Positions 1 to 64,000 of a stretch of DNA of 64,000 nt are shown piece after piece (within the stretch, counting starts at the first letter, position 1; the number at the start of each line of letters is the position of its first letter). The notes under the pieces are model-generated. The model saw only the letters and a list, made by a program, of their open reading frames with translations. It searched no databases and was not told the DNA's origin. The stretch is from assembly GCF_014084105.1 (NCBI RefSeq), contig NZ_CP048289.1:7387922-7451921 (forward strand), read 5' to 3'. The stretch is from Streptacidiphilus sp. P02-A3a (GTDB lineage Bacteria; Actinomycetota; Actinomycetes; Streptomycetales; Streptomycetaceae). A program made the translations under genes and the position numbers.

Positions 1-999
1 CGGGACCGAGTCCACCCGGGCGCCGTCGGTGAGCACCAGGTTGCGGTTCAGCTCGTAGGTCTCGGTGCCCTCGGCGGCGGCCCGGATCAGCACGTCGCCG
101 ATCCACACCGCGCGGGCGTCCCGGCCCTGCAACGCGCCCTTGTAGGCGACGTTGCTGCGGCAGTGCGGGGTGTCGTGGTCGATGAACAGCCGGTGTTCGA
201 GGTGCTGCCCGGCGTCGGCGAAGTACAGGCCGTACAGGTCGGCCTCGCCGCCGGTGGAGCCGTAGACCACCCGCGGGTGCAGCCGCACCAGGTCGCCGCC
301 GAAGGTGATCACCACGGACTTGAACGAGGCGTCGCGGCCGATCAGCGCGGTGTGCTGGGCGACGTGCACGGCGGTGTCGTCCCAGTCCTGCACGGAGACC
401 ACGGTGAGCTTGGCGCCGTCGCCGATCAGGTACTCGACGTTGGCGGCGAGCACGGCGTCGCCGGTGTGCTCGATGACCACCAGCGCCTCGGCGAACGCGC
501 CCAGCTCGACCACCTGGTGGCCGTAGGCGGCGCCGCCCTGGCCCGCGACCGAGATCCGGATCGGCTCGGTCAGGATGGTGTCGCGCGGCACCGAGACCAC
601 GCCGGCCTTCTGGAAGCCGCTGAACGCCTGGGCGGCGACCCGGTCGACCGGCTTCCCGGACTTGCCGACCCGCGGGTCGGTGCGGTCCACCAGCTCGACG
701 GTGACCCCGGCCGGGGCGCTGACGTCGACCTTGACCGCCGCGTCGTCGGCGACGGCGGTTCCGTCGTGCAGACCGCGCAGCCGCGCCAGCGGGGTGAACC
801 GCCAGTTCTCCTCGCGGCCGTTGGGGACCGGGAAGTCGGCCACGTCGTAGGACGCGACCGCGTCGACCCGGGCGTCCACGGGGTGGGCGGTCTCGCGACC
901 GGTCCCGGGCCCGGCGAGCTGCGCGCCGGTCCCGGTGGTGCCGACCTCGATGGAGCCGGCCGTGGTCGAGCCGCCGGGAATGTTGGTGGCCTCAGCCAT
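1..999 (-). CDS. sufD: SufD, Fe-S cluster assembly scaffold subunit (C-terminus beyond window)
   Basis: SufD is a subunit of the SufBCD complex that builds Fe-S clusters in the cytoplasm. The ATG at 999-997 opens a frame that stays open for 333 codons to base 1, so the C-terminus is missing. The first ~35 residues are Gly/Thr-rich and look unstructured. The conserved domain begins around residue 50, with an NWRFTPL segment at about 65-71, followed by a Gly- and Val-rich beta-helix typical of the SufB/SufD family. It starts 54 nt after the sufB stop on the same strand, so it belongs to the sufR-sufB-sufD operon; sufC is expected next, outside the window. Identification rests on family resemblance and operon order; SufB versus SufD is decided by the adjacent longer sufB. 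Confidence 0.93.
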   Translation of the reverse strand, partial: MAEATNIPGGSTTAGSIEVGTTGTGAQLAGPGTGRETAHPVDARVDAVASYDVADFPVPNGREENWRFTPLARLRGLHDGTAVADDAAVKVDVSAPAGVTVELVDRTDPRVGKSGKPVDRVAAQAFSGFQKAGVVSVPRDTILTEPIRISVAGQGGAAYGHQVVELGAFAEALVVIEHTGDAVLAANVEYLIGDGAKLTVVSVQDWDDTAVHVAQHTALIGRDASFKSVVITFGGDLVRLHPRVVYGSTGGEADLYGLYFADAGQHLEHRLFIDHDTPHCRSNVAYKGALQGRDARAVWIGDVLIRAAAEGTETYELNRNLVLTDGARVDSVP

Positions 1000-1053
1000 T
1001 GCTCGTGCTGCTCTCTTTCGTAACGGACGTCTAAGTGGACGGGCGGGGCCGGG

Positions 1054-2466
1054 TCAGCCGACCGAGCCCTCCATCTGCAGCTCGATCAGCCGGTTGAGCT
1101 CCAGCGCGTACTCCATCGGGAGCTCCTTGGCGATCGGCTCGACGAATCCGCGCACGATCATCGCCATCGCCTCGAACTCGGTCATGCCCCGGCTCATCAG
1201 GTAGAACAGCTGGTCCTCGCTGACCTTCGAGACCGTGGCCTCGTGGCCCATGGACACGTCGTCCTCGCGGACGTCCACGTAGGGGTAGGTGTCCGAGCGG
1301 GAGATCGTGTCCACCAGCAGCGCGTCGCACAGGACGTTCGACTTGGCGCCCTTGGAGCCCTCGCCGATCTCGATCAGACCGCGGTAGCTGGTCCGGCCGC
1401 CGCCCCGGGCCACCGACTTGGAGACGATGTTGGAGGAGGTGTTGGGCGCCATGTGGACCATCTTGGCCCCGGCGTCCTGGTGCTGGCCGGCGCCCGCGAA
1501 GGCGATCGACAGGGTCTCGCCCTTGGCGTGCTCGCCCATCAGGTACACGGCCGGGTACTTCATGGTGACCTTGGAGCCGATGTTGCCGTCGACCCACTCC
1601 ATGGTCGCGCCCTCGTGCGCGACGGCACGCTTGGTCACCAGGTTGTAGACGTTGTTCGACCAGTTCTGGATGGTCGTGTAGCGGCAGCGGCCGCCCTTCT
1701 TGACGATGATCTCCACCACCGCGCTGTGCAGCGAGTCGGAGGAGTAGATCGGGGCGGTGCAGCCCTCGACGTAGTGGACGTAGGCGTCCTCGTCGACGAT
1801 GATCAGCGTCCGCTCGAACTGGCCCATGTTCTCGGTGTTGATCCGGAAGTAGGCCTGCAGCGGGATGTCCACGTGCACGCCCTTCGGCACGTAGATGAAC
1901 GATCCGCCGGACCACACCGCGCTGTTCAGCGAGGCGAACTTGTTGTCGCCGACCGGGATGACCGTGCCGAAGTACTCCTGGAACAGCTCCGGGTGCGTCT
2001 TCAGCGCGGTGTCCGTGTCGAGGAAGATCACGCCCTGCTCCTCCAGGTCCTCGCGGATCTGGTGGTAGACGACCTCGGACTCGTACTGGGCGGCGACACC
2101 GGCGACCAGGCGCTGCTTCTCGGCCTCCGGGATGCCCAGCTTGTCGTAGGTGTTCTTGATGTCGGCGGGCAGGTCCTCCCAGGACTCCGCCTGCTTCTCG
2201 GTCGACCGGACGAAGTACTTGATGTTGTCGAAGTCGATGCCGGTCAGGTCGGAACCCCAGGTCGGCATGGGCTTCTTCGCGAACAGCTTGAGGCCCTTGA
2301 GCCGCAGGTTCAGCATCCACTCCGGCTCGGACTTCTTCGCCGAGATGTCGCGGACCACCGCTTCGGACAGGCCGCGCTTGGCGGTCGCCCCGGCGGTGTC
2401 GGAGTCGGACCAGCCGAACTCGTAGGTGCCCAGGCCGTCAAGCTCCGGGTGAGCGGTAGTGGTCAT
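1054..2466 (-). CDS. sufB: SufB, Fe-S cluster assembly scaffold subunit
   Basis: SufB (470 residues, the usual length) is the subunit on which the SufBCD machinery is thought to assemble nascent Fe-S clusters. The start is the ATG at 2466-2464, preceded by GGGAGGAACC and overlapping the sufR stop as ATGA. A frame continues about 100 codons upstream but reads antisense-like sequence and is rejected. The protein shows the SufB N-terminal region, with YEFGWSDSD at about 15-23, and the long parallel beta-helix core. The stop-start overlap implies translational coupling to sufR, so SufR and SufB expression are probably controlled from the single operator upstream of sufR. Confidence 0.97.
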
Positions 2467-3215
2467 GCGGGGTTCCTCCCGGAGACTTCGGTGGGGACGA
2501 CGACAGGTGCGGGTACGGAGGGAGCGGGCACGAAGGTGGTGCAGACCCCGTCGCCGTGGGCGATGGTGGCCAGCCGCTGCACGTGGGTGCCCAGCAGCTG
2601 CGAGAAGACCTCGGTCTCGGCCTCGCAGAACTGCGGGAACTGCTCGGCGATGTGCGCGACCGGGCAGTGGTGCTGGCAGAGCTGCTCTCCGGAGGGGGCC
2701 CGCCGCACCGTGGCAGCGTACCCGTCGGTGGAGAGCGCCCCCGCCAGCGCCTCGGTGGGGGTGCACTCGCCGGAATCGGCCAGTGCCTCGCGGTAGCGTT
2801 GGGCGTCGCGGTCCAGCCGCGCCCTGGCGAAGGCGGCCAGCGCCTCACGCCCGGCCTCGCCACCGCCCGCCGCCTCCGAGAGGAAGCGCAGGGCGTCCGC
2901 GGCGAGCTGGTCGTACGCCTGGTAGAAGGCGTCCCGGCCGGAGTCGGTCAGCAGGAACACCTTGGCCGGACGGCCCCGGCCGCGGTGGCCGTAGACCTTC
3001 TGCTCGCGGGCGGCCACCAGTCCGGCCGCGACCAGCGCGTCCAGATGGCGGCGCACGGCGGCCTGGGTGATGCCGAGCCGGTCCGCCAGGTCGGCGGCGC
3101 TGCTGGGGCCGTGGTCCAGAATGGAACGGGCCACGCGGTCGCGTGAGGGCACGGGGCCCTGGGGCACCGCCGGGGCGCCCTCCGGGCTCTCGTTCCGCTC
3201 TCGCATGTATTTCAC
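2463..3215 (-). CDS. sufR: SufR-type Fe-S-sensing transcriptional repressor of the suf operon
   Basis: This is an ArsR/DeoR-like winged-helix regulator of about 250 residues. The helix-turn-helix is at roughly residues 28-70 ([23 protein letters not shown] segment). The C-terminal half carries cysteines at about 180, 184, 197 and 225 (C-x3-C-x12-C-x27-C), the pattern expected of the Fe-S cluster ligands of SufR. Its stop overlaps the sufB start. I chose the GTG at 3215 because it begins exactly at the edge of the CAAC-N6-GTTG operator and matches, as I recall, the VK... N-terminus of streptomycete homologues. An ATG at 3206 and a TTG at 3251 are in the same frame. With the operator touching the start codon, transcription may be leaderless or begin within the operator. 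Function is inferred from family and position. Confidence 0.9.
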
Positions 3216-3228
3216 AACGCCATTGTTG
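3215..3228. promoter_or_regulatory. SufR operator candidate, CAAC-N6-GTTG
   Basis: CAAC at 3215-3218 and GTTG at 3225-3228 are exact inverted half-sites around a 6-nt spacer (GCCATT). The site abuts the proposed GTG start of sufR. I recall a CAAC-N6-GTTG motif reported for SufR of Streptomyces avermitilis; that memory is unverified here. The location suggests autorepression of sufR-sufB-sufD. Confidence 0.7.
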
Positions 3229-3302
3229 CGTAATTCATTCCGCGGCGACAACCTCCGGTCACACCCGGCGCTGTCTGATGGATCACTAAGGGTTACCTAA
3301 CA

Positions 3303-3330
3303 CTGACCTGGTCCCAGCGCTTCGTAGACT
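3303..3330 (+). promoter_or_regulatory. Probable promoter of the ABC exporter operon, likely leaderless
   Basis: A -35-like CTGACC (3303-3308) and a -10-like TAGACT (3325-3330) are separated by 16 nt. A start point 7-8 nt downstream would fall on the ATG at 3338. No Shine-Dalgarno sequence precedes that ATG. Together this suggests a leaderless mRNA, which is common in this group. Confidence 0.5.
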
Positions 3331-3337
3331 CGTCGCC

Positions 3338-4273
3338 ATGCACTCCCAAGCCGCACAGGCCGCCGTCGAGATCCGGGGCCTGGTCAAGCGCTACGGCGAC
3401 AAGACCGCCGTGAACGGGCTCGACCTCACCGTGGCCACCGGCGCGGTCACCGCCGTCCTCGGCCCCAACGGCGCCGGCAAGACCAGCACCGTGGAGATCT
3501 GCGAGGGCTACCGCCGTCCGGACGCGGGGACGGTCCGGGTGCTCGGCCTGGACCCGGTCGCCGACGCCGCCCGGCTGCGCCCGCGGATCGGGGTGATGCT
3601 CCAGTCCGGCGGCATCTACCCCGGCGCCCGCGCGCTGGAGATGCTGAAGCACACCGCCACCCTGCACGCCCACCCGCTGGACGTGGACGCCCTGGCCGAG
3701 CGGCTGGGCCTCGGCTCCTGCGGCCGGACCAGCTACCGGCGGCTCTCCGGCGGCCAGCAGCAGCGGCTGGCGCTGGCCATGGCCGTGGTCGGCCGCCCGG
3801 AGCTGGTCTTCCTGGACGAGCCCACCGCCGGGCTCGACCCGCACGCCCGGCACGCCACCTGGGACCTGGTCCGCGACCTGCGCGCGGACGGCGTCAGCGT
3901 GGTGCTCACCACCCACCACATGGACGAGGCCGAGGCGCTGGCCGACCACGTCGCCATCGTCGACGGCGGCCGGGTGATCGCCGAGGGCAGCCCGGAGCAG
4001 CTGTGCCAGGCGGACGCGGGCAACACCGTCCGCTTCCGGGCCCGCCCGGGCCTGGAGCTGGCCACGCTGGTCAAGGCGCTGCCGGACGGCAGCCGGGCCA
4101 CCGAGCCGACCCCGGGCAGCTACCTGGTCGAGGGCGCGGTCGATCCGCAGCTGCTGGCGACCGTCACCACCTGGTGCGCGCAGTCCGGGGTGATGCCGGA
4201 ACGGCTCGCCGTCGAGCGGAACACCCTCGAAGACGTCTTCCTCGAACTGACCGGACGGGACCTCCGCGCATGA
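3338..4273 (+). CDS. ABC transporter ATP-binding protein (ABC-2 type exporter)
   Basis: This 311-residue cytoplasmic ATPase powers an ABC-2 type exporter. Walker A GPNGAGKTS is at about 42-50, the signature LSGGQ at about 136-140, Walker B LVFLDEP at about 156-162, and the switch histidine is in TTHHMDEAEAL. The ~100 C-terminal residues form the accessory domain seen in drug- and antibiotic-type exporters (CcmA/DrrA-like). The stop overlaps the permease start as ATGA, so both subunits are made in step. The substrate cannot be told. In Streptomyces a homologous pair lies, as I recall, beside the suf genes, so this is probably a conserved core transporter rather than a resistance import. Confidence 0.93.
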   Translation: MHSQAAQAAVEIRGLVKRYGDKTAVNGLDLTVATGAVTAVLGPNGAGKTSTVEICEGYRRPDAGTVRVLGLDPVADAARLRPRIGVMLQSGGIYPGARALEMLKHTATLHAHPLDVDALAERLGLGSCGRTSYRRLSGGQQQRLALAMAVVGRPELVFLDEPTAGLDPHARHATWDLVRDLRADGVSVVLTTHHMDEAEALADHVAIVDGGRVIAEGSPEQLCQADAGNTVRFRARPGLELATLVKALPDGSRATEPTPGSYLVEGAVDPQLLATVTTWCAQSGVMPERLAVERNTLEDVFLELTGRDLRA

Positions 4274-5034
4274 CCGCCTACACCCCCCGGCCCGGCGCCG
4301 CCCCGATCGGCCGGATGCTGCGCGCGCAGACCGCCCTGGAGACCAGGATGCTGCTGCGCAACGGCGAGCAGCTGCTGCTCACGGTGGTGATCCCGAGCGT
4401 GCTGCTGGTGCTGTTCAGCGCCGTGGACATCGTCAGCACCACCGGCCCGGGGGCGCGGGTGGACTTCCTCGCGCCGGGACTGCTGGCGCTGGCGGTGATG
4501 TCCACCGCGTTCACCGGGCAGGCCATCGCCACCGGCTTCGAGCGCCGCTACGGCGTGCTCAAGCGGCTGGGCGCCAGCCCGCTGCCGCGCTGGGGGCTGA
4601 TGACCGCGAAGACCGGCAGCGTGCTGGTCACCGAGGTACTCCAGGTGGTGCTGCTGTCCGCGATCGCACTGGCGCTGGGCTGGCACCCGCACGGCGACCC
4701 GCTGGCGGTCGCCGCGCTGCTGCTGCTCGGCACCGCCGCCTTCTCCGGCCTGGGGCTGCTGATGGCCGGGACGCTGCGGGCCGAGGCCACGCTGGCCGCC
4801 GCCAACCTGGTCTTCATCCTGCTGCTGCTGGCGGGCGGGGTGGTGGTACCGCTGTCGAAGTTCCCCGGCGCCGTCCGGCCGGTGCTGGAGGCGCTGCCGA
4901 TCAGCGCGCTCTCCGACGGGCTGCGCTCGGTGCTCCAGCAGGGGGCCTCGACGCCGTGGTCCGACCTCGGCATCCTGGCCGTCTGGGCGGTGCTGGGACT
5001 GGCCGCCGCCGGACGCTTCTTCCGCTGGGAGTAG
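4270..5034 (+). CDS. ABC-2 type exporter permease
   Basis: This 254-residue integral membrane protein pairs with the ATPase encoded immediately upstream. The ATG at 4270 lies inside the ATPase stop (ATGA). The sequence shows a short basic cytoplasmic N-terminus (ETRMLLRNGEQ) and about six hydrophobic segments, with an ERRYGVLKRLGASPL cytoplasmic loop typical of ABC-2 permeases (coupling region to the ATPase). The last hydrophobic segment ends in FFRWE at the stop. Substrate unknown; the closest guess from type is export of a lipid, drug or small hydrophobic compound. Confidence 0.92.
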   Translation: MTAYTPRPGAAPIGRMLRAQTALETRMLLRNGEQLLLTVVIPSVLLVLFSAVDIVSTTGPGARVDFLAPGLLALAVMSTAFTGQAIATGFERRYGVLKRLGASPLPRWGLMTAKTGSVLVTEVLQVVLLSAIALALGWHPHGDPLAVAALLLLGTAAFSGLGLLMAGTLRAEATLAAANLVFILLLLAGGVVVPLSKFPGAVRPVLEALPISALSDGLRSVLQQGASTPWSDLGILAVWAVLGLAAAGRFFRWE

Positions 5035-5175
5035 CCGGGCGGTCGCGCGGCGCGGAGTATGGCACCTGGCTCACCGTGTGTGCCCGGATTTCACAGGACA
5101 GCCACAGATCATCACGAAGCTACAACATTCCCAGCGACGCTGCTCCGCCCAATGTTCGATTTCACCGGTTCCCCC

Positions 5176-5181
5176 TACTAT
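5176..5181 (+). promoter_or_regulatory. Possible -10 element upstream of wecB
   Basis: TACTAT lies in the 258-nt space between the exporter genes and wecB. A weak TGTTCG (5153-5158) sits 17 nt upstream as a -35. It would give a leader of roughly 105 nt. The rest of 5035-5292 holds no gene I can support. Confidence 0.3.
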
Positions 5182-5292
5182 CTGCACGACGGCGGCACGG
5201 AGGGGAACGCGTTCTTCACGTCATCCCCACGCGCTCGCGCCGGAACCGCTCGTGAGCTGACGCCCGGGCGCCAGCACTCCATCCGGGGAAAG

Positions 5293-6441
5293 ATGTCCAG
5301 CTCGCCCACTGCCTCCAGCCGCGACATCGCCGTGGTCTTCGGCACCCGTCCCGAGATCATCAAGCTCGCCGGAGTGATCACCGAACTCGGCGACCGGGCC
5401 CGGATCGTGCACACCGGACAGCACTACGACAGCTCGCTGTCCGGCGCCTTCTTCGGCAACTTCGGCCTGCCCGACCCGCACCTGCTGCTGGACGGCGCCA
5501 CCGGCCCCTGGGGCCGCGGGCACCAGGTCGGCACCCTGATCGCCGAGCTGACCCGGGAGTTCACCCTCGACCGACCGCACGCGGTGATCGTCCAGGGCGA
5601 CACCAACAGCACCTCGGCGGGCGCCCAGGCCGCCCACTACTGCGGCATCCCGGTGGTCCACGTCGAGGCCGGGCTGCGCTCCCGGGACCGCTCCATGCCG
5701 GAGGAGATCAACCGCCAGGTCGTCGGCGTGCTCGCCGACCTGCACTGCGCGGCCACCCCGGAGGCCGCCGGGAACCTGCTGGCCGAGGGCGTGCCGGCGG
5801 AGCGGATCCGGGTCACCGGCAACACCGTGGTCGAGGCCACGCTGCGCTCGCTGCCCGCCCCGGCCGACCGGGCCGCCCTGGTCGAGCGCTACGCGGCGCC
5901 CGGCGAGTTCGTCCTGGCCACCTTCCACCGCCCGGAGAACGCGGACGACCCGGTGCGGCTGGCCGCGATCCTGGAGTCGCTGAGCGGCCTCGGACTGCCG
6001 GTGGTGCTGCCGCTGCACCCGCGCACCCGGGCGAAGATCAAGGAGTTCGGCCTGGACGCCACCCACGGGCGGCTGCGGCTGGTCGATCCGGTCGACCACC
6101 CGACCTTCCTGGCCCTGGCGAGCCGCGCCCGGCTGCTGGTCTCCGACTCCGGGGGCGTGCAGGAGGAGACCACGGTGCTGAAGAAGCCGCTGCTGATCGT
6201 CCGCACCAGCACCGAGCGGCCGGAGGCGGTGACCGCGGGCTTCGCCCGGCTGACCACCCCGGGCCCGGACCTGGTCAACGCGGCCCGGCTGCTGCTGGCC
6301 GACACCGGCCTGAGCCGACGGCTGGCGGCGACCCCCTCCCCGTACGGGGACGGGCTGGCGTCCCGGCGGATCAGCGCCGTCGCGGCGGCGCTGGCCGACG
6401 GGCGGCCGGTCCCCGATCCGCTGCTCGTCACCGAGGACTGA
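5293..6441 (+). CDS. wecB: UDP-N-acetylglucosamine 2-epimerase (non-hydrolysing)
   Basis: This enzyme interconverts UDP-GlcNAc and UDP-ManNAc in the cytoplasm, supplying ManNAc units for surface polysaccharide. The 382-residue length is normal for the family. Visible motifs are FGTRPEIIK (about 13-21), HTGQHYD, the EAGLRS segment, the conserved HPR (HPRTRAKI), and the C-terminal SDSGGVQEE that binds the UDP moiety. The ATG at 5293 is preceded by GGGGAAAG. A longer frame exists upstream but its composition and the normal family length argue against it. The gene is followed by a small membrane peptide and a processive glycosyltransferase in the same direction, suggesting a polymer containing ManNAc or GlcNAc. 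Confidence 0.92.
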   Translation: MSSSPTASSRDIAVVFGTRPEIIKLAGVITELGDRARIVHTGQHYDSSLSGAFFGNFGLPDPHLLLDGATGPWGRGHQVGTLIAELTREFTLDRPHAVIVQGDTNSTSAGAQAAHYCGIPVVHVEAGLRSRDRSMPEEINRQVVGVLADLHCAATPEAAGNLLAEGVPAERIRVTGNTVVEATLRSLPAPADRAALVERYAAPGEFVLATFHRPENADDPVRLAAILESLSGLGLPVVLPLHPRTRAKIKEFGLDATHGRLRLVDPVDHPTFLALASRARLLVSDSGGVQEETTVLKKPLLIVRTSTERPEAVTAGFARLTTPGPDLVNAARLLLADTGLSRRLAATPSPYGDGLASRRISAVAAALADGRPVPDPLLVTED

Positions 6442-6522
6442 GCACCCGTTTCGTGCGCCCCCGGCTCCGGGGACGCGCTGTCCCACCCGCACCACACCGC
6501 AAGACAACAAGGAAGGAGCACC

Positions 6523-6699
6523 ATGTACGGAACCGCAGGCAAGGGCGCCGTCGGCGCCGGAGCGGTCCTCGGCGGCGCGCAGCTGGCCGACACCGGCTTC
6601 GGGCTGCCGGGCATAGCCATCACCGTCCTCGCCGTGGCCATGGTCATGGCCGGACTGCTGATGATGCGTTCGGCCCGGGTCGCCCGCGCCAAGCGCTGA
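6523..6699 (+). CDS. 58-residue membrane peptide with an LADTG motif
   Basis: The ATG at 6523 has a strong ribosome site (GGAAGGAG, 6511-6518), and the frame ends at 6699. The protein has a Gly/Ala-rich N-terminus, LADTG at residues 21-25, a hydrophobic stretch at about 29-48, and a basic tail ending ARVARAKR. LAxTG plus membrane segment plus positive tail is the architecture of a class E sortase sorting signal. However, no signal peptide precedes it and there is almost no mature domain. It lies between wecB and a family 2 glycosyltransferase in the same direction, so it may serve the polysaccharide machinery as a small accessory subunit or anchor. The existence of the gene is well supported; the function is a guess. 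Confidence 0.75.
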   Translation: MYGTAGKGAVGAGAVLGGAQLADTGFGLPGIAITVLAVAMVMAGLLMMRSARVARAKR

Positions 6700-6821
6700 C
6701 CCGACCGCACGCGGCGGGCCCGGCCACCGGCCCGCGGCCCCGGCCCTGACCCCAGTGCCCCGGCCCGCCGCCGTGCCCCGCCGCAGCTCCCCGCCGCGTC
6801 CGCCCGGACGCGTCCTTGCCC

Positions 6822-6867
6822 CGTCCGGCAGCACTCGTCCGGCAGTACTCGTCCGGCAGCACTCGTC
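6822..6867. repeat. 14-bp tandem repeat upstream of the glycosyltransferase
   Basis: CGTCCGGCAGCACT occurs at 6822-6835, 6836-6849 (one change, C to T) and 6850-6863, followed by a partial unit CGTC. It ends 15 nt before the glycosyltransferase ATG. It could arise by replication slippage, or act as a repeated binding site. Confidence 0.85.
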
Positions 6868-6882
6868 TGGGAGAACCAGCCC

Positions 6883-8262
6883 ATGCCCACCCCCGCCTCC
6901 TCCGGCCTGCTCTCCCTGGTCTCCCAGATCACCCTGGTACTCAGCTTCCTGTTCCCGCTGTACCTGGTCGGCCTGGTGATGCCGCTGCTGGTGCGGCGCA
7001 GCCGCCGCCCCGGCAAGGCGAGCGACTACGACTGGCACCTGTTCGTCCCCTGCCGCGACGAGGAGGCGGTGATCGGGCAGACCCTGGAGTACCTGCGGGC
7101 CGCCTGCCCGACGGCGCACATCTGGGTGATCGACGACGACTCCGAGGACGCCACCGGCGAGATCGTCCGCTGGGCCGCGCAGCGCGACCGCGGCATCCAC
7201 CTGGTGCAGCGGCGGCGTCCGGAGGCCCGGCAGGGCAAGGGCGAGGCGCTGAACGCGGCGTACCGGATGCTCAACGACTGGCTGCCCGCGCACGCGGACC
7301 GCACCCGGGTCATCGTCGGTGTGTTCGACGCCGACGGCCGACCCGAACCCGGCTGCCTGGACTACGTGGCCGCCCGCCGCTTCCTGGGCCGGCCCGAGGT
7401 CGGCGGGGTGCAGATCGAGGTGCGGATGATGAACCGGGTGGAGCACCGCCCGGCGCCGGACGGCGGGCGGCTGCGCAACCTGTACGCGCGGCTGCTGATC
7501 CGGATGCAGGACCTGGAGTTCCGCGCCCCGGTGGCCGCGCTGCAGCACGCCCGGAAGACCTCCCGCAGCGTCTGCCTGGGCGGCAACGGGCAGTTCGCCC
7601 GGCTCTGCGCGCTGGACGACCTGGCCGCCGAGCGCGGACGCCCGTGGACCGGGCGGCTGCTGGAGGACTTCGAGCTCGGCATGCACCTGCTGCTGGCCGG
7701 GTGGATCAACAGCTTCTGCGCGGACACCTTCGTCGAGCAGGAGGCGCTGTTCGACACCAAGCGCTTCCTGACCCAGCGCACCCGCTGGGCCCAGGGCGTG
7801 ATGCAGTGCCTGCGCTACGTCGGCTCGGTGTGGCGGTCCGACCTGATACCCAACCTGGGCTTCCTGGAGCTGACCTTCTTCCTGGTGCAGCCCTGGCTGC
7901 AACTGCTGGGCGCGCTGCTGTACCCGATCCCGATGGTCGCGCTGCTGGCCTCCTACGCCCGGCACCCGGGCCCGGCGCTGCACTACCTCGCCAACGGCGG
8001 CTGGCACGGGGTCGCGCTCTACCTGGCCATGGCCTTCGGCCAGTTCGTGATCTGGGGTCCGATCTACCGGCGCAAGTGCGAACCGGAGGCCGGCTTCTGG
8101 CGCGCGCTGGGCTGGGGTTTCGCCTACCCGCTGTACCTGGTCTCGCTGTACGTGGTGTCCTGGCGGGCCGTGGGCCGTATCGTGATGGGCCGCAACGGCT
8201 GGGCCAAGACCCGCCGCAACGCGGAACGCTCGGTCACCGGCCCGGTGGCCAAGGAGGCCTGA
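6883..8262 (+). CDS. Processive family 2 glycosyltransferase, membrane-embedded
   Basis: This 459-residue enzyme resembles hyaluronan, NodC and cellulose-type synthases that polymerise a sugar and extrude it through the membrane. One or two N-terminal membrane segments (about 10-36) precede the GT-A domain. The catalytic motifs are intact: DDDS at 84-87, DAD (149-151) for nucleotide and metal binding, ED in LLEDFE (261-262) as the acceptor or general-base motif, and QRTRW at 298-302. Three to four further membrane segments follow. The ATG at 6883 lacks a strong Shine-Dalgarno sequence. The neighbour wecB suggests UDP-ManNAc or UDP-GlcNAc as donor. The polymer is not determinable from sequence. 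Confidence 0.9.
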   Translation: MPTPASSGLLSLVSQITLVLSFLFPLYLVGLVMPLLVRRSRRPGKASDYDWHLFVPCRDEEAVIGQTLEYLRAACPTAHIWVIDDDSEDATGEIVRWAAQRDRGIHLVQRRRPEARQGKGEALNAAYRMLNDWLPAHADRTRVIVGVFDADGRPEPGCLDYVAARRFLGRPEVGGVQIEVRMMNRVEHRPAPDGGRLRNLYARLLIRMQDLEFRAPVAALQHARKTSRSVCLGGNGQFARLCALDDLAAERGRPWTGRLLEDFELGMHLLLAGWINSFCADTFVEQEALFDTKRFLTQRTRWAQGVMQCLRYVGSVWRSDLIPNLGFLELTFFLVQPWLQLLGALLYPIPMVALLASYARHPGPALHYLANGGWHGVALYLAMAFGQFVIWGPIYRRKCEPEAGFWRALGWGFAYPLYLVSLYVVSWRAVGRIVMGRNGWAKTRRNAERSVTGPVAKEA

Positions 8263-8293
8263 GCCCGAGGCGGCCGAGCCGGAGGGGGCGCGC

Positions 8294-8569
8294 ATGCGGC
8301 GAGTCGGGCGGGGTCTGCTGAGCCTGCTCGGGGTGGTGCTGGCGCTGCCCGGCGGCGTGCTCGCCTTCGCGGCCGGGCACCTGCTGTTCAGCCCCGGCTT
8401 CGACAACCCCGGCTGCGGGATGTGCGTCTTCCTGCACTTCGCCGCAGTCCCGTCGCTGGTGGTCGGGGTGGCGCTGCTGGTGCTCGGGGTGGTGCTGTTC
8501 CGGCTCGCCGCGCTCGACCGGGAGGAGGACCCCGAGGCCGTCGCGGGCCCCCTCGGCGAAGATCCGTAA
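8294..8569 (+). CDS. Small membrane protein, unknown function
   Basis: This 91-residue protein has two hydrophobic segments (about 5-30 and 48-72) and a Cys-Gly-Met-Cys loop between them (PGCGMCVF). The C-terminus is acidic and cytoplasmic-looking. The ATG at 8294 follows GGAGGGGG (8281-8288) at good distance. It lies 31 nt behind the glycosyltransferase in the same direction and so may be the last gene of that cassette. I recognise no family; the CxxC between two membrane segments could be redox-active or metal-binding. Confidence 0.75.
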   Translation: MRRVGRGLLSLLGVVLALPGGVLAFAAGHLLFSPGFDNPGCGMCVFLHFAAVPSLVVGVALLVLGVVLFRLAALDREEDPEAVAGPLGEDP

Positions 8570-8583
8570 TCGGGCAATCTACG

Positions 8584-9561
8584 ATGAATCCCGTGCGTAC
8601 CCCCTTCTCCCTCCTCGCCGAGCACGTCACCGTCCCGGACCGAGTGATCCGCTGGACGGCCTTCGCGACCCTGGTCGCGAGCGTGCTGATCGTGGTCACC
8701 GGCGGCGCGGTCCGGCTCACCGGCTCCGGCCTGGGCTGCCCGACCTGGCCCACCTGCACCGGTGGCGACCTGGCGCCGACGGCCGCGATGGGCATCCACG
8801 GGATCATCGAGTTCACCAACCGGATGCTCACCGACGTGGTGTGCGTGGTGGTCGGCCTGGCGATCATCGCCGCCCGCTGCGGCAGCCCGTGGCGGCGCAG
8901 CGTGTCCCGGCTGGGCTGGGCGCAGTTCTGGATCATCGTGGTGGACGCGGTGCTCGGTGGGATCACGGTGCTGTCGCACCTCAACCCGTTCGTGGTGGCG
9001 GTGCACTTCCTCACCTCGATGCTGCTGATCCTGGCCGCGCTGGCGATGTGGCAGCGGACCCGCGAGGGCGACGGCGAGCCGGTGCGCACGGTCGGGCGGC
9101 CGGTGCTGCACCTGTCCCGGCTGACCATCGCGGTGACCTCGGCGCTGATCGTGGCGGGGACCCTGGCCACCGGCACCGGGCCGCACTCCGGCGACGGCAC
9201 CACGGTCAAGCGGATGCCGTTCAACTGGGAGAAGGTGACCCAGTTCCACGCCGACTTCGCCATGGTCACCATCGGCCTGTCGCTGGCCATGATCTTCGTA
9301 CTGCTGGCGGTGGACGCCCCGCGCGCGCCGCGCGCCCGCTCCCGCGAGTTCCTGCTGGTGCTGCTGTCGCAGGCGGTGATCGGCTTCGTCCAGTACTTCA
9401 CCCACCTGCCCGAACTCGTCGTCGGCATCCACCTGCTGGGCGCGGCGCTGGTCTGGGTGGCGGTGCTGCGGCTGCACCTGTCACTGCGGATCCGCCCCGA
9501 ACTCGGCGCGCTGGACCGCCCGTCCGACATCGAGGCCATGCCGGACCTGGCCGCCGTCTGA
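8584..9561 (+). CDS. ctaA: Heme A synthase CtaA (COX15 family)
   Basis: CtaA oxidises the C8 methyl of heme O to a formyl group, giving heme A for cytochrome aa3 oxidase. About eight membrane helices are visible, with the conserved TGGAVRLTGSGLGCPTWP segment at about 39-56 and a histidine- and Glu-containing helix (IHGIIEFTNRM, about 79-89). A second histidine-bearing segment (FHADFAM) mirrors the first, as expected of the internal duplication. At about 325 residues it is of normal actinobacterial length. Start could be the ATG at 8584 or the GTG at 8593; TACGAT (8580-8585) could be a -10 box for a leaderless transcript from 8593. Its partner ctaB lies nearby on the opposite strand. Confidence 0.94.
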   Translation: MNPVRTPFSLLAEHVTVPDRVIRWTAFATLVASVLIVVTGGAVRLTGSGLGCPTWPTCTGGDLAPTAAMGIHGIIEFTNRMLTDVVCVVVGLAIIAARCGSPWRRSVSRLGWAQFWIIVVDAVLGGITVLSHLNPFVVAVHFLTSMLLILAALAMWQRTREGDGEPVRTVGRPVLHLSRLTIAVTSALIVAGTLATGTGPHSGDGTTVKRMPFNWEKVTQFHADFAMVTIGLSLAMIFVLLAVDAPRAPRARSREFLLVLLSQAVIGFVQYFTHLPELVVGIHLLGAALVWVAVLRLHLSLRIRPELGALDRPSDIEAMPDLAAV

Positions 9562-9842
9562 CCCGGTCGGGCTGGGCTCCCGCTCCCGCTGACGCCGTAC
9601 GAGCGCCCCTGGTCGGCGGCGCCGCAGCAGAGCAGTCTCAGCGGTAGCGGACGAGGAAGCTGTACGGCACGGAGCTGCGGTACCTGGGCCGGGTCGTGCG
9701 TCAGCAGATCCGGCACCTTCTCCAGACCCGTCACCGGGTCGACAGCGGTGCGATGTCCGACATACCGAGCATCGCCGCCACGGCTCACGGTGGCGAGGTG
9801 ACACCGCGCGACCGTCCGGCGGCGGCGGTTCGCCCGGAGGCC

Positions 9843-10190
9843 TCAGGCGGCGGGCTGGCTGCCGCCGAGCTGGAGCCCGGCCATCCGCTTCCACTCGTAG
9901 GCGCTGGTGCGGACCCTCAGCCCGAGCTCGCCCTCGAAGGAGTCGTGCCGGGTGATCCCGGAGAGCTCGACCGCGCGGTCGGCGACCGCCGGGGTGGGCG
10001 CCACCTGGTCGCCCCAGGAGCCGTCCGCGGCGACCAGGACGATCCGGGTGGAGATCCGGCCCACGTACTCCACCACGCCGTCGGCGCTGCCGCCGTGCGC
10101 GGCGGCGAAGGCGCTGATGTGCTTGGCGACGCGCCGGGCGCGTCGCTCGTCGGCGGCGGACAGGGCCGCGCTGCTGGTCTCTTCGCTCAT
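9843..10190 (-). CDS. Conserved hypothetical protein, 115 residues
   Basis: The ATG at 10190 opens a 115-residue soluble protein. It begins with a Ser/Ala/Glu/Arg-rich helix (ALSAADERRARRVAKHISAF) and continues with alternating hydrophobic residues (TRIVLVAADGSWGDQVAPT) suggesting a small alpha/beta domain. No catalytic motif is visible. It is flanked by ctaA (convergent, 281 nt away) and by the ctaB terminator, and it reads on the same strand as ctaB. I recall a similar small gene between ctaA and ctaB in other streptomycetes, which supports it being real. The 9562-9842 gap beside it shows no gene I can support. Confidence 0.7.
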   Translation of the reverse strand: MSEETSSAALSAADERRARRVAKHISAFAAAHGGSADGVVEYVGRISTRIVLVAADGSWGDQVAPTPAVADRAVELSGITRHDSFEGELGLRVRTSAYEWKRMAGLQLGGSQPAA

Positions 10191-10228
10191 GAAACCGATG
10201 CTACCCATCGGTAGTCCCACTGACGACA

Positions 10229-10262
10229 GGAGCCCCGTGTGCCGCGCGGCACACGGGGCTCC
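10229..10262 (-). terminator. ctaB terminator
   Basis: GGAGCCCCGTGTGCC (10229-10243) and its exact reverse complement (10248-10262) enclose GCGC, so the whole 34 nt is a perfect palindrome. It lies 18 nt beyond the ctaB stop. Confidence 0.85.
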
Positions 10263-10280
10263 GGAAGGTCCGCGGACCCG

Positions 10281-11222
10281 CTACTTCAGGAAGGGGTCGA
10301 TCGCGATCTCGACGAACAGCAGCGTCAGGTAGGTGATCGACCAGTGGAACAGCCGCATCTCCTTCAGCTTGGCGCCGACCACCCCGGCCCGGGCCCGGGC
10401 GAGCAGCCCGTGCGCCTCCTTCAGCCAGAACGCGCCCAGCAGCACCGCCGACACCGGGTACAGCCAACTGGTGTGCGCCAGCGGCCACAGCGCCAGTGAG
10501 ACGGCGACCATCACCCAGCTGTAGGCGACGATCTGCTTGGCCACGGCCTCGTTGGTGGCGATCACCGGCAGCATCGGCACACCGGCGTTGGCGTAGTCGT
10601 CCTTCACCTTCATCGACAGCGGCCAGTAGTGCGGCGGCGTCCAGAAGAAGATGACCAGGAACAGCACCACCGGCGCCCAGGCCAGCGAGTCGGTCACGGC
10701 CGCCCAGCCGATGAACACCGGCATGCAGCCCGCGATGCCGCCCCAGACGATGTTCTGCGCGGTGCGGCGCTTGAGGCCGAGGGTGTAGACGAAGACGTAG
10801 AAGAGCAGCGCGCCCAGCGCCAGCGCCGCCGACAGCGGGTTCACCAGCAGCCAGAACCAGGCCGTCGAGGCGACCGCCAGCGCGATCCCGAAGACCAGGC
10901 ACTCGCGCGGCGAGACCATCCCGGTGACCAGCGGACGCCGCTCGGTGCGGTGCATCAGCGCGTCGATGTCGCGGTCGATGTACATGTTCAGCGCGTTGGC
11001 CCCGCCGGCCGACAGGTAGCCGCCGAACACGACTTCGAGCACCAGCAGCAGGTTCGGGACGCCGCGCTGCGCCAGGAACATCACCGGCACGGTGGTGATC
11101 AGCAGCAGCTCGATGATCCGCGGTTTGGTCAGTGCTACGAAGGCCCCGAGACGGGCCGGCCACGGCCGGTGCCCGGGGTTCGCCTTGACCAGCCCGGCAG
11201 GACGGGATTCGACGGCGGTCAC
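10281..11222 (-). CDS. ctaB: Protoheme IX farnesyltransferase (heme O synthase) CtaB
   Basis: CtaB attaches a farnesyl group to protoheme, giving heme O, which CtaA then converts to heme A. It is a UbiA-superfamily membrane enzyme with about nine helices. The two Asp-rich prenyl-diphosphate sites are visible as [12 protein letters not shown] and the later [16 protein letters not shown]. The GTG at 11222 gives 313 residues and is preceded by AGGGG at 5 nt; a longer frame to 11300 lacks a ribosome site. It is divergent from tkt with about 370 nt between the two start codons, so each probably has its own promoter there. The terminator at 10229-10262 closes the gene. Confidence 0.95.
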
Positions 11223-11572
11223 GAACACCCCTGGTAGACGAAGATCCACAGATACCGGCCCGGGGCGTGGCCCTCGGCGATCCTGCGCGTACCACGCCAC
11301 CTTAGACGTTGCGTATCTCCGCCCCCGCGCCGGGTCCTGGTTCAGGTAACCGTGTTGCCCCGTTCAGCGGGCGGACGGCGCGGCGATCCATCAGGCTGGC
11401 AGCGTGGAGAGTGGGTATGCGGGTCCGCGACGGCGCTCGCCCGTCCGCTGGTCGGCCGTCGCGGGATTCGGCGTACGCATGAGCGGTAGGCTCGACTCGT
11501 CAAGCGGGTCAACGCTCTGTGACCAGGTCCGCCACCGTCGACGGCGCCCGGCACCGGGTCGAATGACGATAC
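11223..11572. other. Intergenic region between ctaB and tkt (divergent promoters)
   Basis: About 350 nt with no supported gene. It must carry the promoters of ctaB (minus) and tkt (plus). AT-richer patches include CGTAGACT-like and TTAGACGTTGCG stretches near 11300-11315 and GTAGGCTCGACTCG near 11486-11499. I cannot assign -35/-10 pairs with confidence. Confidence 0.4.
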
Positions 11573-11593
11573 GGAAGGAGCCCTGATTCAGGG
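11573..11593 (+). promoter_or_regulatory. Ribosome site and palindrome before the tkt start
   Basis: GGAAGGAG (11573-11580) is followed by CCCTGATTCAGGG (11581-11593), whose last G is the first base of the GTG start. An in-frame TGA at 11584-11586 excludes any earlier start. The Shine-Dalgarno to start distance is long (12 nt). A CCCT/AGGG stem with a GATTC loop would shorten it. Confidence 0.6.
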
Positions 11594-13668
11594 TGAGTAC
11601 GACGCCGAGCACTACCTTTGAGTGGACCGATCTCGACCAGCGGGCAGTGGACACGGTCCGCGTTCTGGCGGCGGACGCCGTGCAGAAGGTCGGCAACGGC
11701 CACCCGGGCACGGCCATGTCCCTGGCTCCGGCCGCCTACCTGGTGTTCCAGCGTTTCCTGCAGCACGACCCGGCGGACCCCGCTTGGGCCGGCCGCGACC
11801 GTTTCGTGCTGTCGCCCGGTCACACCAGCCTGACCCTGTACATCCAGCTCTACCTCTCCGGCTACGGGCTGACCCTCGACGACCTCAAGTCCTTCCGCAC
11901 CTGGGGCTCGCTCACCCCCGGCCACCCCGAGCACGGCCACACCGCCGGGGTCGAGACCACCACCGGTCCGCTGGGCCAGGGTGTCGGCAACGCGGTGGGC
12001 ATGGCCATGGCCGCCCGTTACGAGCGCGGCCTGTTCGACCCGGACGCCGCCCCCGGCACCTCCCCCTTCGACCACACCATCTGGGGCATCTGCTCCGACG
12101 GCGACCTGGAGGAGGGCGTCTCCGGCGAGGCCTCCTCGCTGGCCGGCCACCAGAAGCTGGGCAACCTGGTCTTCCTGTACGACGACAACCACATCTCGAT
12201 CGAGGGCGACACCGAGACCGCCTTCTCCGAGGACGTGCTGAAGCGCTACGAGGCCTACGGCTGGCACGTCCAGCGGATCACCCCGGCCGCCAGCGGCGAC
12301 TTCGACGTCGACCAACTGCACGCCGCGCTGGCCGCCGCCAAGGCCGAGACCGAGCGCCCCTCGATCATCGCCGCGCGCACCATCATCGCCTGGCCCGCCC
12401 CGCACGCCCAGGGCACCGAGGAGTCCCACGGCTCCGCGCTGGGCGCGGCCGAGGTCGCCGCCACCAAGCAGGTCCTCGGCTTCGACCCGGAGCAGTCCTT
12501 CCAGGTCGAGGAGCAGGTGCTGGCGCACGCCCGCGAGGTCGCCGACCGCGGCCGCGAGGCGCACGCCGCCTGGGACAAGCGGTACCAGGACTGGCGTTCG
12601 GAGAACCCGGAGCGGGCCGCCGAGTTCGACCGGATCGTCGCGGGCGAGCTGCCCGACGGCTGGGAGCGGGCGCTGCCGTCGTTCGAGGCAGGCAAGGAGG
12701 TCGCCACCCGCAAGGCGTCCGGCGAGGTGCTCAAGGCCCTCGGCCCGGTCGTCCCGGAGCTGTGGGGCGGTTCGGCCGACCTGGCCGGCTCCAACCTCAC
12801 CACGATCGACCCCAACTCCTCGTTCCTGCCGGTCGGCAACCCGCTGCCGGGTGCCAACCCCTACGGCCGCACGATCCACTTCGGGATCCGCGAGCACGCC
12901 ATGGGCTCGGTCATGAACGGCATCGCGCTGCACGGCAACACCCGCGTCTACGGCGGCACCTTCCTCACCTTCTCCGACTACATGCGCGGCGCGGTGCGCC
13001 TGGCCGCGCTGATGCAGCTGCCGGTCAGCTACGTCTGGACGCACGACTCGATCGGCCTCGGCGAGGACGGCCCGACCCACCAGCCGGTCGAGCACCTGGC
13101 CGCGCTGCGCGCCATCCCGGGCCTGAACATCGTCCGCCCGGCCGACGCCAACGAGACCGTCGCCACCTGGGCCGAGGTGTTCCGCCGCCACACCGCCAAG
13201 CCCGCCCCGCACGGTCTGGCGCTGACCCGGCAGAACGTCCCCACCTACCCGGCGAACCCGCACGCGGCCAAGGGCGGTTACGTGCTGTTCGAGGCCGAGG
13301 GCGGCGCCGCCCAGGTGATCCTGATCGGCACCGGCTCCGAGGTCCAGCTCGCCGTCGCGGCCCGCGAGGCGCTGCAGGCCGAGGGGATCCCGACCCGGGT
13401 CGTCTCGATGCCCTGCGTCGAGTGGTTCGAGGAGCAGGACCGCGCCTACCGCGACTCGGTGCTGCCGCCGTCCGTCCGCGCCCGGGTCTCGGTCGAGGCC
13501 GGGATCGCGCTCACCTGGCACCGCTACACCGGCGACGCCGGACGCAACGTCAGCCTGGAGCACTTCGGTGCCTCCGCCGACTACAAGGTCCTCTACCGGG
13601 AGTTCGGCATCACCGCCGAGGCCGTGGTCGCCGCCGCCCATGAGTCCATCGCCGACGCCACCCGCTGA
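11593..13668 (+). CDS. tkt: Transketolase
   Basis: Transketolase moves two-carbon units between sugar phosphates in the non-oxidative pentose phosphate pathway, using thiamine diphosphate and Mg2+. The 691-residue length is typical. Motifs in order: [10 protein letters not shown] (about 34-43), [17 protein letters not shown], the thiamine-diphosphate motif with SDGDLEEG (about 174-181), the central pyrimidine-binding domain ([23 protein letters not shown]) and the C-terminal domain. The GTG at 11593 is fixed by the in-frame stop just upstream. It is the first gene of tkt-tal-zwf-opcA-pgl. Confidence 0.97.
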
Positions 13669-13696
13669 CCCACACCATCCGAAGGAGCAGCTCCAC

Positions 13697-14851
13697 ATGA
13701 CTGACGCTCTGAAGCGCCTCAGCGACGAAGGCGTGGCGATCTGGCTGGACGACCTCAGCCGCACCCGCCTGACCACCGGCAACCTGGCCGACCTGGTCCG
13801 TGACAAGCACGTCGTCGGGGTCACCACCAACCCGACCATCTTCCAGAAGGCCATCGGCGGCAGCAGCGACGCCTACGACGCGCAGCTGCGCGACCTGGCC
13901 GTGCGCGGGGTCACCGTGGACGAGGCGGTGCGGATGATGACCGCCGCCGACGTCCGCGAGGCGGCCGACGTGCTGCGCCCGGTCTACGACGCGAGCAACG
14001 GCCGCGACGGCCGGGTCTCCATCGAGGTCGACCCGCGGCTGGCGCACCACACCGAGGCGACCATCGCCGAGGCCCGGCAGCTGGCCTGGCTGGTGGACCG
14101 GCCGAACACGCTGATCAAGATCCCGGCGACCAAGGCGGGCCTGCCCGCGATCGCCACCGTCATCGGCGAGGGCATCAGCGTCAACGTCACGCTGATCTTC
14201 TCGCTGGAGCGCTACCGCGCGGTGATCGACGCCTTCCTGACCGGTCTGGAGCGGGCCAAGGCGGCCGGCACCGACCTGTCCGGGATCGAGTCGGTGGCCT
14301 CGTTCTTCGTGTCCCGGGTGGACACCGAGATCGACAAGCGCCTGGACAAGCTGGCCACCCCGGAGGCCGCGGCCGCCAAGGGCAAGGCCGCGATCGCCAA
14401 CGCCCGACTCGCCTACCAGGCCTACGAGGCGGTCTTCGGCTCGGTCGACGGCAGCGTCGCCGCGAGCGACCGCTGGAAGGCGCTGGCCGCCGCCGGGGCC
14501 AAGCCGCAGCGTCCGCTGTGGGCCTCCACCGGCGTCAAGGACCCGAACTACGACGACACCATGTACGTGGTGGACCTGGTCGCCGCGGGCACCGTCAACA
14601 CCATGCCCGAGGCCACCCTGAACGCGGTCGCCGACCACGGCGTGGTCCGCGGCGACACCGTCCGTGACTCCTACGCGGGCGCCCAGGCCGAGCTCGACGC
14701 GCTGGCCGGGCTCGGCATCTCCTACGACGAGGTCGTCCAGCTGCTGGAGGACGAGGGCGTGGAGAAGTTCGAGGCGTCCTGGAAGGAGCTCCTCGACACG
14801 GTCTCGGCGTCCCTGCAGAAGTTCACCCTGAAGGGGGGCTCGGGACAGTGA
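13697..14851 (+). CDS. tal: Transaldolase
   Basis: Transaldolase transfers a dihydroxyacetone unit from sedoheptulose 7-phosphate to glyceraldehyde 3-phosphate. At 384 residues it is the longer actinobacterial/cyanobacterial type. The Schiff-base lysine lies in [10 protein letters not shown] (about K141). Other conserved segments are [13 protein letters not shown] near the N-terminus and the [15 protein letters not shown] region. GAAGGAG (13681-13687) sets the ATG at 13697, 28 nt after tkt. Its stop overlaps the zwf start (GTGA), implying coupled translation. Confidence 0.97.
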
Positions 14852-16419
14852 GCGACGACAACTCGACGGTCCTGGAGGACGATCCAGGCGAGCCACTGGC
14901 CTGGCTCAACCCGCTTCGGGATCCGGCGGACCGGCGGCTGCCGCGCATCGCCGGGCCCTCGGGCCTGGTCATCTTCGGCGTCACCGGCGACCTGTCCCGC
15001 AAGAAGCTGATGCCGGCCGTCTACGACCTGGCCAACCGCGGCCTGCTGCCGCCGGGCTTCTCGCTGATCGGCTTCGCCCGCCGCGACTGGGAGGACGAGG
15101 ACTTCGCGCAGGTCGTCCACGACTCGGTCAAGGAGCACGCGCGCACCCCCTTCCGCGAGGAGGTCTGGGCGCAGCTGGCCAAGGGCATGCGCTTCGTCCA
15201 GGGCGAGTTCGTCGACAACGACGCCTTCGAGAAGCTCCGCGAGACCATCGAGGAGCTCGACAAGGAGCAGGGGACCGGCGGCAACTTCGCCTTCTACCTG
15301 TCGGTGCCGCCGAAGTTCTTCCCGCAGGTGGTGCAGCAGCTGAAGGCGCACGGCCTGGCCGACCCGCCGAAGGGCTCGTGGCGGCGCGCCGTCATCGAGA
15401 AGCCCTTCGGCCACGACCTGGCGAGCGCCAAGGAGCTCAACACGGTCGTGCACTCGGTCTTCCCGCGTGACGAGGTCTTCCGGATCGACCACTACCTGGG
15501 CAAGGAGACGGTCCAGAACATCCTGGCGCTGCGGTTCGCCAACTCGATGTTCGAGCCGATCTGGAACCGCTCGTACGTCGACCACGTGCAGATCACCATG
15601 GCCGAGGACATCGGCATCGGCGGCCGGGCCGGGTACTACGACGGCATCGGCTCGGCCCGTGACGTGATCCAGAACCACCTGCTCCAGCTGATGGCGCTGA
15701 CCGCGATCGAGGAGCCCGCGTCCTTCCACCCGAAGGCGCTGGTGGCCGAGAAGCTGAAGGTGCTGTCGGCGGTCAAGATCCCGAAGGATCTGGGGCGGCA
15801 CACCGTGCGCGGCCAGTACACGCACGGCTGGCAGGGCGGCGAGGAGGTCTCCGGCTACCTGGAGGAGGACGGGATCAACCCCGACTCCACCACCGACACC
15901 TACGCGGCGGTGAAGCTGGAGATCAACAACCGCCGCTGGGCCGGGGTGCCGTTCTACCTGCGTACCGGCAAGCGCCTCGGCCGCCGGGTCACCGAGATCG
16001 CGGTGGTCTTCCAGCGTGCCCCGTACCTGCCGTTCGACTCCAGCGCCACCGAGGAGCTGGGGCAGAACGCCCTGGTCATCCGGGTGCAGCCGGACGAGGG
16101 GGTGACCATGCGCTTCGGCTCCAAGGTCCCCGGCACCTCGATGGAGGTCCGTGACGTCAGCATGGACTTCGCCTACGGCGAGTCCTTCACCGAATCCAGC
16201 CCGGAGGCCTACGAACGCCTCATCCTGGACGTGCTGCTCGGCGACGCCAACCTCTTCCCGCGCCACCAGGAGGTGGAGGAGTCGTGGAAGATCCTCGACC
16301 CGATCGAGGCGTACTGGAACAAGCACGGCAAGCCCGCCCCGTACGAGTCCGGCACCTGGGGACCGTCCGAGGCGGACGAGATGCTCGCACGAGACGGTAG
16401 GAGCTGGCGCCGGCCATGA
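14848..16419 (+). CDS. zwf: Glucose-6-phosphate 1-dehydrogenase
   Basis: Zwf oxidises glucose 6-phosphate to 6-phosphogluconolactone, making NADPH. It has 523 residues. The N-terminal Rossmann motif is [10 protein letters not shown] (about 44-53), and the catalytic RIDHYLGKE segment is at about 212-220. The GTG start at 14848 lies in the tal stop, and the zwf stop overlaps opcA (ATGA). The neighbour OpcA is the known assembly or allosteric partner of actinobacterial G6PDH, so the order is functionally meaningful. Confidence 0.97.
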
Positions 16420-17531
16420 AGATCGACCTTACGGACACCACCTCCAGCAAGATCAACTCCGGGCTGATCGAGGCACGCCGCTCCATCGGCGCCGGGGCCG
16501 TCGGCATGGTGCTGACCCTGGTCATCGTCACCGACGAGGGCAGCGCCTACGACGCGCTCAAGGCCGCCGGCGACGCCTCCCGCGAGCACCCCTCGCGGAT
16601 CCTGGCCGTGATCAGCCGTCCCGGGCGCTCGCCCCGGGCCCGGGCCGAGGCCCGGCTCGACGCCGAGATCCGGGTCGGCTCCGACGCGGGCACCGGCGAA
16701 ACGGTCCTGCTGCGGCTGCACGGCGAACTCGCCGCCCAGGCGCAGTCGGTCGTGCTGCCGCTGCTGCTGCCGGACGCCCCGGTCGTCGTCTGGTGGCCGG
16801 AGAACGCCCCGGAGAACCCCTCCCGGGACCCGCTGGGCGCGCTCGCCCAGCGCCGGATCACCGACGCGGTCACCGCCGAGTCCCCGGTGGAGCAGCTGGC
16901 CACCCGGGCGGTCACCTACGCCCCCGGCGACACCGACCTGGCCTGGACCCGGATCACCCCCTGGCGTTCGATGCTGGCGGCCGCGCTGGACCAGCGGCAC
17001 ACCAAGGTCGAGTCGGCCGTGGTCGAGGGCGAGTCGTACAACCCCAGCGCGGAACTGCTCGCGCTGTGGCTCGCCAGCCGACTGGACGTCAAGGTGGAGC
17101 GGGTCGTCAGCGAGGGTCCCGGACTGACCGGGGTCCGGCTGCGGACCGCCGGCGGCGACGTCACCCTGGACCGCAACGACGGCCTGCTGGCCAAGCTCTC
17201 CATGCCCGAGCAGCCGGACCGGATGGTGGCGCTGAAGCGCCGCGAGACCTCCGAGCTGATCGCCGAGGAGCTGCGGCGGCTGGACCCGGACGACATCTAC
17301 GCCGCCTCGGTCCGCTACGGCGTCGAGAAGCTGCACCGGATCAACTCCAGGCGGGAGGTCATCGACGCGCCGGACGACGCGGAGCCGGTGACCCTGCCGC
17401 CCGCCCACCCGGTCGCCTCGCCGACCCGGACCAAGGCCACGCCGAAGGCCGCCGCGCCCAAGGCCGCGCCCAAGAGCGCCGACAAGAGCGCCGACAAGGG
17501 CGCCGACGGGCAGAAGCCGAACGCGTCATGA
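16416..17531 (+). CDS. opcA: Glucose-6-phosphate dehydrogenase assembly protein OpcA
   Basis: OpcA promotes assembly or redox-dependent activation of G6PDH in cyanobacteria and actinobacteria. The frame encodes 371 residues with the typical beginning [17 protein letters not shown]. The C-terminal ~50 residues form a Lys/Ala/Pro-rich low-complexity tail (repeated AAPKAAPKSADKSADKG), which is not part of the usual domain. Both ends overlap neighbours by 4 nt (zwf before, pgl after). No catalytic residues are expected. Confidence 0.95.
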   Translation: MKIDLTDTTSSKINSGLIEARRSIGAGAVGMVLTLVIVTDEGSAYDALKAAGDASREHPSRILAVISRPGRSPRARAEARLDAEIRVGSDAGTGETVLLRLHGELAAQAQSVVLPLLLPDAPVVVWWPENAPENPSRDPLGALAQRRITDAVTAESPVEQLATRAVTYAPGDTDLAWTRITPWRSMLAAALDQRHTKVESAVVEGESYNPSAELLALWLASRLDVKVERVVSEGPGLTGVRLRTAGGDVTLDRNDGLLAKLSMPEQPDRMVALKRRETSELIAEELRRLDPDDIYAASVRYGVEKLHRINSRREVIDAPDDAEPVTLPPAHPVASPTRTKATPKAAAPKAAPKSADKSADKGADGQKPNAS

Positions 17532-18310
17532 GCACCCCGCAGCTGGTCGTGCACCGCGACAAGGAGCTGATGGCGGTCGCGGCGGCGGCCCGGCTGATCA
17601 CCCGGATCGTCGACGCGCAGTCCACCCGGGGCTCCGCCTCGGTGGTGCTCACCGGCGGGCGGAACGGCAACGCGGTACTCGCCGCGCTGGCGTCCTCGCC
17701 CGCCCGGGACGCGGTGGACTGGTCCCGGCTCGACCTGTGGTGGGGCGACGAGCGCTTCCTGCCCGAGGGCGACCCGGAGCGCAACGCCACCCAGGCCCGG
17801 GGCGAGCTGCTGGACGCGGTACCGCTCGACCCGGCGCGGGTGCACCCGATGCCCGCGTCGGACGGCCCGGACGGCGACAACCCGGAGGCGGCGGCCGAGC
17901 GGTACGCCGCCGAGCTGGCCGAGGCCGCTGGTCCGCGGGGGCACGACGGGGTCCCGGCCTTCGACGTGCTGCTGCTCGGCGTCGGCCCGGACACCCACGT
18001 GGCCTCGCTGTTCCCGGAGCACCCGGGGGTCCGTGAGCGTTCACTCACCGTGGTCGGTGTGCGCGGGGCCCCCAAGCCCCCGCCGGTCCGGATCTCGCTG
18101 ACGCTCCCGGCGATCCGCGCGGCCCGCGAGGTCTGGCTGCTCGCGGCGGGCGAGGACAAGGCGGAGGCAGTGGCCCTGGCGCTGTCCGAACCGGGCGAGA
18201 TCCAGGCCCCGGCCTCCGGCGCGTACGGTCGGCAGCGCACCCTGTGGCTGCTCGACCGCTCCGCCGCCGCGAAGCTCCCGCCCCAGCTGTACCCCCCGGC
18301 CACCGCCTGA
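17528..18310 (+). CDS. pgl: 6-phosphogluconolactonase
   Basis: Pgl hydrolyses 6-phosphogluconolactone to 6-phosphogluconate, completing the oxidative step started by Zwf. The 260-residue protein has the NagB/RpiA-like fold, with LTGGRNGNAVLAAL near residues 41-54 and the GVGPDTHVASLFP segment near 152-164. WWGDERFLP, a conserved active-site stretch, lies at about 72-80. The ATG at 17528 overlaps the opcA stop (ATGA). It is the last gene of the operon and is followed by a strong terminator. Confidence 0.95.
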   Translation: MSTPQLVVHRDKELMAVAAAARLITRIVDAQSTRGSASVVLTGGRNGNAVLAALASSPARDAVDWSRLDLWWGDERFLPEGDPERNATQARGELLDAVPLDPARVHPMPASDGPDGDNPEAAAERYAAELAEAAGPRGHDGVPAFDVLLLGVGPDTHVASLFPEHPGVRERSLTVVGVRGAPKPPPVRISLTLPAIRAAREVWLLAAGEDKAEAVALALSEPGEIQAPASGAYGRQRTLWLLDRSAAAKLPPQLYPPATA

Positions 18311-18319
18311 CCGGACACC

Positions 18320-18359
18320 GGACGGCCCCGCACCCCCACCCGGGGGCGCGGGGCCGTCC
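18320..18359 (+). terminator. Terminator of the pentose-phosphate operon
   Basis: GGACGGCCCCG (18320-18330) pairs with CGGGGCCGTCC (18349-18359). Inside, C18331 pairs with G18348 and CCCCC (18333-18337) with GGGGG (18342-18346), leaving a 4-nt loop. There is no U-tract, as usual in this group. Its right arm is duplicated at 24411-24440. Confidence 0.9.
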
Positions 18360-18369
18360 GCGTTCGGCG
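18340..18369. repeat. Left copy of the 30-bp direct repeat
   Basis: The repeat begins CCGGGGGCGC and ends GCGTTCGGCG, and is identical to 24411-24440. The bases on either side differ between the two copies, so 30 bp is the exact length of identity. Here it forms the right half of the pgl terminator. Confidence 0.95.
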
Positions 18370-18541
18370 GCGGCGGATGCGGTCGAAGCCGCGGGGGCGC
18401 AACGTCGGCCGGCATCCGGGGGTCCGGCGACGGGCGGCCGCTGTGGTCAGACGGGGCCGGAGGCTGGGGGGCGGCTTCCCTGGGCGGAAGCGCGGCGCCA
18501 CGGTAGCGTCGTAGTAGGCGGCGGGCTACGGAGGCGGCGCG

Positions 18542-19747
18542 ATGGGGCAGTGGAGCGACTACAGCACCGGCGAGCGGATCAAACTACTGCGCGGGCCGCA
18601 GACGCAGGAGCAGCTTGCCGGGGAGGCGGGCCTGTCGGTGCACACCATCCGCAAGGCCGAGCACGACCAGGGGCACGTCAGCCTTCAGACCTTGCTGCTG
18701 ATCTCGGCGGCGCTGCACGCGGACGTGTCGGTGATCCTGGGTCAGCAGGCTCCCCGGCGGGCGATGCAGGCAGCCGACCGGGCGATGTTGCGGGCGTTGT
18801 CCCTGGCCGTGCACGACTCGTCGGCCGGGATCGGCGCTGACGTCGAGCCTCCAGGACGGCCGGAGGTCGAAGCCGGTCTCGCCGCAGCGTGGGAAGTCTA
18901 CCGGGCAGGGAACTATGCCCGCGCCGGAGTGCTGGTTGCCCCGGCGCTGCGCGAGGCGACGGCCGCGCTGTCGTCGGCCGGTGTGCACGAGGTGTGCGCG
19001 GCTCATGGTGCCCTGGCTGACGCGTACCGGCTCGCCGCCTATGTTGCGAACCAGTTCGGGGGCCGTGATCTGGCCTATGCCGCAATCGGGCACGCGCACG
19101 TCCAGTCGGACCGTGCCGGGGATCCGGTTCGGGGCGCCTCTACAGCGTCGGGCCGGTCGTGGATCTACATGCGCGACGCGCGGCTGGACCAGGCCCAGGA
19201 GTTGGCACGGGTCTCGTACGAGTCGATCGAGCCGCGGTTCGGTGATCGGGACCTGGGGGCGCTGGCCACCTACGGGTGGCACGTGACACTGGCGGCCGTG
19301 GTGGCTGCGCGGATGGACGACGTGGACGTGGCGGACGACCTGCTGAAGCAGGGGCAGGCAGTTGCGGCGCGGATGGGTTGCGACATCACGGTCAACGGCA
19401 CCGCGTTCGGGCCGGTGACGGTTGCCGCGCAGGCGATCGGGATCAGCGTGTCGACCGGGCGGCCGGGCAAGGCGTTGGCGGACTTCGCCAGGGTGGGGGA
19501 CACCTCGGTGCTGACCACTGCGGCGCGGCGACGGATGATGCTGGATGTGGCGCTGGCACAGGCCGACGCACGGCAGTCCGATGCGGCCCTGGACACCCTG
19601 TTGGACGTCTGTTCGGAAGCGCCGGAGTGGGCACGGCATCAGGCGCTGCCCGGGGTGATCGCACAGAGGGCCAGCGCGGGCAGCGCCACGTTCGGGAAAC
19701 TGCGGCGGCTCGCCGCGATCCTGGGCACGTCCGTCGTCGTGCGGTGA
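18542..19747 (+). CDS. XRE-family HTH regulator with TPR-like C-terminal domain
   Basis: This 401-residue protein has an N-terminal helix-turn-helix of the Cro/CI type (about 9-65: GERIKLLRGPQTQEQLAGEAGLS... recognition-helix region). The long alanine-rich alpha-helical remainder resembles tetratricopeptide repeats. Such proteins are abundant in actinomycetes, where they control neighbouring accessory genes. The ATG at 18542 follows GGAGG (18530-18534). It is the first gene inside the repeat-bounded block and is separated by 216 nt from the sugar genes downstream, in the same direction. The ligand and operator are unknown; a 14-bp palindrome at 19789-19802 is a candidate binding site. Confidence 0.85.
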   Translation: MGQWSDYSTGERIKLLRGPQTQEQLAGEAGLSVHTIRKAEHDQGHVSLQTLLLISAALHADVSVILGQQAPRRAMQAADRAMLRALSLAVHDSSAGIGADVEPPGRPEVEAGLAAAWEVYRAGNYARAGVLVAPALREATAALSSAGVHEVCAAHGALADAYRLAAYVANQFGGRDLAYAAIGHAHVQSDRAGDPVRGASTASGRSWIYMRDARLDQAQELARVSYESIEPRFGDRDLGALATYGWHVTLAAVVAARMDDVDVADDLLKQGQAVAARMGCDITVNGTAFGPVTVAAQAIGISVSTGRPGKALADFARVGDTSVLTTAARRRMMLDVALAQADARQSDAALDTLLDVCSEAPEWARHQALPGVIAQRASAGSATFGKLRRLAAILGTSVVVR

Positions 19748-19788
19748 GCGACTGCAAGTAATACGCCCCGTATCACCCGCCGCCGGGG

Positions 19789-19802
19789 CAGTTCCGGAAC
19801 TG
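19789..19802. promoter_or_regulatory. 14-bp perfect palindrome, candidate operator
   Basis: CAGTTCCGGAACTG is fully palindromic and lies between the HTH regulator gene and the sugar-gene operon, 21 nt before a possible -35. Its position makes it a candidate site for the upstream regulator. No second copy was noticed. Confidence 0.45.
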
Positions 19803-19822
19803 GTACATCCCGTCAGTTCACC

Positions 19823-19850
19823 TTGGGTTACCACACGTTCACAGTAGGAC
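19823..19850 (+). promoter_or_regulatory. Possible promoter of the sugar-nucleotide/sulfur-carrier operon
   Basis: TTGGGT (19823-19828) and TAGGAC (19845-19850) are 16 nt apart, loosely matching a vegetative promoter. It would leave a leader of about 105 nt before the ATG at 19964. Confidence 0.3.
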
Positions 19851-19963
19851 GTGGTCGTTGTCCCGCCGCCCCGGATCCCGGGCACCAGCGGCGAGCGGCG
19901 CCGGGGGAACGTCATGACGGCGCATAGCCGTCGCAACATGACTTGCAGACGGGTTGAGATCTC

Positions 19964-21007
19964 ATGGACGAAGTACTCGTCACGGGTGGAGCGGGGTTCA
20001 TCGGCCGCCACCTGGCGCTGCTGCTCCACCATCAGGGCTACCAGGTCACCGCACTCGACAGGGTGGGTGACGCGAATGCCGCCCACGGTCGGCAGCACCT
20101 CGAATCGGAGGGCATCGCAGTCGTCGAAGGCAGCACCGGCGACCAGGCGCTGATGCGGCGCCTGGTCAGGGGCCACCGAGTCGTTGTCCATCTTGCGGCG
20201 CCGATCGTGGGTGTTCAGCAGAACCTCCGCACTCCGGGCTCGCAGGCCGACGCGCTGCACGACGCCACCGTGCTGGCGAGCATGCTGACCGTCGAGCACA
20301 GGCTGCTGTTCAGCTCAACGTCGGATGTGTACGGGCTGCACTCCGTGCACTACGGGGACAAACCGATGGCGGAGGACGACCTAACGGTGTACGAGAGCCC
20401 GTCCGTCAGCCGCTGGAACTACGCCAAGGCCAAGGCGCTGTCCGAGAGCGTGTTCGCGTGCAGCGCGGCCCGGACCGTCTCCGTGCGGATCTTCAACGCG
20501 TACGGTCCCGGCCTCGACTACCCGCAGGCGCGGCGGGTGATCGCGCAGTTCGTCACGGCCGTCTTCGCCGGCCAGCCGCTGCGCATCAGCGGCAGTGGCG
20601 GGCAGCGCCGCGCGTACTGCTACATCAGCGACCTCGTTGACGGAATCGGGCTCGCCCTCGGCCACGCAGCGAACCTCCCCGTCGGCGGGAACCTGGCGGT
20701 CAACCTCGGCAACCCCGATGAGTACGTGAGCGTCCACGACCTGGCCCGCTTGGTCTGCGACCTGGCTGTCGGCGGGGGCTTCGTCGCCGAGGCCCCGGCG
20801 ATCGAGCGGAGCGCCTACACGTACTCCGAGCCGTTCGACGACACCTGGAGTCGTCGCCCCGACATCACCCGCGCCCGCAGGCTCCTGGGCTACGAGCCGT
20901 CCATGGGCCTGCACGAAGGCATCACCCGGGTCCTGGGGTTCCACGCCGCCCGAACCAGCGCTCCCACCGAGCCGTGGAACAAGGAGCCATCACCGTGGCG
21001 ACTGTGA
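19964..21007 (+). CDS. NAD-dependent sugar-nucleotide epimerase/dehydratase (extended SDR)
   Basis: This 347-residue extended short-chain dehydrogenase most likely acts on an NDP-sugar. The NAD-binding motif GGAGFIG is at 8-14. The catalytic triad is intact: Ser/Thr in FSSTSDVYG (about 117-124), Tyr153 and Lys157 in NYAKAK. The sequence type is between UDP-glucuronate decarboxylases and dTDP-glucose 4,6-dehydratases, and I cannot decide the reaction. The last ~20 residues (HAARTSAPTEPWNKEPSP) look like a disordered tail. The ribosome site is weak. The stop at 21007 overlaps the next gene's start by 13 nt, so translation is probably coupled to the sulfur-carrier gene. Confidence 0.9.
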   Translation: MDEVLVTGGAGFIGRHLALLLHHQGYQVTALDRVGDANAAHGRQHLESEGIAVVEGSTGDQALMRRLVRGHRVVVHLAAPIVGVQQNLRTPGSQADALHDATVLASMLTVEHRLLFSSTSDVYGLHSVHYGDKPMAEDDLTVYESPSVSRWNYAKAKALSESVFACSAARTVSVRIFNAYGPGLDYPQARRVIAQFVTAVFAGQPLRISGSGGQRRAYCYISDLVDGIGLALGHAANLPVGGNLAVNLGNPDEYVSVHDLARLVCDLAVGGGFVAEAPAIERSAYTYSEPFDDTWSRRPDITRARRLLGYEPSMGLHEGITRVLGFHAARTSAPTEPWNKEPSPWRL

Positions 21008-21264
21008 CCGTTCCGGGCGGGTGGACGCCGACGACCGGCGGGCGCAGCACTTTCACCTACCCGGGCGACACCGTCGGTTCGATCCTCGATCGGCTCGCGG
21101 CCGACTACCCCGACCTGCGCAAGCGGATCTTCTCGGGGCAGCAGATCGCCGGGTGGATCAACGTCTACATCGGTGACGACGACGTGCGCTGGGCCGGAGG
21201 CTTGTCCGCCGCGATCGGCCCGGAGGTCGACTTGGTCATCCTGCCCGCACTGGCCGGGGGCTGA
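20995..21264 (+). CDS. ThiS/MoaD-like sulfur carrier protein
   Basis: This 89-residue protein has the ubiquitin-like beta-grasp pattern and ends in Gly-Gly (PALAGG), the C-terminus that is adenylated and thiocarboxylated in ThiS, MoaD and CysO. The TVGSILDRLAADYPDLRKRI helix and the closing DLVILPALAGG strand are characteristic of MoaD-type carriers. The GTG at 20995 is set by AAGGAG (20981-20986) and overlaps the upstream gene. No E1-like activating enzyme or sulfurtransferase gene is in the block, so activation would rely on a MoeB/ThiF homologue elsewhere. Its place among sugar-nucleotide genes suggests sulfur delivery to a small molecule, as known for 2-thiosugar pathways; this is inference. 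Confidence 0.88.
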   Translation: MATVTVPGGWTPTTGGRSTFTYPGDTVGSILDRLAADYPDLRKRIFSGQQIAGWINVYIGDDDVRWAGGLSAAIGPEVDLVILPALAGG

Positions 21265-21305
21265 CTCCCAGCCCGTACTCCAATCCCACCTATCTCGGAG
21301 AAGGC

Positions 21306-22130
21306 ATGCGAATCCTCGTCCTCGGCAGCGCCGGTCTGCTCGGCAGTGCCCTGTGCGCCTCACGCCGCTCCGGTACGGAGATCACCGGTGTTGCGCGCGC
21401 GGCGTGTGATATCACCGATCTGGCCCAGGTCACCGCAGCGGTGGCCGCTCACCAGCCCGATGCTGTGGTCAACACGGGCGCGGTGCCGGACACCCGTTCC
21501 TGCGAGGCGGATCCGGCCCGCGTGTGGCCCGTCAACGCCATCGGTGCCCGAAACTGCGCGTTCGCCGCGAACGCCGTCGGCGCCTTCTGCGTGCAGATCA
21601 GCGGCAACGTCGTCTTCCGCACCGCCGAACACGCCCGGCGCGAATGGGAACAGCCTGACAACCCCCACGGGCACCTGGCCGCCAGCAAGGCCGCCGGTGA
21701 AGGCTACGTCAGGAGCCTTGCGCACAGGCCCCTGGTCGTGCGTACGGCGTGCCTGTTCGGTGACCGTGCGGACGGCATGCCGGGCGGCCTGGTCGGCAGG
21801 ATCCGCCAGCACGCCACCGGCAGCACGCTGCACATGTCGTCCAACACGGTCACCAGCGCCGCGTACGCACCTGACGTGGCCGCCGCAGTCGTGGACCTGC
21901 TCGTCTGCGGCCAGGTCGGAGTCTTCCACCTGGTCAATCCGGGCAGCACCACCCCGGTCGACCTCGCGCGGACCGTCGTGGCCGTCACCGGGCAGCGCGC
22001 GACCGTTGAGGAGGTCGCTACTGAGCCGGAGCAGCGGTTGCTGGCGTGCGATCTCGCCGAGGTGGCCGGCATCAGGCTCCGGCCATTGGACCATGCCCTG
22101 CTCAGCTACCTCACCGGCTCGGGGAGATAG
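21306..22130 (+). CDS. RmlD-like (dTDP-4-dehydrorhamnose reductase fold) protein with altered active site
   Basis: This 274-residue protein has the RmlD fold, with GSAGLLGS at 7-14 and the DITDLAQV segment typical of the family. The usual catalytic Thr in an STD motif is replaced (S99-G100-N101). In the YxxxK position K128 is kept, but the tyrosine is Leu124 (LAASK). Such changes suggest it no longer reduces a keto-sugar in the standard way. It may bind nucleotide as a regulatory subunit, as MAT2B does, or use other residues. The ATG at 21306 is preceded by GGAGAAGGC at good distance. The stop lies 2 nt before the next start, so the gene is tightly coupled to the FGE-like gene. Confidence 0.85.
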   Translation: MRILVLGSAGLLGSALCASRRSGTEITGVARAACDITDLAQVTAAVAAHQPDAVVNTGAVPDTRSCEADPARVWPVNAIGARNCAFAANAVGAFCVQISGNVVFRTAEHARREWEQPDNPHGHLAASKAAGEGYVRSLAHRPLVVRTACLFGDRADGMPGGLVGRIRQHATGSTLHMSSNTVTSAAYAPDVAAAVVDLLVCGQVGVFHLVNPGSTTPVDLARTVVAVTGQRATVEEVATEPEQRLLACDLAEVAGIRLRPLDHALLSYLTGSGR

Positions 22131-22132
22131 TC

Positions 22133-23038
22133 GTGCTACCTGTACACGACATGGTGCCGGTGGCTGCCGGGGAGCTGACGATGGGCACCAGCGAGGAGGC
22201 CCTGGACTTCATCGCGGCCTCCCAGCACCTTCCGCGGTCCTGGTTCGAGGACGAGGCCCCGGTCCACGCCGTGGCTGTCTCGGCGTTCGCGATCGATCGG
22301 CATCCGGTCACCAACATGCAGTTCGCGGCGTTCACCGAGGCCACGGGGTACCGGACCGCCGCTGAGGAGCGCGGCTTCGGCCTGGTCTACGGCGAGCAGT
22401 TCTGGGAGGAGACCGCTGGTGCCTGCTGGCGCTCCCCCGCCGGTCCGAACCAGGTCACGGCAGCTGAGCGGCCCGAGCACCCGGTGGTGCACATCGCATG
22501 GCTGGACGCCTACGCCTATACCGCGTGGGCGCGTCTGCGATTGCCCAGCGAAGCGGAGTGGGAGTACGCGGCCCGCGGACCCGGCAGCCAACGCCTGTGG
22601 CCGTGGGGCGACGGATGGGACCCGGCCCGCTGCAACACCGCTGAGACCGCCGGCGGCGCAGCGATCACCGACATGAGCGGCTGGCGGGACTGGTGGGGGC
22701 GCTGTCGAGCCACCCGGGGGCTGCCCGGCACGACCCCGGTCGGCTCATGCCCGGGCGGCCGGTCCCCGTTCGGGGTGGCGGATCTGTCCGGGAACGTGCA
22801 GGAGTGGACCGCCAGCCCTCATCTGCCCTACGACCCCGCTCGCGACTACGGCGATCTGTATGCCCGCATCGCCGGACGCTACCGCGTAATTCGCGGGGGC
22901 AGCTGGATGCACTACCGCTGGCAGACCCGATGCGCGGAGAGGATCGCGGCCGACGTCCACTACAGCAACTTCAGCCTCGGATTCCGCTGCGCCGCCAGTC
23001 AACCCAACGCTACGTCAACTTCCTTCCCTGGCTGGTGA
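22133..23038 (+). CDS. Formylglycine-generating-enzyme-family (SUMF1/EgtB/PvdO fold) protein lacking the Cys pair
   Basis: This 301-residue protein has the FGE-sulfatase fold: PVHAVAVSAFAIDRHPVTN near 43-61, LRLPSEAEWEYAARG near 135-149, WPWGDGWDP near 156-164, ADLSGNVQEWTAS near 216-228, and the closing RGGSW...LGFRCA near 254-287. In true FGE the segment after GGS carries two copper-binding cysteines (as recalled, CHRSYC in human). Here it reads M259-H260-YRWQ-T265-R-C267, so both are replaced. It is therefore probably not a sulfatase activator, and no sulfatase gene is nearby. The family also includes EgtB-like sulfoxide synthases, interesting beside a sulfur carrier. The GTG at 22133 follows GGGGAGA by 5 nt. 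Confidence 0.88.
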   Translation: MLPVHDMVPVAAGELTMGTSEEALDFIAASQHLPRSWFEDEAPVHAVAVSAFAIDRHPVTNMQFAAFTEATGYRTAAEERGFGLVYGEQFWEETAGACWRSPAGPNQVTAAERPEHPVVHIAWLDAYAYTAWARLRLPSEAEWEYAARGPGSQRLWPWGDGWDPARCNTAETAGGAAITDMSGWRDWWGRCRATRGLPGTTPVGSCPGGRSPFGVADLSGNVQEWTASPHLPYDPARDYGDLYARIAGRYRVIRGGSWMHYRWQTRCAERIAADVHYSNFSLGFRCAASQPNATSTSFPGW

Positions 23039-23085
23039 CGGCGGTAGAGTTCGACCAGCCCGGCCTGGGCGCTCGCGCGGGTCAA

Positions 23086-23103
23086 CCCCGCGACGGTGCG
23101 GGG
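23086..23103 (+). terminator. Small GC hairpin between the FGE-like and GalE-like genes
   Basis: CCCCGC (23086-23091) pairs with GCGGGG (23098-23103) around a 6-nt loop. It may attenuate or end transcription from the preceding genes. The stem is short. Confidence 0.3.
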
Positions 23104-23138
23104 ACAGCAGACCACATCACTCCGAACAGGGGAACAGG

Positions 23139-24137
23139 GTGAAGATCCTCATCGCAGGCGGTGCCGGATTCATCGGCAGCACCATCGCATCAGCCTGTGA
23201 CGACAGCGGAGTCCGGACGGTCGTCCTGGACAACCTCGTCACCGGGCGTCGGGAGTACACCCGGGACCGCGCCTTCTACGAGGGCGACATCGCCGACGGG
23301 GACCTGATCGACCGGATCTTCGCCGAGCACCCGGACATCCACGCGGTCATCGACTGCGCCGCCCTGATCGTGGTACCGGACTCCGTTGCCGACCCGCTCG
23401 GCTACTACCGGGAGAACGTCGCCAAGGGCATCCAGTTCATCGACCATCTGGTGCGCAACGGCTGCCCCCGGCTGCTCTTCAGCTCCTCCGCCTCGATCTA
23501 CCGAGCCGACCCCGGCGATTTCTCCGTGGACGAGACCTCCGCCATCGAGGCCTTGAGCCCCTACGCCCGCACCAAGGCCATCTTCGAGACGATCCTGCGT
23601 GACATCGCCGCCTCCGGCGCCCTCAAGGTCATCTCGCTGCGGTACTTCAACCCGATCGGCGCGGACCCCCAGCTACGCACCGGGCTGCAGATCCGCAAGC
23701 CCACACATGCCCTGGGCAAGATGATCGACGTCCACAACGCCGGAGAGCAGTTCACCATCACCGGAACCAACTGGCCGACCCGCGACGGCTCCGGTATCCG
23801 CGACTACGTCCACGTGTGGGACCTCGCCCGCGCGCACGTCAACGCCGTCCGCCGGTTTGACGACGTCACTGATCCGGACCCCTACCGCGTCATCAATCTA
23901 GGCACCGGCGACGGAACCACCGTGCGAGAGCTCATCGCAGCCTTCGAGGGTGTGATCGGTCAGAAGCTGTCCTGCGTCGAGACCGGCCCGCGCCCCGGCG
24001 ACACCGCTGGCGCCTACACCCGCAGCAGCCTCGCACAGGAACTCCTTGACTGGAAGCCCCAGCTGTCCATTGAGGACGGCATTCGTGACTCCCTGCGCTG
24101 GTACGCCAAGCGCGATACGGTGATCGACACCGACTAG
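23139..24137 (+). CDS. UDP-glucose 4-epimerase-like NAD-dependent epimerase
   Basis: This 332-residue extended SDR is most like GalE, which interconverts UDP-glucose and UDP-galactose. The NAD motif GGAGFIG is at 7-13. The active-site Ser is in FSSSASIY (about 114-121), with Tyr142 and Lys146 in PYARTK. The RYFNPIGADP and RDYVHVWDLARAH segments are typical GalE substrate- and dimer-region features. The GTG at 23139 is preceded by a weak GGGGAACAGG. It lies 100 nt after the FGE-like gene, so it may be a separate transcription unit. It is the last intact gene in the repeat-bounded block. Confidence 0.9.
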   Translation: MKILIAGGAGFIGSTIASACDDSGVRTVVLDNLVTGRREYTRDRAFYEGDIADGDLIDRIFAEHPDIHAVIDCAALIVVPDSVADPLGYYRENVAKGIQFIDHLVRNGCPRLLFSSSASIYRADPGDFSVDETSAIEALSPYARTKAIFETILRDIAASGALKVISLRYFNPIGADPQLRTGLQIRKPTHALGKMIDVHNAGEQFTITGTNWPTRDGSGIRDYVHVWDLARAHVNAVRRFDDVTDPDPYRVINLGTGDGTTVRELIAAFEGVIGQKLSCVETGPRPGDTAGAYTRSSLAQELLDWKPQLSIEDGIRDSLRWYAKRDTVIDTD

Positions 24138-24227
24138 AGCCCCGGCGGCCATCACACCCCAGGGCTGGTCCGAGGCACGAAGCAGCCCCGCACCTCGGTA
24201 CGGGACGCAGCTGTAGTCCGGTCTCCG

Positions 24228-24410
24228 TCACCCGGCGGAGCGCGGCACACGCGGGCCCTCCGACCCGGACCGGCCGGTCCAGCGCCTGTACAGCTCGGGG
24301 TGAGAGCAGCCAGGACGGCTCGGCCGAGTCGGAGACCTGTGTCGCGCGCAGCTGTCCAGCAACGCCTCGGCGAGGTAGTCGCCTGTCAGCACGGCGCGAA
24401 GGCCGATCGG
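24228..24410 (-). pseudogene. Possible coding remnant at the right edge of the block
   Basis: The 338-nt space 24138-24475 has no complete gene. On the minus strand, a frame from the repeat edge (24410) to a TGA at 24228 reads like protein (RAVLTGDYLAEALLDSCAR, then HPELYRRWTGRSG). It uses codons unlike the flanking core genes (ACA, TTG, AGG, ACT). It has no ribosome site and runs straight into the repeat, as a gene truncated by the insertion would. I cannot name a family, and it may be chance. Confidence 0.25.
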
Positions 24411-24412
24411 CC
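24401..24412. repeat. 12-bp palindrome at the right repeat edge
   Basis: GGCCGATCGGCC is a perfect palindrome overlapping the first two bases of the right 30-bp repeat. It has no counterpart at the left copy. Confidence 0.5.
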
Positions 24413-24440
24413 GGGGGCGCGGGGCCGTCCGCGTTCGGCG
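24411..24440. repeat. Right copy of the 30-bp direct repeat
   Basis: Identical to 18340-18369. Here only the right arm of the original terminator hairpin is present. It lies 36 nt beyond the rbpA stop, where a terminator for rbpA would be expected. Confidence 0.95.
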
Positions 24441-24475
24441 CGGGTGGCGGCGCGGGACCGGGGCCGTCGCCGGGG

Positions 24476-24811
24476 TCAGATCTCGCCGCGGAGCCGGGCC
24501 AGGGCTTCGGCCAGGATGGCCTCGCCGTCGGCGTCGCTGCGGCGTTCGCGGACGTAGGCGAGGTGGGTCTTGTAGGGCTCGGTACGCGGCGGCGCCGGGG
24601 GGTTGTCCTCGTCCGGTCCGGCCGGGAAGCCGCAGCGCTGGCAGTCCCAGGTCTCCGGGAGTTGCGCGTCGGAGGCGAACGAGGGACGGGTCTCGTGCCC
24701 GTTGGCACACCAGAAGGAGATCCGCAGCCGGGGAGCGGACTCGCCCCGCTCGGCCTCGCCCATGGGTCCCGCACCGACCCTGCTGCCACGGATAGCGTTG
24801 CCACTTGCCAC
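24476..24811 (-). CDS. rbpA: RbpA-family RNA polymerase-binding protein
   Basis: This 111-residue protein begins MASGNAIRGSRVGAGPMGEAE, which matches the N-terminal core-binding tail of RbpA-type proteins. It carries a zinc-ribbon-like set C35, H39, C57 and C60 (WCANGHE; CQRC). The C-terminal helix YVRERRSDADGEAILAEALARLR resembles the sigma-interacting helix of the family. RbpA binds RNA polymerase and the principal sigma factor and stimulates transcription in actinobacteria. The sequence differs from the classical RbpA (which ends THWDMLMERR, as recalled), so this may be the second paralogue. The start is the GTG at 24811. It is the last gene of the pgk-tpiA-secG-rbpA series. Confidence 0.8.
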   Translation of the reverse strand: MASGNAIRGSRVGAGPMGEAERGESAPRLRISFWCANGHETRPSFASDAQLPETWDCQRCGFPAGPDEDNPPAPPRTEPYKTHLAYVRERRSDADGEAILAEALARLRGEI

Positions 24812-25056
24812 AGTGTGACTCCCTGTGTGATGGTGCGAAGCGTTAGCCGCCCGGGAGCACCCGCAGCACAGAGCCCGGTCCCCAGGGTCTTCCGGTCGCC
24901 CCCGCGTCAGCGGCACGCGGCAGTGCACGGACCGCAACGAGTACGGTCCGTCACCGCTGCGGGCGACAGCTGTCACCATGATAGGCGGCCGGGCAACGAC
25001 CCGTCAGTTGTCACACGGACGGGCTACCCCAGGGTGTATGGGCGTTCGCGCCTCGT

Positions 25057-25296
25057 TCAGCCGTTCTTGGCCTTCATCAGCAGCGACAGGATGATGATGC
25101 AGGCGAACCAGCCGACGCCGACGAAGATGGTGATCCGGTCCAGGTTGCGCTCGGCCACGGCCGAACCGCCACCGGTGGAGGAGACACCGCCACCGAACAT
25201 GTCGGACAGACCGCCGCCCTTGCCCTTGTGGAGCAGGACCAGGACGACCATCAACGCGCTGAAGATGATCAGCGCGATCGAGAAGCCAGCGATCAC
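25057..25296 (-). CDS. secG: SecG preprotein translocase subunit
   Basis: SecG is the small accessory subunit of the SecYEG channel. With the GTG at 25296 the protein has 79 residues and two membrane helices (about 2-22 and 54-76). The conserved cytoplasmic loop KGKGGGLSDMFGGG lies between them. The frame extends further upstream, but the family starts directly with the first helix (VIAGFSIALI). It lies between tpiA and rbpA on the same strand, an arrangement typical of streptomycetes. Confidence 0.95.
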   Translation of the reverse strand: MIAGFSIALIIFSALMVVLVLLHKGKGGGLSDMFGGGVSSTGGGSAVAERNLDRITIFVGVGWFACIIILSLLMKAKNG

Positions 25297-25396
25297 GGCG
25301 GAGCCAATCTCTTGTGTGGATGTTGGGGCTGTGGATAGGGCCGGAGCGGCGGCTGGCGCCACTGCTCCGGCCCTAGAGTACGACGGGCGGGGCCAG

Positions 25397-26182
25397 TCAG
25401 CCTACTGCCTGGTTCCGATACCGGACGATCTTCACGAACTCCTCCGGGTCCAGCGCCGCGCCACCGATCAGCGCGCCGTCGACATCCGGCTTCGCCATGA
25501 TCCCGGCCGCGTTCGAGGCCTTGACCGAACCGCCGTAGAGCACCCGGACCTTGTCCGCCAGCTCCTGGTCGTAGAGCTCGGCGAGCCGGGCCCGGATCGC
25601 GCCGCAGACCTCCTGCGCGTCCTCGGGGGTGGCCACCTCGCCGGTGCCGATCGCCCAGACCGGCTCGTAGGCGATGACGATGCGCTCGGCGTCCGCCGCC
25701 TCGACGCCGTCGAGGGCGCCGTCGAGCTGGGCCAGGGTGTAGGCGACCTGGTTCCCGGCCTTGCGGACCTCCAGGCCCTCGCCGACGCACAGGATCGGCA
25801 GCACGCCCCACTTGAAGGCGGCCTTGACCTTGGCGTTGATGATCGCCTCGGTCTCGCCGTGGTACTGGCGGCGCTCCGAGTGGCCGATGGCCACGTAGGT
25901 GCACTGGAGCTTGGCCAGCATCGGGCCGGAGATCTCGCCGGTGTAGGCACCGGAGTCGTACGCGGAGATGTCCTGCGCGCCGTACTTGATCTTCATCTTG
26001 TCGCCGTCGACCAGGGTCTGCACCGAGCGCAGGTCCGTGAACGGCGGCAGGACGGCGACCTCGACGGCCGCGTAGTCCTTGTCGGTCAGCGAGAAGTGGA
26101 GCTTCTGGGTGTGCGCGATGGCCTCAAGGTGGTTGAGGTTCATCTTCCAGTTGCCCGCCATCAGCGGGGTACGCGTGCTCAT
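25397..26182 (-). CDS. tpiA: Triosephosphate isomerase
   Basis: TpiA interconverts dihydroxyacetone phosphate and glyceraldehyde 3-phosphate. The 261-residue protein shows the full set of active-site elements: NWKMN with Lys13, the catalytic His in IGHSERR (about 100), the catalytic Glu in [11 protein letters not shown] (about 172), and the phosphate-binding YGGSV near 220. The ATG at 26182 lies 3 nt after the pgk stop, indicating one operon with pgk. Confidence 0.98.
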
Positions 26183-26185
26183 GTG

Positions 26186-27391
26186 TCAGTTCTCCAGTGC
26201 GGCGAGGCCGGGGAGGGTCTTGCCCTCCAGGTATTCGAGGCTGGCGCCGCCACCCGTCGAGATGTGGCTGAAGGTCTTCTCGTCGAAGCCGAGGATGCGC
26301 ACGGCCGCGGCCGAGTCGCCGCCGCCGACCACCGAGAAGGCGTCGCCCGCGGACAGCGCCTGGGCGACGGCCCGGGTCCCGGCGGCGAAGGCCGGGTGCT
26401 CGAACACGCCCATCGGGCCGTTCCAGAACACCGTCCTGGCGTCGGCCAGCTTGCTCGCGAACAGCACGGCCGAGGCCGGACCGATGTCCAGGCCCATCTT
26501 CCCGGCCGGCATCGCGTCCGCCGGGACCACCTCGAAGTCGTCGACCGCGGCCCCGCCCTTGACGTCGGGGAAGGTCGCCGAGACGGCGGCGTCGACCGGG
26601 AGCACGAACTCCACGCCGGTGGCCTCGGCGCGCTTCAGGTACTCCAGCACGGTCGGGATCTGGTCGGCCTGGAGCAGGCTGCTGCCGACCTCGTGGCCCT
26701 GGGCCGCGAGGAAGGTGAAGGCCATGCCGCCGCCGATGAGGATCCGGTCGGCCTTGCCGAGCAGGTTGTCGATCACGCCGAGCTTGTCGGAGACCTTGGA
26801 GCCGCCGAGCACCACCACGTACGGGCGCTCGACCTCCTCGGTGAGCCGCTTGAGCACGGTCACCTCGGCCGCGATCAGCAGGCCGACCGCGTGCGGCAGC
26901 CGCGCCGGGAGGTCGTAGACCGAGGCGTGCTTGCGGTGCACGGCGCCGAAGCCGTCACCGACGTAGAGGTCGGCGAGGGTCGCCAGCCGGTCCGCGAAGG
27001 CGCCGCGCTCGGCGTCGTCCTTGCTGGTCTCGCCCGGGTTGAAGCGCAGGTTCTCCAGCAGCAGCACCTGGCCGTCGGCGAGCGCGGCCACGGCGGCCTC
27101 GGCGCTCGGGCCGACCGTGTCGGTGGCGAAGGCGACGTCCTGGTCCAGGATCTCGCCGAGGCGCACGGCCACCGGAGCGAGGCTGTACTGCGGGTCGGGC
27201 TCGCCCTTGGGGCGGCCCAGGTGCGAGGCGACGATCACCTTGGCGCCTGCGGCGACCAGCTTGGCGATGGTCGGGGCGACGGCGCGGATCCGGCCGTCGT
27301 CGGTGATGGTGGTGCCGGACAGCGGCACGTTGAGGTCGGCGCGGACGAAAACCCGCTTGCCGGCGACGTCGAGGTCGTCGATGGTCTGCAC
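26186..27391 (-). CDS. pgk: Phosphoglycerate kinase
   Basis: Pgk makes ATP from 1,3-bisphosphoglycerate. The 401-residue two-domain protein has the [11 protein letters not shown] substrate-binding segment near residues 14-24, [11 protein letters not shown] near 57-67, the hinge region, and the nucleotide-binding GGGDSAAA motif near the C-terminus. It follows gap in the same direction but is separated from it by a terminator at 27450-27485, so pgk-tpiA-secG-rbpA probably has its own promoter in 27392-27449. Confidence 0.98.
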
Positions 27392-27449
27392 GGTCTGGAA
27401 CTCCTGGTGGGACCTTGATGGGAGGGTACGGAGTCGGCGGCGATCACGC

Positions 27450-27485
27450 AGGCAGGGCCCGGACGCTGGCGTCCGGACCCTGCCT
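27450..27485 (-). terminator. gap terminator
   Basis: AGGCAGGG (27450-27457) pairs with CCCTGCCT (27478-27485), and CCGGACG (27459-27465) with CGTCCGG (27470-27476), with a 4-nt loop and one unpaired base on each side. It lies between gap and pgk. Confidence 0.9.
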
Positions 27486-27506
27486 CACATCATTGTGTCG
27501 CGCTGG

Positions 27507-28586
<1,080 letters not shown>

Positions 28587-28627
28587 CTACCTCGCGAGCG
28601 TGGCCTGGGGCACATCAGGCCGCGCCG

Positions 28628-28653
28628 GGAGCCGCGCGGCGCTGCGCGGCTCC
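28628..28653 (-). terminator. Terminator of the uvrC-rapZ-yvcK-whiA operon
   Basis: GGAGCCGCGC (28628-28637) and GCGCGGCTCC (28644-28653) form a 10-bp stem with a 6-nt loop, 37 nt beyond the whiA stop. Confidence 0.8.
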
Positions 28654-28689
28654 GGCTCGGACGCCTCTCGGACACGGCCCTGCGACCCC

Positions 28690-29676
28690 TCAGCCCGCGA
28701 CCATCTCCTCGGCCTCGGAGAGGTTGTGCTCGGTGCTGGGCAGACCGAGTTCGGAGGCCCGCTTGTCCGCCATCGCCAGCAGCCGGCGGATCCGCCCGGC
28801 CACCGCGTCCTTGGTCAGCGGCGGGTCCGCCAGCGAGCCCAACTCCTCAAGTGAGGCCTGCTTGTGCTCCATGCGCAGCCGACCGGCCGCCGCCAGGTGC
28901 TCCGGGACCTCCTCGCCCAGGATCTCCAGTGCCCGCTGCACCCGTGCCCCGGCCGCGACCGCCGCCCGCGCCGAGCGGCGCAGGTTGGCGTCGTCGAAGT
29001 TGGCCAGCCGGTTGGCGGTGGCCCGGACCTCGCGGCGCATCCGCCGCTCCTCCCAGGCCAGCACCGACTCGTGCGCGCCGAGCCGGGTCAGCAGCGCGCC
29101 GATCGCGTCGCCGTCCCTGATCACCACCCGGTCCACCCCGCGGACCTCGCGGGCCTTGGCCGGGATGCCCAGCCGCCGGGCCGCGCCGACCAGGGCCAGC
29201 GCCGCCTCCGAACCGGGGCAGGTGACCTCCAGCGAGGAGGACCTGCCGGGCTCGGTGAGCGAGCCGTGCGCCAGGAAGGCCCCGCGCCAGGCCGCCTCGG
29301 CGTCACAGGTCGCCCCGGAGACCACCGCCGGGGGGAGACCCCGGATCGGGCGTCCGCGCCCGTCCACCAGGCCCGTCTGCCGGGCCAGCAGTTCGCCGTC
29401 CTTCACCACCCGCACCACGTACCGGCTGCCGCGCCGCAGACCGCCGGGAGCCATCACCACCAGCTCCGAGGAGTGTCCGAAGATCTCCAGCAGATCCTTG
29501 CGCAGTCGTCGTGCCGCGACCCCGGTGTCCAGCTCCGCCTCGATCACGATGCGTCCGCTCACAATGTGCAGACCACCCGCGAACCGCAGGATCGCCGACA
29601 CCTCCGCCTTGCGGCAGCAGGCCCGGGTGACGGGGAGCCGGCTGATTTCGTCCTTCACCGCTGCCGTCATCGCCAT
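28690..29676 (-). CDS. whiA: Sporulation regulator WhiA
   Basis: WhiA is required, with WhiB, to switch aerial hyphae to sporulation septation; it is a homing-endonuclease-like fold fused to a C-terminal helix-turn-helix. The 328-residue protein shows the N-terminal WhiA region ([18 protein letters not shown]), the LAGLIDADG-like central part ([16 protein letters not shown]) and the DNA-binding C-terminus ([25 protein letters not shown]). GGAAGGA (29684-29690) is 7 nt before the ATG at 29676, favouring it over the ATG at 29670. The start overlaps the end of yvcK by 10 nt. Confidence 0.97.
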
Positions 29677-30683
29677 GGCGCGATCCTTCCATGCATCCTG
29701 AAGATCCGGTCGTACGCGGCGGCCAGAAGCTCCGGGTCGTGTCGCCCGGTGGCCTGGATCCCGTCCAGCGCCGCGACGTTGTCGAGCACGAGTTCGGCTC
29801 CGAGCCGCTTGGCGGCGCCGCGCAGCGCCTCCGGGTCGGCCACCGCCTCCCGGTCGGCCAGCACGAAGTCGACGGTCAGATCCGGCGCGTGCTCCTGGAA
29901 GACCTCCAGGTGCCGCTGCGGCGAGAAGCCCTCGGTCTCCCCCGGCTGGGCAACCAGGTTCAGCGCCAGCACCTTTCGGCCCCGCGCCTCGACCAGTGCG
30001 GACCGCAGTTGAGGCACCATCAGGTGCGGCAGCACGCTGGTGAACCAGGAGCCGGGGCCGAGCACCACCCAGTCCGCCTCCAGCACCGCCGCCAGCGCCT
30101 CCGGCACCGCCGGAGGGTCCTGCGGCAGCAGCCGCACCGACTCCACCTCGCCCGGGGTGACCGCCACTTCGGCCTGGCCGCGGACGGTGTCGACCCGGTC
30201 CGGGTACGCCGGGTCCAGGCCGCGGACGGTCGCCTCGATGTCCAGGGGCACCGCCGACATCGGCAGCACCCGGCCGTGCGCGCCGAGCAGCCGCCCGACG
30301 TACTCCAGCGCCGCCACCGGGTCGCCCAGCTTCTCCCACAGCGCCACGATCAGCAGGTTGCCCACCGCGTGGCCGTGCAGGTCGCCGTCGCTCTGGAAGC
30401 GGTGCTGGATCACCTCGGACCAGGTGCGGCCCCACTCGTCGTCGCCGCACAGCGCGGCCAGCGCCTTGCGCAGGTCGCCCGGGGGCAGCACCCCCAACTC
30501 GGCGCGCAGCCGCCCGCTGGAGCCGCCGTCGTCGGCCACGGTGACCACCGCCGTCAGCTCGCCGGTGAGCCGGCGCAGCGCCGACAGGGTGGCGGACAGT
30601 CCCTGCCCGCCGCCCAGCGCGGTGATCCTCGGGGCCTCGCGACGGCGGCGGGTCTGCCGACCACCCAAGATGTGTGACGCCAC
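29667..30683 (-). CDS. yvcK: YvcK/CofD-like protein (gluconeogenesis factor family)
   Basis: This 338-residue protein belongs to the YvcK family, needed in other bacteria for growth on gluconeogenic carbon and for cell-shape control, and structurally related to the phospholactate transferase CofD. Motifs are [17 protein letters not shown] near 20-36, [14 protein letters not shown], and the later [10 protein letters not shown] and [14 protein letters not shown]. It starts at the GTG at 30683 with AAAGGGG upstream, and overlaps whiA. The order rapZ-yvcK-whiA is conserved across Gram-positive bacteria. Confidence 0.94.
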
Positions 30684-30709
30684 CCGTGCCCCTTTGCTGC
30701 TCTGCGCGG

Positions 30710-31624
30710 CTACTCGCGGCCCATGTCCCGGTGCACCAGCACCGTCTCCAGGCCGTCGGCGGTCAAGCGCTTGGCGAGCCGTTCCGACATGGCGACGCTG
30801 CGGTGCTTGCCTCCGGTGCAGCCTACGGCAAGTGTCATATACCGCTTGCCCTCGCGCCGGTAGCCCTCGGTCACGATGCGCAACAGATCGGCGTACTGGT
30901 CCAGGAACTCCTTGGCTCCCGGCTGGTCGAAGACGTAGCGGGCGACCTCCTCGTCGGTACCGGTGCGGGCCCGGAGTTCCGGAACCCAGTGCGGATTCGG
31001 CAGGAACCGGCAGTCCACCACCAGGTCGGCGTCCACCGGCAGGCCGTACTTGAAGCCGAAGGACATGACCGTGGCCCGCAGTTGCGGCTCCTGGTCGTCG
31101 GCGAACTGCGCGTCCATCTTGGCCCGCAGCTCGTGCACGTTCAGGCTGGAGGTGTCGATCACCAGGTCCGCCTCGCCGCGCAGGTCGCGCAGCAGCGCGC
31201 GCTCCTGGGCGATGCCGTCGACGATCCGGGCGTCGCCCTGCAGCGGGTGCGGACGGCGGACGCTCTCGAAGCGCCGCACCAGGGCGTCGTCGGAGGCCTC
31301 CAGGAAGACCACCCGCAGCCGCACGCCGCGCTGCTCCAGGTCCTCCAGCGAGGCCAGCAGGTCGTCGAAGAAGCTCCGCCCGCGGACGTCCACCACGGCC
31401 CCTATCCGGGCCACCGCGCCCTGGGAGCGCGCGCCGAGCTCGACCATCGTCGGTATCAGCGACGGCGGCAGGTTGTCGACGACGAACCAGCCGAGGTCCT
31501 CCAGGCACTTCGCGGCCGTGCTGCGGCCCGCCCCGGACATGCCGGAGATGATCACCAGCTCCGGCACGTTGTCGGTCGCCTCGGTGGGGCCCCCACCACC
31601 GGCGGTACTACCGGACACACTCAC
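30710..31624 (-). CDS. rapZ: RapZ-like (YvcJ) nucleotide-binding protein
   Basis: This 304-residue P-loop protein is of the RapZ/YvcJ family. In E. coli RapZ is an RNA adaptor, and the role in actinobacteria is not settled. The Walker A-like motif is GMSGAGRST (about 28-36), with arginine in place of the usual lysine. The C-terminal domain has [17 protein letters not shown] and [11 protein letters not shown]. The GTG at 31624 lies in the uvrC stop (GTGA), so it is translationally coupled to uvrC. Confidence 0.94.
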
Positions 31625-33660
31625 TTCTGTTCCCCGCTTTCGGTCGCATCAGTACAAACAACGCCCGCGGTCGTCTGCGGCTTCCCTGTGTCACTCGGAC
31701 GAGTGACATCACCCTCCGTGAGGTTTTCCGTGCGGCTTTCCTCGGACAGGATCTCACCGGTCGCCATGTTGACCGTAGGAGCAGCGGGTGTCTGTGAGGC
31801 CAACGCTGCCACAACAGCTTCCGCCGTGCGCCGCCCGACGCCCGGGACCTTGCAGATCTCGTCGACGGTGGCGGCTCGCAGTTTCCGCACCGACCCGAAG
31901 TGCTTGAGCAGCGCCTGGCGCCGGGTCTCGCCGAGCCCGGGGACGTCGTCCAGCCCCCCGGTGGTGAGCCGCTTGGCGCGCTTCTGGCGCTGGTAGCTGA
32001 TCGCGAAGCGGTGCGCCTCGTCGCGGACCCGTTGCAGCAGGTAGAGGCCCTCGCTGCTGCGGGGCAGCACCACCGGGTCGTCCTCGCCGGGCAGCCAGAC
32101 CTCCTCCAGCCGCTTGGCCAGCCCGCACAGGGCGACGTCGGTGATGCCGAGCTCCATCAGCGCCCGCTGCGCGGCGGCCACCTGCGGCTCGCCGCCGTCG
32201 ACCACGATCAGCTGCGGCGGGTAGGCGAAGCGGCGCGGGCGGCCGGTCTCCTCGTCCCGCTCCTTGGGCTGCTCGGTGTGCCGGAACCGGCGGGTGATCA
32301 CCTCGTGCATGGAGCGGACGTCGTCCTGCCCCTCGAAGCCCTTGATCGCGAACCGCCGGTACTCGCTCTTGCGGACCAGGCCGTCCTCGAAGACCACCAT
32401 CGAGGCCACCACGTCCTGGCCCTGGAGGTGCGAGATGTCGTAGCACTCGATCCGCAGCGGGGCGCTCTCCAGGCCCAGCGCGTCGGCGATCTCCTGTAGC
32501 GCGACGCTGCGGGTGGTCAGGTCGGAGGCCCGCTTGGTCTTGTGCAGGGCCAGCGCCTGGGCGGCGTTGCGGGCGACGGTCACCATCAGCTCGCGCTTGT
32601 CGCCGCGCTGCGGGACCCGCAGGTCCACCCCGCTGCCGCGCCGCCCGGCGAGCCACTCGGCGAGCGGCTCGACCGGGTCGGGCAGCGCCGGGACCAGCAC
32701 CTCGCGGGGCACCCCCTCGCCGCTCTCCTCGCCGTAGAGCTGGAGCAGGGCGTGCTCGACCAGCCCGGCGGTGTCCACGTTCTCCACCCGGTCGGTGACC
32801 CAGCCGCGCTGGCCGCGCACCCGGCCGCCGCGCACGTGGAAGATCTGGACGGCGGCCTCCAGCTCGTCCTCGGCGATGGCCAGCAGGTCGGCGTCGGTGC
32901 CGTCGGCGAGGACCACGGCGTTCTTCTCCATCGCCAGCCTCAGCGCCTCGATGTCGTCCCGCAGCCGCCCGGCCCGCTCGTACTCCATCGCGGCGGCGGC
33001 GTCCCGCATCTCCTGTTCCAGGCGCCGCAGGTAGGTGCCGGTCCGCCCGGCCATGAAGTCGCAGAACTCCTCGGCGAGCTCCCGGTGGTCCGCCGCCGAG
33101 ATCCGGCCGACGCAGGGCGCCGAGCACTTGCCGATGTAGCCGAGCAGGCAGGGGCGGCCGATCTGCTCGGCGCGCTTGAACACCCCGGCCGAGCAGGTCC
33201 GCACCGGGAACACCCGGAGCATCAGGTCGACCGTCTCCCGGATCGCCCAGGCGTGGCCGTACGGGCCGAAGTAGCGCACCCCGCGCCGCTTCGGGCCGCG
33301 CATCACCTGGACCCGGGGGAACTCCTCGTTCAGGGTGACCGCGAGCGAGGGGTAGCTCTTGTCGTCCCGGTACTTCACGTTGAAGCGCGGGTCGAACTCC
33401 TTGATCCAGCTGTACTCCAGCTGCAACGCCTCGACCTCGGTGCCGACCACGGTCCACTCGACCGAGGCGGCGGTGGTGACCATCTGCCGGGTGCGCGGGT
33501 GCAGGTTCGCCAGGTCCTGGAAGTAGCTGCTGAGCCTCGGACGCAGGCTCTTGGCCTTGCCGACGTAGATCACCCGGGAGTCCGCGTCACGGAACTTGTA
33601 GACGCCCGGGGACGTCGGGATCTGCCCGGGCGCGGGCCGGTAGGCGGACGGGTCGGCCAT
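31621..33660 (-). CDS. uvrC: Excinuclease ABC subunit C
   Basis: UvrC makes both incisions in nucleotide excision repair. The 679-residue protein shows the GIY-YIG endonuclease ([21 protein letters not shown], about 17-37), the four-Cys region ([16 protein letters not shown]...CSAPC), the UVR helix ([21 protein letters not shown]), the RNase H-like nuclease domain ([24 protein letters not shown]) and the C-terminal helix-hairpin-helix pair ([27 protein letters not shown]). It ends with a Thr/Glu-rich tail. The ATG at 33660 matches the family start; the reading frame continues far upstream but reads antisense over other genes and is rejected. It heads the operon with rapZ, yvcK and whiA. Confidence 0.97.
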
Positions 33661-33870
33661 CAGGACGCCCCCGTCGGGCGCGCCGGGGCCGGCCGGTGCA
33701 CACGAGGTCGTGACATGCGAGTACTCCCCTGGAAACGGATGAACCCAGACACTGGAGACCCTAGCGCCCGGCACCGACACGGCGTCGGGCCAAGCCCGCA
33801 CCGGGCGGGCGGCTCCGGACGGCTCCGGACAGCGGAGCCCGGCGGCGATGGTGTGAAGATTGAAGGCACC

Positions 33871-35955
33871 ATGCGCACTCTGCTGATAGACAACTACGAC
33901 TCCTTCACCTACAACCTCTTCCACTACCTGGCCGAGGTCAACGGCCGGGAGCCCGAGGTCGTGGTGAACGACGACCCCCGCTGGCGGCCGGAGCGGCTGG
34001 CGGAGTTCGACAACGTGGTGCTCTCCCCCGGCCCCGGGCACCCGCGGCGCCCGGGCGACTTCGGCCTCTGCCGGGAGGTCCTGGAGCTCGGCGGGCTGCC
34101 GGTGCTCGGTGTCTGCCTGGGACACCAGGGCATCGCGGCGCTGTACGGCGGCCGGGTGGACCGGGCGCCGGAGCCCTTCCACGGGCGGCTCTCGCCGGTA
34201 CTGCACGACGGGACCGGCCTGTTCGCCGGGCTGCCCTCGCCGTTCCCGGCGGTGCGGTACCACTCCCTGGCCGTGGACCGGCTGCCGGACGAGCTGGAGG
34301 CGACGGCCTGGACCCCGGACGGGATCCTGATGGGTCTGCGGCACCGCGACCGCCCGCAGTGGGGGGTGCAGTTCCACCCGGAGTCGATCGGCAGCAGCCA
34401 CGGCCGGGAGCTGCTGGCCAACTTCCGCGCGCTGACCGAGCGCCACGGCGTCCGGCCGCGCCCGGTCGGGCCGCGCCGGGGCCCGGCGGCCCCGCGGCCG
34501 CGCCCGGCGGCGGCGCGGCGGCTGCGGGTGCTGGCCCGGGCGCTGCCCACCCGCTGGTCGGACGAGACCGCGTACGACGCGCTGTTCCGCGGCGGCGACC
34601 ACGCGTACTGGCTGGACAGCAGCCGTCCGGACGCCGGGCTCGGCCGGTTCTCGGTGATGGGCGACGCGGCGGGCCCGCTGGCCCGGGTGGCCACCGCCGA
34701 CGTCGGCGCGGGCACGGTCACCGTCCGCGCCGACGGTGCCACCGAGGTCGTCAGCGGCGGCTTCCTGGACTGGCTGGACCGCGACCTGGCGGGCATCCGC
34801 ACGGAGGTGCCCGAGCTGCCCTGCGGCTTCGCCCTGGGCTGGGTCGGCTACCTCGGCTACGAGCTGAAGGCCGAGTGCGGCGCGGACCCGGCGCACCGCT
34901 CCGAGGACCCGGACGCGGTGCTGGTCTTCAGCGACCACGGCCTGGTGCTCGACCACGCCACCGGCAGCACCCACCTGCTGGCGCTCGCCGAGGACGGCGC
35001 GGAGACCGCCGCCCGCGCCTGGCTGGACCGGGCCGAGCAGCGGCTCCGGGCCGCCGCCGGACGCCGGGACCGCCCGGCCGAGCCGCCCGCGCCGGTGCCC
35101 GAGCTGGGGCTGCGGCACGAGCACGGCGCGTACCTGGAGCTGATCGACGCCTGCCTGCGGGAGATCGCGGCGGGCGAGACCTACGAGGTGTGCCTGACCA
35201 ACCTGATCGAGGCGGACTGCGAGCTCGACCCCTGGCAGAGCTACCGCTGGCTGCGCCGGAACAGCCCGGCCCCGTTCGCGGCGCTGCTGGAGTTCGGCGG
35301 CCTCAGTGTGCTGAGCACCTCCCCGGAGCGGTTCCTGCGGATCGGCGCGGACCGGACGGCCGAGGCCAGGCCGATCAAGGGCACCCGCCCGCGCGGCGCG
35401 ACCGAGGCGGAGGACCGGGCGCTGGCCGCGGAGCTGCTGGCCAGCGAGAAGGACCGGGCCGAGAACCTGATGATCGTGGACCTGGTCCGGAACGACCTCG
35501 GGCGCTGCGCGGAGGTCGGCTCGGTCGACGCTGGGGACATCCTCCGGGTGGAGACCTACGCCCGGGCCCACCAGCTGGTCAGTACCGTGCGGGCGCGGCT
35601 GCGGGCGGACTCCTCGCCGGTGCGGTGCGTCCGGGCGGCGTTCCCGCCCGGGTCCATGACCGGCGCGCCGAAGCTGCGGACCATGCGGCTGCTGGACCGG
35701 CTGGAGGGCGGCCCGCGCGGCGTCTACTCCGGGGTGATCGGCTACTTCTCGCTGACCGGGGCGGTCGACCTGAGCGTGGTGATCCGCACCGCGGTGCTCA
35801 CCCCCGGGCGGCTGCGGTACGGCGTCGGCGGCGCGGTGATCGCGCTGTCCGACCCGCGGGAGGAGGTCGCCGAGACGGCGGTGAAGGCCGCCCCGGTCCT
35901 GGCCCTCACCGGCGCCCGGTTCCCGCTCCGCCGACCGCAGCCGCTGCTGCGCTGA
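33871..35955 (+). CDS. pabAB: Aminodeoxychorismate synthase, fused glutaminase and synthase (PabA-PabB)
   Basis: The 694-residue protein fuses a class I glutamine amidotransferase with a chorismate-using synthase, making 4-amino-4-deoxychorismate, the precursor of p-aminobenzoate. The amidotransferase (about 1-190) has the nucleophile Cys82 in VCLGHQG and the His/Glu pair in FHPES near 171. The synthase half (about 220-690) has PIKGTRPRG, whose lysine marks aminodeoxychorismate rather than anthranilate synthases, and [11 protein letters not shown] near the C-terminus. The start is the ATG at 33871; a GTG at 33853 is possible. Fused forms occur both in folate synthesis and in antibiotic clusters. 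Here it stands alone, 211 nt from divergent uvrC, so a folate role is most likely. Confidence 0.93.
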
Positions 35956-36177
35956 CCCGCGGCGCTGGCCTGGGGCACTGACCTGGGGGGATGACGGCTG
36001 CCCCGGCTTCGGCGGGTCGTCCCCGGGCCGCCGGGCGGAGGTGGCACAGTGGCGGACCGGCTCCGCGCCCGCCCCGCCGGAATACCGGACCCGGCGCCGG
36101 TGCTCGGGAAGGGGGGCGGTGGGCCGCCCCGCCGTCCGCCGGAGCGGCGTCCGCCGTTCCACCCGAAGGAGCCGAGC

Positions 36178-37104
36178 ATGCCCCAGGCAGTCAGGTACGA
36201 CCGTTTCGGCGAGTTGGACGTCCTGCGGGTGGTGGAGGTGCCACGGCCGGTGCCGGGCCCCGGCCAGGTCCTGGTGGAGGTCCGGGCGGCCGGGATCAAC
36301 CCGGGCGAGTCCAGCATCCGGCGGGGCCAGCTGCACCAGCGCTGGCCGTCGACCTTCCCCTCCGGGCAGGGCAGCGACCTGGCCGGGGTGGTGGTCGAAC
36401 TCGGCCCCGAGGTGAGCGGGTTCGCCGTCGGCGACGAAGTCCTCGGGTTCACCCACGACCGGGCCAGCCAGGCCGACCTGGTGCTCGCCCGGGCCGACCG
36501 GATCGTGCCCAAGCCCGCCAGTGTCTCCTGGGAGGCCGCCGGGGCCCTGTACGTCGCCGGGGCGACCGCGTACGCGGCGGTGCGGGCGGTCGGGCTGCGG
36601 GCCGGGGACACCGTCGTGGTGGCCGGCGCGGCGGGCGGGGTCGGCTCGCTCACCGTCCAACTGGCCAGGAACGCCGGGGCGGTGGTGATCGGCGTGGCGG
36701 GCGCGGACAACCACGACTGGCTCCGCGGGCACGGGGTGCTGCCGGTGGCCTACGGCGAGGGGCTGGCGGACCGGATCCGGGCCGCCGCCGACGGTCCGGT
36801 GGACGCCTTCATCGACCTGTTCGGCGCGGACTACGTGAAGCTGGCGATCGAGCTGGGCGTGCCGCGGGACCGGATCGACACCATCATCAACTTCGCCGAC
36901 GCCGAGGCCTACGGGGTGAAGAGCGAGGGCAGCAACGAGGCCTCCACCGCCGAGGTACTGGGCATCCTGGCCGGGCTGCTGGACCAGGGCACGCTGGAGG
37001 TGCCGATCGCGGCGGTCTACCCGCTCAGCGAAGTCCAGGAGGCCTTCCGGGAGTTGGAGAAGCGGCACACCCGGGGCAAGATCGTGCTGCGCCCCGGGGG
37101 CTGA
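36178..37104 (+). CDS. NADP-dependent quinone oxidoreductase-like protein (zinc-free MDR family)
   Basis: This 308-residue medium-chain reductase resembles quinone oxidoreductases. The N-terminal GroES-like domain includes [18 protein letters not shown], and the nucleotide-binding motif is [16 protein letters not shown] (about 145-160). It lacks the zinc-binding cysteine and histidine set of alcohol dehydrogenases. GAAGGA (36165-36170) precedes the ATG at 36178. It converges with the nitronate monooxygenase-like gene (22 nt between stops). The substrate is unknown. Confidence 0.9.
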
Positions 37105-37126
37105 GGCTCACGCGGTCGGCCGCCCG

Positions 37127-38176
37127 TCAGCCACCGGCCGCGTCCAGCTCGTCCGCCAGCAGCTCCACCAGCCGCCCGGCGGGCAGCGGGCGGGACAGCC
37201 GGTGGCCCTGGCCCGCCCACAGCGCCATGCCCTGCGGGTCCCCGGCCCGGGCGGCGGCCTGCCGCAGCCCCGAGGTCAGGTAGTGGACCTGCGGGTACGC
37301 CGAGGGGGCGAACCGGCCGTGGTCCTCGATGAAGCGGTTGACCAGGCCGCGCGCCGGTCGTCCGGAGAAGGCCCGGGTGAGCACCGTCCCCTCGAACGCG
37401 GGGTCGGTCAGCGCCTGCTTGTGCAGCGCGTTGGCGCCCGACTCGGGGCAGGCCAGGAACGCCGTCCCGAGCTGGGCCGCGCTCGCCCCGGCCGCCAGTA
37501 CCGCGGCCACCTGCGATCCGCGCATCAGGCCCCCGGCCGCGACCAGCGGCAGCGGCACCGCCGCGCGGATCTCGCCGAGCAGCGCCAGCAGCCCGACCCC
37601 CCGGCCGTCGGTGCCGGGGTCGTCCCGGTGGGTGCCCTGGTGTCCACCGGCCTCCACCCCCTGCACGCACAGGCCGTCCGCCCCGGCCCGGTGCGCCGCC
37701 AGCGCCTCCGCGACCGTGGTGACCGTGGCGACGGTGAGCGTCCCCACCCGGGCGAAGGCCGCGAGCACCTCGGCGTCGGGACAGCCGAAGGTGAACGAGA
37801 CCAGCGGCACCGGGTCCGCCAGCAGCGCCGCCACCTTGGCCTCGTACGCGTCGTCCGCACCGCGGTCCGGATCGCCGAGCGGGGTCCGGTAGCGGGCCGA
37901 CTCGTCCGCGAGCCGCAGCGCGTAGTCCGCGACGGCGGCCGGGTCCGCGGGCGGCGGCTGCGGCAGGAACAGGTTCACCCCGAACGGCCGCCCGGTCCGG
38001 CCGCGCAGCCCGGAGATCTCGGCGCGCATGGCCTCGACCGGTTTGTACCCGGCGGCCAGGAAGCCCAGGCCCCCGGCCCCGGCCACGGCGGCGGCGAGCT
38101 CCGGACAGGAGGCGCCACCGGCCATCGGGGCCTGCCAGAGCGGAAGTCGGCTGAGTGCTGCCACTGCTGCGGACAT
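37127..38176 (-). CDS. Nitronate monooxygenase family flavoprotein
   Basis: This 349-residue FMN-binding TIM-barrel protein belongs to the 2-nitropropane dioxygenase/nitronate monooxygenase family. It shows PLWQAPMAGGAS near the N-terminus, the phosphate-binding VQGVEAGGHQGTH segment and the PLVAAGGLMRG loop. Members detoxify nitronates such as propionate 3-nitronate, or reduce quinones or enoyl thioesters. I chose the ATG at 38176, because the family starts about here; the frame extends to 38224. It stands in the same direction as the Rieske gene upstream. Confidence 0.9.
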   Translation of the reverse strand: MSAAVAALSRLPLWQAPMAGGASCPELAAAVAGAGGLGFLAAGYKPVEAMRAEISGLRGRTGRPFGVNLFLPQPPPADPAAVADYALRLADESARYRTPLGDPDRGADDAYEAKVAALLADPVPLVSFTFGCPDAEVLAAFARVGTLTVATVTTVAEALAAHRAGADGLCVQGVEAGGHQGTHRDDPGTDGRGVGLLALLGEIRAAVPLPLVAAGGLMRGSQVAAVLAAGASAAQLGTAFLACPESGANALHKQALTDPAFEGTVLTRAFSGRPARGLVNRFIEDHGRFAPSAYPQVHYLTSGLRQAAARAGDPQGMALWAGQGHRLSRPLPAGRLVELLADELDAAGG

Positions 38177-38240
38177 ACCCGCATCGTGCCACACGGCGGT
38201 CAGCCCCTCGGGAGCGACCGCCACCCTCGGCGGCGACCGG

Positions 38241-38726
38241 TCAGGAGACGACCAGCTTGCCGTCGGTGACGGTCACCGTCTTGGCCGGGAGCGGGCTGCT
38301 CGCCGGGCCGGTGACCACGGCGCCGTTGGAGATGTTGAACTGGCTGCCGTGGCAGGGGCACTGGATCACACCGTTGGAGACCCCGTCGACGATGCATCCG
38401 GCGTGGGTGCAGACGGCGCTGAACGCCTTGAACTCGCCCGCCGTCGGCTGGGTCACCACGATCTGCTGCGAGCGGTACAGCGTGCCGCTGCCCACCGGGA
38501 CGCCGCTGCTCGCGCCCAGGGTCACCGGGCCCTTGGCGGCGGAGCCCGAGGAGGAGCCGGAGGAGCAGGCGGCCAGACCGACCGCGGCGGCGCCGACCAC
38601 CCCGGCGGCGGCCGCACCGCGCAGCACCCCGCGCCGCGAGGGGCCGCAACCCGCGCACCTTGCGACGCCCCCCTCGGCACGATCCGGGTCGCCGGGGACG
38701 TTGGCGGGCGCGCTGAGGTGCGACAT
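38241..38726 (-). CDS. Rieske [2Fe-2S] lipoprotein, Tat-exported
   Basis: This 161-residue protein has a twin-arginine signal (SRRGVLRG, about 30-37) ending in a lipobox LAAC with Cys54, so it should be exported folded and lipid-anchored outside the membrane. After a Ser/Gly linker comes a Rieske domain: CTHAGC (106-111) and CPCHGS (123-128) give the two Cys and two His cluster ligands plus the disulfide pair. It is too short for the QcrA subunit of the bc1 complex and lacks its membrane helices. The electron partner is unknown. The ATG at 38726 is preceded by GGAGTG. Confidence 0.93.
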   Translation of the reverse strand: MSHLSAPANVPGDPDRAEGGVARCAGCGPSRRGVLRGAAAAGVVGAAAVGLAACSSGSSSGSAAKGPVTLGASSGVPVGSGTLYRSQQIVVTQPTAGEFKAFSAVCTHAGCIVDGVSNGVIQCPCHGSQFNISNGAVVTGPASSPLPAKTVTVTDGKLVVS

Positions 38727-38778
38727 GGTCTGCTTCACTCCATGGCAGTCGACGGGGGTGCACCCGGCACAACGCCCG

Positions 38779-38808
38779 GCACCCGGGGCTGGTTGCGGCC
38801 CCGGGTGC
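38779..38808 (-). terminator. uvrA terminator
   Basis: GCACCCGGGGC (38779-38789) and GCCCCGGGTGC (38798-38808) form a perfect 11-bp stem with an 8-nt loop, 29 nt beyond the uvrA stop. A wider pairing (GGTGCACCCGG at 38757 with CCGGGTGCACC at 38801) is an alternative. Confidence 0.8.
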
Positions 38809-38836
38809 ACCTTATTCCGCGAACCTGTGCCGCCTC

Positions 38837-41821
<2,985 letters not shown>

Positions 41822-42150
41822 GCTTCTGGACCTTCCGGAGCGGGAGTCGGGCGGTCCTGGATGGGGCGATCCGGGGCCGCCCGACGTACCTGGGGTTGTT
41901 GCGGGGGCGGCGCAGTCGCGCACAGGACCGGATACTGCCCACCAATGGTAGGCGCACGCCCATGGTAGGCATCCGGCCGAGCGAGTGCTGCGGTACTGAG
42001 ACTATGGGATCACGTGTTCGATTTTCGGGGCAATCCAGAAGACTCACCCGAACGGGTGACACCGGCGACGGTAGCGTGAGCGGTGCCGCACCCGGTGCAA
42101 CGACCGGACGGCACCGGGGACACGCCCAGCCGAACGGGAGTACAGCACCC
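41822..42150. other. Divergent intergenic region between uvrA and the DinB-like gene
   Basis: These 329 nt carry no supported gene. They hold the uvrA promoter with an SOS-box candidate (41999-42020), a direct repeat ATGGTAGGC (41945-41953 and 41962-41970), and presumably the promoter of the plus-strand gene. Confidence 0.6.
41999..42020 (-). promoter_or_regulatory. uvrA -10 box with adjacent LexA-box candidate
   Basis: Read on the minus strand, CGAACACGTGATCC (42020-42007) fits the Gram-positive SOS box CGAACRNRYGTTYC at all positions but one. It is followed after 2 nt by TAGTCT (42004-41999), a good -10 box. A repressor bound there would block uvrA transcription. No good -35 is visible. 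Confidence 0.5.
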
Positions 42151-42828
42151 ATGACAGCCCTCGCCCCGCGCCCCACCGAGGCCCTGGCGTCCACCGCCGC
42201 AGCCGAGGAGCGCCTGTTGCGTACCGTGGCGCGGATGCGTCCGGAGCAGGTCTTCGAGCCGTCCGCGCTCCCGGGCTGGACCAGGGGCCACGTGCTCACC
42301 CACCTGGCCCGCAACGCGGACGCCCTGATCAACCTGCTGACCAGCGCCCGCACCGGTGCCATGGTCCCGATGTACGCCTCCCCGGAGGCCCGGGACCAGG
42401 AGATCGCAGCGGGCGCCGCGCGCCCGCTGCCCGAGCAGCTGGAGGACCTGCGGACGTCCGGGCAGCGGCTGGCCGGGGCCGCGGCGGCGCTGCCGGACGC
42501 GGCCTGGGCGGCCGAGGTGCACCACCGCCTCGGCCCGGTCCGGGCCGACTCGGTCCCGCCGAAGCGGCTCGCGGAGATCGAGTACCACCTGGTGGACCTG
42601 GCCCTCGACGACTGCACCCCGGCGCGGTGGCCGAGCGGGTTCGTCGACGCGGAGCTGACGCCGCTCACCGGCCGGCTGCTGGCCTCCGGGGTGCTCGGCC
42701 GCGAGCTGCTGGACCGGCTCGCCGGGGTGCCCAGGCACGCCCTGCTGGCCTGGCTCTCCGGCCGCTCCGACGGCTCCGACCTGGGCGTCCCGGCAGCCGA
42801 CCTGCCGCCGCTGCCCGCGCTAAGGTGA
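42151..42828 (+). CDS. Maleylpyruvate isomerase-family (DinB-like) protein
   Basis: This 225-residue protein belongs to the mycothiol-dependent maleylpyruvate isomerase N-terminal/DinB_2 helical-bundle family. It shows the ALPGWTRGHVLTHLARNADALINLL segment (about 40-64), whose histidine is a metal ligand in the family; later EIEYHLVDLAL supplies another. Members use mycothiol or are of unknown substrate. The ATG at 42151 follows ACGGGAG at a rather long distance. It is 5 nt from the metallo-beta-lactamase-fold gene, so the two form an operon. Confidence 0.88.
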   Translation: MTALAPRPTEALASTAAAEERLLRTVARMRPEQVFEPSALPGWTRGHVLTHLARNADALINLLTSARTGAMVPMYASPEARDQEIAAGAARPLPEQLEDLRTSGQRLAGAAAALPDAAWAAEVHHRLGPVRADSVPPKRLAEIEYHLVDLALDDCTPARWPSGFVDAELTPLTGRLLASGVLGRELLDRLAGVPRHALLAWLSGRSDGSDLGVPAADLPPLPALR

Positions 42829-42833
42829 GCGGC

Positions 42834-43484
42834 ATGTCCTACCACGGAGCGGTGACGGTCGGCGGGACGCCGGACGTGCGCGAGCTGGCCCACCTGGTGA
42901 TCACCAAGGTGGCGGTCGGCCCCATGAACAACAACGCCTACCTGCTGCGCTGCCGGGCCACCGGCGAGCAGCTGCTGATCGACGCCGCGGCCGAGGCGCC
43001 GGTACTGCTGGAGACCGTCGGCGACAGCCTCGCCACCGTGGTCACCACGCACCGCCACCACGACCACTGGGAGGCGCTGGCCGAGGTGGTCGCCGCGACC
43101 GGGGCCCGCACCGCGGCCGGTCGCCTCGACGCGGGCGGCATCGGCGTACCCACCGACCTCCAGCTGGACGACGGGGACACCGTGCGGGTCGGTGAGGTCG
43201 CCCTCACCGCCCGCCACCTGGTCGGGCACACCCCCGGCTCGATCGTCCTGGTCTACGACGACCCGCAGGGGCACACGCACGCCTTCACCGGCGACTGCCT
43301 GTTCCCCGGCGGGCCCGGCAAGACCTGGGAGCCGGAGGACTTCACCACGCTGATGGACGACCTCGAAGCCAAGGTGTTCGGTGTCCTCGCCGACGAGACC
43401 TGGGTCTACCCGGGCCACGGCGACGACACCACCCTCGGCGTCGAGCGCCCGCACCTGGGCGAGTGGCGCGCCCGGGGCTGGTGA
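42834..43484 (+). CDS. Metallo-beta-lactamase-fold hydrolase (glyoxalase II-like)
   Basis: This 216-residue protein has the binuclear metal motif HxHxDH as THRHHDH (about 78-84). Further ligands lie in VGHTPGSIV, FTGDCLFPGG and YPGHGDDT. The small size and these motifs match hydroxyacylglutathione hydrolase-like enzymes, which here may act on mycothiol thioesters, given the mycothiol-type family neighbour. The ATG at 42834 is 5 nt after the upstream stop. The gene converges with the small minus-strand gene at 43495. Confidence 0.9.
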   Translation: MSYHGAVTVGGTPDVRELAHLVITKVAVGPMNNNAYLLRCRATGEQLLIDAAAEAPVLLETVGDSLATVVTTHRHHDHWEALAEVVAATGARTAAGRLDAGGIGVPTDLQLDDGDTVRVGEVALTARHLVGHTPGSIVLVYDDPQGHTHAFTGDCLFPGGPGKTWEPEDFTTLMDDLEAKVFGVLADETWVYPGHGDDTTLGVERPHLGEWRARGW

Positions 43485-43494
43485 GACCGGAAGG

Positions 43495-43812
43495 TCAGCC
43501 CCCGGCTTCGAAGCTGCGGATCGGCGCGCCGTTCAGGCCGTAGACCGAGAGCCGCGCCGGGGGCACCTTGGCCAACGCCCGGTAGTGCCCGCAGATCTCC
43601 GCGAGCACCCCCGGCAGCGCCGCCACCACCTCGTCCGGGATCTCCCCGGCCGCCAGCCAGTGCAGCGAGAGCACCCACTTGCGCCGCTCACTGACGTGGC
43701 GGGGGGCGGTGGGCTCGGCGTCGAGGCCGAGCCGGTCGACGATCGCGAGGACCACGCTCATGTCATTGCCATCGATGTGCACGAAGTTCTCTTCGATCAA
43801 TACCTCAGTCAT
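43495..43812 (-). CDS. Conserved small protein of unknown function, 105 residues
   Basis: The frame encodes a soluble, mixed alpha/beta protein beginning MTEVLIEENFVHIDGND. It has a central basic-aromatic stretch (RRKWVLSLHWLAAGE) and ends IRSFEAGG. No catalytic motif was recognised. The ATG at 43812 is preferred over a GTG at 43818; neither has a clear ribosome site. It is 10 nt from the convergent hydrolase gene. Coding character looks good, but I cannot assign a family. Confidence 0.65.
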   Translation of the reverse strand: MTEVLIEENFVHIDGNDMSVVLAIVDRLGLDAEPTAPRHVSERRKWVLSLHWLAAGEIPDEVVAALPGVLAEICGHYRALAKVPPARLSVYGLNGAPIRSFEAGG

Positions 43813-44003
43813 GCCCACGGCCTACCCACGCGCAGGTCGCGCCATCCCGCCACCCGGCCCCGGGGGCAAGCCCGTTGCGGGAGCCCGCTGGTTTCGCGAA
43901 CGACCGAGAACGGCGGGAAACACGCCCCGGAGTTTCGCATGTGTTGTATCGACGGCCCCTCCCGACCGGTATTTTGCTGTGACCCACAGGCATACCGGGA
44001 GCG

Positions 44004-45458
44004 ATGACGGCCATGAGCACGACGACGGAGATCCCCGAGCCGGACACGGCGTCCTCCGCCGTCCCCCCTCGTCTGGACCGGCTGCGTGAACGCTACCGGC
44101 CGCACGCGCCGCACCTGCTGCTCGGCGCGGTCTTCTGCGCGGTCTGGATCGTGCTGTCGGTCGCCCGCTACGAGCGCTTCGGCGCGCAGGAGTGGGATCT
44201 GGCGATCTTCACCCAGGCGGTACGCGGCTACGCGCACTTCGGGGCGCCGATCTCCGACATCAAGGGCCCCGGCTTCAACGTGCTCGGCGACCATTTCTCG
44301 CCGATCATCGCCACCCTGGCCCCGTTCTACCGGCTGTTCCCGTCGGCGGTGACCCTGCTGGTGGCCCAGGCGGTGCTGTTCGCCGCCTCGGTCACCGTCG
44401 TCTCCGCCACCACCGAGCAACTGCTGACCCGCGCCAAGGGGCTGACCATCGGCGCGGCCTACGGCCTGTCCTGGGGCCTGCAGCGGGCAATCGACGCGGA
44501 CTTCCACGAGATCGCCTTCGGTGTCCCGATCATGGCCGTGGTGATGCGCCAGCTCGTGCTGAAGCGCTGGAACCGGGCGGCCTGGTGGTCGCTGCCGCTG
44601 CTGCTGGTCAAGGAGGACATGGGGCTGACCGTCGCCGCCCTGGGCCTGCTGCTGCTGCTGAACCGCAGGTGGCAGCCCGGGGCACTGCTGCTCTCCGGCG
44701 GCATCGCGGCGGTCTCGCTGACCGTCTACCGGATCATCCCCTGGTTCGCCACCGACCACCACTACGCCTACTTCAGCAACCTCCCCGGCGGCAGCGCCAC
44801 CCACGCCCACATCGGCTCGATGCTGCTCGGGCTGGTCTGGCCGACGGTCAAGTGGCGCACCCTGGGCTGGATCTTCGGCCTCACCGGGCTGCTGTGCCTG
44901 CGCTCGCCACTGGTGCTGATGGCACTGCCGACCCTCGGCTGGCGCTTCACCTCCGCCAACAACGCGTACTGGGGCACCGCCTGGCACTACAACGCGGTGC
45001 TGATGCCGATCGTCTTCCTGGCCGCGGTGGACGGCGCTGTCCGGATGGACGCCTCCCGCTGGGAGTGGGCGCGCTCCTACGCCCGGCAGGCCGCGCCGCT
45101 GATGGCCGGGGTCGCCGTGGCGATAAGCGTGTCGATGTCGCTGACCCTGTCCGAGCTGACCGACCCGACCACCTACGGCGGCGGACCGCATGTGGCGGCG
45201 CTGCGGGCGGCCGACCGGCTGATCCCGGACGGCGCCACCGTGGAGACCGGCAATCCGCAGCTCGCGGCACTGGCCTCGCGCTGCACCGTGTTCTGGCCCG
45301 GCGGCGACCCGGTGGCCCCGCAGTACATCACCCTGGACCTGTCCTGGTGGTCGCCGGGGATGACCCCGATCGCCTACGCGGAGCTGGTGCACCGGGGCGC
45401 GGTGTACGTGGAGACCTTCGACGAGCAGCAAGTGGTGGTGCTGCACCGGGTCAGCTGA
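44004..45458 (+). CDS. DUF2079 polytopic membrane protein
   Basis: This 484-residue membrane protein has roughly nine to ten hydrophobic segments after a cytoplasmic N-terminus. It carries the family hallmarks QEWDLAIFTQAVRGYAHFG (about 60-78), LGDHFSPIIATLAPFY (about 93-108) and DFHEIAFGVP (about 173-182). DUF2079 proteins resemble GT-C type glycosyltransferases, and the acidic/His residues in these loops may bind a lipid-linked sugar; this is inference. The ATG at 44004 is preceded by GGGAGCG. The gene converges with the small secreted-protein gene across a terminator. Confidence 0.9.
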   Translation: MTAMSTTTEIPEPDTASSAVPPRLDRLRERYRPHAPHLLLGAVFCAVWIVLSVARYERFGAQEWDLAIFTQAVRGYAHFGAPISDIKGPGFNVLGDHFSPIIATLAPFYRLFPSAVTLLVAQAVLFAASVTVVSATTEQLLTRAKGLTIGAAYGLSWGLQRAIDADFHEIAFGVPIMAVVMRQLVLKRWNRAAWWSLPLLLVKEDMGLTVAALGLLLLLNRRWQPGALLLSGGIAAVSLTVYRIIPWFATDHHYAYFSNLPGGSATHAHIGSMLLGLVWPTVKWRTLGWIFGLTGLLCLRSPLVLMALPTLGWRFTSANNAYWGTAWHYNAVLMPIVFLAAVDGAVRMDASRWEWARSYARQAAPLMAGVAVAISVSMSLTLSELTDPTTYGGGPHVAALRAADRLIPDGATVETGNPQLAALASRCTVFWPGGDPVAPQYITLDLSWWSPGMTPIAYAELVHRGAVYVETFDEQQVVVLHRVS

Positions 45459-45489
45459 CCCGGATCCGCCGAACCGGCCCGGGGACAGG

Positions 45490-45537
45490 CAGGGCCCCCG
45501 GGGCCGCACCGCGGTGGGCGCGTCACCGGGGGCCCTG
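45490..45537. terminator. Bidirectional terminator between the DUF2079 gene and the small secreted-protein gene
   Basis: CAGGGCCCCCGG (45490-45501) and CCGGGGGCCCTG (45526-45537) form a 12-bp stem with a 24-nt loop between convergent genes. Confidence 0.75.
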
Positions 45538-45552
45538 GTCGTGCCGGGGCCG

Positions 45553-45798
45553 CTACCAGTGGATGGCGCCCACGCCCGCCTCGCTGTGGTGGCCGATCAG
45601 GGCCTCGCCGGAGGGGCCGCGGTAGGCGACGACGTCACCGTTGGCGGTCCCGGCGCCGAAGGCCGCGCCACCCTGGGTGACGACGGGCTGGTCGTGGTCC
45701 CACGGTGCGCAGTCGTCGGCGACGGCGATGCCGGCGCTCATCGCGACACAGAGGGTCGCCACGGCTGCCACGACGGACGTACGGAGGTTGCTACGCAC
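45553..45798 (-). CDS. Small secreted protein, 81 residues
   Basis: The GTG at 45798 follows AGGAGA at ideal distance. The product starts MRSNLRTSVVAAVATLCVAMSAGIAVADD, a classical Sec signal with likely cleavage after AVA (about residue 27). The ~54-residue mature part contains one Cys and many Gly (GAAFGAGTANGDVVAYRG), ending GVGAIHW. No family was recognised. It resembles the many small exported proteins of streptomycetes of unknown function. Confidence 0.75.
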   Translation of the reverse strand: MRSNLRTSVVAAVATLCVAMSAGIAVADDCAPWDHDQPVVTQGGAAFGAGTANGDVVAYRGPSGEALIGHHSEAGVGAIHW

Positions 45799-45963
45799 GA
45801 TTGATCTCCTTGGTTGGAACAGGTGGGTCTGAGGGAGATCAAATCGACCGGGTGGACTGTTCGCATGCAACTCACCCGATGGTGGGCAAGCCGCTCACCC
45901 GGATGGCATTCGCACGAATGTTTGACGACTGCCTGACGGCCGCCCGTCAGCGCCTGAGGGCCG

Positions 45964-46126
45964 CTACTGCCGCCCGGCGGACGGCGGGTTGCCGTCGATC
46001 TGCTGGTCGATCTGCTGGTCGATCTTCTGCTGCGCGGTGCTGATCTGACTGCCGTACTTGTTGCCGGTCTTCTGGTTGGCCGTGCCACCGGCCGCGTCCG
46101 CACCTCCAGCCGGAACCGCCAAGCGC
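45964..46126 (-). pseudogene. 3' remnant of a small antitoxin-like gene
   Basis: A frame ending in TAG at 45964-45966 reads TANQKTGNKYGSQISTAQ, then QQKIDQQIDQQID and a short tail. The KTGxKY plus amphipathic repeat resembles the C-terminus of MT0933/Rv0909-like antitoxins. Upstream the frame runs into the cspA-type gene's terminator, with no ATG or GTG start and no ribosome site, so it is at most a remnant. A 12-bp unit (CAGATCGACCAG in coding sense) repeats in tandem near 45998-46030. Confidence 0.35.
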
Positions 46127-46157
46127 GGCGCCCCGCACCGGAGGGGTGCGGGGCGCC
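46127..46157 (-). terminator. Terminator of the first cold-shock gene
   Basis: GGCGCCCCGCACC (46127-46139) and GGTGCGGGGCGCC (46145-46157) form a perfect 13-bp stem with a 5-nt loop, 14 nt beyond the stop. Confidence 0.9.
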
Positions 46158-46170
46158 GTGGACCACCGAC

Positions 46171-46374
46171 TCAGATGACGGTGATGTTCTCGGCCTGCGG
46201 GCCCTTCTGGCCCTGGGTGACCTCGAACTCGACCTTCTGGCCCTCTATGAGCTCACGGAAGCCCTGGGCGTTGATGTTCGAGTAGTGGGCGAAGACATCG
46301 GCGCCGCCGCCGTCCTGGGCAATGAAGCCGAAGCCCTTTTCGGCGTTGAACCACTTCACGGTGCCACTGGCCAT
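46171..46374 (-). CDS. Cold-shock domain protein (first of three)
   Basis: This 67-residue CspA-type protein binds single-stranded RNA and DNA through its five-stranded barrel. RNP1-type KGFGFIAQ (about 13-20) and RNP2-type VFAHY (about 27-31) are intact. It differs from the other two copies at a few sites (MASGT start, FIAQ, RELIEG, ENITVI end). The ATG at 46374 follows GGGAGC. The 5' region contains the AGTCGTGGTTC element and a CGCCC/GGGCG hairpin shared with the other two copies, plus a second hairpin (GGGGCGC/GCGCCCC near 46403-46425) close to the ribosome site. Confidence 0.95.
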
Positions 46375-46472
46375 GTGCTGCTCCCTGTCGGGGACTTGGG
46401 GCGCCGACTTTTCAGCGCCCCGGGGTGATGAGGTGATCGCCCTGGTCCTTCGACAACTGCCGGACAGCACAA

Positions 46473-46516
46473 CGCCCATGGCGCGAGCGCGGGCGTCGAC
46501 GTACGAACCACGACTG
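46473..46516 (-). promoter_or_regulatory. Cold-shock leader element, copy 1
   Basis: On the minus strand CAGTCGTGGTTC (46516-46505) is followed by a hairpin with CGCCC (46495-46491) pairing GGGCG (46477-46473) and an inner GCGC/GCGC stem. The same order is found before the other two csp genes. Confidence 0.55.
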
Positions 46517-46606
46517 CTAGCAGGAAAGTTATCGGATCTGCGTTCGTACGGCTACTAGGCGTTGATACAGAAGTGACGGCTGGGACCTCTGTGACCGGGC
46601 CGGGAC

Positions 46607-46852
46607 TCACCCCAGCCAGCCCGCATCCAGGATCTCCAACTCCTCCTCCCGGAGCGTGTACCGCATCCAGCAGCAGCCGAAATGCGCCTCGCGGACGTCA
46701 CCGGCACAGGTCCCGCCGGGGGCCTGCGGCCAGGCGTACGGGGCGTCGTGGATCGTCCGCAGGAGGGTCAGCGCCGCCTGTCGCCCCTCCTCCGGCAGTT
46801 CCCCGAGGAGTTCGGCGGCCAGGTCTTCGAGCAGGACACCATGCTGGTTCAT
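46607..46852 (-). CDS. Small hypothetical protein, 81 residues
   Basis: The ATG at 46852 starts a protein beginning [22 protein letters not shown]. It has a helical first half and a beta-rich end (HFGCCWMRYTLREEELEIL). The arrangement resembles the compact RelE/ParE fold only loosely, and no antitoxin partner is adjacent. No strong ribosome site is seen. Codon use fits a real gene, but the function is unknown. Confidence 0.5.
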   Translation of the reverse strand: MNQHGVLLEDLAAELLGELPEEGRQAALTLLRTIHDAPYAWPQAPGGTCAGDVREAHFGCCWMRYTLREEELEILDAGWLG

Positions 46853-46919
46853 ACCCGGCTCAACGCGGGCCGGGGCCACGGGTCACGGATCGGGCCGCGC
46901 CCCGGCGGAGCGGTCCCGG

Positions 46920-47129
46920 CTACCGGCGGTCCCCGCTCCCGGCCAGGGCGGCGTCGGCCCGGTCGCGGCACTGCGGGCAGGTCACCGGCGCCGCCGCGAC
47001 CACGGTGTAGTACCCGGCCGCGGGCGAGAACCCGCAGGGTGTCCGCGCGCTGGTCCCGGTCCGCTCGGCGATGTGCACCAGGGAACTGCCCGAGGTGCGG
47101 ATCCGCAACGCGTACGAGCTGTCGTCCAC
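46920..47129 (-). CDS. Small hypothetical protein with a CxxC motif, 69 residues
   Basis: The GTG at 47129 is preceded by GAGGAG. The product (VVDDSSYALRIRTSGSSL... at the start) contains one central Cys and a C-terminal CPQC that could bind zinc with it. It reads as a small soluble protein. It lies between two cold-shock genes on the same strand. Unknown function; moderately supported as a gene by the ribosome site and codon use. Confidence 0.5.
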   Translation of the reverse strand: MDDSSYALRIRTSGSSLVHIAERTGTSARTPCGFSPAAGYYTVVAAAPVTCPQCRDRADAALAGSGDRR

Positions 47130-47223
47130 AACCGACTCCTCACCCGCCCCCGCGAATCCCCCGGCTGCCCCGGACCCACCCAAGCACGCGCGGTACGGCG
47201 GCGCATCCGCACCGGAACGCCGA

Positions 47224-47259
47224 AGCGCCCCCGGGCCGAGGAATCGGCACGGGGGCGCT
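47224..47259 (-). terminator. Terminator of the second cold-shock gene
   Basis: AGCGCCCCCG (47224-47233) pairs with CGGGGGCGCT (47250-47259), and GCCGA (47235-47239) with TCGGC (47244-47248), leaving a GGAA loop. Confidence 0.85.
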
Positions 47260-47286
47260 CAGGTCAGGCTAGGGTGTCACACCGGC

Positions 47287-47640
<354 letters not shown>

Positions 47641-47779
47641 TACTACAACTCAAAACCGTACACGATACGCGGCTGGACCACCATGCGGGTCAGAAATCCG
47701 CTGGTCAGAGCCCTGCGCCGGGACCACGGACAGTGGCGGACGGCATGATCACCAGGATGATCCGGCAACCAGGAATCTG

Positions 47780-47810
47780 TTGACGACTCCCCAGCAGGTC
47801 CCTGTATCCT
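47780..47810 (+). promoter_or_regulatory. Promoter of the third cold-shock gene
   Basis: TTGACG (47780-47785) and TATCCT (47805-47810) are 19 nt apart. TGTATC (47803-47808) at 17 nt is an alternative -10. Start near 47817 would give a leader of about 160 nt, as in cold-shock mRNAs. Confidence 0.6.
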
Positions 47811-47823
47811 TGTGATCAGTTGC

Positions 47824-47872
47824 AGTGCGTGGTTCCCTAAGTTTGGCCGCCCGTGATCGCGATCACGGGCGT
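47824..47872 (+). promoter_or_regulatory. Cold-shock leader element, copy 3, with a 24-bp perfect palindrome
   Basis: CAGTGCGTGGTTCC (47824-47837) sits at the expected 5' end of the mRNA. Then CGCCCGTGATCG (47849-47860) is followed at once by its exact reverse complement (47861-47872). It ends 104 nt before the csp ATG. Confidence 0.7.
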
Positions 47873-47907
47873 TCGTGCTTTCGCAGGTCTCTTCATGACC
47901 AGGGTGA

Positions 47908-48180
<273 letters not shown>

Positions 48181-48197
48181 CGATCGCGTTCGCGTCG

Positions 48198-48234
48198 GCG
48201 GCCCCCCGCACCGGTTTCCGGTGCGAGGGGCCGC
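48198..48234 (+). terminator. Terminator of the third cold-shock gene
   Basis: GCGGCCCC (48198-48205) pairs with GGGGCCGC (48227-48234), and CGCACCGG (48207-48214) with CCGGTGCG (48218-48225), with a TTT loop. Confidence 0.92.
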
Positions 48235-48263
48235 TGCGCGTTTCCCGGTGCGCCGCCGGTGGG

Positions 48264-48386
48264 TCACTGGCGTCCGGCGGGCCGCCGGTGCGGACGGTAG
48301 TTCGGGCCGCCGATCATGAACAGGAACAGCGCCACCACGATGGCGAGCACGCCCACCGCGAAGCCGATCATCTCCAGAACCTTCAT
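48264..48386 (-). CDS. 40-residue membrane peptide
   Basis: The ATG at 48386 opens MKVLEMIGFAVGVLAIVVAL, a single membrane helix, followed by MIGGPNYRPHRRPAGRQ, a basic tail. A ribosome-site-like AGGGTG precedes it. The amphipathic start and basic end are typical of small single-pass proteins with the tail in the cytoplasm. No family recognised. Confidence 0.55.
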   Translation of the reverse strand: MKVLEMIGFAVGVLAIVVALFLFMIGGPNYRPHRRPAGRQ

Positions 48387-48492
48387 GACCTGCACCCTTC
48401 GTCGGTCCGCGTCCCTGTCCGGCTTCCGACGCTAAGCGACTTCCGGGCTCCGCGCAGCGCGACGCGCGCCGCCTCCGGCCCCGACCGACCGG

Positions 48493-48675
48493 TCAGCGGT
48501 CGATGGTGAGCGTCCCGGCGGCGCCCCAGCTGTCGGGCGGGGTCTCCTGGATCCACACCTGGACCGTCTCGGCCGGGATCTTGTAGGCGTCCACGAAGGC
48601 GTCGGTGATCCGGCGCACCAGGTCACGCTTGAGCTCGACGTCGCGCGGACCCTGCTGCACGGTGACGATGGGCAT
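48493..48675 (-). CDS. 4-oxalocrotonate tautomerase-family protein
   Basis: This 60-residue enzyme has the MPIVTV start, which leaves the catalytic N-terminal proline after Met removal. Arg residues in KRDLVRRITDAF follow, as in the 4-OT family, with VQVWIQETPPDSW near the C-terminus. Members tautomerise keto-enol substrates as hexamers or dimers. The substrate is not predictable from context; the adjacent LysR regulator on the same strand may or may not be related. Confidence 0.88.
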   Translation of the reverse strand: MPIVTVQQGPRDVELKRDLVRRITDAFVDAYKIPAETVQVWIQETPPDSWGAAGTLTIDR

Positions 48676-48800
48676 GGCGGTCTCCCTCGATCGGACCCGG
48701 TTCCGATCCCGGGTCCCTCGCTTCCGGTCGGTCGACCGGCTTGGCCCCAGTCCATCGTGGTTCGCCGGCCGGACCAAGGGTCAGTCCCGACTCGCAGCCA

Positions 48801-49718
48801 TCATCGATCGTTATCGTCGCTGGTCGAGGCCTCGCAGGCGGCCAGCAGCAGTCGCACCTGCGGGGTCGGGGCGGTGGCCCGGACCACCAGCGAGGTGGTC
48901 AGCGCCAGATCCGCGTCGCGGAACGGCAGGAAGGCCACCCGCTCGCCGCGCAGCAGCCGGGCATGGGCCGCGTAGACGACGGTCCACAGGGACTGACCGG
49001 CGCCGATCGCCGACAGCGTGTCCTGCAGCGTGCCCGCGCCGGTGCTCGGCAGCGGCTCGAACCCGGCCGCCGCGCAGGCCCCGACCACCAGGTCCACCAG
49101 CGACGGGTGGTTGCGGCGCGGGGTCAGCGCCAGCCGCAGACCGGCCAGGTCCGCCAGGTCGACCGCCGGACGGGCCGCCAGCGGATGCCGCGCGGGCAGC
49201 GCCGCCACCAGCGGATCGCGCCACACCTCGACCGTGCGCAGCCCGGCCGGGCCCTGCTCCCGCTGCTCCTGGCTGCCGCCGCGGACGAAGGCCGCGTCCA
49301 GCCGCCCCTCGGCGACCTGGCGCAGCCGCTCCTGGACCGGCGCGGAGACCAGGTCGACCGCCAGCTCCGGTGACTTTCCGGTCAGTTGGTCGAGCAGCCG
49401 GTCCAGGTGGTCGCCCAGACCGGCACTCGTCCCGATCCGCAGGGTCCGCTGCCGGGGGCGGACCAGCTCGTTGATCACCGAGCGGGCGTGCTCCTCGGCC
49501 GCGAGCACCGAGCGCGCCGCGGGCAGGAAGTGCTCCCCGGCCTCGGTCAGCCGCACGTGGCGCGGCGAGCGGTCGAACAGTTCGGCCCCCAGCTCGCGTT
49601 CCAGCCGCCGTATCTGCTGGCTGACGGCGGGCTGGGCGAGGTGCAGCAGCTCGGCGGCGCGGCCGAAGTGCAGCGTGTCGGCGACGGTGACGAAGTAGCG
49701 AAGCTGGCGCAGTTCCAC
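48801..49718 (-). CDS. LysR-family transcriptional regulator
   Basis: This 305-residue protein has an N-terminal winged HTH (ELRQLRYFVTVADTLHFGRAAELLHLAQPAVSQQIRRLE, about 2-40 onward) and a periplasmic-binding-like effector domain from about 90. The GTG at 49718 fits the family start. It lies 47 nt downstream of the MFS pump gene on the same strand. It may be the second gene of that transcript or an independent regulator. The effector is unknown. Confidence 0.92.
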   Translation of the reverse strand: MELRQLRYFVTVADTLHFGRAAELLHLAQPAVSQQIRRLERELGAELFDRSPRHVRLTEAGEHFLPAARSVLAAEEHARSVINELVRPRQRTLRIGTSAGLGDHLDRLLDQLTGKSPELAVDLVSAPVQERLRQVAEGRLDAAFVRGGSQEQREQGPAGLRTVEVWRDPLVAALPARHPLAARPAVDLADLAGLRLALTPRRNHPSLVDLVVGACAAAGFEPLPSTGAGTLQDTLSAIGAGQSLWTVVYAAHARLLRGERVAFLPFRDADLALTTSLVVRATAPTPQVRLLLAACEASTSDDNDR

Positions 49719-49765
49719 GGCCCCAGCATGCCCGACCCCGTCGCCGCCCCGACCGTCGCACCCGC

Positions 49766-51220
49766 TCACGGCCGCCCGGTCGCCTCCGCCGGTTCGACCG
49801 CCTCCGCCGGTTCGACCGCCTGCACCGGTGGCGCCGACGGCGCGGGCCGCCGCCGGACCGCGTCCCCGGTCGCCGGGTGCAGCCGGGCCGCGTCGGCGAC
49901 CGCGAGCAGGGTGATCACCGCGAGCACCGCGAAGGCCACGCCGTAGCTGGTGTCCGGGTCGGTGCTGACGGTGCCGCCCAGCCGCAGCGCCACCGTCGCG
50001 ACCGCGATCCCGAAGCCGGCGGCGGTCTGCGACAGGGTCGCCGAGAGGGTGTTGGCGTCGTTCATCCGCTCCGGCGGCATCTCGCTGACGCTCAGCACCG
50101 AGTAGCCGGTCAGGCCGACCGAGCGGGCGGCCCCGCTGACCACGGCGAGCCCGGCGATCAGCGGCACCGGGGTGGCCGCGGTGACGAAGGCGAAGGCGAC
50201 CATGGTCGCCGCCAGGCAGACGCCGCCCGCCAGCAGCAGCGGCCGGAGCCCGTAGCGGTTGAGCAGTCCGGTGGTGGCGGGCTTGATGCCGACGTTCCCG
50301 ACGAACACGAACAGCACCACCGCGCCCGACTTCACCGCGCTCCAGCCGAAGACCTCCTGGAACAGCAGCGGCATCAGGAACGGACCGGCGCTGACCACCG
50401 TCCAGAACAGCGAGCCGCCGACGGTCGAGGCCCGCAGGCTGGGGGTGGCCAGCACCCGCAGGTTGACCAGCGGATGCCGGGTCCGCAGCAGGTGCCGGGC
50501 GGCGACGGCCAGGACCAGCGCCGAGAGCGCCGCCAGGATCCCGGCGGCGGCCCACGGCGGCCGGGTTCCGGAGCACAGGTGGGCGGTCCAGGTCAGCCCG
50601 GCCAGTCCGGCGCAGCTGAGCAGGACGCCCGCCCAGTCCAGCGGCGGCGGGCTCTGCTGCGGACCGGTGGAGACCAGCCGCCAGGCGACGGCGAAGGCGG
50701 CGGCGCCGAGCGGGAGGTTGATCAGGAACAGCCAGTGCCAGCTGGCGTAGGTGGTGATCAGGCCGCCGAGCAGCGGCGCCAGCACCGGCGCGACCAGTCC
50801 GGGCCAGACGATGTACGCCATCAGCCGGGGCACGTCGGGCTTGTCGGCGCGGCCGAACACGATCATCCGTCCGACCGGGACCATCATCGCGCCGCCGACG
50901 CCCTGCAGCACCCGCATCGCGACCAGCACGCCGAGGCTGCCGCTGGCGGCGCAGGCCAGCGAGGCGAGGGTGAACAGCGCGATCGCGCCGAGGAGGATCC
51001 GCCGGGGGCCGAAGCGGGCGGTGAGCCAGCCGCTGAGCGGTATCAGCGTGGCGACGGTCAGCAGGTAGGCGGTGATCACCAGGCCGACCGAGGCGGCGGC
51101 GGTGTGCAGGGCCGCGCCGAGCTGCGGGGCGGCGGTGGAGACGATGGTTCCGTCCAGCATCTCCATGAAGAAGCAGCCCGCGATGAGCAGCGCTGTTCTG
51201 CGGTGCCGAGTGTCGATCAT
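49766..51220 (-). CDS. MFS drug exporter, DHA2/EmrB-QacA type
   Basis: This 484-residue membrane protein shows about 13-14 hydrophobic segments. The N-terminal LDGTIVSTAAPQL (motif D1 of the DHA2 subfamily) and the loop 2-3 motif GWLTARFGPRRILL (motif A) mark a proton-driven multidrug exporter. The C-terminal tail contains a tandem repeat AVEPAEAVEPAEA. The ATG at 51220 follows GGAGCG. It is divergent from a LysR-type gene 115 nt away, which is the likely regulator. Confidence 0.93.
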   Translation of the reverse strand: MIDTRHRRTALLIAGCFFMEMLDGTIVSTAAPQLGAALHTAAASVGLVITAYLLTVATLIPLSGWLTARFGPRRILLGAIALFTLASLACAASGSLGVLVAMRVLQGVGGAMMVPVGRMIVFGRADKPDVPRLMAYIVWPGLVAPVLAPLLGGLITTYASWHWLFLINLPLGAAAFAVAWRLVSTGPQQSPPPLDWAGVLLSCAGLAGLTWTAHLCSGTRPPWAAAGILAALSALVLAVAARHLLRTRHPLVNLRVLATPSLRASTVGGSLFWTVVSAGPFLMPLLFQEVFGWSAVKSGAVVLFVFVGNVGIKPATTGLLNRYGLRPLLLAGGVCLAATMVAFAFVTAATPVPLIAGLAVVSGAARSVGLTGYSVLSVSEMPPERMNDANTLSATLSQTAAGFGIAVATVALRLGGTVSTDPDTSYGVAFAVLAVITLLAVADAARLHPATGDAVRRRPAPSAPPVQAVEPAEAVEPAEATGRP

Positions 51221-51311
51221 GGGGTTTCGCTCCTGGTCGGACCGGCTCGGGCCGACGGGCCCGGGGACGACTTCCATGCTGTCCGGGCACACTGATGACT
51301 TCAAGGTCCTA

Positions 51312-51320
51312 CTTGTCAAG
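51312..51320. promoter_or_regulatory. Possible LysR operator between the divergent pump and regulator genes
   Basis: CTTGTCAAG is a 9-nt palindrome in the 115-nt gap. On the minus strand the same place reads TTGACA, a perfect -35 box for the pump gene, though no good -10 follows at 17 nt. LysR proteins typically bind such T-N11-A palindromes in divergent promoters. Confidence 0.35.
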
Positions 51321-51335
51321 CTACCCTTGCGTCTC

Positions 51336-52265
51336 ATGCAACTCCCGGACATGAACCTGCTCCCGGCCCTGGACGCGCTGCTGCGCGAGGGCAGCGTCAC
51401 CGGCGCCGCCGCCGAGCTGAACGTGTCGGCGTCCGCGATGAGCCGGACGCTGGGGCGGCTGCGCCGGGTGGTCGGCGATCCGCTGCTGGTCCCGGCCGGG
51501 CGCGGACTGGTGCTCACCCCGCGCGCCCGCGAGCTGCGGCCCCGGGTGGAGGCGGCGCTGGCGGGGGCGCTGGCGGCGCTCCAGCCCCCGGCGCCGGTGG
51601 ACATCGCCGCACTGGAGCGGGAGTTCCGGGTGCGCACGAACGACGCGGTGGCGGTGGTACTGGGTTCGGCGATGGCCGCGCGGGTCGCCCGCGAGGCACC
51701 GGGGGTCCGGCTGCGGATCCTGCCGGAGGGCGACGAGGATCCGGCGGACCTGCGCGACCGGATCGATCTGGACCTCGGCGCGCTGCCGGAACTGCCGCCC
51801 GACGTGCGCAGCCGCTTCCTCTACCAGCCCCGGCACGTGGCGGTGGCCCGCACCGGCTCCCGCTGTGCTCCGGTCGGTACTTCGGAGTTGATGATCAATC
51901 AGTTCATCTCCGTGCCGCACGTGGTGGTCTCCCGCAGGGGCCGCAGCCACAGCGTCGTCGACGAGCTGCTGGCCGAACGCGGGCTGTGCCGCCAGGTGTT
52001 GGCGACGGTGCCGACGCACAGCGCGGCCTGCTTCCTGGCCCTGGAGTCCGAGGTCCTCGCGCTGCTGCCGGGGGAGTTCGCCGAGCGGGTGGCCCGGGTC
52101 ATGCCGCTGACCGTGCTGGAGATCCCGCTGGAGCTGCCGCCGGTCCCGCTGGCCATGGCCTGGCACCTGCGCCTGGACACCGACCCGGGCCACCGCTGGC
52201 TGCGCCAGGTGGTCGTCGAGACCGTGCGCGGACTGGAGATCGCGGCCACCGACGGCGCGTCATGA
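51336..52265 (+). CDS. LysR-family transcriptional regulator, divergent from the MFS pump
   Basis: This 309-residue regulator begins MQLPDMNLLPALDALLREGSVTGAAAELN, with an HTH at about 6-65 (ASAMSRTLGRLRR). The remainder is the effector-binding domain. The starts at 51336 and 51351 are both possible. It is transcribed away from the MFS gene, the classical LysR arrangement, so it probably controls the pump and itself. Confidence 0.92.
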   Translation: MQLPDMNLLPALDALLREGSVTGAAAELNVSASAMSRTLGRLRRVVGDPLLVPAGRGLVLTPRARELRPRVEAALAGALAALQPPAPVDIAALEREFRVRTNDAVAVVLGSAMAARVAREAPGVRLRILPEGDEDPADLRDRIDLDLGALPELPPDVRSRFLYQPRHVAVARTGSRCAPVGTSELMINQFISVPHVVVSRRGRSHSVVDELLAERGLCRQVLATVPTHSAACFLALESEVLALLPGEFAERVARVMPLTVLEIPLELPPVPLAMAWHLRLDTDPGHRWLRQVVVETVRGLEIAATDGAS

Positions 52266-52282
52266 CCGGCCACCCAGAACAA

Positions 52283-52301
52283 GTTAGGAAATCTTCCTAA
52301 C
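52283..52301. promoter_or_regulatory. Palindromic operator candidate GTTAGGAA-ATC-TTCCTAAC
   Basis: Perfect 8-nt inverted half-sites around a 3-nt spacer lie 77 nt before the start of the secreted carbohydrate-binding protein. From memory, palindromes of the type GTTAGGAAA occur before genes of secreted polysaccharide-degrading enzymes in streptomycetes. This has not been verified. Confidence 0.6.
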
Positions 52302-52377
52302 TCAATCTCTTGACTCACGCCCCGACAGGCCCGACGCTACAACCACCTTGTAGGACCCCCGTCAACCTGGAGGCACC

Positions 52378-53778
52378 GTGCGTCGCCGTACGCTCACTGC
52401 ATCCGTTCTGACCACGTGTATCGCCCTGCTCACCGCCGTCGTCGCGATGCTGGCCGGTGCTCCCCCCGCCGGAGCATCCACCACCCAGCAGGCCTATCTG
52501 ACCTTCTACGGCTACTGGGACAACACCCCGCCCGGCTCGGCCATCGCGTACCCGCAGATCCACCAGACCGCGGGCGGCACCGGTACCTACGCCGACCCGA
52601 TCACCTTCGCGACCGACAAGTCCGAGCTCGCTCCCGGCACGATCATCTACGTCCCCCGGGTCGAGAAGTACTTCATCATGGAGGACGACTGCGAGGAGTG
52701 CGACGCCGACTGGAGCGGCCAGGGCCCGGACGGCGGCCCGAACATGTGGCACTTCGACCTGTGGCTCGGCGGCCAGGGCGGCAACGCCATGGCCGCGATC
52801 GACTGCGAGGACGCGCTGACCAGGAGCAACGCGGACGGCTCGCCGTTCCTGGAGTCCGCCGTCGTCGATCCGCCCGCCAACGAGACCTACGACCCGACGC
52901 CCATCTTCAACACCTCGACCAACGCCTGCTACGGCGGCGCCAAGCCGACGACCACGCTCGGGCAGTACCTCAACAAATCCACCAAGACCTGTATCGATGA
53001 TCCGGGCGACAGCACCAGTAGCGGCGTCAAACTCGACCTGGCCGCCTGCAACGGCTCGGCCGAGCAGCAGTTCCTCTTCGACGGGACCTTCCTCCAGCTC
53101 AACGGCCACTGCGCGGACGAGTCCGGGAGCAGCATCGTGCTGGACGCCTGCACCGGCGGCCCGGGGCAGCAGTGGTCGCAGAATCCCAACGGCACCATCT
53201 CCGACATCCAGACCGGCAAGAAGTGCTACCAGGCGTCCGGCAGCACCCTGAAGACCGGTAGCTGCTCCAGCAGTTCGGCGCAGTGGACCTTCCCCAGCAC
53301 GGTCGTCGGCTCCAGCCCGACCCCCACCCCGACGCCGACCCCCACGCCCACCGCGACACCGACCCCCACACCCACCCCCACTCCCCCGTCCGGCGGCAGG
53401 ACCTACGAGGCCGACCAGGCCACCCTCGGCGGCAGCGCCGACGCCAACAGCTGCTCGGCCTGCCTGGACGGCCAGAAGGTCAGCGACATCGGCGGCGGCT
53501 CCAACGGCACCGTCACCTTCACCGGCATCACCGAACCCAGCACCGGCAGCTACACCCTGACCGTCTCCTACCTCAGCGTCGGCAAGGCCCGACCCGCCAC
53601 CATCACCGTCAACGGCACCACCCAGACCGTCACCTTCGCCGAAACCTCAGCCAGCAGCTACAACGTCATCGGCACCACCACCGTCACCGTCAGCCTGAAG
53701 GCGGGCAGCGGCAACACCGTCGAGTTCTCCGGCAGCGGCACCAGCGGCGCCCCCGACCTCGACCACATCGTCGTCTGA
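52378..53778 (+). CDS. Secreted modular carbohydrate-binding protein: novel N-terminal domain, ricin-type lectin, CBM
   Basis: This 466-residue exported protein starts at the GTG at 52378 after TGGAGG. A Sec signal (about 1-33, ending AGA) is followed by a ~155-residue domain with conserved Cys (EDDCEECDADW) and Asp residues (GGTGTYADPITFA...). That pattern suggests a double-psi beta-barrel like those of RlpA and family 45 glycosidases; this is inference. Residues ~200-305 form a ricin-B-type lectin (QxW-like repeats: GTFLQLNGHCADE, GPGQQWSQNPNG). A Thr-Pro linker follows (~312-340), then a family 6/35-type carbohydrate-binding module from YEADQATLGG to the C-terminus. It probably acts on or binds cell-wall or plant polysaccharide. 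Confidence 0.85.
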   Translation: MRRRTLTASVLTTCIALLTAVVAMLAGAPPAGASTTQQAYLTFYGYWDNTPPGSAIAYPQIHQTAGGTGTYADPITFATDKSELAPGTIIYVPRVEKYFIMEDDCEECDADWSGQGPDGGPNMWHFDLWLGGQGGNAMAAIDCEDALTRSNADGSPFLESAVVDPPANETYDPTPIFNTSTNACYGGAKPTTTLGQYLNKSTKTCIDDPGDSTSSGVKLDLAACNGSAEQQFLFDGTFLQLNGHCADESGSSIVLDACTGGPGQQWSQNPNGTISDIQTGKKCYQASGSTLKTGSCSSSSAQWTFPSTVVGSSPTPTPTPTPTPTATPTPTPTPTPPSGGRTYEADQATLGGSADANSCSACLDGQKVSDIGGGSNGTVTFTGITEPSTGSYTLTVSYLSVGKARPATITVNGTTQTVTFAETSASSYNVIGTTTVTVSLKAGSGNTVEFSGSGTSGAPDLDHIVV

Positions 53779-53826
53779 TCACACCGGCATCCCGGTAGCC
53801 GGTACCCCGGCGATCAGGCGTCACGA

Positions 53827-53861
53827 ACGGCCCGGACGGACCTCTCCCCCGTCCGGGCCGT
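53827..53861. terminator. Bidirectional terminator after the secreted protein gene
   Basis: ACGGCCCGGAC (53827-53837) and GTCCGGGCCGT (53851-53861) form an 11-bp stem with a 13-nt loop. It lies between convergent genes. Confidence 0.85.
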
Positions 53862-53875
53862 CCGCCTTCAGCCCT

Positions 53876-54613
53876 TCAGCCCTTCAGCCAGTCGCGGTAG
53901 TGGGTCGGCGCCAGCGACGCGCCACTCCCGGCGATGATCGCCTCGCCCTCGACCGCGGCGAACGGACCGGCGGTGTCGTCGGTGACCACGGTGCGGCGGC
54001 CGTCGCCACGGGCGGCCAGGGTCATCCGGCCGAGTTCGGTCAGCAGGAACACGTCCGGTCCGGCGATGTCGCGGACTCCCCTGAGCGGGTCCCCGAGCGC
54101 GACCTCGGCGAGCGCCGCGGTGACGTCGGCGGCGGCGACGGGCTGCATCGGGGTGGCCGGCAGCCGCACGGTGTCGCCGTCGGTGGTCCAGCCCATGACG
54201 TCCTCGACGAACTCGAAGAACTGGGTGGCGCGGACGATGGAGTAGGGGATCGGCCCGGCCTTGAGCAGGTTCTCCTGGTGGACCTTGGCCCGGTAGTAGC
54301 CGAGACCGGGCACCTGGTCCACGCCGACGATGGACAGCAGCACGACGTGGCCGACACCGGCCGCCCCGGCCGCCGCCAGCAGGTGGTCCATCGTGGTCTG
54401 GAAGAAGGCGCGCGAGCTGTCGTCGGTGGTGGGCGACTGGCTCACGTCGATGACCACCTCGGCACCGGCCAGCGCCTGGGCCAGTCCGGCGCCGGTGAGC
54501 AGGTCCACCCCGGTGGACCTCGCGTGCGGCACCGCCTCGTGCCCGGCGGCGTTCAGGACCCCGACCAGCCGTGAGCCGATCCGACCGGTGCCACCGATCA
54601 CTGCGAACCTCAT
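53876..54613 (-). CDS. NmrA-like NAD(P)-binding protein, divergent from rsrR
   Basis: This 245-residue atypical SDR of the NmrA family has the nucleotide motif AVIGGTGRIGSRL (about 4-16). It has no canonical YxxxK; GYYRAKVHQENLL is the nearest segment. NmrA proteins sense the redox state of dinucleotides or reduce small molecules. The ATG at 54613 follows GGGAGG. The divergent neighbour is an RsrR-type Fe-S regulator. I recall that in Streptomyces venezuelae RsrR controls a divergent NmrA-type gene, which matches this pair. Confidence 0.88.
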   Translation of the reverse strand: MRFAVIGGTGRIGSRLVGVLNAAGHEAVPHARSTGVDLLTGAGLAQALAGAEVVIDVSQSPTTDDSSRAFFQTTMDHLLAAAGAAGVGHVVLLSIVGVDQVPGLGYYRAKVHQENLLKAGPIPYSIVRATQFFEFVEDVMGWTTDGDTVRLPATPMQPVAAADVTAALAEVALGDPLRGVRDIAGPDVFLLTELGRMTLAARGDGRRTVVTDDTAGPFAAVEGEAIIAGSGASLAPTHYRDWLKG

Positions 54614-54645
54614 GTCAGGCCTCCCACGTGAACGTCCCCATATGA

Positions 54646-54695
54646 ACTCGGACACTTTTCATCCATGATGATACTCGGACAGTCTTTGACCGAAT
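54646..54695. promoter_or_regulatory. Candidate RsrR binding sites between nmrA-like gene and rsrR
   Basis: ACTCGGACA occurs twice as a direct repeat (54646-54654 and 54673-54681). The second copy has an imperfect inverted partner TGACCGAAT (54687-54695) across 5 nt (7 of 9 positions match). Position between the divergent genes fits control by the Rrf2-family regulator. Confidence 0.45.
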
Positions 54696-54721
54696 AAGAG
54701 GGGCGTGGCTAGGGTGGCCGG

Positions 54722-55204
54722 GTGAAGATGCCAGGCGGAGTGGAGTGGGCGCTGCACTGCTGCGTGGTCCTCACCACCAGCAGCGAACCGGTCCCCGCAG
54801 CGCGACTGGCGGAGCTGCACGACGTCTCCGCCAGCTATCTCGCCAAGCAGCTCCAGGCCCTCGCCCGGGCCGGACTGGTGCACTCCACCCAGGGGAAGTC
54901 CGGCGGCTACGCGCTGACCCGCGGCCCCGAGTCGATCACCCTCCTCGACGTCGTGGAGGCCCTGGCCGGTCCGGGCCCGGCCTTCGTCTGCACCGAGATC
55001 CGCCAACGCGGCCCCCTGGCCACCCCGGCCGCCGCCTGTGCCACCCCCTGCGGTATCGCCCGTGCCATGGCCACCGCCGAAACCGCCTGGCGCCGGGCCC
55101 TCGCCGCCACCACCATCGCCGACCTGGTCCGCGACGTGGACGCGAACCACGGGCCCGACATCATGACCGCCTACGGCACCTGGCTCGGCGCGCCGAGCGG
55201 CTGA
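54722..55204 (+). CDS. rsrR: RsrR-type Rrf2-family [2Fe-2S] redox regulator
   Basis: This 160-residue Rrf2 protein has a winged HTH in the first ~80 residues (HDVSASYLAKQLQALARAGLV). Cysteines are at 90, 106 and 110, and Glu8 and His33 are present. From memory, the RsrR cluster is bound by cysteines plus Glu8 and His33, so the numbering agrees closely. RsrR switches DNA binding with the redox state of its cluster. The GTG at 54722 is set by position; the divergent partner is NmrA-like, as recalled for S. venezuelae. Confidence 0.85.
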   Translation: MKMPGGVEWALHCCVVLTTSSEPVPAARLAELHDVSASYLAKQLQALARAGLVHSTQGKSGGYALTRGPESITLLDVVEALAGPGPAFVCTEIRQRGPLATPAAACATPCGIARAMATAETAWRRALAATTIADLVRDVDANHGPDIMTAYGTWLGAPSG

Positions 55205-55224
55205 CCCCGCCTCCGGCCGGCGCC

Positions 55225-56196
55225 TCAGGCCTGCTCGCGACGGGAGGCGAGCAGGCTGGTGGCGGTGGTGACGGCGAGGACCAGGGCGATGAAGGCGAGC
55301 GAGAACGGGATGCCGATCTCCGGCGCGGCGTGCACGCCCGCCTCGTGGAGGGCGTGCAGCAGGAGCTTCACGCCGATGAAGCCGAGGATCAGCGACAGGC
55401 CGTACGAGAGGTGGACCAGGCGCTTCAGCAGGCCGCCGATCAGGAAGTACAGCTGGCGCAGCCCCATCAGCGCGAAGGCGTTGGCGGTGAAGACGATGTA
55501 CGGGTCCTGGGTGAGGCCGAAGATCGCGGGGATGGAGTCCATCGCGAACAGGACGTCGGTGGTGCCGATCGCCAGCACCACGACCAGCATCGGGGTGATC
55601 AGCCGCTTGCCGTTCTGTACGATCACCAGCTTGGTGCCGTGGTAGCGGTCGGTCGCCGGGAAGCGCTTCTCGACCGCCTTGAGCAGGCCGTTCTCCTCGA
55701 ACTCGGCGGCCTCGTCGTCCGGGCCGCGACGGCGCTCGGCCCGGGCCTCCTTGATCAGCTTCCAGGCGGTCCAGATGAGGAACGCCCCGAAGATGAAGAA
55801 CACCCAGGAGAAACTGGCGATCAGCGCTGCCCCGGCGGCGATGAAGACCGCCCGCAGGACCAGCGCGATCAGTACGCCGATCATCAGCACCCGCTGCTGG
55901 TACTGCACGGGCACCGCGAACTTCGCCATGATCAGCACGAACACGAAGAGGTTGTCGACGCTGAGCGACTTCTCGGTGATGTATCCGGCGAAGAACTGCC
56001 CGGCCGGGGCCGAGCCCGAGTGCCACCAGAGGAAGCCGCCGAAGGCGACCGCCAAGGCGATCCAGACGACCGTCCAGATCCCGGCCTCCCTGATGGAGAC
56101 CTCGTGCGGTTTGCGGCCGCCGACGAAGAAGTCGGCGGCGATCAGAGCGACGAGCACTCCGACGGTGGTGGCCCACAGGGCCATGGAGACGTCCAT
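55225..56196 (-). CDS. TerC/Alx-family membrane protein (manganese homeostasis or exporter)
   Basis: This 323-residue protein has about nine membrane helices with the TerC hallmarks EKSLSVDNLFVFVLIM (about 75-90) and TTDVLFAMDSIPAIFG (about 210-225), whose acidic residues are thought to coordinate metal. Several TerC/Alx/YkoY proteins export Mn2+ or load secreted metalloenzymes. The ATG at 56196 is preceded by GGAGGAG inside a 10-bp hairpin and by a yybP-ykoY-type riboswitch, supporting a manganese role. The tellurite name of the family is historical. Confidence 0.92.
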   Translation of the reverse strand: MDVSMALWATTVGVLVALIAADFFVGGRKPHEVSIREAGIWTVVWIALAVAFGGFLWWHSGSAPAGQFFAGYITEKSLSVDNLFVFVLIMAKFAVPVQYQQRVLMIGVLIALVLRAVFIAAGAALIASFSWVFFIFGAFLIWTAWKLIKEARAERRRGPDDEAAEFEENGLLKAVEKRFPATDRYHGTKLVIVQNGKRLITPMLVVVLAIGTTDVLFAMDSIPAIFGLTQDPYIVFTANAFALMGLRQLYFLIGGLLKRLVHLSYGLSLILGFIGVKLLLHALHEAGVHAAPEIGIPFSLAFIALVLAVTTATSLLASRREQA

Positions 56197-56206
56197 GATG
56201 GTGTTG

Positions 56207-56237
56207 CTCCTCCGGCAGTCGACATTACTGCCGGAGG
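56207..56237 (-). promoter_or_regulatory. Ribosome-site-sequestering hairpin before the TerC gene
   Basis: CCTCCGGCAG (minus strand, 56237-56228) pairs with CTGCCGGAGG (56218-56209) around a 9-nt loop. The right arm contains the Shine-Dalgarno GGAGGAG (56213-56207). The left arm overlaps the closing stem of the riboswitch, giving mutually exclusive folds. Confidence 0.75.
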
Positions 56238-56378
56238 TCTCCTCCACCCGTCACGCCACAGCGGGAATCGCCGGGCGCGGTCGGGCCGACGCCACCGGAC
56301 GGGCCACTGACAACCGGGCCCGTCGTGCTGACGAGGACGTCGCACTGCCGCTGACGGCAGCTGGGGTACTCCCCTCCG
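56232..56378 (-). ncRNA. yybP-ykoY type manganese riboswitch
   Basis: Read on the minus strand, the leader has CGGAGGGGAGTACCCC at the 5' end, a CGTCCTCGTCAGCACGACG segment, the paired CCGGTTGTCAGTGG region, and GGAGGAGACCTCCG at the 3' end. Closing stem P1 is CGGAGG (56378-56373) with CCTCCG (56237-56232). These are the landmarks I recall of the actinobacterial yybP-ykoY family (RF00080), which senses Mn2+ and often precedes TerC genes. A -10-like TATCCT (56392-56387) lies just upstream. Confidence 0.72.
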
Positions 56379-56426
56379 CTGCCCCCAGGATAGGCAATCG
56401 CCCGGTAGGCGCGTCGTAAGCAAACG

Positions 56427-57005
56427 TCAGAGGTACGGCGTGATCGCCGGAAGCATGTCCTGGAAGGTCCGGCCCCGGGCCGGGGCGCCGATCGCCGCCA
56501 TCTGCCAGCCGCCTTCGGCGTCGCGCATCACCTTGGCCATCACCTGGCCGGTGTGCGCGCCGCCGCCGCTGAGGCTGTAGCGGGCCAGCTCCTGCCCGGT
56601 CACCTCGTCCACCAGTCGGCAGTGGGCGTTGCGGACCTCCTGGAAGCTCTGCCCGGTGTAGGAGTTCACCGTGAACACGATCTGGGTGACGTGTTCCGGC
56701 ACCCGGGGCAGGTCCACCACGATGGACTCGTCGTCCTCCCCGCCCGCGCCGCCGGTCAGGTTGTCACCGGTGTGCCGCACCGAGCCGTCATTGCTGACCA
56801 GGTGCTGGAAGAACACCACGTCGGCGAGCTGGCGCTCGGCGAACATCACCGCCGAGGCGTCCAGGTCGATCTGCCGGGACTTGTACCCGAACAGGCCCCG
56901 GCGCGGCGCGGCCTGCCAGCCGAGGCCCATCCGGACCACGGTAAGCGCTCCCCCGCCGGACTTCCGTAGGCTGACGCTCTGCCCCTTGCTCAGGCTCACC
57001 GACAT
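56427..57005 (-). CDS. terD: TerD-family protein
   Basis: This 192-residue TerD domain protein begins MSVSLSKGQSVSLRKSGG. It holds the calcium-binding acidic loops (TGGAGGEDDESIVVDLPRVPEHV, about 83-105) of the family. TerD proteins bind Ca2+ and are linked to envelope stress and tellurite resistance; streptomycetes have many paralogues linked to development. The ATG at 57005 is at the usual position. It precedes the TerC-family gene on the same strand, separated by that gene's own promoter and riboswitch. Confidence 0.94.
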   Translation of the reverse strand: MSVSLSKGQSVSLRKSGGGALTVVRMGLGWQAAPRRGLFGYKSRQIDLDASAVMFAERQLADVVFFQHLVSNDGSVRHTGDNLTGGAGGEDDESIVVDLPRVPEHVTQIVFTVNSYTGQSFQEVRNAHCRLVDEVTGQELARYSLSGGGAHTGQVMAKVMRDAEGGWQMAAIGAPARGRTFQDMLPAITPYL

Positions 57006-57096
57006 GGTGAATGCCCTCCCCGTTCAGCCCTGGCACCGCTGATGCCTCTCTTCAGGAGAAACCTTACGCAGTCCGGGCTGCCCGTGGGTGAGCGAT

Positions 57097-59205
57097 TCAT
57101 GCCATCCCGGCCTCCCGCATCTGCCGCAACTCCTTCTTCAGCTCGTTGACCTCGTCACGCAACCGGGCCGCCGCCTCGAACTGCAGCTCGGCGGCGGCGG
57201 TGTGCATCCGCTCCGTCAGTTCGGTGATGATGTCCGCCAGTTCGGCCGCCGGCAGGCCCTTGGTCTCCCGCTTCGCGGACGCGCCCAGCGCCGGGACCGG
57301 GGCCTTGCCGCCCTTGACCCCGCCCTTGGCGCTCTGCCGGTAGCCCGTGCTCAGCAGCTCGCCGGTGTCGATGTCCTCGCGGGCGATGGCGTCGAGGATG
57401 TCGCCGATCTTCTTCCGCAGCGGCTGCGGGTCGATCCCGTGCTCGGTGTTGTACGCCTGCTGGATGGCGCGGCGGCGGTTGGTCTCCTCGATGGCCTTCT
57501 CCATCGCCGGGGTGATCCGGTCCGCGTACATGTGGACCTGGCCGGAGACGTTGCGGGCGGCGCGGCCGATGGTCTGGATCAGCGAGGTGCCGGAGCGCAG
57601 GAAGCCCTCCTTGTCGGCGTCCAGGATCGCGACCAGGGAGACCTCGGGCAGGTCGAGGCCCTCACGCAGCAGGTTGATGCCGACCAGTACGTCGTAGTCA
57701 CCGGCCCGCAGCTGCCGCAGCAGCTCGATCCGGCGCAGTGTGTCGATGTCGCTGTGCAGGTACCTGACCCGGATGTCGAGGTTGAGCATGTAGTCGGTCA
57801 GGTCCTCGGACATCTTCTTGGTGAGCGTGGTCACCAGCACCCGCTCGTCCTTCTCGACCCGCAGCCGGATCTCGTGGACCAGGTCGTCGATCTGACCCTC
57901 GGTCGGCTTGAGCACGATCTCCGGGTCGATCAGCCCGGTGGGCCGGATGATCTGGTCGACCTGGCCCTTTCCGCGCGAGAGTTCGAAGGGTCCCGGGGTC
58001 GCCGACAGGTAGACGGTCTGGCCGATGCGCTCCAGGAACTCCTCCCACCGGAGCGGGCGGTTGTCCATCGCCGAGGGCAGCCGGAAGCCGTGCTCGACCA
58101 GGGCGCGCTTGCGCGAGGCGTCGCCCTCGTACATGGCGCCGATCTGCGGGACGGTGACATGGGACTCGTCGATCACCAGGAGGAAGTCCTCCGGGAAGAA
58201 GTCCAGCAGGGTGTTCGGGGCGGTTCCGGAGTCGCGGCCGTCGATGTGGCGGGAGTAGTTCTCGATCCCGGCGCAGGTACCAATCTGTCGCATCATCTCG
58301 ATGTCGTAGGTGGTACGCATCCGCAGCCGCTGGGCCTCCAGCAGCTTGCCCTGCTTCTCCATGGTGGCCAGGCTCTGCTCCAGCTCGGCCTCGATCCCGG
58401 CGATGGCGCGCTCCATCCGCTCCGGACCGGCCACGTAGTGGGTCGCCGGGAAGACGTAGAGCTCGTTGTCCTCGCTGATCACCTCGCCGGTGAGCGGGTG
58501 CAGCGTGGTCAGCGCCTCGATCTCGTCGCCGAACATCTCGATCCGGACCGCGAGCTCCTCGTACACCGGGAAGATCTCGATGGTGTCGCCGCGCACCCGG
58601 AAGGTCCCCCGGGTGAAGGCGACGTCGTTGCGGGCGTACTGGATGTCCACGAAGCGCCGCAGCAGGGCGTCCCGGTCGATCTCCTGGCCGACCTTCAGCC
58701 GGACCATCCGGTCGACGTACTCCTGCGGCGTACCGAGGCCGTAGATGCAGGACACCGAGGCGACCACGACCACGTCGCGCCTGGTGATCAGCGAGTTGGT
58801 GGCGGAGTGGCGCAGCCGCTCGACCTCCTCGTTGATCGAGGAGTCCTTCTCGATGTAGGTGTCGGTCTGGGCGATGTACGCCTCGGGCTGGTAGTAGTCG
58901 TAGTACGAGACGAAGTACTCGACCGCGTTGTTGGGCAGCAGCTCCCGGAACTCGTTGGCCAGCTGCGCGGCCAGGGTCTTGTTGGGCGCCATCACCAGGG
59001 TCGGCCGCTGGAGCTTCTCGATCATCCAGGCGGTGGTGGCGGACTTGCCGGTGCCGGTGGCGCCGAGCAGGACGACGTCCTTCTCGCCCGCGCGGACCCG
59101 GCGTTCCAGTTCGGCGATCGCGGTGGGCTGGTCGCCGCTGGGCTGGTAGGGACTGACGACCTCGAAAGGCGCCACTGTTCGCTCAAGATCGGTGATGGGT
59201 CTCAC
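57097..59205 (-). CDS. uvrB: Excinuclease ABC subunit B
   Basis: UvrB verifies DNA damage and is handed from UvrA to UvrC. The 702-residue helicase-like protein has Walker [13 protein letters not shown] (about 46-57), the damage-probing beta-hairpin [10 protein letters not shown], the helicase motifs ([17 protein letters not shown]), and a C-terminal UVR motif ([18 protein letters not shown]) that binds UvrC. The GTG at 59205 ([17 protein letters not shown]) matches the family start. No ribosome site is evident, so the mRNA may be leaderless. Confidence 0.98.
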
Positions 59206-59266
59206 GGAACCAACCGTACGACCCGCCACTGACAATCCGGGCGCGACCGCTCCAGCCGCGGACCGC

Positions 59267-60355
59267 TCAGCCGGCCGGGGCGGTCACCTTGGCGCTGTCC
59301 CGGGCCAGTGCCACCAGCCGCGACACGGCCCGCAGGTACTTCTTGCGGTAGCCGCCGTTCAGCATCTCCTGGCTGAAGATCGTGTCGAAGGGCGTCCCGG
59401 AGGCGACCACCGGCAGCTCCCGGTCGTACATCCGGTCCGCCAGCACCACCAGCCGCAGCGCCGTGCTCTGGTCCTCGACCGGCCGCACCCCCGTCAGGCA
59501 GACCGCCGCGACACCGTCCAGCAGCGCGCCGTACTTGCTCGGGTGCACCACCGAGAGGTGGCTCAGCAGCTCGTCGAAGCCGTCGAAGGAGGCGGTCGGA
59601 CCCACCTGCGCGGCGACCTCGGCGACCTCGGCGTCGCCGTAGGGGGCGGGGGCCTCCGGCAGGCCCCGGTGCCGGTAGTCCTGGCCGTCGATCCGGACGC
59701 TGCGGAAGCGCGCCGACAGGCCCTGTATCTCGCGCATGAAGTCGGCGGCGGCGAACCGGCCCTCGCCGAGCTTGCCGGGCAGCGTGTTGGAGGTCGCGGC
59801 GAGCTTCACCCCGGCCTCGGCCAGGCGGCTGAGCAGGGTCGAGACCAGTACCGTGTCGCCCGGGTCGTCCAGCTCGAACTCGTCGATGCAGAGCAGGCTG
59901 TGCCCGGACAGCGCGTCCACCGCCTGCCGGAAGCCGAGCGCGCCGACCAGGTTGGTCAGCTCCACGAAGGTGCCGAAGGCCTTGGGCCCGGGGGCGGCGT
60001 GCCACAGCGAGGCCAGCAGGTGGGTCTTGCCGACGCCGTAGCCGCCGTCCAGGTAGATCCCGCCGGGGCCGCTGGGGGCGGGCGCGGCGGCCCGGCCGAA
60101 CCAGCGCTTCCTCGCCGCCTGGCCGCCCGGGCCACCGGATCGGCCCAGCGTGGCCGCGAATCCTTCGAGGATCCGCACCGCCTCGCTCTGGCTGGGCTGC
60201 GCCGGGTCCGGCAGGTAGGTGGCGAAGCGGGCGCCCGTGAAGCGCGGCGGGGGCACCATCTCGGCGACCATGCGGTCGGCGGGCACCACCGGCTGCCGAG
60301 AGCTCAGGGCTATCGCGTCGGCGGGGCGGTCGGCGGTCGGGTCAGCGGCAGGCAC
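59267..60355 (-). CDS. zapE: ZapE/AFG1-family ATPase
   Basis: This 362-residue P-loop ATPase has [12 protein letters not shown] (about 104-115), [11 protein letters not shown] (Walker B), and [10 protein letters not shown] (sensor-type). It belongs to the AFG1/ZapE family, which in E. coli affects the division ring and elsewhere mitochondrial protein quality. The role in actinobacteria is unclear. The GTG at 60355 gives normal length. It is divergent from the RibD-like reductase gene, with 45 nt between starts. Confidence 0.92.
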
Positions 60356-60400
60356 AATCCCCAAGCGTACGGTCCGCGCCGCCGTGGAAGACTCCCAGTC

Positions 60401-61198
60401 ATGCGCCGACTGCTGCCGAGCACCCCCGATGTGACCGACCTCACCACCCTGGAGGGCCTGGCCGCGGCCTACGCCTACCCGCCGAGCACCGCCGCCCACC
60501 GGGGGCCGGACGGCGTCGACCGCCCCGGGCGGCCGTGGCTGCGCGGCAACATGGTCAGCAGCGTGGACGGCGCCTCCCGGCTGGACGGCCTGTCCGACGG
60601 GCTGTCCTCGGAGGCCGACAAGCGGATCTTCGGCGTGCTGCGGGCGCTCGCCGACGTGGTCCTGGTCGGCGCGCAGACGGCGCGGTCCGAGGGGTACCGC
60701 CCGGCCCGGGCCCGGGCCGGGTTCGCCGCCGAGCGGGCGGCGCGCGGGCAGGGCCCGGCACCGGTGATCGCGGTGATCTCCGCCCGGCTCGACCTCGACC
60801 TGTCGCTGCCGCTGTTCGCCGCGCCGCTGGTGCCCACCGTGATCGTCACCTGCGCCGCGGCCCCGGCGGCGGCGCTGCGGGCGGCCGAGGGAGCCGCCGA
60901 GGTGCTGGTCGCCGGGGAGCAGCGGGTCGATCCGGCGGCGGCGGTGGCGGCGCTCGCCGCGCGGGGCTGGACCAGGCAGCTGACCGAGGGCGGCCCGAGC
61001 CTGCTGGGCCAGTTCGTGACCGCGGGGGCGCTGGACGAGTTGTGCCTGTCCTTGGCACCACTGCTGGTGGCGGGCGACTCGCCGAGGATCGCACACACGC
61101 CGCAGGCACTCGCGGAACGGCTGGATCTTGTTGCGCTACTTGAGGAGAAAGGTTTCCTCTTTGCTCGCTACACCCGTAGCGTGACTAGGGCCGCATAG
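60401..61198 (+). CDS. RibD C-terminal-like pyrimidine reductase family protein
   Basis: This 265-residue protein has the dihydrofolate-reductase-like fold of RibD C-terminal domains. It shows NMVSSVDGASRLDG (about 48-61), VVLVGAQTARSEGYRP (about 86-101) and TEGGPSLLGQF near 204-214, which are the NADPH- and substrate-binding segments. No deaminase domain precedes it, so it may be a paralogue of riboflavin reductase or an unrelated reductase. The ATG at 60401 lacks a clear ribosome site. Confidence 0.88.
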   Translation: MRRLLPSTPDVTDLTTLEGLAAAYAYPPSTAAHRGPDGVDRPGRPWLRGNMVSSVDGASRLDGLSDGLSSEADKRIFGVLRALADVVLVGAQTARSEGYRPARARAGFAAERAARGQGPAPVIAVISARLDLDLSLPLFAAPLVPTVIVTCAAAPAAALRAAEGAAEVLVAGEQRVDPAAAVAALAARGWTRQLTEGGPSLLGQFVTAGALDELCLSLAPLLVAGDSPRIAHTPQALAERLDLVALLEEKGFLFARYTRSVTRAA

Positions 61199-61283
61199 CG
61201 GAAGACGATCCTCCGTGCGGCAGGTGTGCCCCGTCCTGCCGGACAGCTGGCGTTGTGCCGGAGCCGGGGCCGAGCAGATAGGG

Positions 61284-61757
61284 ATGCGCGTGCTGACGAC
61301 CGTACTTCTGATCGAGAAGACCCTCTCGAACGCCGACCTCGAACTGATCACCACACTCCACGGTGACGAGAAGGTCACCTTCCACGTCCTGATGCAGCCC
61401 CGGGGCAAGCAGGACGAGCTGCTGCGCGCGGTGGACGACGTGGCCTTCGGCTACCTCAACCGGGCCCTGCACGAGCACGACGAGCCGCGCGGCCAGGAGG
61501 CCGTCAGCAGCGCCGAGGCCGAGCTCGAACAGACCCTCGGCATGCTGCGCGGCGCCGGGGCCGAGGCCACCGGCCAGGTCGTCGAGGAGGACCCGCTGCG
61601 CAGCCTCACCGAGCTGGTCGACCAGGTGCGGGCGGACGAGGTGGTGGTGCTCGCCGCCCCGCAGTGGATCGAGGGGCTGTTCCACCGCGACTGGGCCTCG
61701 CAGGCCCGGCACAAGGTCGGCGTCCCGGTGCTCCAGCTCTTCGCCCAGCAGGACTGA
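61284..61757 (+). CDS. Conserved actinobacterial protein, Usp-like
   Basis: This 157-residue protein begins MRVLTTVLLIEKTLSNADLEL. It ends with a segment (ADEVVVLAAPQWIEGLFHRDWASQARHKVGVPVLQLF) reminiscent of universal-stress-type alpha/beta folds. It lacks the G-2x-G-9x-G ATP motif. I recall that such proteins are sometimes labelled indole-3-glycerol phosphate synthase in databases, which the sequence does not support. The ATG at 61284 is likely; a GTG at 61290 is possible. Confidence 0.7.
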   Translation: MRVLTTVLLIEKTLSNADLELITTLHGDEKVTFHVLMQPRGKQDELLRAVDDVAFGYLNRALHEHDEPRGQEAVSSAEAELEQTLGMLRGAGAEATGQVVEEDPLRSLTELVDQVRADEVVVLAAPQWIEGLFHRDWASQARHKVGVPVLQLFAQQD

Positions 61758-61908
61758 ACCGGCCCGGCCGACCCGGCCGGGCGCCCGTCCCCGCTGACCA
61801 CCGACAGGCCCCGGCCCCGACACCCCGCACCAGCGGTTTGGGGCCCGGCCGCCCCGGTACGGCACAATCGGTGCCGACAGCCGTCGGCCCGAGCCCGGGA
61901 GAGCCCGC

Positions 61909-63291
61909 ATGAGCCCCACTGACCTCTCCGCCCCCCATTTCGTCGCGATCGGGGGCGTGGGGATGTCCGGCGTGGCCAAGATCCTGGCCCGGCGCGGGTC
62001 CACCGTCTCCGGCAGTGACGCCAAGGCCTCGGCCACGGTGGACGCGCTCCGGCTGCTGGGGGTGGAGGTCTCCATCGGCCACGCCGCCGAGCACCTGCCG
62101 GTCGGCGCCAGCTGCGTGGTCGTCTCCAGTGCCATCCGCGACACCAACCCGGAGCTGGTCGCCGCGCTGGAGCGCGGACTGCCGGTGCTGCACCGCGCCG
62201 ACGCGCTGGCCGCGCTGATGCGCGGTCACCGGGGGCTCGCGGTGGCCGGCACCCACGGCAAGACCACCACCACCAGCATGCTGGCGGTCAGCCTCACCGC
62301 GCTCGGCCTCGACCCGTCCTTCTCCATCGGCGGCGACCTCGACGAGCCCGGCAGCAACGCCCACCACGGCAGCGGCGAGATCTTCGTGGCCGAGGCCGAC
62401 GAGAGCGACCGGAGCTTCCAGAAGTACTCCCCCGAGGTCGCCATCATCCTCAACGTGGAGCTGGACCACCACGCCAACTACGCCTCCATGGCCGAGGTCC
62501 ACGAGTCCTTCGAGGCGTTCGTCGACCGGATCACCCCCGGCGGGACGCTGGTCGTCTCCGCCGACCACCCCGGCGCCCGCGAGCTCACCGCCCGGGTCGC
62601 CGACCGGCCCGGGCTGAACACCGTCACCGTCGGCGAGTCCGCCGACGCGACCCTGCGCGTCCTGCGGATCACCCCGCACGGCCTGAGCAGCGAGGTCACC
62701 GTGCTGGTGGACGGCGCCGAGCTGACCTTCACCGTCGCCGTCCCCGGCCGCCACAACGCGGGCAACGCCGTCGCCGCGCTCGCCGCCGGAATCGCCCTGG
62801 GCGTGCCCGCGGCCGAGCTGGCCGAGGCCCTCGGCGGCTACCGGGGCGTACGCCGCAGGCTCCAGCTCAAGGGCGAGGCCCAGGGCGTCCAGGTGATCGA
62901 CTCCTACGCGCACCACCCCACCGAGATCTCCGCCGACCTCGACGCCATCCGCGAGGCGGCGGGCGACGGCCGGGTCCTGGTCGTCTTCCAGCCGCACCTG
63001 TTCAGCCGCACCCAGCAGCTGGGCGTGGAGATGGGCGAGGCGCTGGCCCCGGCCGACGCGGTGATCGTGCTCGACATCTACCCGGCCCGCGAGGACCCGC
63101 TCCCCGGCGTCACCAGCGACCTGGTCATCGACGCGGCCCGGGCCCACGGCGCGGACACCACCGCGGCGCACAGCCTGGCCGAGGTCCCCGACCTGATCGC
63201 GGGAATGGCCAAGCCCGGCGACTTTGTTCTGACCATGGGCGCGGGAGACGTCACCTCCCTCGGCCCGGAGATCCTCGCCCGCCTCGACTGA
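61909..63291 (+). CDS. murC: UDP-N-acetylmuramate-L-alanine ligase
   Basis: MurC adds the first alanine of the peptidoglycan stem peptide. The 460-residue protein shows the N-terminal UDP-binding GIGGVGMSGVAKI-like segment (about 13-25), the ATP P-loop GTHGKTTTTSML (about 117-128), EADESDRSF, and the C-terminal RRLQLKG...DSYAHHPTEI region. GGGAGA precedes the ATG at 61909. It lies outside the division and cell-wall cluster, next to msrB; I recall the same murC-msrB pairing in S. coelicolor. Confidence 0.94.
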   Translation: MSPTDLSAPHFVAIGGVGMSGVAKILARRGSTVSGSDAKASATVDALRLLGVEVSIGHAAEHLPVGASCVVVSSAIRDTNPELVAALERGLPVLHRADALAALMRGHRGLAVAGTHGKTTTTSMLAVSLTALGLDPSFSIGGDLDEPGSNAHHGSGEIFVAEADESDRSFQKYSPEVAIILNVELDHHANYASMAEVHESFEAFVDRITPGGTLVVSADHPGARELTARVADRPGLNTVTVGESADATLRVLRITPHGLSSEVTVLVDGAELTFTVAVPGRHNAGNAVAALAAGIALGVPAAELAEALGGYRGVRRRLQLKGEAQGVQVIDSYAHHPTEISADLDAIREAAGDGRVLVVFQPHLFSRTQQLGVEMGEALAPADAVIVLDIYPAREDPLPGVTSDLVIDAARAHGADTTAAHSLAEVPDLIAGMAKPGDFVLTMGAGDVTSLGPEILARLD

Positions 63292-63337
63292 CCCCGCGTC
63301 GCCCGAGGCCGGGCCCCGCCCGAAAGGCAGGGAGACC

Positions 63338-63745
63338 ATGCCCTACGAGATCGACAAGACCGACGCCGAGTGGCGCGCCGAGCTCACCCCGCAGGAGTAC
63401 CACGTCCTGCGCGAGGCGGGCACCGAGCGCCCGGGCGTCGGCGAGTACACCGACACCAGGACCGTCGGCGTCTACTCCTGTCGTGCCTGCGGCAACGAGC
63501 TGTTCAGTTCGCAGACCAAGTTCGACAGCCACTGCGGCTGGCCCAGTTACTACTCCCCGCTCGCCGAGGAGCGCGTCGAGTACATCGTGGACACCACCCT
63601 CGGCATGCGCCGGGTGGAGGTCCGCTGCGCGAAGTGCGGCTCCCACCTCGGCCACGTCTTCGAGGGCGAGGGCTACGCCACTCCGACCGACCAGCGCTAC
63701 TGCATCAACAGCATCTCGCTCAAGCTGCGCCCGGCCGACGAATAG
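63338..63745 (+). CDS. msrB: Peptide methionine-R-sulfoxide reductase MsrB
   Basis: MsrB reduces R-methionine sulfoxide in proteins. The 135-residue protein has two zinc-binding CxxC pairs (CRAC near 48-51; CAKC near 97-100), HCGWPSY, GHVFEGEGY and the catalytic Cys in RYCINSISL (near 122). GGCAGGGAG precedes the ATG at 63338. It follows murC by 46 nt in the same direction. Confidence 0.96.
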   Translation: MPYEIDKTDAEWRAELTPQEYHVLREAGTERPGVGEYTDTRTVGVYSCRACGNELFSSQTKFDSHCGWPSYYSPLAEERVEYIVDTTLGMRRVEVRCAKCGSHLGHVFEGEGYATPTDQRYCINSISLKLRPADE

Positions 63746-63751
63746 CCGACC

Positions 63752-63785
63752 GGTGACCGGCCCGCGATCCCCCGGGCCGGTCACC
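63752..63785. terminator. Bidirectional terminator between msrB and the acetyltransferase gene
   Basis: GGTGACCGGCCCG (63752-63764) and CGGGCCGGTCACC (63773-63785) form a perfect 13-bp stem with an 8-nt loop between convergent genes. Confidence 0.9.
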
Positions 63786-63793
63786 CGCGGCGG

Positions 63794-64000
63794 CTACCGC
63801 TGCTGCCACTGCGCCCTGGTGATCTCGTACCGCACGCCCCCGTGCTCGGAGCCCTCGACCGCCTCCATGTCGGGGGGCGTGGCGACGGTGTCCACGAGTG
63901 TCATCCGGAGCTTCTCCATGACGTTGCGCGAGCCACGGTTCACGGTCATCGTCTCGGCCCAGACCACGCGTACCCCGAGCTCGGTGAAGGCCTTGCCCAG
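63794..64000 (-). CDS. GNAT-family acetyltransferase, C-terminal end only
   Basis: The minus-strand frame ending in TAG at 63796-63794 reads through to the window end. It contains VWAETMTVNRGSRNVMEKLR, the typical last helix-strand region of RimJ/RimL-type N-acetyltransferases (N..S..vmeKlGm). The start and the acetyl-CoA loop lie outside the window, so substrate cannot be judged. Confidence 0.8.
   Translation of the reverse strand: MGKAFTELGVRVVWAETMTVNRGSRNVMEKLRMTLVDTVATPPDMEAVEGSEHGGVRYEITRAQWQQR

Follow-up and report, generated by a model that had tools for sequence, protein, structure and literature searches.

A locus in the genome of Streptacidiphilus sp. P02-A3a raises the question of what a ThiS-like sulfur carrier and an FGE-fold protein might do among sugar-nucleotide enzymes, and whether these genes belong together at all. 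We examined it in a window of 64,000 nucleotides (contig NZ_CP048289.1, positions 7,387,922 to 7,451,921), in which positions 18542-24137 hold six genes (Table 1). The first encodes a regulator of the XRE type; behind it come genes for a UXS-like SDR, the ThiS-like carrier, an RmlD-like protein, and the FGE-fold protein, and last that for GalE.

Gene content and boundaries of the cassette

The five genes and their regulator lie where the original prediction had placed them, with the FGE-fold gene starting 2 nt past the end of the RmlD-like gene and the GG-ended, ThiS/MoaD-like carrier overlapping the SDR gene by 13 nt. This overlap follows from the GTG start codon of the carrier at 20995, which has AAGGAG 8 bases upstream. 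The regulator had been described as XRE/TPR; its helix-turn-helix part was borne out by HTH_3 above the cut-off, and the TPR part was not, since only the helix-turn-helix was matched in Pfam.

Table 1. Features of the six-gene island and its flanking repeats, in positions of the window
Feature	Position	Strand	Basis
30-bp direct repeat, left copy; 3' half of a terminator-like hairpin after pgl	18340..18369		
XRE helix-turn-helix regulator with a long C-terminal region, 401 aa	18542..19747	+	Pfam HTH_3, 27 bits (cut-off 23)
Extended SDR, UXS/ArnA-like, 347 aa	19964..21007	+	Pfam Epimerase
ThiS/CysO-like beta-grasp carrier, GG end, 89 aa	20995..21264	+	Pfam ThiS, 21.3 bits (cut-off 22.5); 3dwg match
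RmlD-like SDR without catalytic Tyr, 274 aa	21306..22130	+	Pfam RmlD, 134.8 bits
FGE-fold protein, CalU17 family, 301 aa	22133..23038	+	Pfam FGE-sulfatase, 205.1 bits
UDP-glucose 4-epimerase (GalE) family protein, 332 aa	23139..24137	+	TIGR01179, 285.1 bits (cut-off 262.3); Pfam Epimerase
30-bp direct repeat, right copy, just 5' of rbpA	24411..24440		

Lying between pgl and rbpA, the six genes make up an island flanked by a perfect 30-bp direct repeat. Two genomes of the same genus (L150 and L152) have a pgl-rbpA gap of about 0.1 kb with a single such terminator-like hairpin. A search covered 14 genomes of the genus; in 13 same-genus genomes, the site was empty in 2, held other DNA in 11, and contained the cassette in none. 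No Rfam RNA or tRNA was found at the integration site. Additionally, a search for the carrier in 293 genomes of the order gave, apart from the window itself, only matches of E 1.3e-14 or weaker.

Among the sugar-nucleotide enzymes, the extended SDR keeps the predicted intact triad (S118, Y153, and K157), and its nearest solved structures are UDP-glucuronate decarboxylases (117 bits, E 9.7e-33). The catalytic set of UXS consists of T, E, Y, and K; the SDR retains T, Y, and K and has Asp in place of Glu (STSDVYG instead of STSEVYG). It scores 104 bits against PRK11908 (cut-off 294), and its role as a UXS is uncertain from sequence. The RmlD-like protein carries the Pfam RmlD domain expected of it, with Leu replacing the catalytic Tyr (GHLAASK), so that the Tyr of YxxxK is missing, and it reaches 134 bits against TIGR01214 (cut-off 224). 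The epimerase was assigned to the GalE family by TIGR01179, in line with the prediction of a GalE-like enzyme.

No ThiG-like gene was detected among the six genes of the island, and no glycosyltransferase, desulfurase, or E1 was found in it. A MoeZ-type E1 (ThiF plus rhodanese) is encoded elsewhere in the same genome, in agreement with the expectation that the partners lie outside the cassette.

Pairing of the carrier with a CalU17-family protein

The FGE-fold protein is 51% identical to CalU17 over 286 aligned columns, and its predicted model (pLDDT 89) matches 6vqp with Z 38.8. It thus belongs by sequence and fold to the family of CalU17, a protein of the calicheamicin pathway (PDB 6vqp, 7ml6, and 7msy), and the CalU17-family profile separates CalU17 (446 bits) from its next match (166). 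The description of the cassette as undescribed was therefore too strong for this protein, a relative of one with a solved structure. In the literature searched, from which subscription papers were largely absent and to which closed-access work may add, we found no paper that names CalU17 and, among the matches listed, none that names 6VQP, 7ML6, or 7MSY and none on the pair of carrier and CalU17-type protein. A scan of genome contigs, which is no measure of rarity, listed at least five close matches, the remaining matches listed being at most 42% identical. Relatives in Micromonosporaceae, absent from that list and recovered in a separate search, were 46-51% identical to the protein of the window.

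The protein shares its fold with FGE (SUMF1 and bacterial FGE, Z about 31), whereas the copper-binding Cys pair (motif LCHxSYC) occurs in 0/30 CalU17-family sequences against 64/75 other FGE-fold sequences; a classical FGE is ruled out by the missing pair. The original prediction had also pointed to EgtB and OvoA. The FGE-fold core is indeed common to EgtB, OvoA, and SenA (Z about 18-26), but these enzymes have an N-terminal DinB iron-binding domain, and in the 301-aa protein Pfam matched FGE-sulfatase only. The likeness is therefore one of fold only, and an EgtB-like enzyme is ruled out. Its best NCBIfam matches are SenA (101 bits, cut-off 420) and EgtB (96.5 bits, cut-off 360). SenA has itself been solved in complex with thioglucose (8k5i).

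All 30 CalU17-family loci have a ThiS-like gene no more than about 5 kb from the enzyme gene, against 0/75 other FGE-fold loci (Fisher 6e-27, a value that overstates the number of independent events because the 30 loci include near-identical relatives). Genes in loci without annotation are rough calls made in this analysis. The gap between carrier and enzyme is at most 74 nt in 27 of the 30 loci; the longer ones are found in the window (868 nt, with the RmlD-like gene between), L069 (1.5 kb), and G531 (about 5 kb). In six loci whose enzyme is 83-92% identical to CalU17, the ThiS-like gene is 6-7 nt away, and in the closest of them (92%) the distance is 6 nt.

All 30 paired carriers end in GG. 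The nearest solved structure to the carrier of the window is 3dwg (60.6 bits), which we take to be CysO, and the carrier is 46.6% identical over 73 aa to that of a quinolobactin-like cluster, presumably of the QbsE type. In a tree of 91 columns, the paired carriers form a group separate from 33 other ThiS-like carriers, a set without verified MoaD (support 97/92; 98% of bootstraps), the inner order being unsure because of the few columns and of long branches that meet. The carrier thus does not cluster tightly with the other carriers compared. In addition, the distances among carriers correlate with those among FGE-fold enzymes (r 0.949), and none of 10,000 permutations gave a correlation as high. 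The carrier and the CalU17-type enzyme share parallel descent. The distance correlation and the separate carrier group rule out that the carrier is simply a housekeeping copy accompanied by passengers. A plain sugar-nucleotide cassette that carries unrelated genes along, which the variable presence of the RmlD-like gene among the stand-alone loci would favor, is highly improbable: the 30/30 pairing and the parallel descent contradict it for the ThiS/FGE pair, although the RmlD-like gene and the SDR may be passengers.

That the pair as a whole came from phages was likewise rejected: in two scans of viral contigs, relatives were at most 39% identical among 27 loci in the first and 79 loci in the second (best 80 of 234 matches), and a search of 50,697 phage records at E 1e-10 gave none above 30%.

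Enediyne-type and stand-alone loci

The 30 loci fall into two types, enediyne (26) and stand-alone (four, among them that of the window), the latter with a GalE-like gene. In all enediyne-type loci but G531 (25 of 26), the carrier gene comes after the enzyme gene on the same strand, whereas in the window the carrier is upstream of the enzyme, within a stand-alone sugar cassette. The co-occurrence foreseen for these families was recovered for the carrier and FGE-fold genes at every locus, and with a GalE-like gene at four. The GalE-like proteins of the other three stand-alone loci are 66, 66, and 34% identical to that of the window, the two closer ones being encoded next to the pair in L034 and L067. 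The exact five-gene order was not recovered elsewhere, because the RmlD-like gene is absent from the locus maps of the other three stand-alone loci. In L068 from Nocardia, an SDR 34% identical to that of the window and an NDP-sugar dehydrogenase both lie ahead of the pair; the best score of this SDR is to dTDP-glucose dehydratase, below the cut-off. Phage genes adjoin two of the stand-alone loci.

An enediyne PKS was found in all 18 pair-positive Micromonosporaceae genomes, against 81 of 3,400 actinomycetes in the available part of PMC5181780, an enrichment that rests on these 18 genomes and the published base rate and not on all 354 Micromonosporaceae. Seven Micromonosporaceae loci (G776, G855, G811, G802, G650, G825, and G615) have E4, E5, P450, TE, and PksE genes no farther than 20 kb from the pair. 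In G680, queries for sugar genes and glycosyltransferases had no match within 20 kb. Enediynes are often glycosylated, and therefore sugar genes beside the pair discriminate little in these loci. According to the available part of PMC4851618, calicheamicin carries an allylic trisulfide in addition to its thiosugar, the enzymes that build in its sulfur were unknown in 2016, and calE4, calS4, and calE6 are other candidate sulfur genes.

These enediyne genes and the trisulfide would suit a pair that inserts sulfur into an aglycone, such as an enediyne warhead, and not into a sugar, with the stand-alone cassettes acting on another host metabolite. We regard this as unlikely, given that the stand-alone loci carry sugar-nucleotide enzymes and that searches of their genomes or record turned up no enediyne PKS; in the genome of the window, the best match was 34% over part.

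A possible route for carrier-borne sulfur

We favor, with a probability of just under one half (about 0.48), a horizontally acquired cassette in which the CalU17-type protein transfers sulfur from a MoeZ-charged carrier to an NDP-sugar. MoeZ, as the general E1 of the host, would adenylate and thiocarboxylate the carrier at its GG end. The UXS-like SDR and GalE would supply the NDP-sugar, perhaps via a 4-keto form. The CalU17-type protein would then dock the carrier, join its sulfur to the sugar, and release a thiosugar nucleotide, in a step that is probably O2-dependent by analogy with EgtB and SenA. The same pair may also put the sulfur into calicheamicin-like enediynes. We infer every catalytic step, substrate, and product of the cassette, including the sulfur-modified sugar that the original prediction had proposed. 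The 2-thiosugar pathway of BE-7585A reportedly also uses sulfur-carrier proteins, with a ThiG-like synthase, BexX, making the bond and the carriers coming from primary metabolism. Sulfur carriers serving a thiosugar would be common to both systems, but here there is no ThiG-like synthase and the carrier is a dedicated one. CysO is the nearest carrier by sequence, whereas the paired carriers form a group of their own. A search of 29 regions around the pair, that of the window among them, gave no E1, JAMM, or CysM, and neither did a repeat that added the NBC_00441 cluster and had working positive controls.

Against sulfur transfer stand the lack of a metal site of known type in the CalU17 family (Cys pair 0/30; DinB absent), the lack of a glycosyltransferase, desulfurase, or E1 in the island, and the other candidate sulfur genes of calicheamicin. 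The missing metal site would also fit an FGE-fold protein that serves in binding or protection, as a C-type-lectin-like or self-resistance protein that the carrier tags or regulates, with no sulfur passed to a metabolite. Variable proteins and PorK show the FGE fold in use for binding or as a structural scaffold, and another CalU protein, CalU16, is described as a resistance protein in the available part of PMC8488855. Such a role seems rather improbable, since a GGSWMxxRxQxRxxER-type motif near the classical active site is strictly family-specific (28/30 CalU17-family and 0/75 other FGE-fold sequences), and self-resistance leaves the cassettes outside enediyne producers unexplained.

Quite improbable, finally, is a carrier that acts as a scaffold built upon at its C-terminus, in the style of ATP-grasp peptide or amino-carrier systems, with the FGE-fold protein oxidizing the carrier-bound intermediate. 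On the MBT27 plasmid, the gene directly upstream of the carrier encodes an ATP-grasp relative of peptide maturases, but its 77 bits are below the family cut-off of 350, and in L067, L068, and the window no such protein was recognized among the genes called and searched around the pair.

Returning to sulfur transfer through the CalU17-type protein, the constant partner gene makes the acceptance of carrier sulfur by CalU17 directly testable, and the stand-alone cassette offers a small system without an enediyne PKS for studying the chemistry. In its widest form, which we consider somewhat unlikely, CalU17 and its dedicated thiocarboxylate carrier would be the pair, so far missing, that installs sulfur in calicheamicin-type enediynes, the enzyme being a new catalytic type with the FGE fold that draws its sulfur from a protein thiocarboxylate, and the island of the window would be a mobile, self-contained cassette making a thiosugar nucleotide. 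If true, the family would represent a further FGE-fold way of handling sulfur, besides the copper and DinB-iron types, and the pair would provide a marker for genome mining.

The ThiS-like carrier and its CalU17-type partner

The genes that the original prediction described from the sequence alone were confirmed between pgl and rbpA in the 9.33-Mb genome of this high-GC actinomycete, with the same positions and overlaps. The ThiS-like carrier gene has AAGGAG eight bases upstream of its start and shares 13 nt with the SDR gene. The nearest solved relatives of the encoded SDR are UDP-glucuronate decarboxylases, and its STSEVYG motif carries Asp in place of Glu. Additionally, the RmlD-like SDR has Leu where the catalytic Tyr is expected, and is probably not an ordinary reductase.

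A family profile for the FGE-fold protein, built from eight members, was run against PDB entries, and CalU17 of the calicheamicin pathway scored 446 bits, compared with 166 for the next entry. The window's protein shares 51% identity with CalU17 over 286 aligned columns, and its predicted model (pLDDT 89) matched 6vqp with a Z score of 38.8 and an rmsd of 2.0 over 286 residues, versus Z scores of 31 for human FGE and 26 for EgtB. Because its relative CalU17 has been named and structurally solved, the FGE-fold protein does not represent a new family. In a motif search, the cysteine pair of FGE was present in 64 of 75 other FGE-fold loci, whereas it was lost in all 30 CalU17-family loci; conversely, a GGSWMxxRxQxRxxER-type motif was identified in 28 of the 30 and in none of the 75.

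A ThiS-like gene accompanied the CalU17-family gene in 30 of 30 loci, and every paired carrier, including that of the window, ends in GG; no ThiS-like gene was found beside the 75 other FGE-fold genes within the flanking stretch examined. The two genes lie at most 74 nt apart in 27 loci, including the six that are 83-92% identical to CalU17 (G766, G773, G844, G829, G840, and the second copy of G753), where the gap is 6-7 nt. The gap is 868 nt in the window, with the RmlD-like gene in between, and 1.5 kb in locus L069. Genome G531 (L171/L174) was the only case seen with the carrier on the opposite strand, about 5 kb from the FGE-fold gene. Inter-locus distances of carrier and enzyme were correlated (r 0.949, n = 30, 0 of 10,000 permutations). 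A tree was built that also included 33 further ThiS-like carriers, 31 of them from the window's order and the remaining two from plasmid records. In it, one branch separated the 30 paired carriers from the rest (support 97/92, 98% of bootstraps), and the four stand-alone carriers formed a less well supported group (95/77). In the literature searched, which excluded most subscription journals, neither the pairing of carrier and enzyme nor the stand-alone cassette was found described.

Coordinates of features in the window and in two other records
Feature	Record	Position
pgl-rbpA gap	window	18311-24475
Perfect 30-bp repeat, left copy	window	18340-18369
Start of carrier gene	window	20995
RmlD-like SDR	window	21306-22130
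Perfect 30-bp repeat, right copy	window	24411-24440
ATP-grasp protein	L034, Streptomyces sp. MBT27 plasmid	322-1311
Cluster with ThiS-like carrier	L035, Burkholderia multivorans NZ_CP143551.1	9215-15436

Enediyne-type and stand-alone loci

The 26 enediyne-type loci comprised those of the Streptomyces plasmid NBC_00209 (its near-twin NBC_00441 was left out of the count), Saccharothrix, Actinomadura harenae, and Amycolatopsis rhizosphaerae (two copies), two from two genomes among 297 of the Saccharothrix family, and 19 from 18 of 354 genomes of Micromonosporaceae, the family of Dactylosporangium. Two CalU17/ThiS pairs per genome were observed in G308 (L071, L173) and G753 (L185, L199). All 18 pair-bearing Micromonosporaceae genomes encode an enediyne PKS, less than 20 kb from the pair in seven (G776, G855, G811, G802, G650, G825, and G615) and found by whole-genome search in the other eleven. 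The distance is 16 kb in NBC_00441, which replaced its twin in the count of PksE distances. PksE lies within 60 kb on the same contig in 20 of the 26 loci; two (G307 and the first copy of G308) have E4/E5 genes close by and PksE on other contigs, and in four (the second copy of G753, G658, G680, and G306) PksE is distant or on another contig. Genome G481 showed only PksE fragments at the edge of the stretch, below the whole-protein threshold. The pair of G773 is surrounded by genes for a type I PKS, KSIII, glycosyltransferases, P450s, and a radical SAM protein, the expected content of calicheamicin-like clusters.

The stand-alone loci are those of the window, the MBT27 plasmid (L034), Streptomyces sp. 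ASQP_92 (L067), and Nocardia sp. CC227C (L068). No enediyne PKS was found in the genomes of the window, L067, and L068 (best match 34-41% over part of the protein), nor in the MBT27 record, which covers the plasmid only. A GalE-like gene adjoins the pair in all four; those of L034 and L067 share 66% identity with that of the window, and the one of L068 shares 34%. L068 also has an NDP-sugar dehydrogenase gene and an SDR with 34% identity to the window's, scoring best as a dTDP-glucose dehydratase, below the cut-off. Directly upstream of the L034 carrier is an ATP-grasp protein, a peptide-maturase relative (77 bits against GRASP_SAV_5884, below the cut-off).

A genomic island between pgl and rbpA

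The stand-alone type appears to be mobile, since a portal protein gene adjoins L034, minor tail and endolysin genes lie near L068, and the window's copy is an island. The 30-bp repeat corresponds to the 3' half of a terminator-like hairpin after pgl, and the 6,071 bp from the end of its left copy to the end of its right copy contain all six genes. No recombinase was recognised within this island, which is flanked by a duplicated half terminator. Among 13 same-genus genomes, the pgl-rbpA gap was about 0.1 kb and otherwise empty in two (G302 and G303) and filled with other DNA of differing length (about 0.8-15.8 kb) in 11, with no match to a cassette gene in any. The six genes therefore probably arrived together, and the place where they inserted frequently holds other DNA. 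Judged from the window and L336-L346, the gap has the appearance of a hot spot for insertions in the genus. The carrier was detected at E 1e-13 in only one of 14 genomes of the genus, the window's own.

Proposed sulfur transfer

Relatives of E1, JAMM, and CysM were not found near the pair in 29 regions or in the NBC_00441 cluster. The window's genome encodes a MoeZ-type E1 with a rhodanese domain. Shared carriers are known to serve thiosugar formation in BE-7585A, a case cited in PMC4851618. Separately, the unannotated L035 cluster combines a ThiS-like carrier with an M67/JAMM protease and a MoeZ-like E1 (45% and 55% to those of the window's genome) and, by eye, ORFs resembling tryptophan dioxygenase and kynurenine monooxygenase; it looks like a cluster for thioquinolobactin biosynthesis.

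Going by matched family names, FGE-fold relatives include C-S or C-Se bond formers, and SenA binds thioglucose, according to the title of structure 8k5i. The original prediction had proposed, in broader terms, that the cassette may make a sulfur-modified sugar or nucleotide. Transfer to an NDP-sugar, each chemical step of which we infer, is the simplest reading: the carrier would hand sulfur to the sugar on the CalU17-type protein. Two points count against this reading: the CalU17-type protein lacks a metal site of known type, and in the enediynes the acceptor may instead be the aglycone.
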